A stretch of DNA of 64,000 nt. Source: Pomacea canaliculata (Eukaryota; Mollusca; Gastropoda; Architaenioglossa; Ampullariidae). The DNA lies in contig NC_037593.1 in assembly GCF_003073045.1 (NCBI RefSeq), positions 3,959,525-4,023,524 on the forward strand, read 5' to 3'. Of this stretch, positions 1 through 64,000 are shown piece by piece (position 1 is the stretch's first letter; each line of letters begins with the position of its first letter). The position numbers and the translations under genes were made by a program. Under the pieces are notes generated by a model. It had not been told where the DNA came from and made no database searches. It saw nothing but the letters and a program-made list of their open reading frames with translations.

Positions 1-237
1 TTCTTCAGCTACATCATCTTCATCACTTGCCTCCTGAAGCAGATGAAGAAAATATTTACAAGTAACATACTGCAAATCCCTCAAAATTCAAAACAGCAGA
101 GGATAATCTAAAGCAGTCAGAAAACAAAGCACCCCCCCCCCCCAAAAAAGTCTTAACATACTAACCTGATCCCTTGCCTCTGATATCTGTACTGCTAAAT
201 CTGGCCATTCTTTGTCAGCCTGTGAGTGACTTGTTTC
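1..237 (-). CDS. Two coding exons of an unidentified gene (partial, runs off the left edge)
   Basis: Two exon-like blocks read right to left. The first is 237-166, exactly 24 codons (begins ETSHSQADKEWPDLAV, ends ARDQ), after a CAG acceptor and before a GTTAGT donor. The second starts at 33 after a TTCAG acceptor and runs off the window (EASDEDDVAEE). Both are phase 0, so they join in frame. The visible peptide is acidic and hydrophilic, with no recognisable domain. The snoRNA array at 463-4730 lies upstream on the same strand, so it may sit in an intron or 5' region of this gene. These exons could also be downstream exons of an alternative transcript of the 4966-13611 gene, but that gene has its own in-frame stop. 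Product unknown. Confidence 0.45.
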
Positions 238-462
238 CTGAAAACAAACCCAAAACATAAATGAAGATTGAATTACAACAGTCAGGGAACGGAACACGTT
301 AGGCAGATTCGGGGATTACTGTGCCATCTTTCAGAATGGTGTCGCAAGTTGCCAAGGTAACCTTATCACTTAATTCACAGAAAAAGTACTCTAATCTAGG
401 ATGCCATAACCTCTACACTCACACAAAAGTTCTACTTCACTTTTTTTTTTTGAATCTTTGAA

Positions 463-529
463 AAGCCTTCAGAACAACCAGTCACTCATAGTAATCAGAC
501 TGGGGCCGTAGTTTCTCCTCCTAAGGCTT
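463..529 (-). pseudogene. Degenerate U31-like C/D snoRNA copy 1
   Basis: Retains a perfect 7-bp terminal stem (AAGCCTT at 463-469 against AAGGCTT at 523-529), a D box CTGA and the D' CTGA. The C box position reads GGAGGAG instead of the UGAUGA type. The guide reads ACGGCCCCAGT, with a G/C swap relative to the other copies. Loss of the C box and a mismatch in the guide suggest a non-functional copy. Relation to the array is clear; functional loss is inferred. Confidence 0.6.
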
Positions 530-1584
530 TCTGGACATTGCGAATTGTCCGAAATAACAACTTGGATTTCAGTTATGCATCAACTTCGTGCTATGAAGCT
601 TGTTTTACTTCTCGTACAGCTGATACCTGGAGTTTGCTAAAGTTTTTGGCTCTGGATAGGGACAGACTCGTGCACAATCCCAGAACTGATGTTGAAGTTA
701 ACAGATCTCATGACATGATCCATCTTTGTTCTCAAGCACATGATAATCAAATCTAAACAGTTTTCTGAACATATTTTAAGGGTACTACATTAAATGACAT
801 GATGCAATGAGTACAGCAACTCTTTAATAATGTCCTATTAACCATGGAAAGTGTACTGAAGATCTCATAACCCTATCTCTAATAATAAAGCTAATACAAA
901 GCCAACATTACTAAGCCCTCAAAATCACCAGTCAGTCACTGTATTCATATTGGGTGTGTGTGTGGCGAAAGGGGTAGCTTTTGTCCTTAAGTGCACATTT
1001 TACAGAGGTGTGCAGGATTAACAGTTTTACATAGTCTTGTGGTTTTATACTTCATGCTAATATTAGTTCTCCACCACAGTCTGGCACAAATTAAACTAGG
1101 TGCCACAAGCAGAAAAAGAATGGCATGCCCAAAATAAGCCAGGACATCCAATCATCACTTTGTTGGTGACAGGTACTTAACCACTACAGCAGCAGACTGC
1201 ATGGGTGCTTATTGCAAGACTGGAGATTCTTAAAAACAAAAACAAGTGCAACCTGTTCAGGCAAAAAGGAAGCTCAAAATATTTAACACGGCACTTTTGC
1301 TTTGAAATTAATATTTGAACTAAGCTATGCACGCACCCTATACACTTTTCAGTAGCTGAAACTATACTGCTGTTTGAAAATGAATGACTAGATGATATTA
1401 TTTGTTGTCCTATTAGTGGATAAGTAACTACTTTGTTATTACCATTTGCTAGTTTAATTGGATGTGATTGGTGATATTTGTCTTTTTTTATTATTTATAA
1501 GCGAATGTGTAAATTTTTGAAGGGTCAATTAAATATTGTCATATCCTAATAGCACCCTAATTGCTGCTAAAAGAACTGAGTGGA

Positions 1585-1653
1585 CAAGCCTTCAGAACAA
1601 CCATTCAGTCATGGTGCTCAGACTGGGGCGGTAGATTTTCATCCCCAAGCTTG
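1585..1653 (-). ncRNA. SNORD31-like: U31-like box C/D snoRNA copy 2
   Basis: On the minus strand it has a terminal stem (CAAGC with GCTTG), a C-box-like GGATGAAA, the guide CTACCGCCCCAGT, D' box CTGA, and a D box TTCTGA before the closing stem. The C box is weaker than in copies 3 to 8 because it reads GGATGA rather than TGATGA. It may guide the same 28S 2'-O-methylation as the other copies. Confidence 0.6.
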
Positions 1654-2037
1654 CACATGGCTACTTGTACATGGCTATTCACACTCCATACCCTTCAACA
1701 GGCAGCCTCATCAAGTTCTTAAATGAACAAAGTCACAATCCTAAAATACAATCCCATTAGCTTAATGTATTATCTCTCGATATTAATGTGAAACATCACT
1801 ACCATACCTAAATGTTTGAACCACAGGAGACTTGAAGAGGAATTTTTCATCAGTAATAATCTTAAGCATGCATATCTGAATTAGCATCAAACTGCCAAGA
1901 CATCAAGCACTCCAAGAATGCGAAGACAAAAAAAAATTGACCCAAACACAGAAACACGAAAAAGAAACTGTACACCTACAAAGTGAAGATCTAACTTCAG
2001 TTAAGTTAAAAAAAAATAAAATAAAAATCATTTGATA

Positions 2038-2101
2038 AGCCTTCAGAGAAACCAATCAGTCACAGTATTCAGACTGGGGCGGTAGATTTCATCACGAGGC
2101 G
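2038..2101 (-). ncRNA. SNORD31-like: U31-like box C/D snoRNA copy 3
   Basis: Minus strand: C box GTGATGA, guide TCTACCGCCCCAGT, D' CTGA, C'-like TGTGACT, D box CTCTGA and a short GCC/GGC closing stem. The guide pairs over about 13 nt with the conserved large-subunit rRNA segment GACUGGGGCGGUA, counting the first base of D'. The D'+5 rule places the methylated residue at the second G of that GGGG run. U31 in vertebrates and snR67 in yeast are known to guide this position. The closing stem is slightly altered (CGAGGC instead of CCAGGC). Confidence 0.75.
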
Positions 2102-2283
2102 GTCAACTATATTTTTTAAACAACTCTCTTCATTTTAGATCACAAAGCACGATACCACACTACAATATAATTTATATGACCAAATTAAGGTGTATGTAAA
2201 ACACGTTATTAAAGCTGATGTAGTGAAAGGGGTAAAACCAGAAATGAAGCAGAGTCAATGAGTCTTTTTTTGTTATATATGAA

Positions 2284-2346
2284 AGCCTTCAGAGAAACCA
2301 ATCAGTCACAGTATTCAGACTGGGGCGGTAGATTTCATCACCAGGC
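2284..2346 (-). ncRNA. SNORD31-like: U31-like box C/D snoRNA copy 4
   Basis: Minus strand, all boxes intact: stem GCCTGG, C box GTGATGA, guide TCTACCGCCCCAGT, D' CTGA, C'-like TGTGACT, D box CTGA and closing stem AGGCT. It is essentially identical to copies 7 and 8, so it is a consensus member of the array. Confidence 0.8.
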
Positions 2347-2686
2347 ATAGTCGCCACTGTGATATTTTAAAAATATTTCTCCCTTTAAGACATAAAATAT
2401 AGTACTGCTACTGCTACACTATGTATATTATGCAGTAAACATTTAGATTATGCACTACACTTTTAACATCACTAGCCTCACATGATTTATACAATCAGAC
2501 CATTTTTTATGTCATACACATACATTGTCTTCACAGTAGCAACTATTTTTACAAGTATTTGCAATCTTTTTTTTAAAAACAACTTACAAAGCTCTATGGC
2601 TATTGGAAATCACAAAAATAATCAGTACACACTGAAAATTCAGCAAGATGCTTTATGATTAAAAAGACAACTATTGGATTTCTGGT

Positions 2687-2750
2687 AAGCCTTCAGAGAA
2701 ACCAATCAGTCACAGAATTCAGACTGGGGCGGTAGATTTCATCACCAGAC
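2687..2750 (-). ncRNA. SNORD31-like: U31-like box C/D snoRNA copy 5
   Basis: Minus strand. Same boxes and guide as the consensus copies. Differences are a 5' stem reading GTCTGG instead of GCCTGG, and one substitution (GAATTCTGTG) in the D'-C' spacer. C, D' and D boxes are intact. Confidence 0.78.
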
Positions 2751-3121
2751 ATACAGTCAGCCACGATACTTCAAGTCTCTTCAATGAAGATCATAAAATA
2801 TGACACTGCAGTACTCTATGTACATTAAGTAGTCAAATTTAATTGTGCAACCAAAGTACAAATGCTCATGAACTGTACTTCCAGCATGACTAGCCTCAAT
2901 AAACTTATTCCTACAGTATTCTGTAGCTAGAATGTGTTATACACAGATTGATTGGCATGTGTTCCAAGTATCAACTATTTTTTTACAGTTGTAATCTTTA
3001 TAAAACATAGTTACAACACTACCAACAGCTCTCTATGACTGTTGGAAAAACACAAAAATAATCACTAAATGCTGAAAATTCAGTAAATTGCTTTATGATT
3101 AAAAGAATAGTGTTTTCTGGT

Positions 3122-3185
3122 AAGCCTTCAGACTAACCAATCAGTCACAGTATTCAGACTGGGGCGGTAGATTTCATCACCAGGC
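3122..3185 (-). ncRNA. SNORD31-like: U31-like box C/D snoRNA copy 6
   Basis: Minus strand. C box GTGATGA, guide TCTACCGCCCCAGT and D' CTGA are intact. The D region reads TTAGTCTGAAGG, with altered spacer bases before the CTGA, so D is kept. Closing stem GCCT/AGGC is present. Confidence 0.78.
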
Positions 3186-3500
3186 ACAGTTCTTCATTAA
3201 AGACACAAAATATGGTACTGCTACATTAATCTGCTACTGCTACACTATGTATATTATGCAGTAAACATTTAGACTATGCACTACACTTTTAGCATCACTA
3301 GCCTCACATGATTTATACAATCAGACCATTTTCTGTCATACCTACACATTGTATTCAAAGTAGCAACTATTTTTACAAGAATGTGCAATCTTAAAGCTAC
3401 AAAATTACCAACAGCTTTGGAAATCGCAAAAATAATCATTACACACTGAAAATTCAGCAAGTTACTTTATGATTAAAAAGTCAACTATTGGATTTTTGGT

Positions 3501-3565
3501 AAGCCTTCAGAGAAACCAATCAGTCACAGTATTCAGACTGGGGCGGTAGATTTCATCACCAGGCA
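3501..3565 (-). ncRNA. SNORD31-like: U31-like box C/D snoRNA copy 7
   Basis: Minus strand consensus copy with GCCTGGTGATGA at its 5' end, guide TCTACCGCCCCAGT, D' CTGA, C'-like TGTGACT, D box CTCTGA and closing stem AGGCTT. All boxes are intact. Confidence 0.8.
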
Positions 3566-3963
3566 CTCAATCAGCCATGTCATTTAAACAAGTTTCTTTT
3601 AGGTCATTAAGTATGGCACTACAGTATTCTATGTACTATTATGTAGTCAAATTTAGATGTGCATACAAAAGGGTTATGTTATATGTAATCACAGTAATAA
3701 AGTGTATGCACTGCACTTTCCCCACATGCTTCATGCCATTAGATGTGGCTAACAAGTGTAGTGCCGAGACCGGGAGTCATGGAGCATAAGTATCAACAAG
3801 TTTACAGAATTTATAACCTTTAAACCCTCAAACTTCCAATAGTTCTGTGTAAAAGCACTAAAACTATCAAAACACCAGACAGATTTAAGCCAGATGTTTA
3901 ACATTCTCATAAAGTCTGTGATTTAAAATTAAAAAAAAAAAAAAAAACCTTTGGGTTTCTGAT

Positions 3964-4028
3964 AAGCCTTCAGAGAAACCAATCAGTCACAGTATTCAGA
4001 CTGGGGCGGTAGATTTCATCACCAGGCA
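3964..4028 (-). ncRNA. SNORD31-like: U31-like box C/D snoRNA copy 8
   Basis: Minus strand consensus copy, identical in its boxes and guide to copy 7. An A-run of about 18 nt lies about 20 nt outside its 3' end. Confidence 0.8.
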
Positions 4029-4660
4029 GTAAAGTGCTCAAAAAAGTCTGTTGTTATCATGAACACGATGCAATTGATATTTCTAATTACTGGCTTCAAG
4101 TGTACAATTGCATTAGCTTATATGTAATCACATTGCAAAATATGAATGCATGCCTCTGTTTATATTCTAGAATTGTATCGGTGCTGTTGTTTAGTCACCA
4201 ATATTTAATATACATAGTCCAGTAACTGTATTATCAAATACTAACTTAAGAAGTAGGCGTATCCTATAAAGCCTACCATTTAACTGTTTATCTGGGTCCA
4301 GGGTTAGAAAAAAGCCAAGCATGCTGCTTCAACTTCATGTACATACATGATGTACAACTGATATACAGAGATGTAGCACTTCTGTTAAACTCACTAATTA
4401 GGCAATAACCAGAAACGGTAAAACCTAGGCACCATCCACTGTTATCTCCTGCTCTAGTCTGCACTGCATACAAATATCCTGCCAGAAGCAGCAGCCCTAG
4501 CAGAGCATTGCACAGAGAAGCAGCACGTAGATCAAAACCAAAACAGAAAACTGATCGGAACAGGTCTTGATCAATGCTTTTACTCTGTGCTACATGACGC
4601 AAATTTCAGGTACCATACAAACATCTTTTCTTTTTTTAAAAAAAAAAAATATGAAAAGCT

Positions 4661-4730
4661 AACCCACCCTCAGAATAGCCAGTCAGTCATCGTACTCAGA
4701 CTGGGGCGGTCAGATTTCATCCTTGGGTTT
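4661..4730 (-). ncRNA. SNORD31-like: U31-like box C/D snoRNA copy 9 (divergent, strong stem)
   Basis: Minus strand. The terminal stem is a perfect AACCCA/TGGGTT and differs from the GCCTGG stem of the core copies. C-box-like GGATGAA, guide TGACCGCCCCAGT, D' CTGA, C' GATGACT and D box TTCTGA are present. The compensatory stem change argues that this copy was kept functional while diverging. It lies just beyond the likely poly(A) signal of the 4966-13611 gene. Confidence 0.7.
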
Positions 4731-4744
4731 GTCCTCAAGCAAAT

Positions 4745-4750
4745 TTTAAT
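4745..4750 (-). terminator. Candidate poly(A) signal ATTAAA
   Basis: Minus-strand ATTAAA about 215 nt beyond the TGA stop of the 4966-13611 gene. No AATAAA is closer. It falls just before snoRNA copy 9. Confidence 0.35.
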
Positions 4751-4965
4751 TTTGATCATATTGCAATATTTCTAAACACCTGTGCTAGAGCTGATTCAGG
4801 ACAAAATAATGGAAGGCCATAGCCAAAGAAATGGAACAAATCAACAGCTGTTATCTACTTTGTTCTGCTTAATGAGATGTAAAGATTCCCCTATTTCAGC
4901 TGCCACAATTTCAAAGCAATAAAGCATTTAAAAATCTTTGCTATTTCATTATCTCGATTCTGTTC

Positions 4966-7900
4966 TCATTCCTGTCTTGCTTCTTCAGTTTGATAAGAAT
5001 TTTTCACAAACATAGCCTGGAAAAACAAAACAGACGGTTACCTTTAATAATAAAAGTATAACGAGCCAAACAAATCACTCACCTCTAAAGTAGCCACTGA
5101 GGTCTCCAACTCCAATGTGTCTGATGCACTCTTCTTACGATCCACCTCTACCAAAACCTGAGTCAATAGAAGCAGAAATAAAATACATCTTACAGCTGTT
5201 AAGTTTTTGAACCATGAGCTATAAAACAAAATCTACCCAAAAAGTAACAAATAAATACAAAATAACTGGCTGTCACATTTGCTAAAAACCCAACCATGCA
5301 GAAGAAAATACCTTAAGAATCTGGCTTTGGTTACTATTGGGGTCATCTGACCTTTGGTTAAAACAGAAGTTAGAACTCTGCAATACGCAGCCAGGACCCA
5401 GTTTAGCAAGGCTGCAATTAACCAGAAAGGGGTTTAAAAGGATCTTACATCAAGCAGACGATCATGTATGTTGTCATCAACATCATCCAACATAAATGCT
5501 GTGACCAGACGCCCCTTGAACTTGCGATCTGTTGGCAAATCTTCTGAAAGGGCAGGGCTTTTCTTTAGAAGCCAGTGGATAACACCTTTTGGAGCTGGAA
5601 GATCCCTGCTTTTCTGCAAATGCAAAAATTTCACATTTGCAAAACAAGTCTCAAGAAATTTTTTTTTAATGATAAAGTCAATGCTCTGTTATTTATATAT
5701 TTTTCATAGTGAAAAAATAACAAGTAATTAATCTGAACTTCTTCCCTCCGATTCAGTTCAGTGGTGTGAAGCTGTTCTCAACTATGGTAGTGCTGTACAA
5801 CACATGGCACCGTGCATAATACAAAAGGGAGAAAACTACTGGTACATTCAGGATGTGTTATGGTGTGGATTATCTACCTTTAGCAGCTGAAAAAAGTCAA
5901 CAATCAGGTATTTTGCTGTTTGAATGTAGGCAAGGTTTCAGTTAATTTAGGCCCATGTTTGCGGTAGTCGTTACTATATTTGACAAAGATTTATACTCCA
6001 ACAACGCAAATTGCAAGAAAATTGTAATATTTAAATCCTACTGTCTAATAAAACGCCTATTTGGAACTATATATTTGTTTATGATGAATAATTTTTTGAG
6101 AAATTTGTATTTTTTTTACCCACTTTCCCAGTCTTCTCTCCGTCCCATACAATCACAATCTTTTATTTCAATTTAGTAGAAAAAACAAAACCTATATTTC
6201 TTAAATGCCACATTACATAAATGTTTATAAAATGCTCTTTAAAATGATGTAACACAATTGGTTATCTTTCTTGTAGGTTAATAGTTATACTCAAAAACTT
6301 TTGATCACAGGCTTTTCAGCCTAAAATCACGTGTAGCAAATAAGTTAAGAGGTCCGAAATAACCTTGATGAGCACAGATGTTTTTCATACAATAAAGTGT
6401 TCATATATTTTAAAAGGTAAACAGGTGTTCAATAACAATAACAACAGACTTTATTAATCCCAATGGGCAATTTAAACATGGGAGCTGTGCCCTGTGTCCA
6501 GAATGTATGTATATGGGAAAAAAAAACAAAAAAAAAAAAAAAACACACACACATGCACACCTACCCATCACACACACACACACCGCTGATAGTTCATCTG
6601 TGATTGAGTAGCTGAACTGCGGATGGCACAAAAGATTTTAGATGCCAATTAGTTTTGCATGCTGGCATGGCATAGCGTTTACCGGAGCATAATAAAACAA
6701 ATTTTCCCGCTAGCATGCATTTTCTTTTATTTGACAAATCTTACCTCTTTTACATCTCTCAGCACAGGCAGCAAGTTGGACCACATGCGAACTGCTAAAA
6801 CATAGCGAAGGTAATTCTCTGGGCTGCTCTTCTTTGGCTTCTTCAGAAATATCTTTCTGTAAAGCACAATTTACAACACAGGTCTAAAGATATGCAAGTT
6901 CCTTAGCTGGACAAGTATTGTCATAATTAAATATATCATTCTAAAGTATAAGAGGTACTGTCACTATTCACTTAAAAAGTGACACGCACCTTAAGAGAGG
7001 CAACAGCAGATGTCCATTCTGCTGATCAGCAGCTGTGACCTGAAGCACGACGTCCAAGAGTTTTGTCCCAACATCTGTCATAAGATAACAGACAAACTCG
7101 CACACAGACCGCTGCTCCTCCTCAGAATTTCTGTAGCCCACAAAAGAGAAAAATTACAAAAAGTTTAAGGATATGTTCTTTACTTAAGTAGCCTTACATT
7201 AATTGCTTGCTTTAAAGATAACAAACGAAAATAGCAATTTGGAGAGTGGTGTCTCTTCCCCTGACTGGCTAGAGGGGATTAGCTCTCCTTCACGTTTTGT
7301 CTTTCCCTGTTAATCTGAGTGAAGTTGTTTCAGCAATATTGATCTATAACGCAATTTCCTATTTTCCTAGATTAAACATTATGTCTGTGCCACTTTTTCT
7401 TCTTTTCTACACCATTTAATTCTACTGCCACGTCAGCGCCATCTTGCCATAACTTACATTTTAGATCTGTGTATCAGCAGTGTCAACTTCAGACTGATTC
7501 CTTTCCTACAATTGCTCAAGAAAGTCTTATGTTTGAACTGTCACAGCAAGCTTCGTTCACAGTAAGTGCAGGTTTGATAGGCTAACATTGTGCATCTCTC
7601 TGAAACTAGTCTGTGACTGTTAGCATGATGCTCTGACAAGAGTTGTCATTATGGAACCATATTTGTCTGCAAAAGTTAAGCCGCTCCACCAAAGATTGAC
7701 AGTTAAGCTTCCACAAAAACTCTCAACTACTTTTTTAAAATCAGAACTTTATTGACTTATGAAGATTTCATGCAATGGCAAGGCTGCAGACTACATATAT
7801 ACTGATGGCATTATATATATATGTGGACACGCAATAAACTTCTTGTTTTTGAGATCAGCATTTATTATTATTGTGTCTGTGGGTTTTTTTGGTTTTTTTT

Positions 7901-10900
7901 TTTTTTGTAAAGAGTTCTGAGCCTGCCTTTGATGGTGGTGTAAAGTGCTATATAAATCACCTTCATTTTTATTATTATTGTTTTCCAAGATGCAGTAGAA
8001 TGGCAACCCACAGTACAGTAGAACAGCAATAACCATTCAAAACGACCATTGCATAGCACAAAGTGAATTGTGAATCTGGATTCTTCCAACACGGTTACTT
8101 CTTATGGTCTTTTTAAGCAGACAAGTGTTAGCAAGCTTTTGTGACAAGACCATAAATTCTGATCAAAAGTTGACTATTTTCATCTGACAGACTCTTTGTT
8201 TAACAACAAGACATTCCTTACAAATTTCAGGAGGCAAAACTCACCTGTTCTTGATGAGCAATAAATCCAAATAAAGAGAAATAAGAGAAGCCACCAGATC
8301 TGTATATGTGGGATAGTCATCACCCTTTAAAAATAAAAACACACGAAAGTAAAATTACAGACTGCTAATCACAAGCAGCAGCATTGTATGCATTTAACAC
8401 AGCATTAAGCACACCAAATAATATATTTTACACCATTCTATGATCATCCAACAAGTTTTCCAACCCTGAACCTAGATTACCAGCCTATGAACGTTGTTCC
8501 ATATATGGATGTTATAGAAGTAGTGTTCATGAGAGCTTTTCCCCAAATTACTTTAAATGTACATGCCAACTTTTGTAATAAATTTTTACAGTACCTTGCT
8601 TTAACTCCATTCAAAAAACTTTCCCTAATTCTGATTTCTTTTCCCTCCTGATACCACCCAAAAGTTACATATGCTCTTATGTAAGTAGGGATTGACTTAA
8701 GGGCAGGAACTCTGGTGAATTAAGATAATGCATGGTTAAAACAAGTTTCTTTTAGGACCAGACACAAACACACCAGAATGGGGCAGTAAATCATCATTGG
8801 TCACTTGTCTTACACATTTTGTTCTCATTAATTCGGTCAGGAAAAAGCTTTGGCAAAAATACTCTGGAAATATAAGATGTAGTATCTACACAATACCCGA
8901 AAGTACACAATGGATAAACAAGATGAGATCAGCCAAGACAAGCAGTAGTTATTTAGTTGAGCTTTTTTTTCAATTAACTGTTGAATGGGACAGGGAGTGA
9001 AAAACAAAAATTTGCATGCATCAAGAATGAGCACATACCAAATTACTTGCTGGCTGCTTCATATGACACAACTGAAGAAATTTCTTAAGATGGTGAACAC
9101 ATTCTGCAGCCCTGAGTTTGAGAAAGAAAAACACAAATGTTATGAACACACAAAAGAAATATGCACACTTGTGCGGATTAATATCTCAGCTCATACTATA
9201 CCTGGCTATCATTCCAGTTAGGCTAGCAAAAATAGTCCTGTAAAACCTTTTCATTAAGACTTGTCAAAATCCATTTAAGTAAGGAAGAAACTGAGTGCTC
9301 TGCATGTTAATGAAACTGACCTCAAACACCTATTCCAACACCAAAAGACAAATCAACCAAAGCTCAGTTTAAATGAATGTCCAAGCAGCAACCCATTTGA
9401 TTTTTACTGAATGTACATTTAATATAACCCCTCTAACCAGAAGAATAAATGACAACAATGATGATGTTAACAGCTGTTTGTGTCAATGGAGATAAATTTG
9501 TTTCTTGAGCCATGGTCAAATAACCCCCTCTAGCCACTGGTTGCTGATGCAATTGTAGACATAAGAAAGGATTTATCTCAGACACATATCTAATCTACTC
9601 ACTGGTCTTTGGATCGATTTGCCACAATTCTTTCTGTAGTGCTCTGAAGCTCACTGAAACAAACAATGACATTAAAAAAACTACTTTGTCATTCGCAGAT
9701 CAACTGTGCTAGTAAATAGTTAAAATACAGTCCAGCATTGTGCACAATTCTCTACCAGGTCATGGCCACTACTTTTACCTTGTTAACACTGAAATAAAAA
9801 AACGGAAAAAGCCATAACAGTCCCCCAAGAGTAAGAAGAGCTATATTTTTTCAGATAGTAGCATAGAGAGATTGCATTTTGTAAAGTGTCGGCCTACTGC
9901 ACCCAATAGTACATGGCAGTCAAAACAGCACGACACCATCAAGGCAGCTAATAATAACTGAATTTGTAAGCATTCCTAACTGGATGCAAGTTTCATACAC
10001 TGCGGATAAATAACAGACAACCACACAAGAAACAATAATGCCAGATAGCACCGTGACAAAAAAAACAAAACAAAACAAAAAACAGCTAAATATATGAAGA
10101 ACTTAGGAGTGTGCGGACTAGTACTCTTGATTCTGCAAGACATCTCTTAAAAGGATAGGTTTTGGGCCCAGATTTAATGTCAAATCAAGAGCAAGTCTAT
10201 AAATCACCAACTCACAAACTCCCTTATCACGATCTCACTTGTAAGAATTAGACATTTAAATAACCACAAATATATATATCTCATTATTACATATGGCATA
10301 AGCCATGACTTATTCAAAATTTGTCCTGCTGAAACTCCTCTACTGCTATTCATGAGAACAAAATTGAAGAAACTGAATCTCACTTGAAATACATCTGCAC
10401 AATTTTCTTCAGCACAGTGATGCTGACATTACCGGGCATCAGCTGCAGCAACCTGCAGTACTTGTCCACACCTTGCTCAGAGGCACAAGAATTCTGCAAC
10501 AAGATGCCAACGAAAGACAAAAGTAAAATTAAGATTACATGTGATGATTCATGATACTGCATATTTCTTCTGGCAACTACTGATGGCTTCATCAACCTGC
10601 TTATTATTAATTCAAAGCATGTATTTATAATCTTTCCAAGCATTTTAAATGGATTACAATCAAGGGTTTTCCAGATTTCTGGTCATAGAGGATGTCAATG
10701 CAGGTACTTTAAGGTATTCTAGGCATGAGCTTGTAGAAGATGAAACATATGTCCTTCTGTTGTCTTCGCTATGGTCAACTATTTCCATGACTGAATCAAC
10801 TGCTCTTCCCCTAATATCTGCTGGACAGGCAAGAATTTGTCTAGTCACATGCTCGAAACTGGACCTAAATCAGCAACTTTCTGCTTCAAAGTCAAGTGAA

Positions 10901-13611
10901 CACCAGACCATAGTGTTCCTGCTTCTTTAAATATTTCATTTAAATGTTACTCAATTTACCATCAAGGCATCGGCAAACTCCGACAGCTTTTCTATGTTTG
11001 TTGATTTTTCCAGCTGCTGTGCCACAAAAAGTGCTTGAGCACCTGTATCATATGAAGAAAAGCATATAAAGCTAGCATTAAACTTGTTGGCATACAAATA
11101 ATATCTTCAACTACTCTGCTTTGGCAGAACTATTTTAACAGATATACACAAAAGATGTGTAATAACAGTCATTCAATAAGTGCACTTCCAACATGGAAGT
11201 GATCTCAATGCACTATGTACATAATACAAGCAAACTCACAATCATGCAACAAAGAAACACAGGCATCAGGAAATTGATGATATAGAGGCAAACTTAAAAA
11301 AAAAAAAAAAAAAAAAAAAAAGAAGTTTGCTCAATTTAAAGATATTTCTTACAAACATGGATAATGAGGCCATATTTTAAAGTTTCAAATGTAGAAACAA
11401 TTCAGAAAAATTAGCAAAGAATTTCATACAGTGGGTCCACAGAATTAAGAGGCACAAGAACACTGTTCTTGAAAGTAGCAGGTGAAGACATAGTGCCTTA
11501 TACTACCATCAACACCAGCAACTACCACAGACTGGATGTAGATTATACCAGTTCCAAACTACTGTGTCAGTAAGACTGAGCGAAAGCACTGGAGAGGGAT
11601 GTCATGGTCAAGTGTGTAGCACATAAAACCAAATGATTTAGTAATCATACTAATGAGATGTGATCCCTGTCATAGAGAGTAAGTTATTCAGGACTCAAAG
11701 CAATGCTTATTTTGGTTAAAAAAGTTTTCATGACAGGCAGATTTAACCCTACCAGACCTGAGGCCCTGAACCTGTTCCCCTATACCTGGGCTCCTGAGCA
11801 TTTTCATGTACTAGACAAAGTACTGAAAATTAGTTACAGCGGTGTAGCGGAAGAAATGGAAATTATCGAAAAATCAGTGCAGTGGTCTGATAGGGTTATA
11901 TGGTTTAGGACTCGGAGCAACACAGACTTTATATGCATGTTTAACTGTAAAGGTGATTAGAAACGGAAATAAATTTTACTTACTAGGGTCTCTTAATAAG
12001 AAGACTGCAAATGCAGTTGCTGTGTCCCTCATTGGTTCTACATTAGACTATGCTAACAGCTGCCTCTGGGGGATTTCAAAGAGCGAGTTGTCGAGGCTAC
12101 AGCGAGTGCAAAATACGGCTGCGAGGATAGTTGCAGGAAAGAAAACAACTGACCATATTACTCCTGTACTTCGTGACCTACATTGGCTTCCTGTGGAGAG
12201 GCGAATTGAGCATAAATTGTTAACCTTAACCTATGGCTGTCTTCACGACCTTGCGCCTGTCTATCTACAAGAACTCATTCGCTGTTACCAACCCCAGCGG
12301 AACCTTCGTTCAGCAGCACACTTCAGACTTGAACGACCGAGTGTTCAGTCAGGGAATGCTAACAAGAAGACTGCGGGTTTCAGATCCTTCTCCAATGTAG
12401 CCCCGCTTTTGTGGAACTCGCTTCCCCTCTCGACCAAGGAGTCTGATAGTATTGGATCTTTCAAGAAAAATCTTAAGACTCACTTGTTTAAACTTTTTTG
12501 AAGTTTTTATTTGACCTGCAGTTTGGTGGCTGCTGGGATCACCGCGCATTGTGATGCGGATACTAGCGCGCTAAAAAACTACATCATCATCTCTGCTTTT
12601 TTTTATGTAATGTGGAATTTATGTTACACTCACCACATTTGTATAGAGATATGCAAACTCACCAAGAGAATGTTGACTTGGAAACTGTGTACATTTTTCC
12701 TTTTCACCCACGTGGTTTGTGTCCTTGATAGTGGTCTTAGTTTTGGTATGTTCTGCAACAGCACTGTTTTTTGGATCTACACCATTAGACGCCGGCAACT
12801 GATTAGTGTCCTTTTTCTTCAATGAAGTCTTGTGCACATACCTATCAGTAAAAATCACAAGAAAATGATTACTTTCATTATTTTTAATTTATGCAACATG
12901 AAGTATGCTTGTTCTTAAACAGCCTTTATTTCTCTGATGCAAGACTGGGGTAAGAAAACCCAGCTGTCTGCCCATTCAACAAATATATTTTAAGATTTAA
13001 TTTGGAACCCATCTTTTTCTACTAAATATTATATTTCAAAGTACTTACCTAATAAAGAACTTAAGACAGCTGGTAGAGTTTTGAAGAACAGCTGTTTTTA
13101 AATCATCACCATCTGGGAGCTCTTGTATGATGCGCTCAAAATATTTCTTCAGATTCTTGTCAGAAAAATCTTTATTAACACCTGCAATTTATGTATGCAA
13201 ATACACAGCATTAAGAACCAACTATCAACATGAATGCGGACATCCTAAAATGATGTGCCAGTCATCTGCACCTATCATAAGTATAAGCCCATTAAAAGTA
13301 GCGAAAATCAGAAGTTGAATTCTGAAAGATTTTGTTTTAAATGGTCGCAAAAAATATTACTTTTTTCAAGTTGTTCCGTGGAAGACGGCTTCACCAAACA
13401 CCCGAACCTTACAAGCGGAAACTTACAAGCAGAAATATACCGGCCTGATAAAATGTCGGCACGTACCACGAGGTAACATGTGAGCTATGGATAAAGTAGT
13501 CAGACCCATAAAATAACGAAACATTTCACCTTTAACGAGACGTTTAGCGAGCTGTTTTAGGAACGTTTTGTTTGTGCTGTCCAAAGGTTTTACTTGGGTG
13601 TTACCGTCCAT
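4966..13611 (-). CDS. Unidentified 13-exon gene, predicted all-helical protein of about 430 residues
   Basis: Coding exons, in order: 13611-13530, 13181-13049, 12841-12663, 11042-10960, 10493-10384, 9653-9603, 9111-9039, 8324-8245, 7130-6990, 6856-6745, 5613-5449, 5157-5083, 5016-4966. Each has an AG acceptor and a GT donor, and the phases join without a stop from ATG at 13611 to TGA at 4966. The protein starts MDGNTQVKPLDSTNKTFLKQ and ends QTEEARQE. A lysine/threonine-rich hydrophilic stretch (exon 3) is followed by mostly amphipathic helical sequence with leucine-rich patches such as LISLYLDLLLIKN and ENYLRYVLAVRMWSNLLPVL, suggesting a helical solenoid. I cannot assign a family. No signal peptide or membrane segment is evident. 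It is head-to-head with SETD1. The exon chain is well supported; the function is unknown. Confidence 0.8.
6425..6600. repeat. Low-complexity A-run and CA-repeat block
   Basis: An intronic stretch with a long A-run interrupted by C at 6518-6544, followed by CACACA microsatellites at 6542-6582. It is preceded by GACTTTATTAATCCCAATGGGCAATTT at 6449-6475, reminiscent of dispersed-repeat tails in invertebrate genomes. The family is not identified. Confidence 0.4.
8755..8803 (-). pseudogene. Possible decayed U31-like snoRNA in an intron
   Basis: Minus strand: a closing stem GACCA/TGGTC, a good C box ATGATGA, then TTTACTGCCCCATTCTGG, which resembles the array guide TACCGCCCCAGTCTGA with three changes. 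The 3' box reads CTGG rather than CTGA. It lies in the intron between 9039 and 8324 of the 4966-13611 gene, about 4 kb from the array. It could be a degenerate relative or a chance resemblance. Confidence 0.35.
11294..11321. repeat. Poly(A) run of about 26 nt
   Basis: A simple A-run in an intron of the 4966-13611 gene. No retroelement body is recognisable next to it. Confidence 0.7.
11953..12590 (+). mobile_element. 3' fragment of a CR1/L2-like non-LTR retrotransposon
   Basis: An open frame of 182 codons ending TGA at 12501 encodes the C-terminal part of a non-LTR reverse-transcriptase polyprotein. Hallmarks are LDYANSCLWG, LQRVQNTAARIV, DLHWLPVERRI and FKKNLKTHLFKLF, the conserved tail after the RT palm. 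The palm with its catalytic FADD box is absent, so the copy is 5'-truncated near 11960. It ends in a short ATCATC-type tail at about 12581-12592, as CR1/L2-like elements do. It lies antisense inside the intron between exons 3 and 4 of the 4966-13611 gene, its tail close to the exon at 12663. A dead fragment, judging from the truncation. Confidence 0.85.
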
Positions 13612-14213
13612 GTTTAGTCAGTGTCCACTTCGTCCGTCCATTAAAACGGCTGAAAGTTCCACGTGCCCGAACTACACAAATAACGATTGGTTAGTGTCGC
13701 TTTGGATGATCCAATGAAAAATCGGATCGCACATTTCATACCTATGTCAGTTTCGTAATATTATAACAATTTTACAATAAAGAAGTAATTATTTATCTCA
13801 CTTAAAAAGCTTTTAGATAATGTCCCTTCAATTCAAAACTAACCGTCGTAGAGTAATGCGAAAATAAAGATGCGTCTTTACAGCCTGGAATTGTGGGATA
13901 TCGTGAATTTGTTGGTGGAACGGAGAAGAGTGCTATGACAGTATCTTTATTTGCTCGTCATTTGATCTTCATACATTTTGTTCTGTAAACATCATATCAG
14001 ACTGTTATTGGAGGGCTTTGGCTATGCGTTCTGGCCGGCTAGTCGGCTATACAGAACAGCATAGCCATGGAATACGATCGGCGACCGAACCACTCTAGTG
14101 AGAGTTTATCGCATTGTTTTGCCTGGAAATCGCGGCAATTTATTTTTATGTTTTTGTTTATTCTTTAACGCAGACTGACATACAGTAATAATCGACGTTG
14201 CCGTTTGTTTCAG
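13612..14213. promoter_or_regulatory. Putative bidirectional promoter region
   Basis: Six hundred bases separate the ATG of the minus-strand gene (13611) from the first coding exon of SETD1 (14214). The SETD1 ATG lies 2 nt after an AG acceptor, so at least one non-coding SETD1 exon must lie upstream, probably here. No clear TATA box is visible at either end. The arrangement implies a shared promoter; transcription start sites cannot be placed from sequence alone. Confidence 0.5.
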
Positions 14214-14215
14214 AT

Positions 14216-17200
14216 ATGAATGGACTTCACAGACCACCACTTGAAGTTCCGTATGGGGCAGACAAGAAACGCCGAAACTACAAACTAATAGTAGACCCCC
14301 AGATACACATCTACAAGGGAAACCAGAAAATTTACAGATTTGATGGAATCAGCTCGGTAAGGCTTGCGCAGAAAAGTATTCTTCTCAACATCCAGCATGT
14401 ACGCCGGAAGCCAGAACAGCAAAATATGTGTATTACTTACAGATTATGAACGAATGTCTTGAAACTCTGCGACATGTTTTCTCCATGTCAGTTATTGTTT
14501 CAGCAAACGTTTAAGCTTTCGTTGACGTAGAAATGTGGAAGCCTCATTCAACATCTTAAATCTCGTTTACTTGACTATGATAGGAAAAGACCATAAACTT
14601 TAAAAAAAAATAAAGTGAAAGTGTATTTGTAATAGTAAGGCCGAGTGGCATTTGCTTAGAGATACTATTATTAAGAAAAGCCTTAAAACATTTGTTAAGA
14701 CAGTTTTGTTATCATTAAAAGATAAATTGAGAGCTTGAACGATAAAAAGAGATTTTAAAAAGTCACATTCACATTGTTTTGGACATATTTTTAAGCATGT
14801 TTATGAAGGGAGGTAAGGATTGTGTGCTTCACTCCCTTTGGGATGTGACCTCTGAGGGTCATCACCTCAATACATCAAGTATACATATCATAGTGTGTAA
14901 CAAAACGCTGCCTTAAAGATTTTCACATCTTTTTAAATGATTTCTAAAAATTTTATGGTTAGTATGATAATAGGTAACACAATATGTAAATTAGTTTCTT
15001 TGAATGATGGCACATATTAATTTCAGAATCTTGTCTGTGTGCGCATAGTATTATGGAAATGGTCATAACTGTTTTGTAGGAAATAGCTTAAAGTTTAAAT
15101 AATATTCCTGCTAAAATGTCTCCAAATGACTAGGGTAATGCACATTGATTTTTTAAGCTGATTTTGAAAGTTTTTAAATGCAAATATTTGGAGCATGGTG
15201 ATGGAGATATTTACCACATTTTGTAGTAAGTAGTTGTTATATGGAATCCAAAAATGATAAACATGCTTTAGCATTAAAGGTTGCTGTTTTCTTTGCTGGC
15301 AAACAAAAAAAAGAAATATACTTCGTATAAATGCCAGTTTTAATTACCACTATTTGGGCTATGGGAAGCATGTATGTGGAGAGAGAAAAGTAGCTTTCTG
15401 TTTGTGTTTGAAGTTTTTCTACATGTGGTAGGATTATTTATATTTAAAAAATCTACCAAACATTTTTTAGGATGGAACTGTTGTTGACGCTAAAGACCCA
15501 CGTCTTCAACGTATTTGGTACAGACGACAGCCAGCAGATTTGCCAGTTCCCCAATTTAAGGTTTGAGGAAATATTTTTTGACTGCAGGGTTTATTTTCTG
15601 TGATAAAGGAAAAATAACATTTCTTTTTAATAAATATTATGTCATTGCTGTTGTTTTTTTTTAAATGTGATTTAATTGTATGCTATTAAATTTGTTTTTC
15701 ATTTTAATTATATTAATGGAAATGTGCACTCGTACTTTTGTGGACTACTAAGTGCAGTGGTTTCAAATTTTTTTATGCTAAATGTGATGAATGTTTGATA
15801 TGCTGTAGCAGTCTTTTTTCCTTTAAATTCCAGTACGACCAGTACTATGTTGGAACACCTCCTCCCAAGGAGGTGACCTTCACAAACCTTAATGACAATA
15901 TCAACAAGGATTTTCTGGAAAACATGTGCAAAGGCTATGGCAAAATTGAAGAAGTTCGTATTTATTACAACCCTAAAAACCGGAAACACTTGGGTATTGG
16001 AAAGGTATTGTGAAATTATCTTATAATTTTATTCATAATGATGCACGAATCATGTGCTACAAGTATAACTTTATATCATTTACATTTTGTTTGACTTAAT
16101 GCTATTTCTTTGAACGAAGGTATGCAGGTTGATTTTGCAGCTAAACATGAGATTAATAAAGGACTTTAACTGGTAATGAGTATCAGCTTTTCTGGATGTA
16201 TGCACAACATAGTTATTTATAAAATCCAGGAAATAAGTAAAGCAGAGGGAACCAATAATGATTAATCTATCCTAGAATAACTTTAGGAGTAGTAGTTTAT
16301 ATTTTTGAAGTGCTTTTAAGGAATTATTTGCCTCTTAAAAATTTCTTGTGATGTGCAGGGACTGTGTTTTGGTCCCTTTATAATATTGCATTATTTTAAC
16401 TCTAACCTCTGGTGTACACTTTTGGAGACATATCGTAAGATTACTACCTGATCTGGCAATAGTGCACTTATATTACTCTGTTACCACAAATGGATAGTGT
16501 TGTCTCTTTTTCTGTTGATTAGTGTTTGATCAAAATCTACAAAACAAGTATAAGACTTTAAACACATTTTTTTGTTAAATGTTGCAGGTGGTCTACTCAT
16601 CTTCAAAAGCAGCAAAATTGTGTGCTGAAAAGCTCAATCGAACCTCAAAGATGGGCAATATCATGAACGTGTTTGTCGATACGTTAGGTAAACCATTCCT
16701 CTCACACAGTCTTCTTTCTGATTGTGTAATTGTAAAATACTAACTTTGGCAAAAGGAACTTGCACTCTTTTTTATGTTTTGATGGATTGATGTCAGAATA
16801 ATATTTTTTTATTTGAAATATGTACCACATATATATTTCACTTGTCAGCATCAGTTATTGAAATTAAGGGATTACATTTGTGGCAATTTCACAGGCAAAG
16901 AGCGACAACGGATTATTGAAGAAAAATTGCTCGAAAGGCCAAGAATTGAACTACCCAACAACAAAAGAGACCGCAACAATGGTTACAGTGCAGGCAACAG
17001 CACTGAAGCCTATGATCCAGATGACTTTGAGTATGGTGGTGGAAATCTGCAGTCCCAGTTCAGCTATCCTCCATCAGAGAGTGGTTTTGGCAGTCATTCT
17101 AGTGACATGGGTTTTTCTTCGGGTACACCATACAGTCAGGCTACATTCACACCTGGGAGCATGTACAGTGGAGATATACAGGGCTCTGGCTACACACCTG

Positions 17201-20200
17201 CCAGTGAGATGAACTACAGCATGCATCATCACCAGCCACATCACCATCATCACCACACCCATCACCATCATCATCACCAGCAGCAGCAACCGCCTCCTAC
17301 ACCGTACAGTATGCCACCACCTCCACACCAACCTCCAGCACATTTTAACAACAGCTTTATGAACTTTGATCCCAAGGTTCCTCCACCCCCCTTGCCTTCA
17401 GAGCCACCACCCCTCACCCCAGGTGGCCACTATCAGTCTCAACAGCAAGCCATCAAAACCCCATCTGACCATGGCCATCACGAGAGGAGCCGTTCAAGGG
17501 AAGCAGAACCTGATAGGCACAGGAGTAAACATCAAGAGAGAGACTATGATGCAGACAGAGATCATGAATGGGAGAGAGAGAAAGACAAAGAACGAGAGCA
17601 AAGCAGAGATAGGGACAGCCTTGATCGAGATAGAGAACGGGGTCATAAGACCAGAGACGGGAATGGGTCGGGGGGCAGTAGCAGCAGCAGCAGCCGACTG
17701 GATGGTGGTGAACGAGCTCATACCATCCCCAAACCTCCAGTGGAGAAACATACCAGGCCAAAAACTCCTGATGATGAACCAGAAGAGGAACCGAGGTTCA
17801 TGAGTCTTGAATCAAGAATCCAGAGTCTTCTTCGAGGCTCGGTGTCTGTGGATGATGAGCTGCCACCAGGCCGATCTCAGGAACATCCCCAGGCCACTCC
17901 TGGCACACCTCACACCCCAAGCACCCCTTCAGAAATGCGCCATTTTAACGATAATTCCAATTCAAGTTTCAATAATGGGGGCTGGGCAAACCAAGGAGGA
18001 TCTTTGGCTGTTGGAGACACAGTGCAGCAGACTCCTGTGTCACAAGAGGTTGACAAAGATGAAGGCAGTGATATGGACGTTGATGATGATGATGACCATA
18101 TGAGCTTGTCCTCCATCAGCAGTGGAGAAGAGAGGTTGCAGGTCAACCAGCCAATCACCAGCAACCTCAACTCATCAGGGATTTCCCTTGGCCTGTACAC
18201 CCAGCCTCCACCCATCAGTGCTTGGCAGGCCAGTGGAGCCCCCTATGGGTTCAACAGTTTTGGTGGGAAAAACTTCTTAGGAAATGGTGGGCCTTTCAAT
18301 CAGGGATTCAATGGTGCCGCGTTTCCAAACGGTGTAGTGGATCAGACAGCACAGTTACAGGCTGACTTTGCAGCCAAAGAGGAGGAACACAAGAAGATAG
18401 ACAAGCAGTTTGTGTATGTTTTGAATCAGTTTGTAAGTGATCTCAAGGCTGTGATGCAAAAGGATTTATGTAAGAAGATGGTGGAAAACTCTGCTTCAAG
18501 GCCTTTGAGTCCTGGTGGGATGCTGAAGAGCAGAAGTCAAAGGTATTACATACGAATTTGTGTAGCTTGCCTGATTATGAAGAGAGAATTTGTGTGTACA
18601 TGTATGCACTTGCCTACCTTTACTAGTCTAGACATAAAAGTTACATTTTTGCTTATTTTAAAATTTCTGAAGAAGGTTATTGTATTTTTTTTTTCCTGTT
18701 TCATGAAAAGTCTAGTGTTATCAAAATTTACTTAGCCATTCTACATATGCGTCTATAATATATCTGTATGCTACACAAGCACATGCTTGAATGAACATGT
18801 GCATTCATAAGGAATTAGTGATCAAACACCAGTCTTTGTTTCTTTTATGTGGAGGCTAGTAATTTCGCCCGAGTCATATCTCCCCACAGCCAAAGTCAGT
18901 TTGTCCCAAGACCAAAAAGTCAAATCATCCCAGGCCTGATCAGCGACGTCACTGCATATAATAATAATCGGCAAAAAAAGTCAGATTACAAGGTCACAGT
19001 AAAATGATGATAAAAACTTGAATTGACTTAGGCTGTTTTGAAATGGTCTTGGGGTGAAATGACAGGTCATCTTTACCATGTGCATTACCATGGTTGATCT
19101 TACTATGTTAACATTTTACACGTTTGGAGAAACACAAGTTTGGAGTGAAAAATGTGTTACTCTCATACACCTTTCAGAATATATGACAGATATTTTGCTA
19201 ACTGTGGTCTGTTTTCAGGTATACAGTTAAATCAAGTTTTTTTTTGTTTTTTGTTTTGTTTTGTTTTTTGATTGTTCTGTACATAGTTTGGATGCTTGAA
19301 AATTTGACTTTTCATGTTTTTCCTCTTTATCTTTTTAATCAAGATCTAAAAAATATTTTGCTAACTAAACTTTGAATTTACATATCTGGGTCAAACTTTT
19401 AAATAGTTTAAAAAGTAAATAAGAAAATAAGAAAAACTTTTTACAGGTGGAAAAAACCGTTCCTTGAAATAAGTCAATACTTTTTCACACATATATTCAG
19501 TTATTTTTAATCTTGTGAGATAATTAAAAAAAAGAAGCAGCATTAGCTTTATGTCATCTTTCCTAGCTTCCTCCTAAGGCAGTCACATTGGTGATGGACA
19601 AACCTGTGGAAAAGCCTAGCAAACCATCACAGCCCAATGCAACAGAGGGTATCAGCTCCACGATAGCATCATTGTTTGAATCACGGCATCCGTGGACCAA
19701 GGAAGGAGGGCTGGAGAGTGGATTTGGCTTTAGTGGCTTTGGAAGTGGAGGCCTGCTGGGCATTCGTGGTAGCATGCCACGTCTGCCATCATTTAAGGTA
19801 CAGGAGATACCTTCCCCCACCCCTACCCGCACCTCCCCTTTCCTGCAGAGAATAGAGGAGACAAAAGTAGTTCAGCAACTAAGAAAATGTGTCTGGCTTT
19901 TTTTTTTTTTTTTCAGAACTTGTTAACTGGAGGTTTGTAGGTTGATTTTGGAAGGGAAGTGCTTCCACCTCCCAGTGATTTCGCGCTGTAGGGGATGGGG
20001 GTCTTTGGGGGTGTGGTTGTGGTGTGTTGCAACTACTTTATAGACTACTGGAAGTTTATATGATAACTATGAAGTGCAATTATTGTCAACAATGCTAATG
20101 TAGATAATCATTTTAAATAAACAGAAAAACTATTTTGCTTTTGCAGAAAAAATTCCGTCCACCCTCACCATCAGTAGATGAGAGTACTGTTCAGGATAAG

Positions 20201-23200
20201 CCAGATAAGACAGAGGATGCTGAAGAAGCAGAATCTGGTAATTTATAAAAATATTCCATTTAAAATAATGCATTAACAGATCACAGATATATTAAGCTCT
20301 GCTTTCTTGAAGTTTGCTGTGTGGTTATGAGTATTTGTGAGGAGCACGAGCTGTATATACATCCCTTTTTTTGGTTGCAAGTGGCTAAGTAGATCTACTG
20401 TGTATTCATTCATTCATGTCTTAGGTTTTGTTTCTTTTTGTTGGCATTTTGCTTTGTTTCTTTGCAGTAATAAACTTCTTTTCCTTGTAAGCTGTATTTC
20501 TTTGGTAATTACTGTCAAAAACTTAATGTTAAGCCTCACACATGTTCTTCCTGCAGATGTTGATCAGGAAACTAGCCAGTCACCAAAACCATCTGCCAGT
20601 CGAAGAGTCATCTATAGTAGTGACAGTGATGATGAATCTGAAGATGAAAAGGATGCATCAGCTGGTCTGCATTGTCATTTGTTTCTTATGATTCCACTTT
20701 TACTTTCCTGAAATCTCTTGATACCTTTCTTTGCCAACAAGGATTTATGACGAGGAAGATTGTTCTTCATGAAGACAAGGATTGCACTAAAATAAGCAAG
20801 TCACTGACGCTGGCAAAGAAAGCACTGATTAATGTGACTTTGCCTTTTTCTTTATCCTCAGTTGAAGATGAAGATGAAGAGGAGGAAGAAGAAGAGGAAA
20901 GCGGGGTTTCTGAGGAAGACAGTGAAGAGGAGGATGATGAGGATGAAGAGGAAGAGGAGAGTGACATGTCAGCAGCAGAGTCTGAGGAGGAAGAGATCAA
21001 GGCTGGGACAAAGATCACAAGTGAGATTGAAGATGCAGAAGAAGAGTCCCAGGATGCAGATGGAAGTGACCAGTAAGTGTTGTTTTTTTCTTGGGCTGCA
21101 TCTTTTTTCTTTTTATTTTTTTTTAAAATGTTTATCGTTTAGTTGATAGATATCAACAAGCTTAATAGATTAATGATGAACTAGATTTTCTTTGTTGAAA
21201 ATATTTTTTGAATGGTGCAGCAACTCTGGTATGAACAAAACTGGCGTTCTAGTGCATTTAAATCTGTTTTCTTTCTAATGTTTTTCACTTGTGTAGCTGA
21301 ACTATGTTTAACAGTACATTATAGCCATCATCAGTTTTTGGTTTTGTGCTGGTTTTTTTAATCCCTCTTTGCATCCCTTCGTTTTTCCACACTGATCTAT
21401 GAACTGTTCACGAAATAGCTCATAAATTTGGTACTGTGTGTAGAGATGAAGAGAAGGAAGAAGAATCAGAGGAGGCAGATATCGAGCCTGATTCAAACAG
21501 TCACAGAGATAAACATGGTGATATTTGCAGGTACCAACAAAAAACGACAACATTGCATAATGAATTATAATAATTTTACATGCTTAAAGTAAATAATTGC
21601 AGAGATGTGTAGTTGCATGGAAAGATTCTAATAATGGATGGGTAAGGTAAAGAGTTATTGTCCTTACTCAGGTGATTAAATATTTGCATTTATTTTGTGT
21701 TAATTTGTGGTTTTTTTTATTACAACAGCATGATCAATGTGGAAGAAAAGAAAGCTGCTGTTAGGGATGTTAGCAAGCAAGAACAGGAGCCCAGACCTAG
21801 ACAGACATCTTCTCTCCCACAAGAAAAAGGCAAAGACTTAGTGGAGGAGCTAGTTTTGAAGAAAGATAATGAGAAGCAGAGGAAAGATGGGGATGGGGAA
21901 GAAGAAGACGTTGACGTTGAAGAATTTGAGAGTCATCATGATGAAGATGTTAAGACTGTTGTGTCTGAACATATTCAGAAGCAACTGGTGGAAGCTTCTA
22001 GAAGCCCTTCCATTGCAGAAAAAGTTAACCAGCTGGACAAAGAAGAGGCAAGTGAGAGACTGCATAAGTTGTCTGACCTTATGGAACACATACCAGCAAC
22101 CACTGCCATAGAGACAAGTGTCAGCATGGATGTAAAATCCCAGCAGGCAGTTCTACCAAACAAACAGGTTTCAGAAGATAAGTTCATTAGTGCCAAAACT
22201 TATTCTGGTCCAGAGCAGTCTGTACCACCAAAAGAGGGAAAATTAGAAGAGAAGTCTTCAACAGTGGATGTTGTGCTGAAGGAGGAAGAAGTTTCTGTCA
22301 GTATGGATGAAGAAGAGGAAGAATCAAGGCCATATGTCATCCCAGCCATAGCTGAACACGACTACTTTGCAGCACCACCTTCAGGACCTGCACCGACAGT
22401 CTCTCATGACTCGGAAGACACAGATTCTGCAGAGGAGAGTGTTAACTCTTACTGCCGGGAAGTTTGGATGGAACACAGCTATTCTCTGCCCATTGCAAAG
22501 CAGGAAGACATGGGTGCTGAAGAAAGCCCAGTCCTGCAGGACTTGCCCTCTGATGTGTCCAAATCACCCAAAGTTAAGAAGACCAAGAAGCCAGAGCTGG
22601 TTCAAGAAGAAGAGATGCCGATGACTGAGCCAATATTTAAGAAGGGCAAAGCCAAGAAGGAGAAAGAAAGAGAAGACAAGGAAGTACAGGAGAAGAAACA
22701 GAGAAAGACAAAGAAAGAGAAACTGGTCGACATCACAAACAAAGGCGTTCGAGAGCTTGCCCAACTCTTCTCAGAACCCGTTGTTCCGAAAGCTCCTGTA
22801 ACATTTGAGATGCGCAACATGAGGGAAGAAGGCGAGGTAACTCCTGTTTATTGCCATTACAGCAGAATGATTTTGCACTTAAAATTTGTTTGCACTTGTA
22901 GATGTTTGCTAAGCATAATTCCACTGTTAAATCTTTTTTAAAAAAAAGTTCAGGTTCATTTTTTTGTACATTTCCTTGTCTGAACCATTCCCATGCTACA
23001 GTTGCTATGTTTATGTTCAAACAGGTGTTCTTTGATATCTACAACAGAGGCATTGATGAAGAAGATATTGCATATTTGAAACGCACTTACGATGAATTCA
23101 TGCTTTCTGAAGATCCCATGTTCTACTGGCTCAATGACATCTTATGGGTGGACCACCCATTCACTAACATTCCAGATCCACCACGTAAGCGGCGCAAGGT

Positions 23201-25121
23201 GGAAGATTCCTACCAAAACAGACCACACAGAACTGGTAAGGTCATAGATCTTGACATCTTTGCCTATGTAATGCTTTAGTCAGTTGAGCTCAAACTCATT
23301 TGTAAAAGTGGGCAGGATTTGCAGTACAGTTCATAATGGATGGCATAATTTTTATCCAGGCTCAGCTAGAACCGATGGATACTACAAGTTAACATTGGAG
23401 GAAAAAGCACGCTATCTGAGCAATGCCCGCAATGTGACACTTCAACAGAAAGCAGCGGAGACCCTTAACGAGAATGTAAGTCCATTTGAGCTATGTTCTT
23501 GGCATTGGAAATAAATCTAGCATCCTGTTTTATAAGGTCTTTTTAATTTTTATTAAATAATTTCTTCTTGAAGTTGAATATGGTCCCCTTTTTATGAACA
23601 CAAATTTAGATTCTTATTATTCATAGTAATAGTAATTGGGGAGCTGAGGTCATTCTCGAGGCAGTCATGCACTGTATTTGATGATTATGCAGCTGGACGA
23701 GAGCAAGAAGAAAGCTCAGACGTCTAGAGAAGTTCGCAGTGAAACGCGGCGGCTGCAGTCCACGTTTTCAGAATACCTTGACATGGGAGATCTGTTTAAG
23801 TTTAACCAGCTCAAGGTAGGTTATGTACTATATATATGCAGCTATGTCACATGAGAATTCTTTTGGAAGATTTTATTCTTCGTTTTGTTTTGGCTTTGCA
23901 CAAAAGTAATAATACTTCTGTTCACTAAAGATATTTGTTCACCTTTTAATGTTCATTCCATATTTATTTCATCGATCTCATCTATTTCTCATGTTTCGTG
24001 CCCCTTGACACAGTTAATCCCTTACTTGTTAAGGAACCTGTTCTTCTTCACATGCAAGCATGTATGTACCTGCAATACTCATGTAACCCATATTCAGCCA
24101 TCTTCAGTTTGTCACTTTGAAGATTTTCCCATAGTTTTGACATCATCTTTCGCTCTGAGATATAACATTTTTTTGCAAAGAAAATTTTTTTTTAATAGAA
24201 ATATGCTTGTTTCCTCAATGATGGCTTTTTGGAGGTTTTTTGGTTTTCACACTAGACAAAATATCACCCTATCATGATTGAAAGTGTGCCGCGAGGCTTT
24301 AGAATGCATAAAATCTGAATTGTTTGCATTTTGCTCTGATATTTAGACCCGCAAGAAACTGCTACGCTTTGCTAAAAGTGGCATTCATGACTGGGGTCTG
24401 TTTGCACTGGAGCCAATTGCTGCAGATGAGATGGTGATTGAGTATGTTGGTTCTGTGGTGAGACAATCCGTAGCAGAGCTGAGAGAGAAACAGTATGAAC
24501 GATCTGGCATAGGATCCAGCTACCTTTTCCGAGTAGATCATGAGACCATCATAGATGCAACCATGAATGGAAATCTTGCACGTTTCATCAACCATAGCTG
24601 TAATGTAAGTATCTCACAACATAATATTTGTGACTTTTGTTTAAAAAATAGACAGGAAACATGTTTAAAAAGGTAATTCTGGAACATTTTCAATTCTGAA
24701 AAGCAAGTTTTTCATAAAGAAATTTTCTCTGTAGATTTTATTTACAGCTTCAAACACATACAACACCTCATCCACTGCGTTGTGAGCAAAAAAAACTTAG
24801 CCTGTTATTTAGGTCTTAGTAATTACAATAAGTTGAAGATATTGCATCATGCACAAATAAAAAGGAAATGTGTAACATGGTTCTGTGGTTTAACTGAACT
24901 GGATGCTGCTGAATTGTTAACAAAGCCTTTTTTGATCCCTCTTGCAGCCCAACTGCTATGCAAAGGTCATCACCATGGAATCACAAAAGAAAATTGTTAT
25001 CTATTCAAAGCGAGACATCGATGTCAATGAAGAAATCACTTATGATTACAAGTTCCCAATTGAAGATGAGAAAATTCCATGTTTATGTGGAGCGCCAAAC
25101 TGTCGTGGAACTTTGAACTGA
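14216..25121 (+). CDS. SETD1: SETD1-type histone H3 lysine-4 methyltransferase (COMPASS catalytic subunit)
   Basis: Coding exons: 14216-14356, 15471-15560, 15834-16004, 16588-16687, 16895-18542, 19567-19797, 20147-20237, 20557-20664, 20862-21072, 21444-21530, 21729-22836, 23025-23235, 23360-23475, 23693-23815, 24347-24604, 24948-25121. Domains in order: N-terminal block ([12 protein letters not shown]); RRM across exons 3-4 ([20 protein letters not shown]); a His/Gln/Pro tract, then a serine/arginine/glutamate-rich middle; acidic runs; a WIN motif GSARTDGYY that should bind WDR5; N-SET; SET with [11 protein letters not shown] and EEITYDYKF; post-[16 protein letters not shown]. It transfers methyl groups from S-adenosylmethionine to H3K4 in chromatin. 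Exon 5 carries a one-base frame break near 18496; with that base counted the exons give about 1622 residues, within the family's range. The exon 8 donor (GTCTGC) is weak but its phase fits. Confidence 0.95.
18895..19063. mobile_element. Possible MITE with imperfect terminal inverted repeats
   Basis: GTCAGTTTGTCCCAAGACC at 18895-18913 is an imperfect inverted match (15 of 19 by eye) to the segment at 19045-19063. About 130 bp lie between them, and the element sits in the SETD1 intron after exon 5. A second similar start (GTCAAATCATCCC) follows at 18920. No coding capacity. Target-site duplication not established. Confidence 0.35.
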
Positions 25122-26259
25122 GAGAACATGAAGAGCAGCAGATCACTATGGTGCTACTGTACTTTGTTCCGTCATGTTGCTGAACTCATGTAGGACTGCA
25201 TTTGCATAACATTTTGAAAGTTTGAAGTTTTTTTTTTTTTTTTTGACTAAAGAGATTTTCAGTTTTATGGTTCCGCCTCTCCATAATGCTGAATAGCAAA
25301 ACCATTCATTGATGAAGATTCCTAAAATGGAGTCAGATATTTGGGGTTAGGAGAGAAGCAAAAGTGCCAGTGGAAAAAAACCTGATTGCATTTGTTAGAC
25401 GTCAGACTTCATGACTTAACTGGTGATCAAAGCATGAGAGCCATAAAATACTTGTGACTATAAGGGGGTCGAGAAATGAAAGATGAGAAAAAAGAATGTG
25501 TGGCAGTAAATTGACAGGATACTTCCCTCATTATGTTGACAAGTAAAACTGACTTGCACAGACAGTAGAAACGTTGTGGTTTTGGGAGTTCAGATGTTAC
25601 TTTCAAGACCGTACTGTCAGGGTTATTGGAACTGGGACTGGGTGGAGAGTACAAAATGCTCAGTTTCAAAGTTTTCAAGACATTTCAAAAGATGCAGTAA
25701 TCTTCTTGCCTTTCTGAAGTTCAGCTATCCACCATAGCCCATTTAAGAGCAAGACAAAGTTTTTGCTAATTGGAAGTGATCGGGAGGGGGGGGGGTGGGC
25801 TTCTTTAGTGTGAGAGGGTTGATTGATTTCCTTTTATCAGAGATTTATTACCTACATACCTTTGCCACAGATGTTTTCACCTTTGCAATAGGTGAAATTG
25901 CTGAGTCATCGAAACTGTAAATTATTTTTGTTTGTTTGGTTTTTTTTTTAAATCTTGAGATGTCTGCTGTGAAGATGATATGGTGCAGCAGACCTCTCTA
26001 GTGTGTACTGCTGTGAATGCATGGTGCATTCTTTGTACAGTGCTTCTGCGTCGTCTTGGGGAAATAGTTTGGCAGCATGTTATGCACATTTTTCCAATGT
26101 TTCAGAAAATGCATATTCAGCACTGATGATAGCAGCCCTGTATGTGTTGCTGATTTGTTAGCACTCAGCATTAGCACTGTGATCATTGTGTAAAGTCCAG
26201 GTGACCAGCAGGGTGCAAGTTGATTGGATAAAGCTAGCAGCCAAATCTGAAGAATACAG

Positions 26260-26265
26260 AATAAA
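26260..26265 (+). terminator. Candidate proximal SETD1 poly(A) signal AATAAA
   Basis: Canonical hexamer about 1.1 kb after the SETD1 stop codon, followed by a T-rich stretch. Usage unproven. Confidence 0.35.
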
Positions 26266-27597
26266 AGTTTGATTTGCTTTCAGAGTTCAGAAAGTGATGT
26301 GGTGGATTCAGGCACACAGCATATATCTCGGAGTTGCTGTCATCATGGTTTTTATTTAGTCTATAAGTATAGTCTATAGTATATAAAAATTAAAAAAGCA
26401 CTGAAATAATAGTATAATTTAGAGTGAAAATGTGACAGACACCAAAAGAAAACTCTCAAGGCATGGTAGTTTATACCTCTTCCATACCATGACAGTTTAT
26501 ATAGCTCACCTCCCTCAACACAGTTTAAGATGTGCAAAATGTAAATAAAAACCAATCACCAAATCCGTGAGCAGTCAGAGAGATTTGTTTGTACCTGAGC
26601 AAGCTTCATTAGGGCATACAACTACTAAAATTTAATATTTTCACTACAAATCCCAAGAAAGAGGGTGCACTATTTCCCGGAAGACCTTATGCCGTGCTGA
26701 GATAGCTGACTTTGAAAGGAGGGATATATTGTTTGTAATTGAAAGTAAGTTAACCTGTGTACGTATGGTTTGTATGGTAAGCCAGGATATGTGGGTTTCT
26801 GTGAACTATGGGTACTTGCATGTATCTATAGTGTTACGTTTGATGCAACAGATGCATTCGCTGTGTCCTGTTATGTCAGTTGCTACAGTTCCACTATGAA
26901 CACATTTTTTTTGAGTTTCAATCCCCAACCCTTCCCTGTTTGGTTTTTTTATGTTAACACAACCAGATTGGTAATTTCAAATACCTATAGAAGGTAAAGA
27001 AACAAATATTTCAGTGAAATGTTTTCTCAACATAACCAGCAAGTATGTAGTGTTTAATTTTTTTTAATGTAATTTAGATGCTATGATTTAATGTTGATTT
27101 TCCATTAAAGAGCTTAATTCTTTGTTGATGATAGGTTGTTGCCACCTGTTTATAGTGTAACAATGAATCCTTTGCTTCATAGATTTAATGGGTACTTAAT
27201 GTGCCGTAAAAAGTTTTATTTTGTTTTGAAAACCTGCATCAATGAAAATTTTACTTTCAAATTTTGCATGTGCAGAATGTTAAGCAGTTTGTTTTAACGA
27301 GTTTAGAAAAGACGGCTCATGTCAGCCTTTTCAAGACATTGTTGGTCAGCATTCTTCTTTGAAGAACTTTCCTGTATCTATAAGACTTCTCATTTGCGTA
27401 GTCTTAAAATTTCACCTCTTGTAACTCTAGAGCAGGCAGGCACATACTGCATCAGTGAGTTTCTTATTTTTGCCATCATTACAGCAGTTCCATGACATTT
27501 TTGTCTGCCTCTTTCAGTAGATTATGGTCTTTAGATTGGATTGCACATTTTGTGTTGGCAAGATGTGCTGTAAAGCATAAAAAAATGAAATCTTGTC

Positions 27598-27660
27598 CGC
27601 AGGTGGATGTACTGGTAGTGTGTCAGACTCAAGAGGTTGCTGGTTGTAAGTTATCTGGCT
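27598..27660 (+). mobile_element. Possible degraded tRNA-derived SINE head
   Basis: GGATGTACTGGTAGTGTGTC followed by AGACTC and GAGGTTGCTGGTTGTAAG resembles a tRNA-like A box (TAGCTCAGTTGGTAGAGCG type) and B box (GGTTCGAATC type) at tRNA spacing. The B box is degenerate. The 3' body cannot be delimited. Confidence 0.35.
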
Positions 27661-29315
27661 TTATTTCATTTTCCTTGCATGTCAGGAGGAGAAAACGCTC
27701 TCCTCTCACTAAATGTACACACATTGATGAGACTAGCTATGCGTTGCTTTGAGCCAGTGGCTCAAAAAACTTCAGGTTTATTTGCAGAGGTCTGTTCGGG
27801 CAGGGTGATGTAAAAACGCACAACTGTTTCTTGCTTATTGCCAATCGTTAATCATGCCAAGCGCTAATGCACTAGCAGAGCCCTGAGCTGTCTGCAGTGA
27901 GTCAAAGTTGACTTAGAATATCATTTACTATCAAGTCTCTACGAACACTGGAGTTTGTAAATACAAACCTCAGCTGCACTGCTGCTCATGCTTTTTTTTT
28001 TAAATTGAAGTCTGCATATCACTTGGTGAACATACTCTAGGCATTGTAATTACAATTTACCTGCAAGTATTTATAGTAAACAAAATATATTGAAACAATA
28101 AGAATGTACACAAATTGTTTGATTGAGTATGTTGAATTAAGGGATTCATACATGGCATGCTCAAGAACCTTTATTTCGTCCTCAGACCTCATTGTAAATT
28201 TGATTTTGTTCGACGAAGGCAGTCTTTTTATTTGCTGTTTATTTCCCAGATACATTGTTTACCACTTCTGTCTTCTGTTTGCTTTGCTGGGTTCATTTTG
28301 AGGCATTTTTGGATTGCAAGTTATTTTGTACACTTTGAGCATGATGAGAGACTTGAATAGCTGTATTGATGAATAGGCTGTATTAAAGTGCCAGTACATA
28401 AACATAGTAGTAGAACAAGGAGTGCTTGTGCTACATGCTATCAAATGAGAGTGCAGATGGATCCTGTTTTTGTTTTTAGTTGATTAAATACACCAGGCAT
28501 TGCAGTCTATTTACAGTGCTTAGATATTTGTACAAGATAGTGTCCATAGAGAAGATTTAAGGTCATCGCTAGGTTGATACAAGCACACCTCTACATCGCT
28601 CTCTCAGTCTCTCTAACATTGCTTTCCCATCTTATTGTATCATTGTGCTCTTTACAAAACCGTAATCCATGGCCATCCTCCCCTCTACTCTTTTGCTATT
28701 TTCATTTCATCTAATGACAGCAGTTTATCTGCGCGTGCAAAGTTGTAACGTATTTAAACAGTTAAATTTGTTAAGTGCAGGGGCTTCAGCACTCGTATTG
28801 TCGGAGTGAAAGCTGTGATTGCTGCGAATGAGACTGTCATTTAGTACCATCGTTCTTTGTTACAGTTTAAATGAAGTTTTCAACTCCGCGTTCAAACATC
28901 CACCATATCCTATTCAGATCTCTTCATGTTTGTTCCTCACTTGTTTCTAGCTGTTCCCAGAACGCAGAAACCTAGATGCTTGATCGCAGCCGCCGCCGAA
29001 GAATATATTGGGGGTAAAAATCATTTCAGGTTCAGAATTCCATTGTACATAGGCCTTGTATCGCTTGGAAATTTGAATGAGAGAGGTCATGCATGAGCTG
29101 CAGCGAAATATGGTGAACGTTTTGTATTTACATGGCTGTGGTTGCTGTGCGATGTTTCGCCTCCCCATTTCCCCGTGCGACGACAGGTTTTTCACGATGT
29201 TACCTGCTGTTGTGTACATTTTCATATTGTATGTCATTCTTGTACGATTACACTGAACTATGTACATACGTGTGTCATATTTAGACTGAATTTCTCTTGG
29301 GAAGCTATTTTTTAA

Positions 29316-29321
29316 AATAAA
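29316..29321 (+). terminator. Candidate distal poly(A) signal AATAAA
   Basis: Canonical hexamer in a context (TTTAAAATAAAGATTC) typical of real 3' ends, 4.2 kb beyond the SETD1 stop and before the next gene. Confidence 0.3.
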
Positions 29322-29897
29322 GATTCTTAAATGTAACGCCTTTTCCTTTGTTAAAAAGTGCGTTCATTGACGCTTTTATGGGAAAGGTTAGTGGTGCCTT
29401 TGCTGGCATGAGAGAAGAAACGAATGAGATAAAATAAATGTTTTTGTAGACTGGATGAGTGGACTTAACATTGAATTCCATGATCAAAAAGGTTAATAGC
29501 ATCGTCCGGAAACAAGTCTATTTGACAAAAGCATCAGTTTTACAAAAAGTTCAGCAAAGCCACAAATCTTGTCAGAAGAACAGTATATATAAGAAGCCAC
29601 AAATGCGATCAGAGCAATGGACTGGTATGAGTATTAGCAAAATACTGGTAATTATTACCATGTGGACCAGAAAGAGTTACCTCTGTCGGTGAATCTGAAG
29701 AACAAGAACAGTGAGTTGTTTAAAGGACCGAGAACTACGAGGGCATGGAGAGGGTTAAAAGCAGCACTGGTGTTCATTTTTAGACTTTTTACAGTCCTTG
29801 TTGTATGTAGGACATATTGTCGGCTTGACCAGCCTGTGAATATCGGCTTTTACCTGGTCTAGTCAAAGATTACGAATCTCTTTGGTCTACCTATAGC

Positions 29898-30015
29898 CAC
29901 GAACTTGCATTATTAGACTGCCGGCAGACGATTTTTTTTTCAGTCCAACTGCTAAAACGAGGCATGATACTACAAAACTTCCGGCTTAGTCACATTCATT
30001 GTTTAGGCTCGCCGA
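29898..30015 (+). repeat. Dispersed repeat, copy 1 of 2
   Basis: From CACGAACTTGCATTATTAG to GTTTAGGCTCGCCGA this 118-bp segment matches 47351-47465 in the same orientation at roughly 80 percent by eye. Shared words include CTAAAACGAGGCAT and GTTTAGGCTCGCCGA. Copy 1 is followed at 30028 by an ATG in good context and a GTAAGT at 30041. No family recognised. Confidence 0.75.
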
Positions 30016-30731
30016 TTGAGAGGCAACATGGCGGAGATATGTAAGTTTTTAAATCTGAAATAGGATAACACCTTTATGATGATTGAACTTTTTCAATTTC
30101 CGTGAACTGACGCATTGTAACAGGAACAACATCAATGTAGAGACGGATTTACAGCCTCAACATCATGATTTAATATACTTAAAAACCCACCGTTCTTTCA
30201 GATTTTAGTGAGACATGCCAAAAACAAAACAAGGTCTGAATATTACATGGTGGAAATAAATTAAACATTCTCACTTTCCGTCTCTCTCGTGATAAAGAAA
30301 TCGTGTGCACTGCAGTTTGCCTTTTTTGTGTCCTATGGACACTAAGGTAGGTTTTTTTTTCTTAGTTTTTTTTTTTTTTTTATTTATAAGATGTTGTATT
30401 CCTTCAAGACATTGAAAGTGAATTGCTTTCCGTTCCCACTTTGCACGTGCTGCACTGTGACGACCCACCCAGTCGTGAGCGAACATCGCCTGCACACACA
30501 GAGAAGCTCGTCAGTCAGTCGGCCAGTGACACGGACCTGGACAGACCAGGCCACCCGTGAAATGTTGTGTTCCATACCCTGGCATCACTCCCTCATATTT
30601 TAACAGATGATTTTACCATTCGCCATCGAGGTTTGCACAATTCATTTCAGTCACCGGCGCGGAATTTAGCCAAAACCAGTGAGGACAAAGTCTTTTAAGG
30701 GAAAGAATTAAGAACTCAACAAAACCCGCAC

Positions 30732-33536
30732 ATGGACGAACCTGAAGGTAAGAAGGTATTTTACTGGGCTTACCGTATCTCGAAGTTAGTATTTTTGAAT
30801 TGGTTTTAGTCCAACGGGTATTAACTGGGTTAGTTGTCATAGTCAGAAAGTCCAGAACATGTTTTTCGGTATCTCCTATTCAAAGAGTTTAAAATGAGTT
30901 AGGTCCACATTGTTTCTCGCTTCTAGCTTGATTTTCTGACGATTGCAGGAGGTTAATGTGGAGGCATGTGGATGCGGAAACACTAACTTTTTTTTTGCAA
31001 ACAGGATCTGCTACTACTTCTGCTACTGTTATTATTACTATTTTTCTATATTATTATTATATTTAAAATATATTTCTCGTCCTCATTGCAAAGGATCATC
31101 AGCCACTGATTCTGGATGTGGTGCAAACTTCGAGCCTTACATAAACAGAGGGACTTTCACACCCTTCCAGAAATTACAGGTGGGTGGTCTCTGTTTCCCT
31201 GATCTCTCACCTTCATTTCTCTCTCTCTAAGCTAAATACTTTCAAGGCACTATTGTATGTGGGGGGACATGAACTTGAGCAAAGCACTATATAAATGTTT
31301 ATTACTATTATCTGTACAGAATGTATCAAATCATCTTGCGACCTATGGACCAAAGCTACAGCACTGGGTGGCTGCCTTGCCCTGATATACCCGTAGTTGC
31401 TAGCTCGTGTAAAACACCATCCACCCACCTACCCTCTCCTCGATGCAATGTCGCCCCGCGAAGTGTAGAGTTATTAGATGAAATGATCTCCCCTTGTCTT
31501 AACGGTAGGTCAACGACCTACCCGCGGGGTGGCGTCACCAGGAGACCCTTGATGTCATCAGGCGCGTGGCGCAACGTGTGGTGAGGATTCGGGTGCCCTT
31601 CCTCAGCGTCCACCGCCCGATTAGCATCTACAGCGATAAGAGGAACTTCGGGGGAACCGGCTTCGCCTACTACGTGGACCACCAGGTCGTCAAGGTGAGT
31701 GTCAGTGAGGTTGGAGGTGGAGGAAAGATGATGACTACCCCGTTTAGACGCAAAATGCGACATCTGTGTCATCAGTTGAATTGTCATCGATAATTTGGTT
31801 TATGGAGAGCAGATTTTTGTTTCTTCCTGGATATATGTGCATCGCTATCATTAATGCTGATGTTCTTATTGTTCTTCACCATTGTTTACCTTGTGGTCAT
31901 GCCAGTGATTCAAAGTATAAATGCGATTTGAGGTTCGTGCAACAAGATCGTTATGGTGTGAATGTACGTAAGGATGAACAGTAAACATACTTTTTAAAAA
32001 ATGGAGGAGTGACCGGCCAGTACGGAACAAACTGGGTGAAACTGCTCCGACCGGAAATTATTCTTAGTTAGCATGATGTGTTTAACTACAAATCGGAAAT
32101 GCTTTTTGTAGAAAAAAGACAAGTTTATCTTTGATCGGATATACCTATTTCAGGTGCGCACCAACATGCACGTGATCTTCAACAAAGAAGAAGCTGGTGC
32201 ATCAATTATCGACTTCTTCCTGGATCTCCCAGACCGGAAGCGCCCAAAGCGGATCGAAATCCGGGGCTCTATGCACGACTTCGACTGGAGCATCTCGGAG
32301 GATTACGCCAGCATCACCTGCGCTCCTACTGCGAAACTTCTCCAGTACATGAACCTCTTCACCGACATCCCCATCCTATGGGAGACCAGCTTCTTCAGCA
32401 ACGACAAGCCGCACGTCGACAGGGCAGCCCTCAGCACATCAGCACAACACGCAACAACAACGGAGAATGTCGACAGGGCTCACCACCCAGAAACAGGGGC
32501 TTCGCACTTCAAAGATGCTTGTTATTGGGCAGGTATTGACAGAAGTGTCAGCGCATGTGCGCTACAACCGGAAGACTACGTTGTCCTCATCTCCCATCCA
32601 GACGGCGGCGAGAAGTGCTTTTCGGTGGGTCATGCAATCGTTTATCCGTGTGCAGGGGTCACGGCGCATACGCGGGCCAGCAAGCATTGCAGCGATCCCG
32701 CAGTGAACCAAAACAGTACGTGGGCATCAAGCAGGCTGGAGGGCCAACCCACCTGGCTCACCTTCCTTAAGCGGGTGGCGATGAACTTGGACCGCTACTA
32801 CAGCACACAGTCCATGAATGGTTGCAGCGGCGCTCCCATCCTAATCCTCAAGCACTCCCTGCGCCATCTGCGCATGCCCATCCTGGACACCAGCCAGCAC
32901 TCCGGCAGTGTCTGCTTCGAGAAAGGCTTCAGCATCGGCTACGCCACAGCCTTCATGCCCTCCATGTTCGGCAGCTCCCGCTGTCCAGACCGCGTGTCCG
33001 AGGAAGCACTGCCTCACTTCCAGGCGGCTGCGCAGAACGGAGACTGGTCGCCGGATTCCATCAGCGACAGCTTCTCGACCAGACGAGTTCGTTCGTCGAG
33101 CAGCAAGCTGAAAACGCCATGGCGGAGGGGCATCACAGGACTCAGCGCCACCTCACGGGACAGGCCACCGTCATGTGACATCAGCACGACAGGAAGGCAA
33201 GGGAAAGACGAGCAAGTTCATAGGTCGTCGGAGTGTAGAGCGAGGAATGGTGCTCGCATGCTGAAGACAAAGTTAGGAATGAAGCCTTCCACTCGCAAGA
33301 CGGCTTCATCAACCTCGAAAAGACAGGAAGCCGAGTATATCAGTCGTTTGCTGAGTCTACGAGAGACGGTGACTCTGACCACTCCGCATTGCTTCCGCAA
33401 GAACTACATCCAGCAGCGGAGGGAAGCTGGGTGGAAGGCAGACGCCAACAACCTCAGAAGCACTTTCCCCTTCCTCACTCACAACCAGCACCTCCCTACT
33501 CAGCTGCCATCCCAGTGCGGCAGAACAGACTGTTGA
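30732..33536 (+). CDS. Trypsin-like serine peptidase-domain protein
   Basis: Exons: 30732-30747 (MDEPE), 31094-31179, 31509-31694, 32154-33536. All junctions join in phase, giving 556 codons as read. The peptidase-like core runs from GTGFAYYV in exon 3 through TNMHVIFN (candidate catalytic His) and DYASITCAPTAKLL (candidate Asp region) to NGCSGAPIL (nucleophile Ser in a GxSGxP loop), with VLISHPDGG between. This order fits a chymotrypsin-fold peptidase, and the arrangement resembles uncharacterised molluscan proteins of this kind. No signal peptide is obvious, so it is perhaps intracellular. Sequence after about 33080 becomes low-complexity and may be read in the wrong frame (see findings). 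GC-rich relative to its flanks. Substrate unknown. Confidence 0.75.
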
Positions 33537-36500
33537 ACACCCAAGACAGCAGGGAGGTCTTGATGCCGGAAGGCGGAAGCTGCAAGGAACTTGTCGCTGC
33601 GCGCGCTTCTTCAAACGTTTCCTTCTCCTCAGCTGCAGCACCGCAAACGACAGTTTGTTTCATGCCAATGGCATGCGTGGTACCATTCATGCCAGCTCCT
33701 CCTGTCCGTCGCTAGGCCTCAACAGGGATTCTCGAAATAGTGTCGTCCCCGGTCCAAATCCTTGTGATGTACACGTGTAGGATCAGGAGGTCGAGGTAGT
33801 CGTATAAATGATTACATACTTGAATCCAGTAGTGGATTCAGTATCATGGTCTTGAAAACTTGCCATCTGTATCCCAGCGACAATCATTTTCATGAATACC
33901 GAGAAGTGGTGTCGATTGATGACAAACAAATTCTGAACTCGACCGTTAATCCAGCAACACGGAGCTGCGACTATTCATCTGGCATTGCCGTAGAGAGCTA
34001 CAAGGACGGTGAGAGGACTGACCCAGGACTTCGTGGCCACCTGCTTGGTCAGAATTATGACCCTGGTCCTCATGTACCCAGTGGAACCCTATCCTGGCTT
34101 TTTTAGGGATATTCAACATCAAATCGGCAGAGTTTGGAATCACCAGACTACGAACTCTAGAGGACCTGGAAAGAGATGTTTCACACTGGCCGCCGCCTTG
34201 TCGCAATGTTCGTGAATTCTAAATGTTTTGTCTTCGACTCCTTAAATTCCTCCATACTCAACTTACACATCGGGGTACAGTCTGCAATTGTCTGTAAAGA
34301 CAGATTTTTTTCTACAATTTTCATTCTCGACAGTGTATATGCTTCGCAAAATCCTCCAGACCTACGAGTTCTTAAAACATTTTGTCCCTGGAAAGTGGCG
34401 AAAACTTAAAAAAAAAAAAAAAAAAAAAACAACCCAACTAAAGACAAATATTTGTGTCGGGACATTTCTCTTTTGTCAGCGGCAAATAACAGAAGTTCCT
34501 GTTGCAAACTGATGAGCCACTAACGGTTAAAAACCTCACACACATACCCACAAAGTATGGTTCAGATCCCACGGGATGGAAATGACATAGTGAACGCCCT
34601 TTCACCTGGGAAAATACTGTAAATAAATTGAAATAGTTTTTCTTTGCCATTCTGACCGAATGTTGCCATCAGACTGATATGCCGTAGTCACTTTTCTTTT
34701 CTGTGAATAGTCTGCAAAATTAATTTTTAATGGTTTCATACCCAGCAAACCACGTATACACGTGTGAACACGCAGGTTTTTAACAAATGTTCACATGTGC
34801 GACATTCACCTGGAAATGAGTGGCAACGGTCAGTGCAGAAAGGCTTCATATCTCATTGACTGTTGTCCATAATTAAACACAATTTAGTTTTTCTGAAGAT
34901 TCGTGTAAAGAATCGCCCCTAGTGTTTTTTTTTATTCTGCAATATTTTCACCTGACTACGATTTCATAGTTCACAAATTTCTTGGCCATAGAAATGAGAC
35001 TTTTTAACTTGGTCGCTGTATTGTTTTCATACAGTGGCCACACTTTTCTCTAGTCAGCTCAACTTCAAGTAAAAAAAAGTCAATGACTAAGAAGTCGAAA
35101 ATATGTGGAATTTATTTTTTTTTATTTATTTAAAAAGGGGTCGAGCTGCACAATAGTCCATGTTGACACAAGAGAACAGTGGACGTTCTCCTACACAGTC
35201 CAACAGGCTTGACTGTTGATCGTCCAACATTCTAACTGTCAGATTTCAGACTTGGAAGATTCCAGAGACTTGGTCAGATGAAGACAACTGTTGCAGGTTG
35301 AAATAATTGAAAGCAGGACTGACAACCGTTCATGTCCGCCGAAGTCAGACACAACAAAAGCTGTCTTCCAAGGGAGACCTCATCAAAATACCCGGCTTGC
35401 ACTGGGGCACTACTTTCTGAGTCGTTTGTCCCTTGTAACTGACAGTAGTTTTGATGACAGTTTGAAGGATTTGTGTTTGGTACACCGACTGTCAACCGAG
35501 AGGTGGAGATTAATTTGAACATGCATTTCGCACACGGTATGTGTTTTGTGTGCTCAAGATAATTACTGTGATAATTACGGTTCAAGATGTTTATTGAACC
35601 TCTCCTATGTACAGGATGTGTTTTAGTCCACTTTCCCCGTCTTTCAGCATTATCAATGTTGCGAATATTGTTGTTGTCAAGCTGAAATACGGAGAAGTTT
35701 TAAGCCCATGTGCTTAGAGAAGGAGTATGTACACCCAGGGATTGTTTTAATATACTAGATTTTAACGGGTAATACTCGTAACATTTCGTAACCTGAGGGA
35801 TGTTGCTGTTACTGTTATGTATGGATACAAACAATCCTTTGCCAGAAAAGGTAAACTCACTGGCCGTGCTGGTAACGTGTTGTCTTCTGTGTATGTGTGG
35901 ATGCTGCTTGCATGGGACGTGTATGAATGTTGTGCAAGCACAAATGGTGTTTGTGTTCGAAATCCTTCCACTACTTTCTAAATTTGTTACAATGGCTTCT
36001 GGTGCTGAATGTTAAGATAAAAAAGATTTTACAACGGAAATACTAGTACGTGCAGCTTGACCTAGCCAGCTTGTCTTTGAGGTGGTGAATCGTTGAGCGG
36101 TTAGGGTTAGGTTAAAACAATCCTCGTGTGATCATCTTCCTTCCCCACCCATCCATGCAGTTCACCACCTTGCACACAATGATCGCTTTGGACTGACACT
36201 TTACAGGTGAGTATTATCAGTTTTATTTCTCTTTGCACCTACAATGGTTTGCCCGACCATGCTCAGTCTAAGACAGTACTAGTGAAAGCTCATTTTGTTT
36301 TGTAACATTCTCCTTTCTCCGAGTAACAATTTTATTTGAAACGCGCTTGATTCCCCACAATGGAAGCTTCCAAGCGAATTACAGTAATAACTAGCAGCAA
36401 AGTTGGCATACAGCAAATATTGATCAACGGAAATAATATCGTAATGATACCGCGTACAACGGTGCATAATACGTGAACAGTTGCAATACTTCAATATTCA

Positions 36501-37702
36501 GATTGGCACTCACACCACAACAACCATTTAACCAGTTTCGATTAGGCCATCTTGTTCATGGTTGCTAAATGGGTCTGATTTCACCCCTAATCACCCAATA
36601 CTTCGCATGCACAATGTTTATACCATGAGAGAAAATGAGCTAATGGAAACGAGTGGAACAATTATCTGCTGACATTTTTCTCGAACCGTTGAAATAGAAA
36701 TTGTAGTGCTCATGAAAAAATGAAAACTAATCAGAACGCACTACACATTTCTTGTGGTGTTACAGTGAAACGGGATACAAAGTTTGCTGCAGTGCACAGC
36801 ACCCCACAGTGACAAGACAATTGTATCACCATTAATAACAAAAAAATGTATACAAAATATTTTTGCACAACTCGGTTCATCGTAATCGTTCACAAATTTT
36901 TACTGCGTGTGCGAAACACTGTCTCTGCTTTGCTGTCATGCTCTTCATGATACAGGAAGAAAGTTATGATTGACTTTTACACATTAAAAGCAGCCCCATA
37001 ACCTCGAACCTTTTCCATTTATACATAATTCTGGGAAAATGCAGGATCTGTAATATCTACTACAGAAATAGTGGTGGCAACAGCGGCAGAGCATTAAATG
37101 CAACACGCATTATCACAGATTACTCACAGAAGGACCAGTGACTTCAAGCGGCAACTAAATTGTTTTCTTTGGCGAAGACGAGAAATCGGCAACCAACCGT
37201 TGCCTTTCAACCGGATATACATTATCCAATGCATGATTATACCAATTTGTCTACATACCAGTCATGTAACTATTTTACAATGTGGTCTGTCGATATAACA
37301 AAATTTCAGCTAGCTGTTGTGAGGAAGGGGTTGGGGGATAAGGAATTGTTGTTTTACGCCGAGCCAGTAACTAATATATGACAAAGCAGCCGGCGTCAGC
37401 GAAACCATGTGACCTCTGACCTAGAATTTCAGGACAGCCATGCAACTCACAATGTAATGTAAACCAGCATGAAACATGGACAGATGAACCAGACCTAAGA
37501 GTGCAAGAAAACAGAAAGCATGCAACGCTGATTGTATGTCAAATACGAAAAATACATTGGCAGGCATTCAGCCTTGTGAAGTAGTCCCGCCTTCTGAGCA
37601 CCAATATGGCGGCTAGTAGGCTTCACGCTGAGCCAGCCAGGGTCTATCAATCGGTTTCAGATCGTGCATGAGAACACCAGTTCTGTGTGATAATATTTCG
37701 CG
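33537..37702. other. Intergenic, no gene recognised
   Basis: No supported coding exon. An open frame overlaps the peptidase tail up to 33715 in another frame (ends PFMPAPPVRR); it may be the alternative reading of that exon or chance. An A-run of about 22 nt lies at 34408-34430, and AATAAA at 34622-34627 could be a distal poly(A) signal for the peptidase gene. Confidence 0.5.
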
Positions 37703-40700
37703 TTAAACGTCTACCGCTCCTCGGCGACGAAACTGGAAATCGTACACTTGGATGGCGCCGGTTGTCGTGGTAACGATTAATGCCCGTTCGCTCTGACACA
37801 AGTCCGGCGAGGCGTCGACGAAAGTGACGAGCTTCATCTCGGCGTCCGACACCTCGGCCAACGAAAAGATGACCGAGCATTGGCCGGTCTCCGTGGAGAC
37901 CACGTGCAGCCTGGCCGTCTTGCCGTCCACCACGAAGACGTTGGCGTAGCCGTCCCAGCACAAGCCCATGGGCGCCTTCAGCATCGTGTCCGCTGACCCA
38001 CCGACCCCCGAGTACGTGTGTTTGAGAGTGTTCTCCCTTGTGAAGATCTTCACGTCGTGGTTTGTCCAGTCAGAGATGCATATCTGAAGAAAGGTTGGGA
38101 CGGAGAAGAAAAATAAAATAAGATTCTCACATCATTCCATGAAATAAACGTTGGAGGATGTATCTCATCCTACACTTTCCCACTTTTCCTTTCTCGCCCT
38201 TTGACCACAATTACATTCCAACCTCGCCACAGCACCGTTTTCATCTCGACACCAGACCGTTTTTACATCGATACAAGACGATACAAGTCCATTCTTACCT
38301 CACCACCTCCACACATGTCCACACAGCGAGGGTAGGCCACGTTGGCGCAGTCGATTGCTCGCAGGATGACGCCCATGTAGTCGATGACGTGTACCTTCGG
38401 ATTGCCGAAAGGTGGACACACGCTGGCTACCAGGGAGGTGGGACTGTACGTGGCCAGTGAGGCGTAGCCGTCACGCGTAGTGAAGTGTGACCGGTACAGC
38501 AAACGGTTGCCTCCAGCGGCAACATCTACCATGCGAATTTTCTGTTCCTAAAAATAAGAAATAGGATTATGGAACGAACAGGTTTACCTTCGCACTTTTT
38601 AAACCCCACTTAGAAGTTCCAAGTAGGTCAAAGCTTGGCTCAAGGCCACAAGGTATTTTTTCTGTTTGTCTGATACAAATCAGCGTTTTAACATTTAAAA
38701 GAAAAATAATTCAAGTTGAAGCAAGATATGTCTTCCAAGTACAATGTGATCAATGTTATAAAAAAGGTTGACAGCAGAAATAAGCAAAGGGAATGCATTG
38801 TCTCTCGCACCAGCGCCGGGCGCTGTTGGATCACGTGACTCGAGTTAGGAATTCGGCAGAACCATGCGTTCGGGTTGTGAGCCCTGTTACACATTGCGAG
38901 ACAAAATGATGTGTTACAAGAAATAACAAGAAAAAAACCAAATGAAAGAAAACATTAAAACTAAAATAAAGCAAGGAAGGAGAAATAAAAAGATGTTCAT
39001 CAAATCAAGCTAACCAAATGTAATGGATTGGGGAGGGGGCGGGACAAAGTACGATGTTGGTAGACTTCGATAGAGACAGACAAGAGGAAAACATCACGGG
39101 TAGTTAGAGACAGACAAGAGGAAAACATCACGGGTAGTTCACCTTAGGGTAGGTGACGGCCAGCACTCCTGACTTTCTCAAGGCCACGTCCCAGGGTTCG
39201 GCGTCCTCCGAGAAACACATGGCATCGAGCACGCGGCCGCCGACAATATCGACGAGCTTGAGGCATTTGTTCCAGCGGTCAGTCACCACCACGCGGTCCC
39301 GGCAAACCGCCGTCAGCCCCACCACGCCCGGCATGTTCTTGACGTCACTCTCGTGCGTGGCCAGGAAGTTGCGCACGCAGACTATCTTAGGCGCACGCGC
39401 TTGGTCGCCGTCCGACACCACAATGTGGTAAGGAGGAGCGGGCGAAGTGGCGGGCGAGCGGCTGCCGCTTGTCGCCCGGCCATAGGCGGCTGAGAGCCTC
39501 GCTTCCCAGGGACGAAAACTCTTCGTCGGATGTATAGACGGAGCCACCGTTCTTGCTGTTGTCGCCGCTGTCGCTGCTTCTTGGAAGGAGTTTCGATGCT
39601 GGCGTGTCGTTGTCGTAGACTACAGTGGGGGAGGGGGTAACAGAGCAGGACTTCTCGGAGGATCGTCTCCCATGGGCGACATCGCGTTCGTCGTCAACGG
39701 ACCGCAAAGCGTGTCGTCTGCGAGCGCCTGGAGGAAAAGCCCCCTCGCTGCGAGGTCTCCGTCGGCGTGGGAGGCTTCTGCTTCTGCTCTTTGCCTCCTC
39801 AATTACCGTCGACCCAAAGTCCGGCGAGGTTGGACTTCGTCTGACAGGGGGCTGCGAGTTTTTCGGGACCTCCAGCTTTTGCCGCATGTGGTCCGTCAAA
39901 TCCGACTCCACCGTCGTGGCACCGCTTGGCGTTGCAGTCGCTGGAGCAGAGGCAGCTGCGCCAGGGGGAGAGAAACCTCTTCTGGCAATCCTTCCTTTCT
40001 GTGAAGAAAAAGAGGGGCCTAAGCCGAGGGACACATCATCCCATGCCTCATCTCCGGGGACCGACCTTTGCTGTAATAGAAGTACAGAATCCCGAGGGGC
40101 AAGGGGCGAAGAGTAGGAATTGGGATCAGAGGAGTACCTGTGCGTTCTGGGTCTGGCGCCGCTGGAATCCTGCGGCTTGCGTTCGAGAGAAAAGGTGCCA
40201 AAGGTCAGTTTGCGAAAGAGTGTCTCGAAGGTTTTGTCCGGGTAGAAGACGATCTCGCTGAGTGTACTGTCCTTGCGGGTGCTCTCCATGACCTGCTCCT
40301 GCTTCTTCAGCTCCTCCTCAACGTCGTTCAGCGCCGTCAGACCGTCCAGCGTCGAGCAGGCGCCTCCTTCCACGTTCGACAGCGTTTCCGCCATTTTGTC
40401 GAACACCTGGCTGACCTCCAGCGCGCGCTCCTTCACCCCCGACAGGCGGCGTCGCTCTCTGTCTACCAGCATGTCCAGCTGCCGCCCCAGCTCGCGCTTC
40501 TGCTCCAGAACCATCAGCTCCAGCTTGGTTTTGACCTCACTGACAGCTGCCTCGGTCTGTAACTGCAGCTGCTCCTTCTTGGAGTTCAGTTCTGTCACGT
40601 GACTGTTGACCTTGTCCATGAGACCTTCCAGCCTGATCTGCCACGCGAAGTTAGGCCAGAGTTAACACTCCAGTGCTTTTGTAATAAGCCGATTAGTCAG

Positions 40701-42327
40701 AAAGCTTCCGGTAAGTCGAATTATTAAAATAGGATGAAATTGTATATCGAAAATAGGAAGGTAAGGTATTTATTAAGAATTTAGAAACTGTTATTTTACA
40801 AAAAAATTATTGTAATCGTGGTTGATTTCGTACCTTCAGCAAATCGAAATCTTGCTTCAGCTTCAGTTTGCGCTCGTCAGCAATGGCGCGAGAATCTCGC
40901 TCCGACACGTGATACTGGATGCAATCCAAGTGCGTCTGCACGCAGCACTCCTCGCACACGCTGCGCCGTTTCTGTGTGCAGTAAGCTGCTAGTGCCATCT
41001 GCGGGGAAGAGAGAGCTTTTAAAGGCCTTCTTCGACCGGAACCATGTTCTCGAACATTCCACTATGTATGACAATCGTAAACTCGACAGTCGATGGAACG
41101 TAAGGAAAGTAAGGCACAGACAAGGGAGGCTTTTCCTTAAATAGATAAAACTAATGTTTTTAATATGCCGTTCATATTGTCTTTCCTTGTTCCAATTAAA
41201 CATGATTTCTTGATCTTGGTAGGAAACCTCTGTAAAATTGAAACCCATCTATAGAAATCGTGAGATGAAAAGGCAGACTTCTGGTGACAGTTGGGACCGC
41301 AATCCCCGGTATTTCAATGTTCGCTATGACGAGTTTTTAAAAATTCCCCATCTCGCTACTGGAAACACTATAAGAACCAGAACCAGGGTCTGAAAGTTTG
41401 ATCTGGCAGTTTGACCTGGGTGAGAATGTGGATAAACTGGTGATGGCTGCGTCACCATGGTTACCTTCGCGTGTTTAGTACAAATTGCTTTCGCGGTGGT
41501 CTCCCCGTTGAAGACGGAGTTACTCATGTGGCCGGAGGACGCCATGGTCTGCAGTTTGCTGCTCAGCTGAGACAGGAAAAAATTGGTCGGGAAGGAGTCG
41601 GCCCATGTACGTGCCTGCAAAGATGCAGATTACAAAAAAGGCAAATTATTACCACGTGACCAATAACAGACGTATTACATGATCTGAGGAAGAAACCAGA
41701 AAAACGCGACTCTCTCTCTTTCTTTTTCCCCTCTCTCCTCCTCCCCCTTTCCCGGTGGGGAGTGGGGTTTGAAAAGTTCTGAAACATAAGTTTTTCAAAC
41801 TGTTTTACAGTTGTTAGCTATTTCTAGGGTAATATAAGAGGTTGAATGAAGAAAATACTAACAATTTTCCTTGTCTATATATTATTAAAATGTCTTCAGA
41901 TACATATGTTTGTAACGATCTCAAGAAAAAAAGCAGATGATCTCAATTATGTCCAAAAAAAAAATAAGACTTAGAATTTCTCTAGGAATGTAACAGAGAA
42001 TTATTATTTAGTTCTCGGTCTGAAAATCGCTCTAATATAGAGCTTCGTCAATTCTCACAAAATCTCCCCATGGCCGAGATTCGATTCCAAGAAAGAACCA
42101 TAAGCAGGAAAGTGTTACCTCGCCGCGCAGCTCGGGTTGAATGGGTTTCTGCAGAAAGGACATGGGAACCAGTCGGTCCCAGTCTCCGCGATCTTGCCGG
42201 TGATGTATTTGAAGAGACAGCCCCGGCAGAAGGTGTGCAGACATGGCAGCTGCTTGGGATCCCTGTACTCTTCGAAGCATATATTGCAGATGAGAAAGTC
42301 ATCGCGTAGTTCTTCCACGAAATTCAT
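37703..42327 (-). CDS. TRIM-type RING/B-box/coiled-coil protein with NHL-like C-terminus (probable E3 ubiquitin ligase)
   Basis: Exons, in order: 42327-42119, 41614-41465, 40998-40834, 40637-39143, 38547-38299, 38083-37703. The start at 42327 (MNFVEELRDDFLICNICFEE) is chosen because it directly precedes the RING. The RING uses CNIC, CLHTFC, CRGC and CPFC to bind zinc and recruit an E2. ICTKHAK with AYCTQKRRSVCEECC and HLDC forms the B-box across the exon 2/3 junction. Exon 4 begins with about 110 residues of coiled coil, then a Ser/Arg/Pro-rich linker. The last three exons resemble NHL/beta-propeller repeats (VVVTDRWNKCLKLVD, HVIDYMGVILRAID, VFVVDGKTARLHVV). Exons 1 and 4 each need a one-base correction for the splice phases to agree; corrected length is about 882 residues. 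Closest named relatives are TRIM-NHL proteins; the orthologue is not determined. Confidence 0.88.
39071..39138. repeat. Perfect 34-bp tandem duplication beside a splice donor
   Basis: TAGAGACAGACAAGAGGAAA followed by ACATCACGGGTAGT occurs at 39071-39104 and again at 39105-39138 with no mismatch. It lies in the TRIM intron immediately after the exon 4 donor (minus strand, 39142). Recent by its identity. Confidence 0.9.
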
Positions 42328-42439
42328 GGCGAAAGATGTTTTCCACAGACTCAAGGATGGAGACTTGTTGCGACCGACATGACAGTCTCCGGTCGTCTGC
42401 GTTGTGCAGGGGACGTAACCCTTCAGACCATTTTCCACA

Positions 42440-45400
42440 TGAGAGTTCTCTGCCCCTGTATCACGTGTCCGTCACACTGTGTCATTATTTTGAAGTTGTT
42501 TGCTCTGACAGATAAAATGCCTTGCTTCTTATTTATTGCTGGGGTACTTCTCTGCCACATTCAGCAGCTGGAAAATTTTTATGAAACCGAGAAGAGCGCA
42601 GCCTGATGCTCCGGTGTGTATGTGTGTGTGTCCGCTGGTTTCCTGCTGTTAATCTCTCAGAACTTCTGTTTGTATTTCATTTGGTAAATAATGTCTTGCA
42701 CACCTCGGTATACGGCCACATCACTGAGAGCACCTCGCCAACTTTCAGAAACCCTGAAACATAACATTCAGGTGTGGTTAAACAGTATTTCCCGTAAAGT
42801 TCGCGCTGTTCATTGTTAAGCTCAGTCACAATAAAAGGAACAAGACAAGGACATCAGGATGTTGGCTTGGGACGTAGGCTGTCAACTTGACTTCTTATTT
42901 TGCAAACAGGTAGCCGACATGATTTAATTGAAATTTATGGAGCACACGAACAACACACGCATTAAGCAAGATGACGCACCCGGGGGCATCAAGTGCGCTC
43001 TGACAGCGAATAAACTTGCTTTTGACCTACGAGACTCATTTAAAGGGAAAAGAAAGGTGTGTATAAAGGCCGAACTTTTAGTTTATGGCGGAAAGAGTGG
43101 TTCGACCCCAGGGAGGGAGCGCGCAGTGCTAGTGTCACCTGAAACTCTTTAGTTACTTTCGACCGAGACAGAAAACACTAACAAACACTTGAATGTAAAA
43201 AAATAAGTGTAGTAAAGAAAAATATTCAACATGCAAAATGATTAACGCATTCTGCAGACTTACATTAAAACACATAAAAAGCATTATTCCCCTTAAAGAC
43301 AAAAGTCTTTCGCTGCAGTCACTTCTGTAGAAAGTCCTCCACGCACACACCACCACCACCACACACTACCACTTGTACTGGCGTTAGACGGTTAGAGAGG
43401 ATATTCTAATCGGACATGATATGGAACCTCAGCATCTATCATTTAAACACAGCTTACCTTAACCCTGACTTGCTTTCCCCTTTAAAAATAAATTTGAAGT
43501 AACTACCTAGATTCACTTTCAAGTGTAAGGGTTCTCGTGCTTCGTGTGACCTATCTACCTGCCAACCTCCATGTGTGTCTATCTGGTTATCAGTTACCAA
43601 AGATGAGAAATCACGACAGCAACGCACCCCTGTTGCCCATGTTCACTGCTGTATAGGTGTGCTTAAAAAATAGAATTTTAGCCTGAAGACTTTTTCTGTA
43701 AACTAGTTGTATTCTTCTCTTGTAAGTCCTCAGATGTACGCTTTAATCTCCACCAATCTCAAGGAAAATATTGGAATCAGAATTCACCAATAATTATTTT
43801 TTTGTTTTTATTTCAGACATCTAAACAGCCTCTTATAGTGTTTTAAAATATAGAATATCTGATAGCAGTTTGTGACTGGTATTTGTATGTATACACTGGT
43901 GTTAATGGAGAGTGGATGTGGATGGGCCAGACGTGGGTAAAGTGACCTTTCCAGGCGGCCCATAATTTATGTCTTCATCTCTGATAGGTTTGGCCAAGTT
44001 ACGACTTATTATTACTATCTACTCCTCTTGGTCAAGGGACAATTTTTTTAAAGACTCTTAGAAGCACCTCGGCCTAGTGCCGAACTCGTGTGACGATAAT
44101 CTGAAAGATTCAAAAGATTTTTCTTTCAAATGACTGAGTGCACTACAGGGTTCACTTTAATTAAGGATAAATTTCCTCCCTTACCCACCCCCCTCCACAC
44201 ACACACATATTTCTGTTCAGGAGATACGTATACAAACATCACCATGCACAGAAATAGGTCAAAAGCCCTTGACATCACGAGAGGGCAAGACGTGCGTGCA
44301 TCCTCAAGAAGAAAGAAGGGCCGCCATTTACATGTGGTATGTGGGCTTATCTCCACAACATAGACATTAATGTCACAGAAGAGAAGACAGATGTCCCTCA
44401 CACTTTTTCTTTTGTCCTTTAAATGTGAGCGCGCATGTCTTTGTGTCGGTTGGTGTATTGTGTATTCTTCGTGCTTTAACCTACATATATATATAAACAC
44501 CTAACGTACATATAAGGATATAACCTTTTTTATTTCACTCCCCCTTGTCACGAGTCTCTGTTCAGCTCAACAAAAAAGAAAGTTTGGAGTTCTCTCTCTC
44601 GTCATGCTGGCCTGGCTGAAGCACACAGACATAAATCTCTACTCGTGTGCCAGGCTGTGACAACAAACAAGACAAAGCGTGCCAGACAGGAGTGCCACGT
44701 GACTGTGTAGAGTGGCTGTCTGGCCCCTTTAATGGCAGGTGACCTCAGTAGCTTCAAAGTAACCTTTAAATCTTGCTGCAGGTGTCAAAAGATTGGGTGA
44801 TGGATGAATGCATGAACTTTTTATGTTGTAGTTTGTCTGCATGCATCACTTATGTCGATGGCTGGATGATAGACTGAGGAATCAAGGTGTATAAACTGAT
44901 ACATAATGTGTTTATTTTATCATACACTATAGTTTTATTACATAGGTTGCTTATACAGATACACGCATTATAGTCCGATATCAATATAACCTTTTATAAT
45001 ACAATTCTTGTAATAAAATTCACTTTTATTTTTGTCATGAATTTCAGCAATGCTTGTCTATTTTTATACATACAAGAAAATGTCGGCAACTAGACTGTCA
45101 AGTGTAGCAAACTGTATTCAATCCACCCGACAGTGAGCACACAGTAAGCGACCTGGAGCTTTTCAGTCCATTGTACACTCGCCATGCAGATGTACCCGAG
45201 ATCAGCTTTAAAAGCGGCGATGAAACTTCTAGAGGAATGTTAATGGCAAATGATTTAGTGAAGGATCCGCCTGAGTGCACAGAGGTCAGCAGAGTAAGTG
45301 TTAAAGTGATTTCATGCCAACAGAAGACTGACCACCTAGAAAACTGTAAAACTCTCGGTTATGCAGTAGAGACACCTGTAAACACTATTGCTTTAATGTT

Positions 45401-48400
45401 CATGCCGCCGATAAATTGATTAAAAAAAGTCTTTGTGTCTTGTGCAATCGAGCAATGAAATGGAAGTCGTCGCTGTAGAGTCAAGGATCGCGAGGTAAAT
45501 GAAAGTCTTAGCAACAGCGAAACTGAATATACATATATGTCAACGACTATATATGTCTACTACACCTTGGAGCATAAGTAGTATCGCAGGTACTTCCTGG
45601 TCACAGGATTTGTGTCGCAGTATTTTCGTATCGTTGCGAAGGCTTATCGTTGGAGATCTACACAGGGCCGCGCCAGGTGTGTTACCTGTCATCTCACCTT
45701 CTGCAGCGCAATGACATCATTATTATCCCGTGGCTAAGGTCAGGTGTACCGACTGTATCTGATTATCCCTCGCGACGAGGCTAAATTATAACAACCCATA
45801 CATTGTATTTGTTTTAGTGTTATTTCCATAAAATTTTTTGATAATTCATTCGTCATATAAAACACTCCCCACCCTCCAAGTTTGCACCGGGTGGGGTGTG
45901 TGTGAGAACGGGATCTTGCACAAAGAGGATTCTCGGTGGGTTTTGCTTCAGGATTTGACAACCACTTGATGCCACCTCTCGGTAATCACATATATTCACC
46001 ATGGAGACTGTGTACAGACACATCTATAAAGCCACTCCTAGCAAGGTTCCCTGTCTCTATTTAAAGTAACATGCTTGAGTTCTTGCAGACATGTCACGCC
46101 TGACCTCGAGTGACCTGTTTACACCCGACACGAATGGTAAACTGTAATTTTGAAACCGCAGGCCATAGGACTTCTCTAACTGGAAAAAAGTGTCTTACAG
46201 TTTAAAAAAAACTCATTAGTATAATTACTTGTTTATTTCTGTCTTTTCTTGCAAACTTGCAGATGTATCTTAAAGCCTCGATGTTTAATATACAGTATAT
46301 ATCTATATAGCTATACTTCATCTGTATACATGTAACATATCGCGAGACGTTGCAGTTCCTATAATAGGATAGTGGTAATGGCGGTGGTAATGCTGAAGCA
46401 GATGTTACCAATCGATGATCGAGTCATTAACGATTTCACTGCACGTGTTGACGGTGTACATGGTGATGGAGAAGTTCACATCGGTGCAATCGACTGATCG
46501 TACATTGTCAGTGTGTGTGGACGGATGTAAGGAACGGGTGGCTGTGTGAGGGGTCATGATGACTTTTACAGAACACATCACAAGACAGGTCCGGGTGCTG
46601 TACCTGGGGCTCTTGGGACCTAAGCGAGTACAGACTGGATGTTACAGGTTAACGGCTCTCCTGTAATAAAACCCGGGTACGTCCGTACGATCCATTGTCC
46701 TGTTGTCACATGCCTCCTGACAGCAGTGGTGTGTGTGTTGCTGGGGTAGGTGTACACTGGGTGACATTTATATACGAAAACATATCAAATTCCACTATTA
46801 ACAGTCAGTGTGTTCAAGTTCAAAACATACAGATCAGAACAGCCAATGAAAATAGTTGGAAAGGTGGGACCACTGCAACATCGCTCTCCCACCTCTCTGT
46901 TCTAACGGTTCCTCTCCTCACCTCTAGCTTCACGTTGGGGTGGATGGTCACCCATAACATTTAAAGGTTATAAATGTCAATAGCCCCTTTTACAACAATA
47001 AAAGAGGAGGAACTTAATCACCCCTTCCCTTGAGAAATAAAAGTCTGGACGAATTAATCGAAAGTGGATGAATATTTATTTATAATCCAAGCTGGTTCAG
47101 TAAGCGTTAGAAACGTTGTTTCTTGCAGACAGTGTAACCCTCACAGCTCTCTGTGAATTTGATGGAAAACATATTTGCATGTCAATGGCACGTGATTTGT
47201 ATTTTTCTGTTCGTCCTCTGCATCGTCTGCTGAGACAAGAACCCAAAGGCCTGTGAACAAGTCCGCTATCGGCACCAGGCACCTCTGGAGGCATTTCTTT
47301 CCCCAAGTCAAGAAAATATACAGAAGATATTGCCAGACCGCTTCGACTATCACGAACTTGTATTAGTGGACTGCTGGCAGACGAGTTTTTCCAGTTAACT
47401 ACTAAAACGAGGCATTAGACTACAAAGCTTCCGGTCTAGTCACGTTCTTTGTTTAGGCTCGCCGAGACTAACAGAGGAAAACTTGGCAAGAGGCTAAGGT
47501 TGGTCTCGGCAGACAGACAGCAGTCCACTACACACGTCCGTGGACTAACTGAATTACTGCATACGTCATCGTGTCTTGAAAACGAGGTTCGACTATAGTC
47601 TCACTTTTTTCATTCTTTTTGACCTGTTTGCTGTCTTACAGCAGTTCGGTAAAGTTTATATTTCAAAGGAAAGCGGTGTCACGGTGGAGAACTATGCAAG
47701 TTTGTCTGATTCTCATCAAATTTGGCCAAAATATTCTTGTCATCTGTGATTAGATCAAGGGCATTGTTTGTTTGGAGTTTATTGATGTTTATTTTTTCTA
47801 CACCTAAATGCTATCAGTGACTCTATATGCAAAACAAAAAAAAAAAAAAAAAAAAAACTGTCCAAAATAAATTTCAATATACTTCTACCAAACCGAGCAA
47901 ATTTGGGGGCCATATTTTGAGAGACTAACCCTTAAGAGCGCAGATACAGGGAAGGAGGGGGAAAGGGAGCAAACGAGGCGCGTGACGGTTGACACCACCT
48001 AATTTTTTTTTTTCTCCCTCGAAACATCGTCCCCGACCATGTAGCTGTCAACCTGTCCAGTTAGACAGGGGCCATCAAGCCAGGTACCCACCCTGGCTAG
48101 TTCCATTCAAAAAATATTTATCAAAATTACTAATTATTCATGCAAGGTGGAGAGGAGGTAGAATTTATCAGCAGTTCACCGAATTAACGTCCTCGTCACT
48201 CATTTCCGACAAAACGCAAGCACACAATCCCTTATCTAAACCTCACGACTCAGAAACAAATTAACAAAGGCGAGAAAGCTTGATATACTTGTAACAGTGC
48301 TCATGATCTCTACTTATGTCCTATATCTCGCAGAAAGAAATTGCTCCAATTTGCTCGTGAGCTCAACTTCGAGTAATCCTCGCTGAACAGGTTCCTGAAG

Positions 48401-49150
48401 TTTAGTGCATACCTTCTACAGTTCGCTTAGGAAAAGAAAAGCATTTGTCCACCTATCAACAAATCCTCTCTGCACCAAACTTTTAAGATAAGATTCAGTC
48501 TTGCCGAGACTAATGAACAAAACAGAAAAAGCAAAACACAAGCAGATGGGGGAGTGGTGATCAGACTTACCAGCAGGTGAGATCAGACGGACGGCGCTGA
48601 GTACTGAAGGTCCCTTTGAATCCACACAGTCACCTCCAGGGCGCCATGCGTGTAGTCTCACCGCCATAAATACACACCTGCCTGGTGAGCTGTTAGATCG
48701 CGTGTCACCCCGTTGCACACGCTCCAGGTGGAATTATATAGCTGTACAAAAGTGATACGCACGTGCGACGGGCACTTTTTTCTTTGCAATGGTCAGTGAC
48801 TATGGGTGTACGTGCTTCTCTGTCATACGGTATCGCTACCTACAGCCTCTTGTATCTTGTAAAGTGCATGTGATGTTTAAATCTCATTATTATTATTCAG
48901 GGACTTTTTACTTTCTTGATGTCAAAATAATTTTACAAGAACGAAGGAACGATTGTCTATGACATCGTCAATACCTCGCGATGAGTGTCAACTCACGCAC
49001 GCACGCAATCGTTCTAACAATACTGTATAGGCTAGAAGGGAGAAGAGCGACAAGATAGAAAGTTATTTATAAGAATCGGGGTAATCGCCAGCACATGCAT
49101 AGAAAGGTAAAAGGTCACCCCAAAGAGGGAGGTGTTAGAGATCGTATTTT
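42440..49150. other. Intergenic, no gene recognised
   Basis: No exon with recognisable protein similarity or a convincing splice chain. Contains AT-rich sequence, short TATA and CACA microsatellites and the dispersed repeat copy at 47351-47465. Confidence 0.5.
47351..47465 (+). repeat. Dispersed repeat, copy 2 of 2
   Basis: Homologous to 29898-30015 in the same orientation, from CACGAACTTGTATTAG to GTTTAGGCTCGCCGA. Flanking similarity stops at both ends. Here it is not followed by an ATG and donor. Confidence 0.75.
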
Positions 49151-49189
49151 TCTCGGGGTCAGTGCCTATCTCCTCTATCTTGCTGCCTT

Positions 49190-49322
49190 ACCTTCCACAA
49201 CCCCCTAATGAGACAGGAATTCCCGAAAGCTATGTCAGATTGGAGGGGAAGGGGAAGCTCGATGCCCCCACACGGGTATCGTACCTTCGGGTTTGGACGC
49301 CAGCGCTCTAACCACTCAGCAA
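49190..49322 (-). mobile_element. tRNA-derived SINE
   Basis: On the minus strand GCTGAGTGGTTAGAGCGCTGG (49320-49300) is a clear tRNA-like A box, and GGTACGATACC (49285-49275) is a degenerate B box at tRNA spacing. A non-tRNA body (GGGGGCATCGAGCTTCCCC and onward) continues to about 49190. The strong A box without a foldable full tRNA argues for a SINE rather than a tRNA gene. Confidence 0.65.
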
Positions 49323-49439
49323 GAAAGGTGGAGAGTTTTTTTACAAGGACAATGAGAGAAAAGCGTGACACAAACAGATAACAATGTAATTCAACGAGGA
49401 AACAATTGATTAACCTTTCCTCCGGCATTTTTGCATTGT

Positions 49440-52150
49440 TCCAGCCCGGTAACCCCAGGGTGCGGATGTCAGGAGCCGCCGCTTGATTTTAGAAGCCATG
49501 GGTACCCTTCCAGACGTCTGTAATTATATCATCTTGCAAGAGACTACACTCAAACTGGTAAAACCAACTGTCCACTATTCTTTCCAGCTGCATCTACTTT
49601 CAAACTCAAACAATCCTCACCCCACCGTCCCACACCCACAAACAAATTGAGCCTGACGATGGTGATCATACTCAAATGCGGAAGCTTGAAAACCAGACAG
49701 CCGCTGTTGATGAGAAAGATGATGCAGCTAACATTAAGGTTGCACCTGAGAAAATACCTTCCTGTGGCAGGTAGTCCCACACTCGTGACAGACATGTCAG
49801 TGGCCATCCCAGGGCGGTAGATCATCACTTCAGGCTCCACGTGACAGAACTTCATTCAACAACACAGTCACCTGCTACAATCGCCTGTGTATTGGTGTCC
49901 TGCGACTAAGGTACCAGCAGCATCGTCTACAAACATATTTTCGTAAATCCATCAGAATCTCAGGTAAAGATGAACTACTCGATCCCAGTGTCGAAAAGAA
50001 AGTGCTAACAATCGTCGCGCGCCTCTCTACCTGAGGATATCTGCAATACATTGCACTGGACACAAACAGCCAAAGACACACAAATTATCGTTACAGAAGA
50101 GAAATGACAAAGAAGAAAAGCAGGCTACAGGAATAGAATATTTTTAAATGACGATATGACCCTATTGAAATAGATGAAAGACCTGGATTGTGTGAAAAGA
50201 CAATGGTCTACAGATGGTAAAGACTGGTACCTCAAGAAGACGCCATGATGTACACCTCTCTCAAGCCGGGATCCACAGATTTCACATTTAAACCTTGGTG
50301 AAGACAGCTCCGACTGTGACAAACTTGACCAGTCTGTCCTAGTTATCTGTTAGGTCGCCCCCCAGGGGATTCAATGCACCAAACACCGCTAAATAATCGT
50401 GGATTCGACCACAGCGTGTTTTTGACTGAATGTAAATTGACTGTCGCCAAAGACTTTTATCTTTGAAAGGGAAATATGGTCTGAATTTCGTGTGTTTAAT
50501 AAATTTTCAATTTATTTCTTAAATTCAGATTTCTGTTGGTGTTTTCTATCTCTTTCGAACTCAATCACTTTAGTCTACTCAGTATGCTGAAGTCTGTAAG
50601 TTCAATATTATCGATATCCATGGAGTCGATGCCAGTAGTCTTCTGGCGATTTCTATTCTCTATTCCCGACTCTGTTCATCTATTCTGCGTTCCCACAGAC
50701 AACACAACGGCTTTCCGAGCTGTAGATCGATGTGAACTGTAACCACTCACAATGTCGGTTGACATCGATGATGTAGTAGAGCAGAGCAACGATCCAAGCC
50801 TCCAACATCAACGACAGCACAGCTGGATTTTTTTAGTCGTTCCTTCCTCTTTTTTTTTTTTTTTTTTTTTTTCTTCGTTTGCTGACAGATATTGATCTCC
50901 GTCTGTGTCTTATGTACGTTTATTAGCCTCTCTCTTGTACAGTGCATCGAGCCTTCTGCGCTTTAATATTATCACGTGTTTGTGTGTGTATATATACATA
51001 TGATGTATATTTTCCTGTCGTTGATCCTGACTATATTTTTTAATATCCTTTAATTTATTTGATGACATGTACAGCCACAGAAAAATGATTTTAAAGATGT
51101 GGAAGAAAAGAACAAGTGAGTGAGGCTGAAAGTTAGGTTTTCGTGTATTAGGTGCTACAATCCGATGCATGGATGTAAGAGAGAGAGACTGCATAGACAG
51201 CCAAGATGGGTATGTAAGTGTGTGTATAATATATATGATAGACAGAAGTTTGCCTGTAGGCACTGTATGTAATGCTGACGACTAACAGTTGAACAGCTCC
51301 ACGCCCCTGAGAAGGGGAAAGAATAAAGAATCTCGAACCTTGAATGAGAGAGGATGTTCGCTACTCACCATGGACACCGGGTCATCCACGTCAGCCCTGC
51401 GCACACCTGTCTCGTTCTCGTGCTGTGAACGGGACCTTGAGAAACATTCACCGAGGGCAGACGACAAATCAAACACGCGCTGCGCGTGCGTGGATGATAG
51501 GAGAGCACACGCGTGTGTTTGCAATGCTTTGTAGGTGCGCCCGCGCGTGTCTTGGTGAGTGCGTGCACACGTGCTGATGCATGTTGTAATGGCTCTCGTG
51601 CGTGTATCTATGTTTATGCGTGTATAAAATGTGTCTGTGTCGCGGCAGATGCTTGTGTGGGTTTGGTTTTTCTGCTTTACAAGCGAGTGCCTCCTGTCGC
51701 GTGGCTTTGTGGATTCAGGTGGCCTTATCGTGTTCACCAAATGGTCGACAGTCAACCAGTTTTTGGTTTTTTTTTTCGTGGATATTTCGCAGTGAAACGA
51801 CTTGGCATCTACAGATGCACTCTCGTAATTTCAGTAATCTTTTTGAGGTTAAGAACTCCCCCTACCCCACTCTATCGGCCCCATCCCACACCTTCAAAGG
51901 TTGTATTAATATTGACGTACCATGATAACAAAAGGCCCATAACCGAGAAGCTAACACAGAGTGCACGTGCAGTAGTCTCCCCTTACTAATAAGTCTGTGT
52001 AAAGGTTGGGGAAATCAACAAAACTGCTTTGTAGATAATTTTACATTATATTTTTAGCAGTATGTAATTTAAGGACATTAAAAATCCTCAGCACATTTGA
52101 TTAACAGCGCTACATTTTAGAAAAAAAAAAAAACTTCCAGTTTCTGTTGT
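49440..52150. other. Intergenic, no gene recognised
   Basis: No supported exon. A T-run of about 19 nt lies at 50852-50870. A stretch rich in alternating GT/GC (51480-51640) produces long chance open frames on both strands. Confidence 0.45.
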
Positions 52151-52157
52151 ATAAATC

Positions 52158-52163
52158 TTTATT
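52158..52163 (-). terminator. Poly(A) signal of the fatty-acid-binding-protein gene
   Basis: Minus-strand AATAAA about 230 nt after the TAG stop at 52393. Confidence 0.6.
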
Positions 52164-52392
52164 GATGATGCTCCCGGGTTTGGATTTTTTAATGACATGG
52201 TAAGGGATCTTCATCCTGGATTTAGTGAAATTTGTCTTTTGGGTTTTGGCAGGCAGGTCAAAAACTCATCGTGACAACTTTGTAAAGATGAAGTGGCGAC
52301 ACGTCCTCTCACACTGGTGTAGGCACAAGCACGCACACACACATACACACGTGTAAAGGCCGGTGGCTATGCATATTGCACGGCGCACCCAC

Positions 52393-53146
52393 CTAGGCTC
52401 TCTCGTAACGGCGAGTTGATGTCACATCCCCTGCAGACATTTTCTGGAACGATGACAAAAAGTGATGTAGATGTCAGAATTTAAAAAAGACATTTTAACA
52501 CACTTTCCACCACCCACAGAGAGAGAGAGAGAAAAACTGCTCAACACACTGTGAAACACTCCCTCACTCATTCACTTCCTTTCTTTCTCACTCATGTTGG
52601 TAAACAGATACAGAACACACACCTAGCTGTGACAAGCAGGTCATGCATTGACAAACACTTCATCATCTTAAAGAATACAGAGCAGAAGAGGGTGCACTTA
52701 CAAAGAAGAAACATTACAGGATGTTGTACTATGCTTAGGGAGGTCTACAGCAGTTGTTGATACTTGGAAGAGTAGGTTGTGTGAAGGAAGCCTAACAACT
52801 GTACTTTTGTTTCTTGCAATTGTCACTTGTGAAACCTTTGTCAGTGCCTGGTACTCTTAACCCTCCCCATCTCTCTCTCTTGTCAGTCTGTTCTCTCCCC
52901 GCTCGAGTGGTCGGACTAAGTCTGAAGAGCACGGGCTGATGTCTACAATATCGACATCCAGCAAAGCCTGGCTGTGGACACACTTGACTGACATTCTCTA
53001 ATCACCCTTATCATCTGATTTTCTTTGCTTACCATGACCATCTGGTCGCCTTCAATGGCTCGGACGATCTTAGAACTGAAAGGACCGCTGATTTCCTCCA
53101 CCAGTGTGTCCCCGTCTACAGTAAACAGCGTCTGTCCGCAACAAGG

Positions 53147-53187
<41 letters not shown>

Positions 53188-56100
53188 ATTACATAGTTTA
53201 GTACCACATTCACTACTTTCTCGGAAGATTGACATATCAGCTGGTGGAACCCAGTTTAGTCAGTTTCCTCTAAGGTGTATTGAGATATTCAAATATTTGT
53301 TATCCTAATAACAGACAAAGAAAATTCGATGTGCTATGCACTCACACACACAGATGTCTTTATCCATTTCAAGTATTTTATTACTGAGCCTCGGAGAATG
53401 TCACTAAGCTAAAAACAGTTCTTTAAAAATTAAACTCAATACGTAAGCAAAGTTTGTTTATAAGCAATGCCTCAAAGAGACAAAGAAATTGTAGGATGTC
53501 TTGTGTTGCAACTGTATTTATTATTATTATTTATCTGCTTGTTTGTGGCTTTGTTTTCTTCTGTGGTTGCTTATTGTTGTTTCTGAAATTGAGGATGACC
53601 ATCACCTTTATCTCTCTGCCGTCGAGGTAGCGCGACACGAACTCCACTCCATTCTGTGCGTTGACTTCAATAGGAGAGACAGGAGTGATGGTGACGATGC
53701 TGATGTTGTCGCCGTCGATGCTGATGTCCTGCACGATGTTGTTCTCTGGTGTCAGGAGCTTCAACGCTCTCTCGCGCGACTCGCCTTGTACACCTGCGCA
53801 CGTGCAAATACATAAAAATAACTAAATGGAAAACGAACGAACCAAAACAAATATTTCTCCAGTTTTAATTGCTTCTTGTGGTGGTGTCAACATTATATTT
53901 ATACAGGATTATCTAAAAATAGCCTTAAAATTATAATGTAGCATAGTTTTAGAGCTTTTTCCAGGATGTTTTTAGCGATGCGGGTTGAGTCAGTTATCAA
54001 ATGTTCACCAACAATAATGTTCCATAAGCTTCAGAGGACTTGCAGGATGTATTATTAATACAGTCTCAGCTTACGGTGCTACTGACTACACCTGTGCATA
54101 AAAATAATGAAATGGAAAATGAACAAACTAAAACAATTGTTCAATTTTCAAGCTCCTTTCCTGTTTTTCTGAACTTCTCTTCCCCTATATCTCAGCCAGA
54201 CGACTCCGCTTTTCGTTTTTAATGTGTTGCAAACCACTGGACATCTCTTCCCTTCCATACCCGCCATCTACCCACATCCAATCCTTTAAACATGCACTAA
54301 ACAGCTGTTCCACGAACATTACTCCTTACACCAGCCAACATATTTGTCAATAGTGTTTATTAGTCAGTTGGCTAGTCCCCCTGCTTGCCTTCCTGGTTGT
54401 TTCTCCTTCCGTCCTTCATATCCTGTCCACGTCTCCTACTTGCCATGAGTGTGATTATGTGCGATATAAATCACACATTAATATTATTGTATAGATTGTC
54501 CTCGCTCGACAAACAGTTTATGATAATACTCAGAAATCCTGACGAACCACAAACAAGAATTAAATGATTTCCACGGGATAACTTTAAAGATCCGTGTATG
54601 CTATATACACGTGGCTACAATTATTAGTTAATTGTCGAAAGTGATATCTGTTGCAGAATTACCGTGCTTAGTTATTGCATTAAATGTAAGATTTAGATAA
54701 CTATTTATCCCAGAGGGCAGTTCAGGTCAACTGGTACTGAGGGCGACAGTTGTCCAGAAACAAGCATGGAGCAAGATGGAGGATGACACGAACTCCATGA
54801 ATACAAACTGTAATCTTCAGAGCATGTAGCAACATGTATGGTCCGTAAATTAAAAAAATGGAAAGCAGCATGGTTCACAAGTTAAAGTGTCAGTGAAGAA
54901 GACTCATAATCCTGTTGTCGATAACCCAAGGTGAGATGGCAACCCCAAGAACAGGACACACCAGCGATAGTGGATGAAGGTGTCGATGGGAAGAAACGAC
55001 TCAACACGAGTAGTGAAGAACAATCCAGAACAGAGACCAACGGAGCAACAAACATCACACATCAGGAGACAATTAACTCCATTTACATTCATGGACAAGA
55101 CAAAAAGACAGAGAGCTGATCCAGTCCCCTCCAGCCAGGTAGGCGGAGTGACATCCTTCTCATCATTATTCATTGTTCGTAGAAAAAAACAAACACATGC
55201 AATTATACTTGAACACACACACACAGAGCAGGTCACGAAGAGGTCACCTTCAATGAAACAATTCAATGCCTTGACTAACACATCCTCCTCATCTGATATT
55301 TCATGGAATTAGTCATGGTGGTGAAGGGGTGGTGTTGGGTTTGCGAGACAGAGTTGGGGTGGTGGCAACACAATGAGATAAAATATGTGGAGTGGCAAAG
55401 GCATTAGTGTGTGTGTTACATCTGGTTTGTATCTATCACATATTAACTAGAGAAAGCATTGTTGCATATGAATAAGCTAATACGATTTTCATCAAACACA
55501 TACGGGTACTTTGAGAAAATTAAGTTTATAAATACACAGCCAAACTCCCCCAGAAAAAAATTATACTGTGGTGTTGTTGTTGTTGCTGCTGCTGCTGCTG
55601 CTGTTGTTGTTGTTGTAAGGAACAATGAAAGAAAAAATGTTGGTGGAAATGATCGAACAGAAATGGCCGTGCTTTCACGAAAAGATGATTGACAGATGAT
55701 TTGGGACTTTGTCACATCAGCAGTTTGATGGTGCTGCTGCTGACGAATGTGTTCAGTGCGATGCGAGGACGTTTGTAGTGATGACAATGATGTTGCTGTC
55801 ATGATGTTTACCACACAAAGCTGGTCACAGCACCACACGACACAACAAGGGTTGTTTCCTTCCTGGCACTCGACCTTTACCTTTCTGACCCGGCGATGTG
55901 CAGCTGGGAAAGTATAAACGCATGCTCAGCTCAAATAACGAGGGTAACACTTGCGTTTCCATGGTGACATGCAACCTGAGCACGTGTTTGTGAGTGTGTG
56001 AGCAACATGGCCTTCACAGCATCGCTGTAAGAAGCAGAGGGAGAGGAATGAGTGTTGAACTGGTTCGCTCGTCTTGTCAGCCTGGTTTGCCCGGTGAGTC

Positions 56101-58005
56101 AAAGCCTCGTAAAGACATCGTAAAGAAAGTGTGGACATCAGGCCACATGTCATGAGCTAGACTGTTTGCACTTTGAACTCGGGGCAGCCATCACAAACCC
56201 GAGGGAAGGAGGGAGATGGATTGTGGTGATTCACAGAATACCAGAGCCAGGCAGGCTAGGACACAATGTTGTATAAAACAACACCCATTTATTACTAACC
56301 ATCTAATTTTTTTAAAGACACCACCCTTTGCTGCCATCACATTTTGCCATATATTTAAACTCTGGGGAAAAGTCATATTTCTAAGCAGCTTGAATTAAGA
56401 TCAATCAATCAATCAAGCCGTTAGCCATCAAAAGAAAACGTTGCCCAGGACCGTCTAATGGCCGACAACCCGGCTGCTTAGTAAGAATCCATCCCCTAGC
56501 TCCTGGAAAAAAGGGTTAGTGGGTGGGTGGTAGGAGGAGCTCATGTAGCCTTCTACACCGATCAGTTCACGTACATAGATAAGTTTTCGTCGGTGCAGTT
56601 TTTGTTTTAAAGTGTGGGGCAACGTGTTCGCTACGTGTCCGTGACCTCCAAGGTCAGAATGGAGGTGGCCAGAATGTAGAGCAGATGTTATCAAATTGAC
56701 TTTGCTCCGCGGGGTTACAACTAATTGAATTGTCAAAAGACGAGATTATGTCCTTCTGTTCCACTCATGCAGCAGCCTTGAGTTTCTCTCTCACACATGT
56801 CTTCCATCTGTCCCTCCTCTACATCAGTGCCCACGTAAATGTAAAATGGCGGCTACGTGCATCGTACGTGAAGTCAATAACGTGGTCACAACCTGCGAGA
56901 AATGCGCGGTACTAATGTCACGTGACTATCAAAAGCCGGATCACACGTTGTCGAATATTGACGACCTTTGGTATTAAGATAAGACCACATTAAAACGAGT
57001 GACAAAACATGACCCATGTGTGACATGTCTGATTAATATCTCCATCGAGAGCTACTTGTAAAAATAATAAACATTCAAAAACAACCACGTGTTTACATAA
57101 GGATTTGTTCTGCACACAACAGGATGTCCCACTTCCTGGCGCTTGTTGGACTTATAATAAAGTTGCCATGGTAGATGTGGGATTCAGTAACTAAACACGT
57201 ACGCGATATCATTTCATTTCGAGATCGGCTCTTCAAGTCCTGTTTGACTTCTGTTTGTAACATGGACAAGACGATAACAACGGTCACAATGTACAAATAT
57301 CTAGTCCCCTCTCACACATCCTAGTACGCCCTCGCTATATAAATATATTATAATACATGCATTGGTCATCAGTCTCCTATTACAATGCCATGGATTTCTG
57401 TGTAAATGTTGTGGAATTTCCGTCAAAACTCCTGGAGTTTGTTTTCAGTATAACTCCTTTAATTTCCGAACAACAAATATTTTAGGAGTAATGAAGCAGT
57501 TCTGACAAAAACTATGCAAGTAATATCACTCAGCATTTTAATTGATTATTTATAATTATTGTAAATAATAAAATAACAATGTACACAAAACATCAACATG
57601 TTAGTGAAGTGCTAGGAATCTGGTGAGTCAAGTTAAACTTCTGTGTAAAGCGTGTGGGCAATGTCCAGTGCTGTAAGTATTACTGACGAAAACAATGAAA
57701 TAGGTAATAAGATGAGTGTATAAATAAACAAAAATGCACGCAGCATCAATGTGAAGTGCAAGAAACTTTTGCATAATTTCTGTGCATAAATTTCTGGAAT
57801 TTGTACATAATTCTGGAATTACTATGAAAGATGTCTCTGGAATAACTGTTACGCGCCTGCATGGTCTAAAACTGTCGGTAACGGAAATGATGCAATAGAT
57901 AACATGCAGTAAATAAATAGGAAGTAGTATCTCACCAACAGCATCTAAATACAGCTCGAAGTTATCAAGCGAGACCAGCTTCCATTTGCCATTCAGAGCT
58001 GCCAT
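52393..58005 (-). CDS. Fatty-acid-binding protein (intracellular lipid-binding protein family)
   Basis: Four exons: 58005-57936, 53793-53606, 53131-53033, 52443-52393 (TAG). Phases 1, 0, 0 match the classic four-exon FABP structure, and the product is 135 residues, the usual size. The start MAALNGKWKLVSLDNFELYL is the family signature (GKWKLVxSxNF). Exon 2 holds GDNISIVTITP and GVEFVSRYLDGREIK, strand pairs of the beta-barrel. Exon 3 is TLFTVDGDTLVEE to GDQMVM, and exon 4 ends GDVTSTRRYERA, equivalent to the GVTCTRxYER terminus. The final-strand Arg and Tyr that contact the ligand carboxylate in FABPs are present. It should bind long-chain fatty acids or related lipids in the cytoplasm. Intron 1 is about 4.1 kb. 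Paralogue type not resolved. Confidence 0.93.
53147..53187. repeat. (CAT)n microsatellite
   Basis: About 13 CAT units ending 16 bp upstream of the exon 3 acceptor of the FABP gene (minus strand). It gives a spurious Met-run in one frame. Confidence 0.95.
53794..57935 (-). other. Large first intron of the FABP gene
   Basis: No exon recognised inside. Contains TTG/CTG microsatellite at 55572-55616 and scattered CA tracts. Confidence 0.5.
55572..55616. repeat. Compound (TTG)n(CTG)n(TTG)n microsatellite
   Basis: About 5 TTG, 6 CTG and 5 TTG units in the first intron of the FABP gene. Confidence 0.9.
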
Positions 58006-60157
58006 GACGGTGGTTGTCTGTGTCGTTGACGATGGCTGACAGTGTGATGTTGTGCAGCTTCTGGTGGTCTGTGTGTGACTGCTGCTACACCGGCGCGAGT
58101 TATACTCCTACTGGCTCCCGGCCTCTCGAGGGGAAAAAACTAGGGGTTTGGGGGAAAGGCGGACCTCCAGCCGCCTATACAGCGAAATGAAAACCCCCAA
58201 AACGAACTCTTATCCCCCCTTCCTCTCAGTTCTCTCCCCCAACCTTACCCTCGAGACAACCACTCCCTCTAGCGGCTGGCGCACGAGCCGTGACAACACG
58301 GATGTTACAAAGGGTTCGTGGGAAGGGGCCATAAGGGTGCACGGAGGTCATCTGCCATCTTGCGAGTTTACCATCCGCAGCCATGCCACGTGACTAGTGG
58401 TGACGCTGTTGATCGGCAGTTATCGCCGTCGTCGTGTCATCCACTAAATGGCGACTTCCCTCGTGTCTGTCTCCCTCGCCACCCACCAACCCCGTGCCAC
58501 GCGCTTTAGCATTTCCTCGAAAGCTCCGAGCGAAGTGGAGAGTAGAAAGTTATCAGACAGAACACGTTGGAGTTCTCCCCTCACCCCGCGCCCCACCACC
58601 ACCACGACGCCATGTTGCTTCCCTAGACACGTCATTACGATGCTCGCCACGTGTTGTTGTATGATTAATATCATGGGAAGCGGTGCTCGGTAGCAAGCTT
58701 GCAATGAGGAGGCCACCAGTGTGTTGATACAGAGCTCCACTCCATGAGTTAACCTCGTTTGGCTCAAAGTCAGTCCTCGATCATATTCTTTACTGAAAAC
58801 GTGGCAAAATTTTTTGTTTATCTCGTACATTTGCATGCACAGTTTCTGCTCCCCCTCAGCTCTGGTTCTCCCTCCCTTCAACTAATTCCCCAGACCAATC
58901 CCCCCCAACCCACAGCTGGGTGGCTTTTAACCTCGTAGCTACAGGCCTTGCAGACATTTCTTCGCTCACAGATTTTTTTCAGGTCGTGTTATCTACAAAA
59001 AAGTAATTTTAAATCTGATAACAAATTTTTCTTCTTGTAAATACTAGCAATATGGTTGTCGACGTTTAACGCTTTAGAAGCGTTGTATCATGGCGAAAAA
59101 TGGTCAAGTTAGCAACACCCTGGGTTAAAATAGTGAAGCATAATCGCACACTATAATAAACTAATATAAAAAAAAGGAATGAGCAAACAAAATATAACTA
59201 AGGAAATAAGCAAAATAAAAAAAAAGGCGAGAAAAGGAAAATAATAGCCCCAGTGAAGGACGTGGAAAATCACCTTTAAGAGTCAATAAGTAAACTTTAC
59301 CCTGGTAATACAAATTTCGGGTATTCAACCATAGTACCGGGTGAGATGGATCTAAACAAAGACCTAGTAAAAATAATTGTTGACAAACCCAAGGAGGACT
59401 TTCTAAGGTATTGCTTGACAAAGACTACACCTACCTCCGGCTAAGAAATGTCCAGGTTGAAAGAGAAGCCATCCTTCCCTGACACGGTCAACCTGCATGC
59501 AGATGGACGGATGGAGTCTTACGAGAAAAAGAACCTAGGAAAAAAAGTCTTGAATGGGAAATATCACTAGAGACAAGAGATAAGAAAGTGAAATCGAACA
59601 AAAAATGTGGTGGTGGTTGGGGGGAGGAATCTGTCCACAAAAGAATACAGGTAAAAGAACAATAAAGGCTAAAATATATATATAAAGGAAAGCAATATAG
59701 AAAGGAGAGGAACATCTCAGTCACCCAGCGAGAAACAGTCTGGGTGATATTGTTCACTCTCAACCCGAAAAGCGGGGCTTCAACAAGGGGGCTAACAGGG
59801 GCGGATGGGTGTTATAAGTGAACTCACACGAGAAAATACACAAATTATCGAAAACTTTGATAACGAGAGGTCAAGAACAAACAGAGAATCAAGCAAAACT
59901 CGTTATCATGAGTCCAGCCCCACACAGTTCTCAAAACCTTCCCCCATCCCACCCCAGCTTCTTAAACTTTTGAACATCTTCATCCTACATCCTCTCAATT
60001 GTCTCGGCCCATAGTTCATCACACCCAGGTGCTTTGTTCTCGCCTAGAAAAACACCACTTCTGCCCAAGTCCTTAAGATAAAATACAGATAGAGCTAAAT
60101 AAATCTTTTAATCATTGAAATGTACAGTGGTACATGCTTATAGCGCCTTTGAAACTG

Positions 60158-60355
60158 TTTTTTTAACTGGGCTGAATTTGAAATGCAAGATATTGCTGAT
60201 ACCGATATCCTGGCTTTGCGAAGGTCTACCGCACAGGGAAGTCCGGTTCTGGCGGGAAAGACAGTAAATGTAATATTGACAAAAAATACAGTATTCCCCC
60301 GAACCTTTCTTTTTACTGGGTTGAATTTCAAATTCAAGACATTGCTGATACCGAT
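60158..60355 (+). repeat. Imperfect direct repeat of about 48 bp
   Basis: The segment TTTAACTGGGCTGAATTTG to ATTGCTGATACCGAT at 60158-60206 recurs at 60309-60355 with a handful of mismatches, spaced about 150 bp. Confidence 0.8.
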
Positions 60356-63272
60356 TATCGTTTATCTTTCATCCTAACTTCTATTCTTTCCATTGTGAAA
60401 AATAATTCCCATACACTGTACAGTGTATTTCATGTTTAATTTATTCGAGCTGCACTCTTGCTTTCGGCCTCGGATGTTAGTTCATTCGCAGATTTCTTCT
60501 CTTTACAAATGTGTAGACAGAAGTACTTGAGTAAAGTTGCAACAGAAGAGCGATTTTGCACAGTAATTGAAACAGTCATTACAAATGGTCTAGTTACTCT
60601 AGTAGAAAGGACAGATTCATTGGATGGATGCCGGCTCGTTCCCAGACACAGGATGTAAGAAAGGATGCACGAGACACTGGAAAATTAAATAATGCTTTGA
60701 GTACATCGACATCAGATGTACCCGCCATGATTGCTCCCCGTTCCATTAATTTAAGTCCAAAGTAATTTGAAGGGCATGAAGGGGCAGCTGTGACAAACCC
60801 TTGGATTACAAGTCTGTGCGTGCAACATTTGGCGCTCGTGTAACGAGGGTGGGCATTACCCCGAGATGTGACTAACAACGAGCTGCTACGGGCCGATGGG
60901 TCTGTGGATAAGGGGTGGTGCCCCGGGTGGGGCTGGGGTGCTGGTGGATGGAGGAGCTGAATGGGATGGAAGAGGGGCTGAAGGGGAAGGACAGATGACT
61001 GTTGCGGCACATCTGGCGTGGGAAAAAAGAATGTGTTGTCTGAGTCGTGCGAGTCTTCTTCCGATACGTGGACTGCAGATAGCGCGCGGAACACGTGGGA
61101 GGGGTGTTGCTCGAGACGGGTGGAGGTGCTGCTGCTGCGATTAATAAGACCTAAAGAGAGCTTGTTTGGAGTTAATGACAGCAAACCATGGACAATGAAG
61201 AAAAAAAAATGTTGACACTTTACTGATAATTGTCAGGCATAGTAATGAATGAGATTAGTCAACAAAATATATTGTGGTAAACAACGTCGATTGTGTAATG
61301 AAAAGGATTGAAAGAACCCTGTACAGATCATGCCAAACCATGAAGGAACATTGAGAACTGTAGAGAGTAAACAGAAACACTTGTGATGATGCAATCACTA
61401 GCAGCGGCAAAATCTCGAGCATAGTTTTTAAAGTGATATACCTACAGTTTTCACTATAGGTCGTCCATGCGACAACATGATGTGGGCAAACAAATCCCAT
61501 TATCATTAGTCAATAACAATAGTAGAAAGGTTGGACGGCCGTGTTTAACGCCGTGTCAGCAGCTAAAGGTTATGTCACACGAGAAACTGTCAGATTTATT
61601 GAATCAAGGAAACAAGACTTCCTGATGACAATAAAACAAAGACAATGAAGTTAATGAACTCATATAAACCAACAAAAATTAATAAACAGAAAGGATAAAA
61701 AAGAATAGTTTGTTAAAAGATGTTGATGGCTCTGAGAAGGCAACTATTAAAACAGAAGCTGTGAATCTTGTGAACCATGAATCTAATAAAGTTTAGCGGT
61801 TTTTAAAAATGAAAAAAATAAATTAGTTGTTTACTTCGTTAGGCAAGCACATCGCACTCTTGTGCCACAGTGAACACCATTTTAAGAATTAAAACGAAAA
61901 AAAAATGTGTTCAGTGCATGGTGAAGACAGTAATTGATTTATTTAGTAAAAATCGGAAATGACCCAAGTTAATATCGCTTATAGCTACTAATTGTTTCTG
62001 CCAAAGGCAAATTTTTAGAATGATGAATGGCGCGGGCTTAATGAACGAATCTAGCAAATGAAAAAAGTGCATTCAACTTTACGTTAGATTACTTATGTAT
62101 TTAAAATAAAAATAGTCGATAACAACTATAACCTACAACTCCCACCTACATACGCAAATAATAACAAACTGTTATGTCTTTAGGAGATTGTAAGGTGCTT
62201 ATGTATAAGAGATTTTTTTCCCTCCTGTCTCCAAAGATGCGTGATTATCACTCATTTCACTGCACACGCTGCCAACTGAGAAAAACAAAAGACTCCACCT
62301 GCAGTTTCACAGGGCAGGTCAGAGCCGGTGATAACGGAAGGCTCGTGGGGTCAAGTACACTTAAAAGGAGACAGTTCGTGAAGATCCGACAGCCCCGAAC
62401 ACGTTCAAGGGCACCATGGGAGAAATCCGAGACAAGAAGCCCACTGAGGAAAAGAAAGGAGTATAATTACTGTGAAATGTGGTTTCTTCAGTTTTTACGA
62501 TCACTAGATTTTAAAAGATGGAGATTTCATTGAGCGAGTATTTTAAAATACTGTTATCAAGATGACTAAACAAAACTGGGTTTACTGTTGCCTTAGTTTA
62601 CAATAAAAATGGAACTTTTATACACACTTCAAAAAGGAACAAAATAGATTTTTAAGTCCATGCTTTTGACATAATAATTTATTAATATCATAAGAAAGAA
62701 TATTACGATGTATGTGCCAAAATCTCAATGAAACAGAAAATGAAGAAACCCTCCTTGTGGTAAAAATATACTCGAGCACACAATTTTATTTCTTGATTTA
62801 TGACTTTGCCTGTAAATTAAACAAGTAAAACACAAAAGAGAGCTCAGTGCTAAAGAAAAATCGTTGTTTCATATCCCTGATACCCACATCCAGAATAATT
62901 TAGTTTAACTCAAAAATGAACGTATAAGAAAAGCTAACAAGCACTGCATGCATAAACCATGCACTGTTGAAAACTATTGACATCGCCTTCAAACTGCTTT
63001 TTTCTAACTACTGAGATCAAAGCAGGCACATCAGTGTTGCGAGATTCTTCAAGTATTTTTCTTTGATAGCCCTTATACTTTGTCATGGTGCCTGGCAGGT
63101 GAAGAGGAACACGCGTCAACTGGTAAGCAAATGATCTAGCGGTGATTAAGGCAAACACGGACACCATGTTGAGTTTTAAAATGTTACTAGAGTTAGAAGA
63201 TCAATATACTTTGTTACATCTGTTGTCTACGTTTACAAAAATTGCACAAAGAAACAGTTGCAGGTTGTATCT

Positions 63273-63298
63273 CGCACGCACGCACGCACGCACGCACG
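63273..63298. repeat. (ACGC)n microsatellite
   Basis: About six CGCA units, 258 bp from the DNA2 exon end. Confidence 0.9.
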
Positions 63299-63555
63299 TA
63301 GCCCGCCTCGTCTGTGGGTGTTATAGGAGGCGGGCTACTTAAGAGACCTACCCCGTATGTGGAAGAGAAGACTGAATACAACCGTAAGTCGTTAAGGACT
63401 GTCTTCGAAAGCGAGGCTCATTCCCTACGAACACTTAACCTCCGTCAAGTATCATACCTACACCAAAGAAACTACCCACACGTTTCGCTGCCACAGGTCA
63501 GACGATCAGTGAGTGATACAAGGAAAAGACATGAGTACCAGCGTACAAAGGATAC

Positions 63556-64000
63556 TTGCTGTCTCTCCTGCAGACTGTTCAGCAATGTCCGCAGAGGCTG
63601 GTACTGTGACAAAGTTTGGGTGTTGCCCACCAGTACCAGCTTGTGTTTGGCTCGCGTCAGGGCAACGTTGAGGCGGCGAACATCCTGAAGAAGCCCAGAC
63701 TTCTGCAAAAACAAAAAAAAAAAAAAAAAATAATTACAATCACACATTGTGCTCAGGCAGAGCTTGTCGATGCCATCCGTAGGTCCGACGTCGACCTGAG
63801 GGTGTACATCCAGCTAAAGATCAGTCCGTGTCTACACACACTTGCTTCCACTTATTCTTTCACTCAAGAGGTGTAAAGACTTCAAAGTTATGAAGCCACT
63901 TGTATGTAAAGCAGTTATTGTAAAGGACGTCAAAGATTCTTACGCCGACAGATCCGCCACCAGCGCAGCTGCGCACGAAGGAGACAAGGATGATGGCCTT
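63556..64000 (-). CDS. DNA2: DNA2 helicase/nuclease, two exons near the C-terminus (partial)
   Basis: The exon 64000-63944 (runs off the window) reads KAIILVSFVRSCAGGGSVG and ends at a GTAAGA donor. The next exon, 63702-63556, follows a T-rich tract and a CAG acceptor and reads LLQDVRRLNVALTRAKHKL then VLVGNTQTLSQYQPLRTLLN. These are superfamily 1 helicase motifs V and VI, with the VALTRAKHKL arginine finger. SFVRS followed by a glycine-rich turn and LLxDxRRLNVAxTRAKHKLxLxG is the pattern of DNA2, which processes Okazaki-fragment flaps and resects DNA ends. Phase 0 is kept at the junction. The donor at 63555 (GTATCC) is moderate. Other SF1 helicases are less likely given the spacing. Confidence 0.85.

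Follow-up and report, generated by a model that had tools for sequence, protein, structure and literature searches.

A tandem array of nine SNORD31-like box C/D snoRNA copies predicted to guide 2'-O-methylation of the 28S P-loop

The window, meaning the whole 64-kb stretch of DNA analysed here, was searched with the covariance models of Rfam release 15. Nine matches to SNORD31 (RF00089) were found between positions 463 and 4730, all on the minus strand, with scores of 42.0 to 62.1 bits against a curated gathering score of 40 bits (Table 1; copies are named by their first coordinate). The original prediction had proposed nine copies of a U31-like box C/D snoRNA on one strand between exactly these limits, and the covariance search, which could have spoken against a snoRNA identity, placed all nine above the threshold. 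Besides these, the 64-kb window held no Rfam match to any snoRNA or other family at curated thresholds. The word ACTGGGGCGGTAGATTTCAT occurred exactly in six of the copies (chance expectation, 0 in 100 shuffles) and with at most three mismatches in a seventh, copy 1586; at this tolerance it was absent from copies 463 and 4664. It had no match in the viral contig collection. A model built from the nine copies also recognised a truncated relic of 36 nt (E = 2e-4). A weak SNORD31 match at 8759-8804 (21.7 bits) and a match to the nine-copy model at 8746-8812 (18.9 bits, E = 0.017) were both taken as probable chance matches.

A predicted multi-exon gene, with its exons between about 13.2 kb and 5083, shares its strand with the array. 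This putative host gene gave no convincing match in Pfam or PDB searches. It is divergent from a plus-strand gene that resembles SETD1, in which an N-SET domain was matched at 21.4 bits (E = 3e-4), below the Pfam cut-off of 28.3. SET-like frames near 24.3 and 24.9 kb were recognised by eye. Judged by its genes, the window looks like invertebrate animal DNA.

Table 1. Positions of the snoRNA copies and of predicted host-gene features in the window
Feature	Position	Strand	Basis or remark
Predicted coding exon downstream of the array, 72 nt, phase 0	166..237	-	Open frame between splice-like sites
Candidate intron for all nine copies	238..5082	-	Phase compatibility of the two flanking exons
SNORD31 copy, outer type	463..529	-	RF00089, 42.0 bits; one guide mismatch; C box AGGAGGA
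Truncated tenth-copy relic, without C box and with little of the guide	919..954	-	26.4 bits; repeat family D4
SNORD31 copy, outer type	1586..1652	-	RF00089, 51.1 bits; guide intact; C box GGGAUGA
SNORD31 copy, core type	2037..2102	-	RF00089, 60.7 bits
SNORD31 copy, core type	2283..2348	-	RF00089, 62.1 bits
SNORD31 copy, core type	2687..2752	-	RF00089, 59.2 bits
SNORD31 copy, core type	3122..3187	-	RF00089, 56.4 bits
SNORD31 copy, core type	3501..3566	-	RF00089, 60.1 bits
SNORD31 copy, core type	3964..4029	-	RF00089, 62.0 bits
SNORD31 copy, outer type	4664..4730	-	RF00089, 48.6 bits; 12-bp guide; C box AGGAUGA
Possible alternative last coding exon, 51 nt	4966..5016	-	Strong acceptor; in-frame stop after 16 codons
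Predicted coding exon upstream of the array, 75 nt, phase 0	5083..5157	-	Open frame between splice-like sites

The copies fall into two types: those from 2037 to 3964 form a uniform core, and the other three, 463, 1586 and 4664, are outer copies. The C, D', C'-like and D boxes and the closing stem named in the original prediction were all present. Both D' and D read CUGA in every copy, and the C box is a perfect GUGAUGA in all six core copies, with one mismatch each in 1586 and 4664 and two in 463. The C' region varies in one of its seven columns. When six base pairs of the terminal stem were tested, the four innermost formed in all nine copies and the two outer ones failed in three and seven copies; in copy 4664 the inner four are kept by means of two double changes. 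Of 500 shuffles, 154 reached this number of double changes, 88 the covariation score and 384 the paired percentage; stem covariation is not significant and provides no evidence in this array. Fold energy was near that of shuffled sequences in three of the four copies tested (z of -0.38, -0.54 and -0.72) and somewhat below it in copy 1586 (z of -1.95).

The guide next to D' is complementary to the segment ACUGGGGCGGUA of the P-loop of 28S rRNA. Scored against the conserved 28S letters, seven copies form 13 bp with the target and copy 4664 forms 12 bp, and copy 463 has 12 pairs with one internal mismatch (-23.1 versus -27.4 kcal/mol). This agrees with the guide and target that had been proposed for the array. 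The eleven letters of the guide core, ACCGCCCCAGU, are identical in eight of the nine copies, including the diverged copies 1586 and 4664. In box C/D guides the methylated base is found by counting five nucleotides from D', and this count places the predicted methylation on the second G of GGGG. A 50-nt piece of Escherichia coli containing the target segment matched 5374 of 5426 E. coli genomes and was annotated as 23S rRNA in the three matches listed; the target G is position 2251 of E. coli 23S (2515 - 265 + 1), which lies in the P-loop and is a known bacterial Gm site. A search for eukaryotic 28S gave no match in the genome contig collection and two matches in viral contigs, with no Rfam match at threshold in the whole of L002 or in 6,500 of the 11,424 bases of L001. 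The predicted methylated G is the one that corresponds to the published U31/snR67 site: human Gm4166 (U31), yeast Gm2619 (snR67), Arabidopsis Gm2610 (AtsnoR35) and Dictyostelium Gm2952 are listed as aligned sites (PMC8817022, excerpt). The family is known from plant, human and yeast and belongs to clan CL00053, with the yeast site numbered 2616 (PMC3511168, excerpt). Gm4166 lies in the P-site and, in human cells, is left unaffected by fibrillarin depletion (PMC6316459, excerpt).

A second guide could lie only in the region preceding the D box, which differs between copies, and none was proposed there because that region is not conserved. The original prediction had also raised the possibility of new targets, which finds no support in an array where eight of nine copies carry an identical ACCGCCCCAGU and the region preceding D varies. 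A reading of the copies as rRNA pseudogenes was rejected, since the resemblance to rRNA is a pairing of only 12 to 13 nt and the snoRNA boxes are present.

We then compared the snoRNA bodies with their surroundings. The six core copies are 92 to 98% identical over 66 nt, with a mean identity per 10-nt bin of 0.82 to 1.00 inside the body. In the 80 nt before the body, identity is at the background level of 0.22 to 0.37, and after it, 0.40 to 0.47 for about 30 nt and then 0.29 to 0.41; the 3' border of conservation is therefore softer than the 5' border. Four successive units align together with their spacers, and in the six pairs that they form, the snoRNAs differ by 2.3 to 5.3% versus 12 to 39% for the spacers. 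Fisher p values for these pairs, which are not independent of each other, were 2e-12, 0.02, 2e-17, 1e-9, 1e-14 and 6e-18, the value of 0.02 coming from the pair with the most similar spacers. Among all 28 spacer pairs, 21 did not exceed the best of 20 shuffles in similarity, and six of the remaining seven were pairs among the four aligned units. Over the nine copies, variation affects 2 of the 20 columns of guide, D' and D, compared with 25 of the 43 columns elsewhere in the body (p = 3e-4). Because the spacers have diverged so much further than the snoRNAs, we read the constraint on the body as a sign of selection on the RNA. Gene conversion is another process that could make the copies alike, but one would not expect its tracts to end where the snoRNAs do.

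The same data bear on whether the copies are a dispersed or retroposed snoRNA-like repeat devoid of guide function. Such families exist, as platypus has a multi-copy snoRNA retroposon family of more than 40,000 copies (PMC3511168, excerpt). Here, however, all nine copies lie on one strand within 4.3 kb and none other in the window exceeded the threshold, the spacers were duplicated along with four successive copies, conservation is highest in the guide, D' and D, and inspection of the flanks by eye revealed no shared poly-A tail or target-site duplication. A dispersed repeat is disfavoured by the single strand, the single locus and the co-duplicated spacers, and we regard this origin as very improbable.

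The outer copies are 70 to 84% identical to the core and have in common a U-to-G change in the C box, one additional base ahead of the guide and their own version of the stretch preceding D. The core copies sit between the outer ones, so the array most likely grew by unequal crossing-over with the core expanding from the inside, a history drawn from similarity alone with no outgroup; a uniform core of six would then stand between three older, diverged copies, one of which would be losing its guide. Copy 463 is the one concerned. Since it combines a guide mismatch with a two-mismatch C box, at most eight copies look fit to guide the P-loop site well. Its terminal stem reaches -77.6, better than that of every core copy (-24.4 to -52.2), although the stem windows used here differ from those of the tool in PMC12309372. 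Its D box is intact and its C-box score is 2, and with so strong a stem the filters given in the excerpt of that paper would not class it as a pseudogene. Copy 463 is probably poor or retired as a guide for the P-loop site and not necessarily silent.

Perhaps only some of the copies are live, namely the six core copies or fewer. In that case the other copies, and the large number of copies as such, would be neutral by-products of tandem duplication that play no part in dosage. Damage of the kind seen in copy 463 and in the relic at 919-954 fits this view, as do the altered C-box letter common to the three outer copies and the finding that a significant share of annotated snoRNAs is not expressed (PMC12309372, excerpt). 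It fits less well with the persistence of the eleven guide letters in eight of nine copies, diverged ones included, and with the terminal stems of the outer copies, which are longer than those of four of the six core copies and which, by the excerpted filters of PMC12309372, would favour expression, even of copy 463. We hold a partly live array to be nearly an even chance.

How the snoRNAs would be released depends on the exons around them. The predicted exons at 5157-5083 and 237-166 are phase-compatible with each other, which would place all nine copies in one intron. Alternatively, each snoRNA may have its own short intron, as in Drosophila mfl, the copies being separated by small exons of a host that is non-coding or 3' UTR sequence; one snoRNA per intron is the usual rule in animals (PMC1821038 and PMC11028025, excerpts). 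Acceptor-like sites were found 83, 86, 87 and 119 nt downstream of copies 3122, 3501, 2687 and 3964, respectively, and donor-like CATGTGAGG/CATGTGGGG stood at the matching place in three of the four aligned units. The exon at 5016-4966, whose frame was read by eye, could end the coding part before the array through its in-frame stop; its acceptor at 5017 scored 8.1, second in the scan to one site inside a spacer. Against these sites, the best splice-site pair of each of the eight partly homologous spacers was reached by 7, 91, 15, 14, 27, 37, 37 and 51 of 200 shuffles, the acceptor AG does not fall in one aligned column across the four units, and one unit has no donor. In addition, some presumed real exons score low under the weights used here, two presumed real acceptors obtaining only -0.2 and 0.5, and eight of the ten calibration sites gave scores. 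Short exons between the copies are thus suggestive, and we consider a one-snoRNA-per-intron arrangement plausible at somewhat less than even odds.

The family itself is not new. SNORD31/U31 (RF00089), yeast snR67 (RF01177) and plant snoR35 (RF01281), united in clan CL00053, share the same guide and methylation site, and the present locus differs from these relatives in having nine tandem copies. In human, U31 shares the SNHG1 gene with other snoRNAs, each in its own intron, whereas no other snoRNA family reached the threshold in the window studied here. Several U31 isoforms may occur in one host gene in Drosophila. The Drosophila mfl gene carries four DmSnR60 isoforms, one per 3' UTR intron and about 70 nt from the 3' splice site (PMC1821038, excerpt); like the present array, this cluster consists of several near-identical C/D guides in tandem, in that case within one host gene, but the guide is a different one and the copies number four rather than nine. 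Cis-duplicated snoRNAs are carried by vertebrate host genes, and the chicken gas5-like gene has two adjacent U80 paralogs (PMC2653536, excerpt), paralogs by tandem duplication as here, in two copies instead of nine.

None of the SNORD113-116 families reached the threshold in the window, where all nine copies match RF00089. SNORD113/114 and SNORD115/116 have no known rRNA targets, and in this they differ from the ancient rRNA guide described here. They are eutherian-specific families whose arrays lie in imprinted domains, and they resemble the present array in their head-to-tail C/D snoRNAs, their subfamilies and their gene gain and loss (PMC11028025, excerpt). The same excerpt states that snoRNAs sharing one intron are known and that understudied genomes might hold further snoRNA tandem repeats. 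In 60 mammals, no significant C/D copy-number shift above the family level is reported in the excerpt of PMC13197249, SNORD116 being strongly variable; nine copies of a housekeeping guide are therefore notable, the comparison covering mammals only. A literature search of open-licence papers returned no description of a SNORD31 array of such length among the matches listed. The unusual expansion claimed in the original prediction holds in so far as nine copies in 4.3 kb are many for an rRNA guide, although its kind is already known: the RNA family and tandem guide arrays in host genes have precedents, and what is unusual is solely how many copies lie next to each other.

The family match, boxes, guide, common strand, body constraint and joint duplication of snoRNAs and spacers are all in keeping with a local tandem array of U31/SNORD31/snR67 box C/D snoRNAs that are released from intron sequence, guide 2'-O-methylation of a P-loop G and have multiplied by duplication, a reading to which we assign a probability of roughly 85% and in which expression, intron processing and methylation are what we infer. 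The snoRNAs would be released from intron sequence of the minus-strand host transcript, and the D'-adjacent guide would direct fibrillarin to 2'-O-methylate one G of the 28S P-loop, the equivalent of E. coli 23S G2251, human Gm4166 and yeast Gm2619. The extra copies most likely would serve dosage or redundancy rather than new targets. A dosage role is possible, and the nine copies could be mostly redundant. A bolder version, in which eight live copies in a single intron form a dosage array processed without splicing, with copy number safeguarding P-loop Gm or the host gene next to SETD1 tuning it, seems to us unlikely.

The copy number looks high for a housekeeping guide. If expressed, the array would offer a clean natural setting in which to ask what drives the amplification of a housekeeping rRNA guide, as its target is modified in plants, fungi, amoebae and animals and its copies, at one locus, grade from intact to damaged. 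The array further suggests that long head-to-tail arrays can be formed by canonical guides too, beyond the mammalian array families.

A divergent gene pair lies at 13.2-25.1 kb of the window, with a SETD1-like gene on the plus strand and the apparent host gene of the SNORD31/U31 snoRNA array on the minus strand. The plus-strand member is a SETD1-like histone methyltransferase gene. An N-SET domain match was found in this gene under the Pfam cut-off, and SET-like frames on the plus strand were recognised by eye at about 24.3 and 24.9 kb. The snoRNA array seems to be hosted by the minus-strand partner of this gene.

Other features of the window
Feature	Position	Strand	Evidence
Open frame, 217 aa	11848-12501	plus	
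Open frame, 474 aa, GC-rich	32112-33536	plus	
TRIM2/3-like gene frames	37706-40661	minus	TRIM2 NHL structure match; weak NHL repeat

A Pfam search with the 217-aa frame gave no match; the frame resembles the C-terminal region of proteins encoded by non-LTR retrotransposons. The 474-aa frame had no Pfam match at an E value of 0.1, and its GCSGAP stretch is reminiscent of a trypsin-like active site. At 39071-39139 a 34-nt unit occurs twice in tandem, the two copies being identical. Within the TRIM2/3-like gene, the frame at 37706-38131 matched TRIM2 NHL structures (E value of 6e-10), and a weak NHL repeat, under the Pfam cut-off, was located at 39131-39619.
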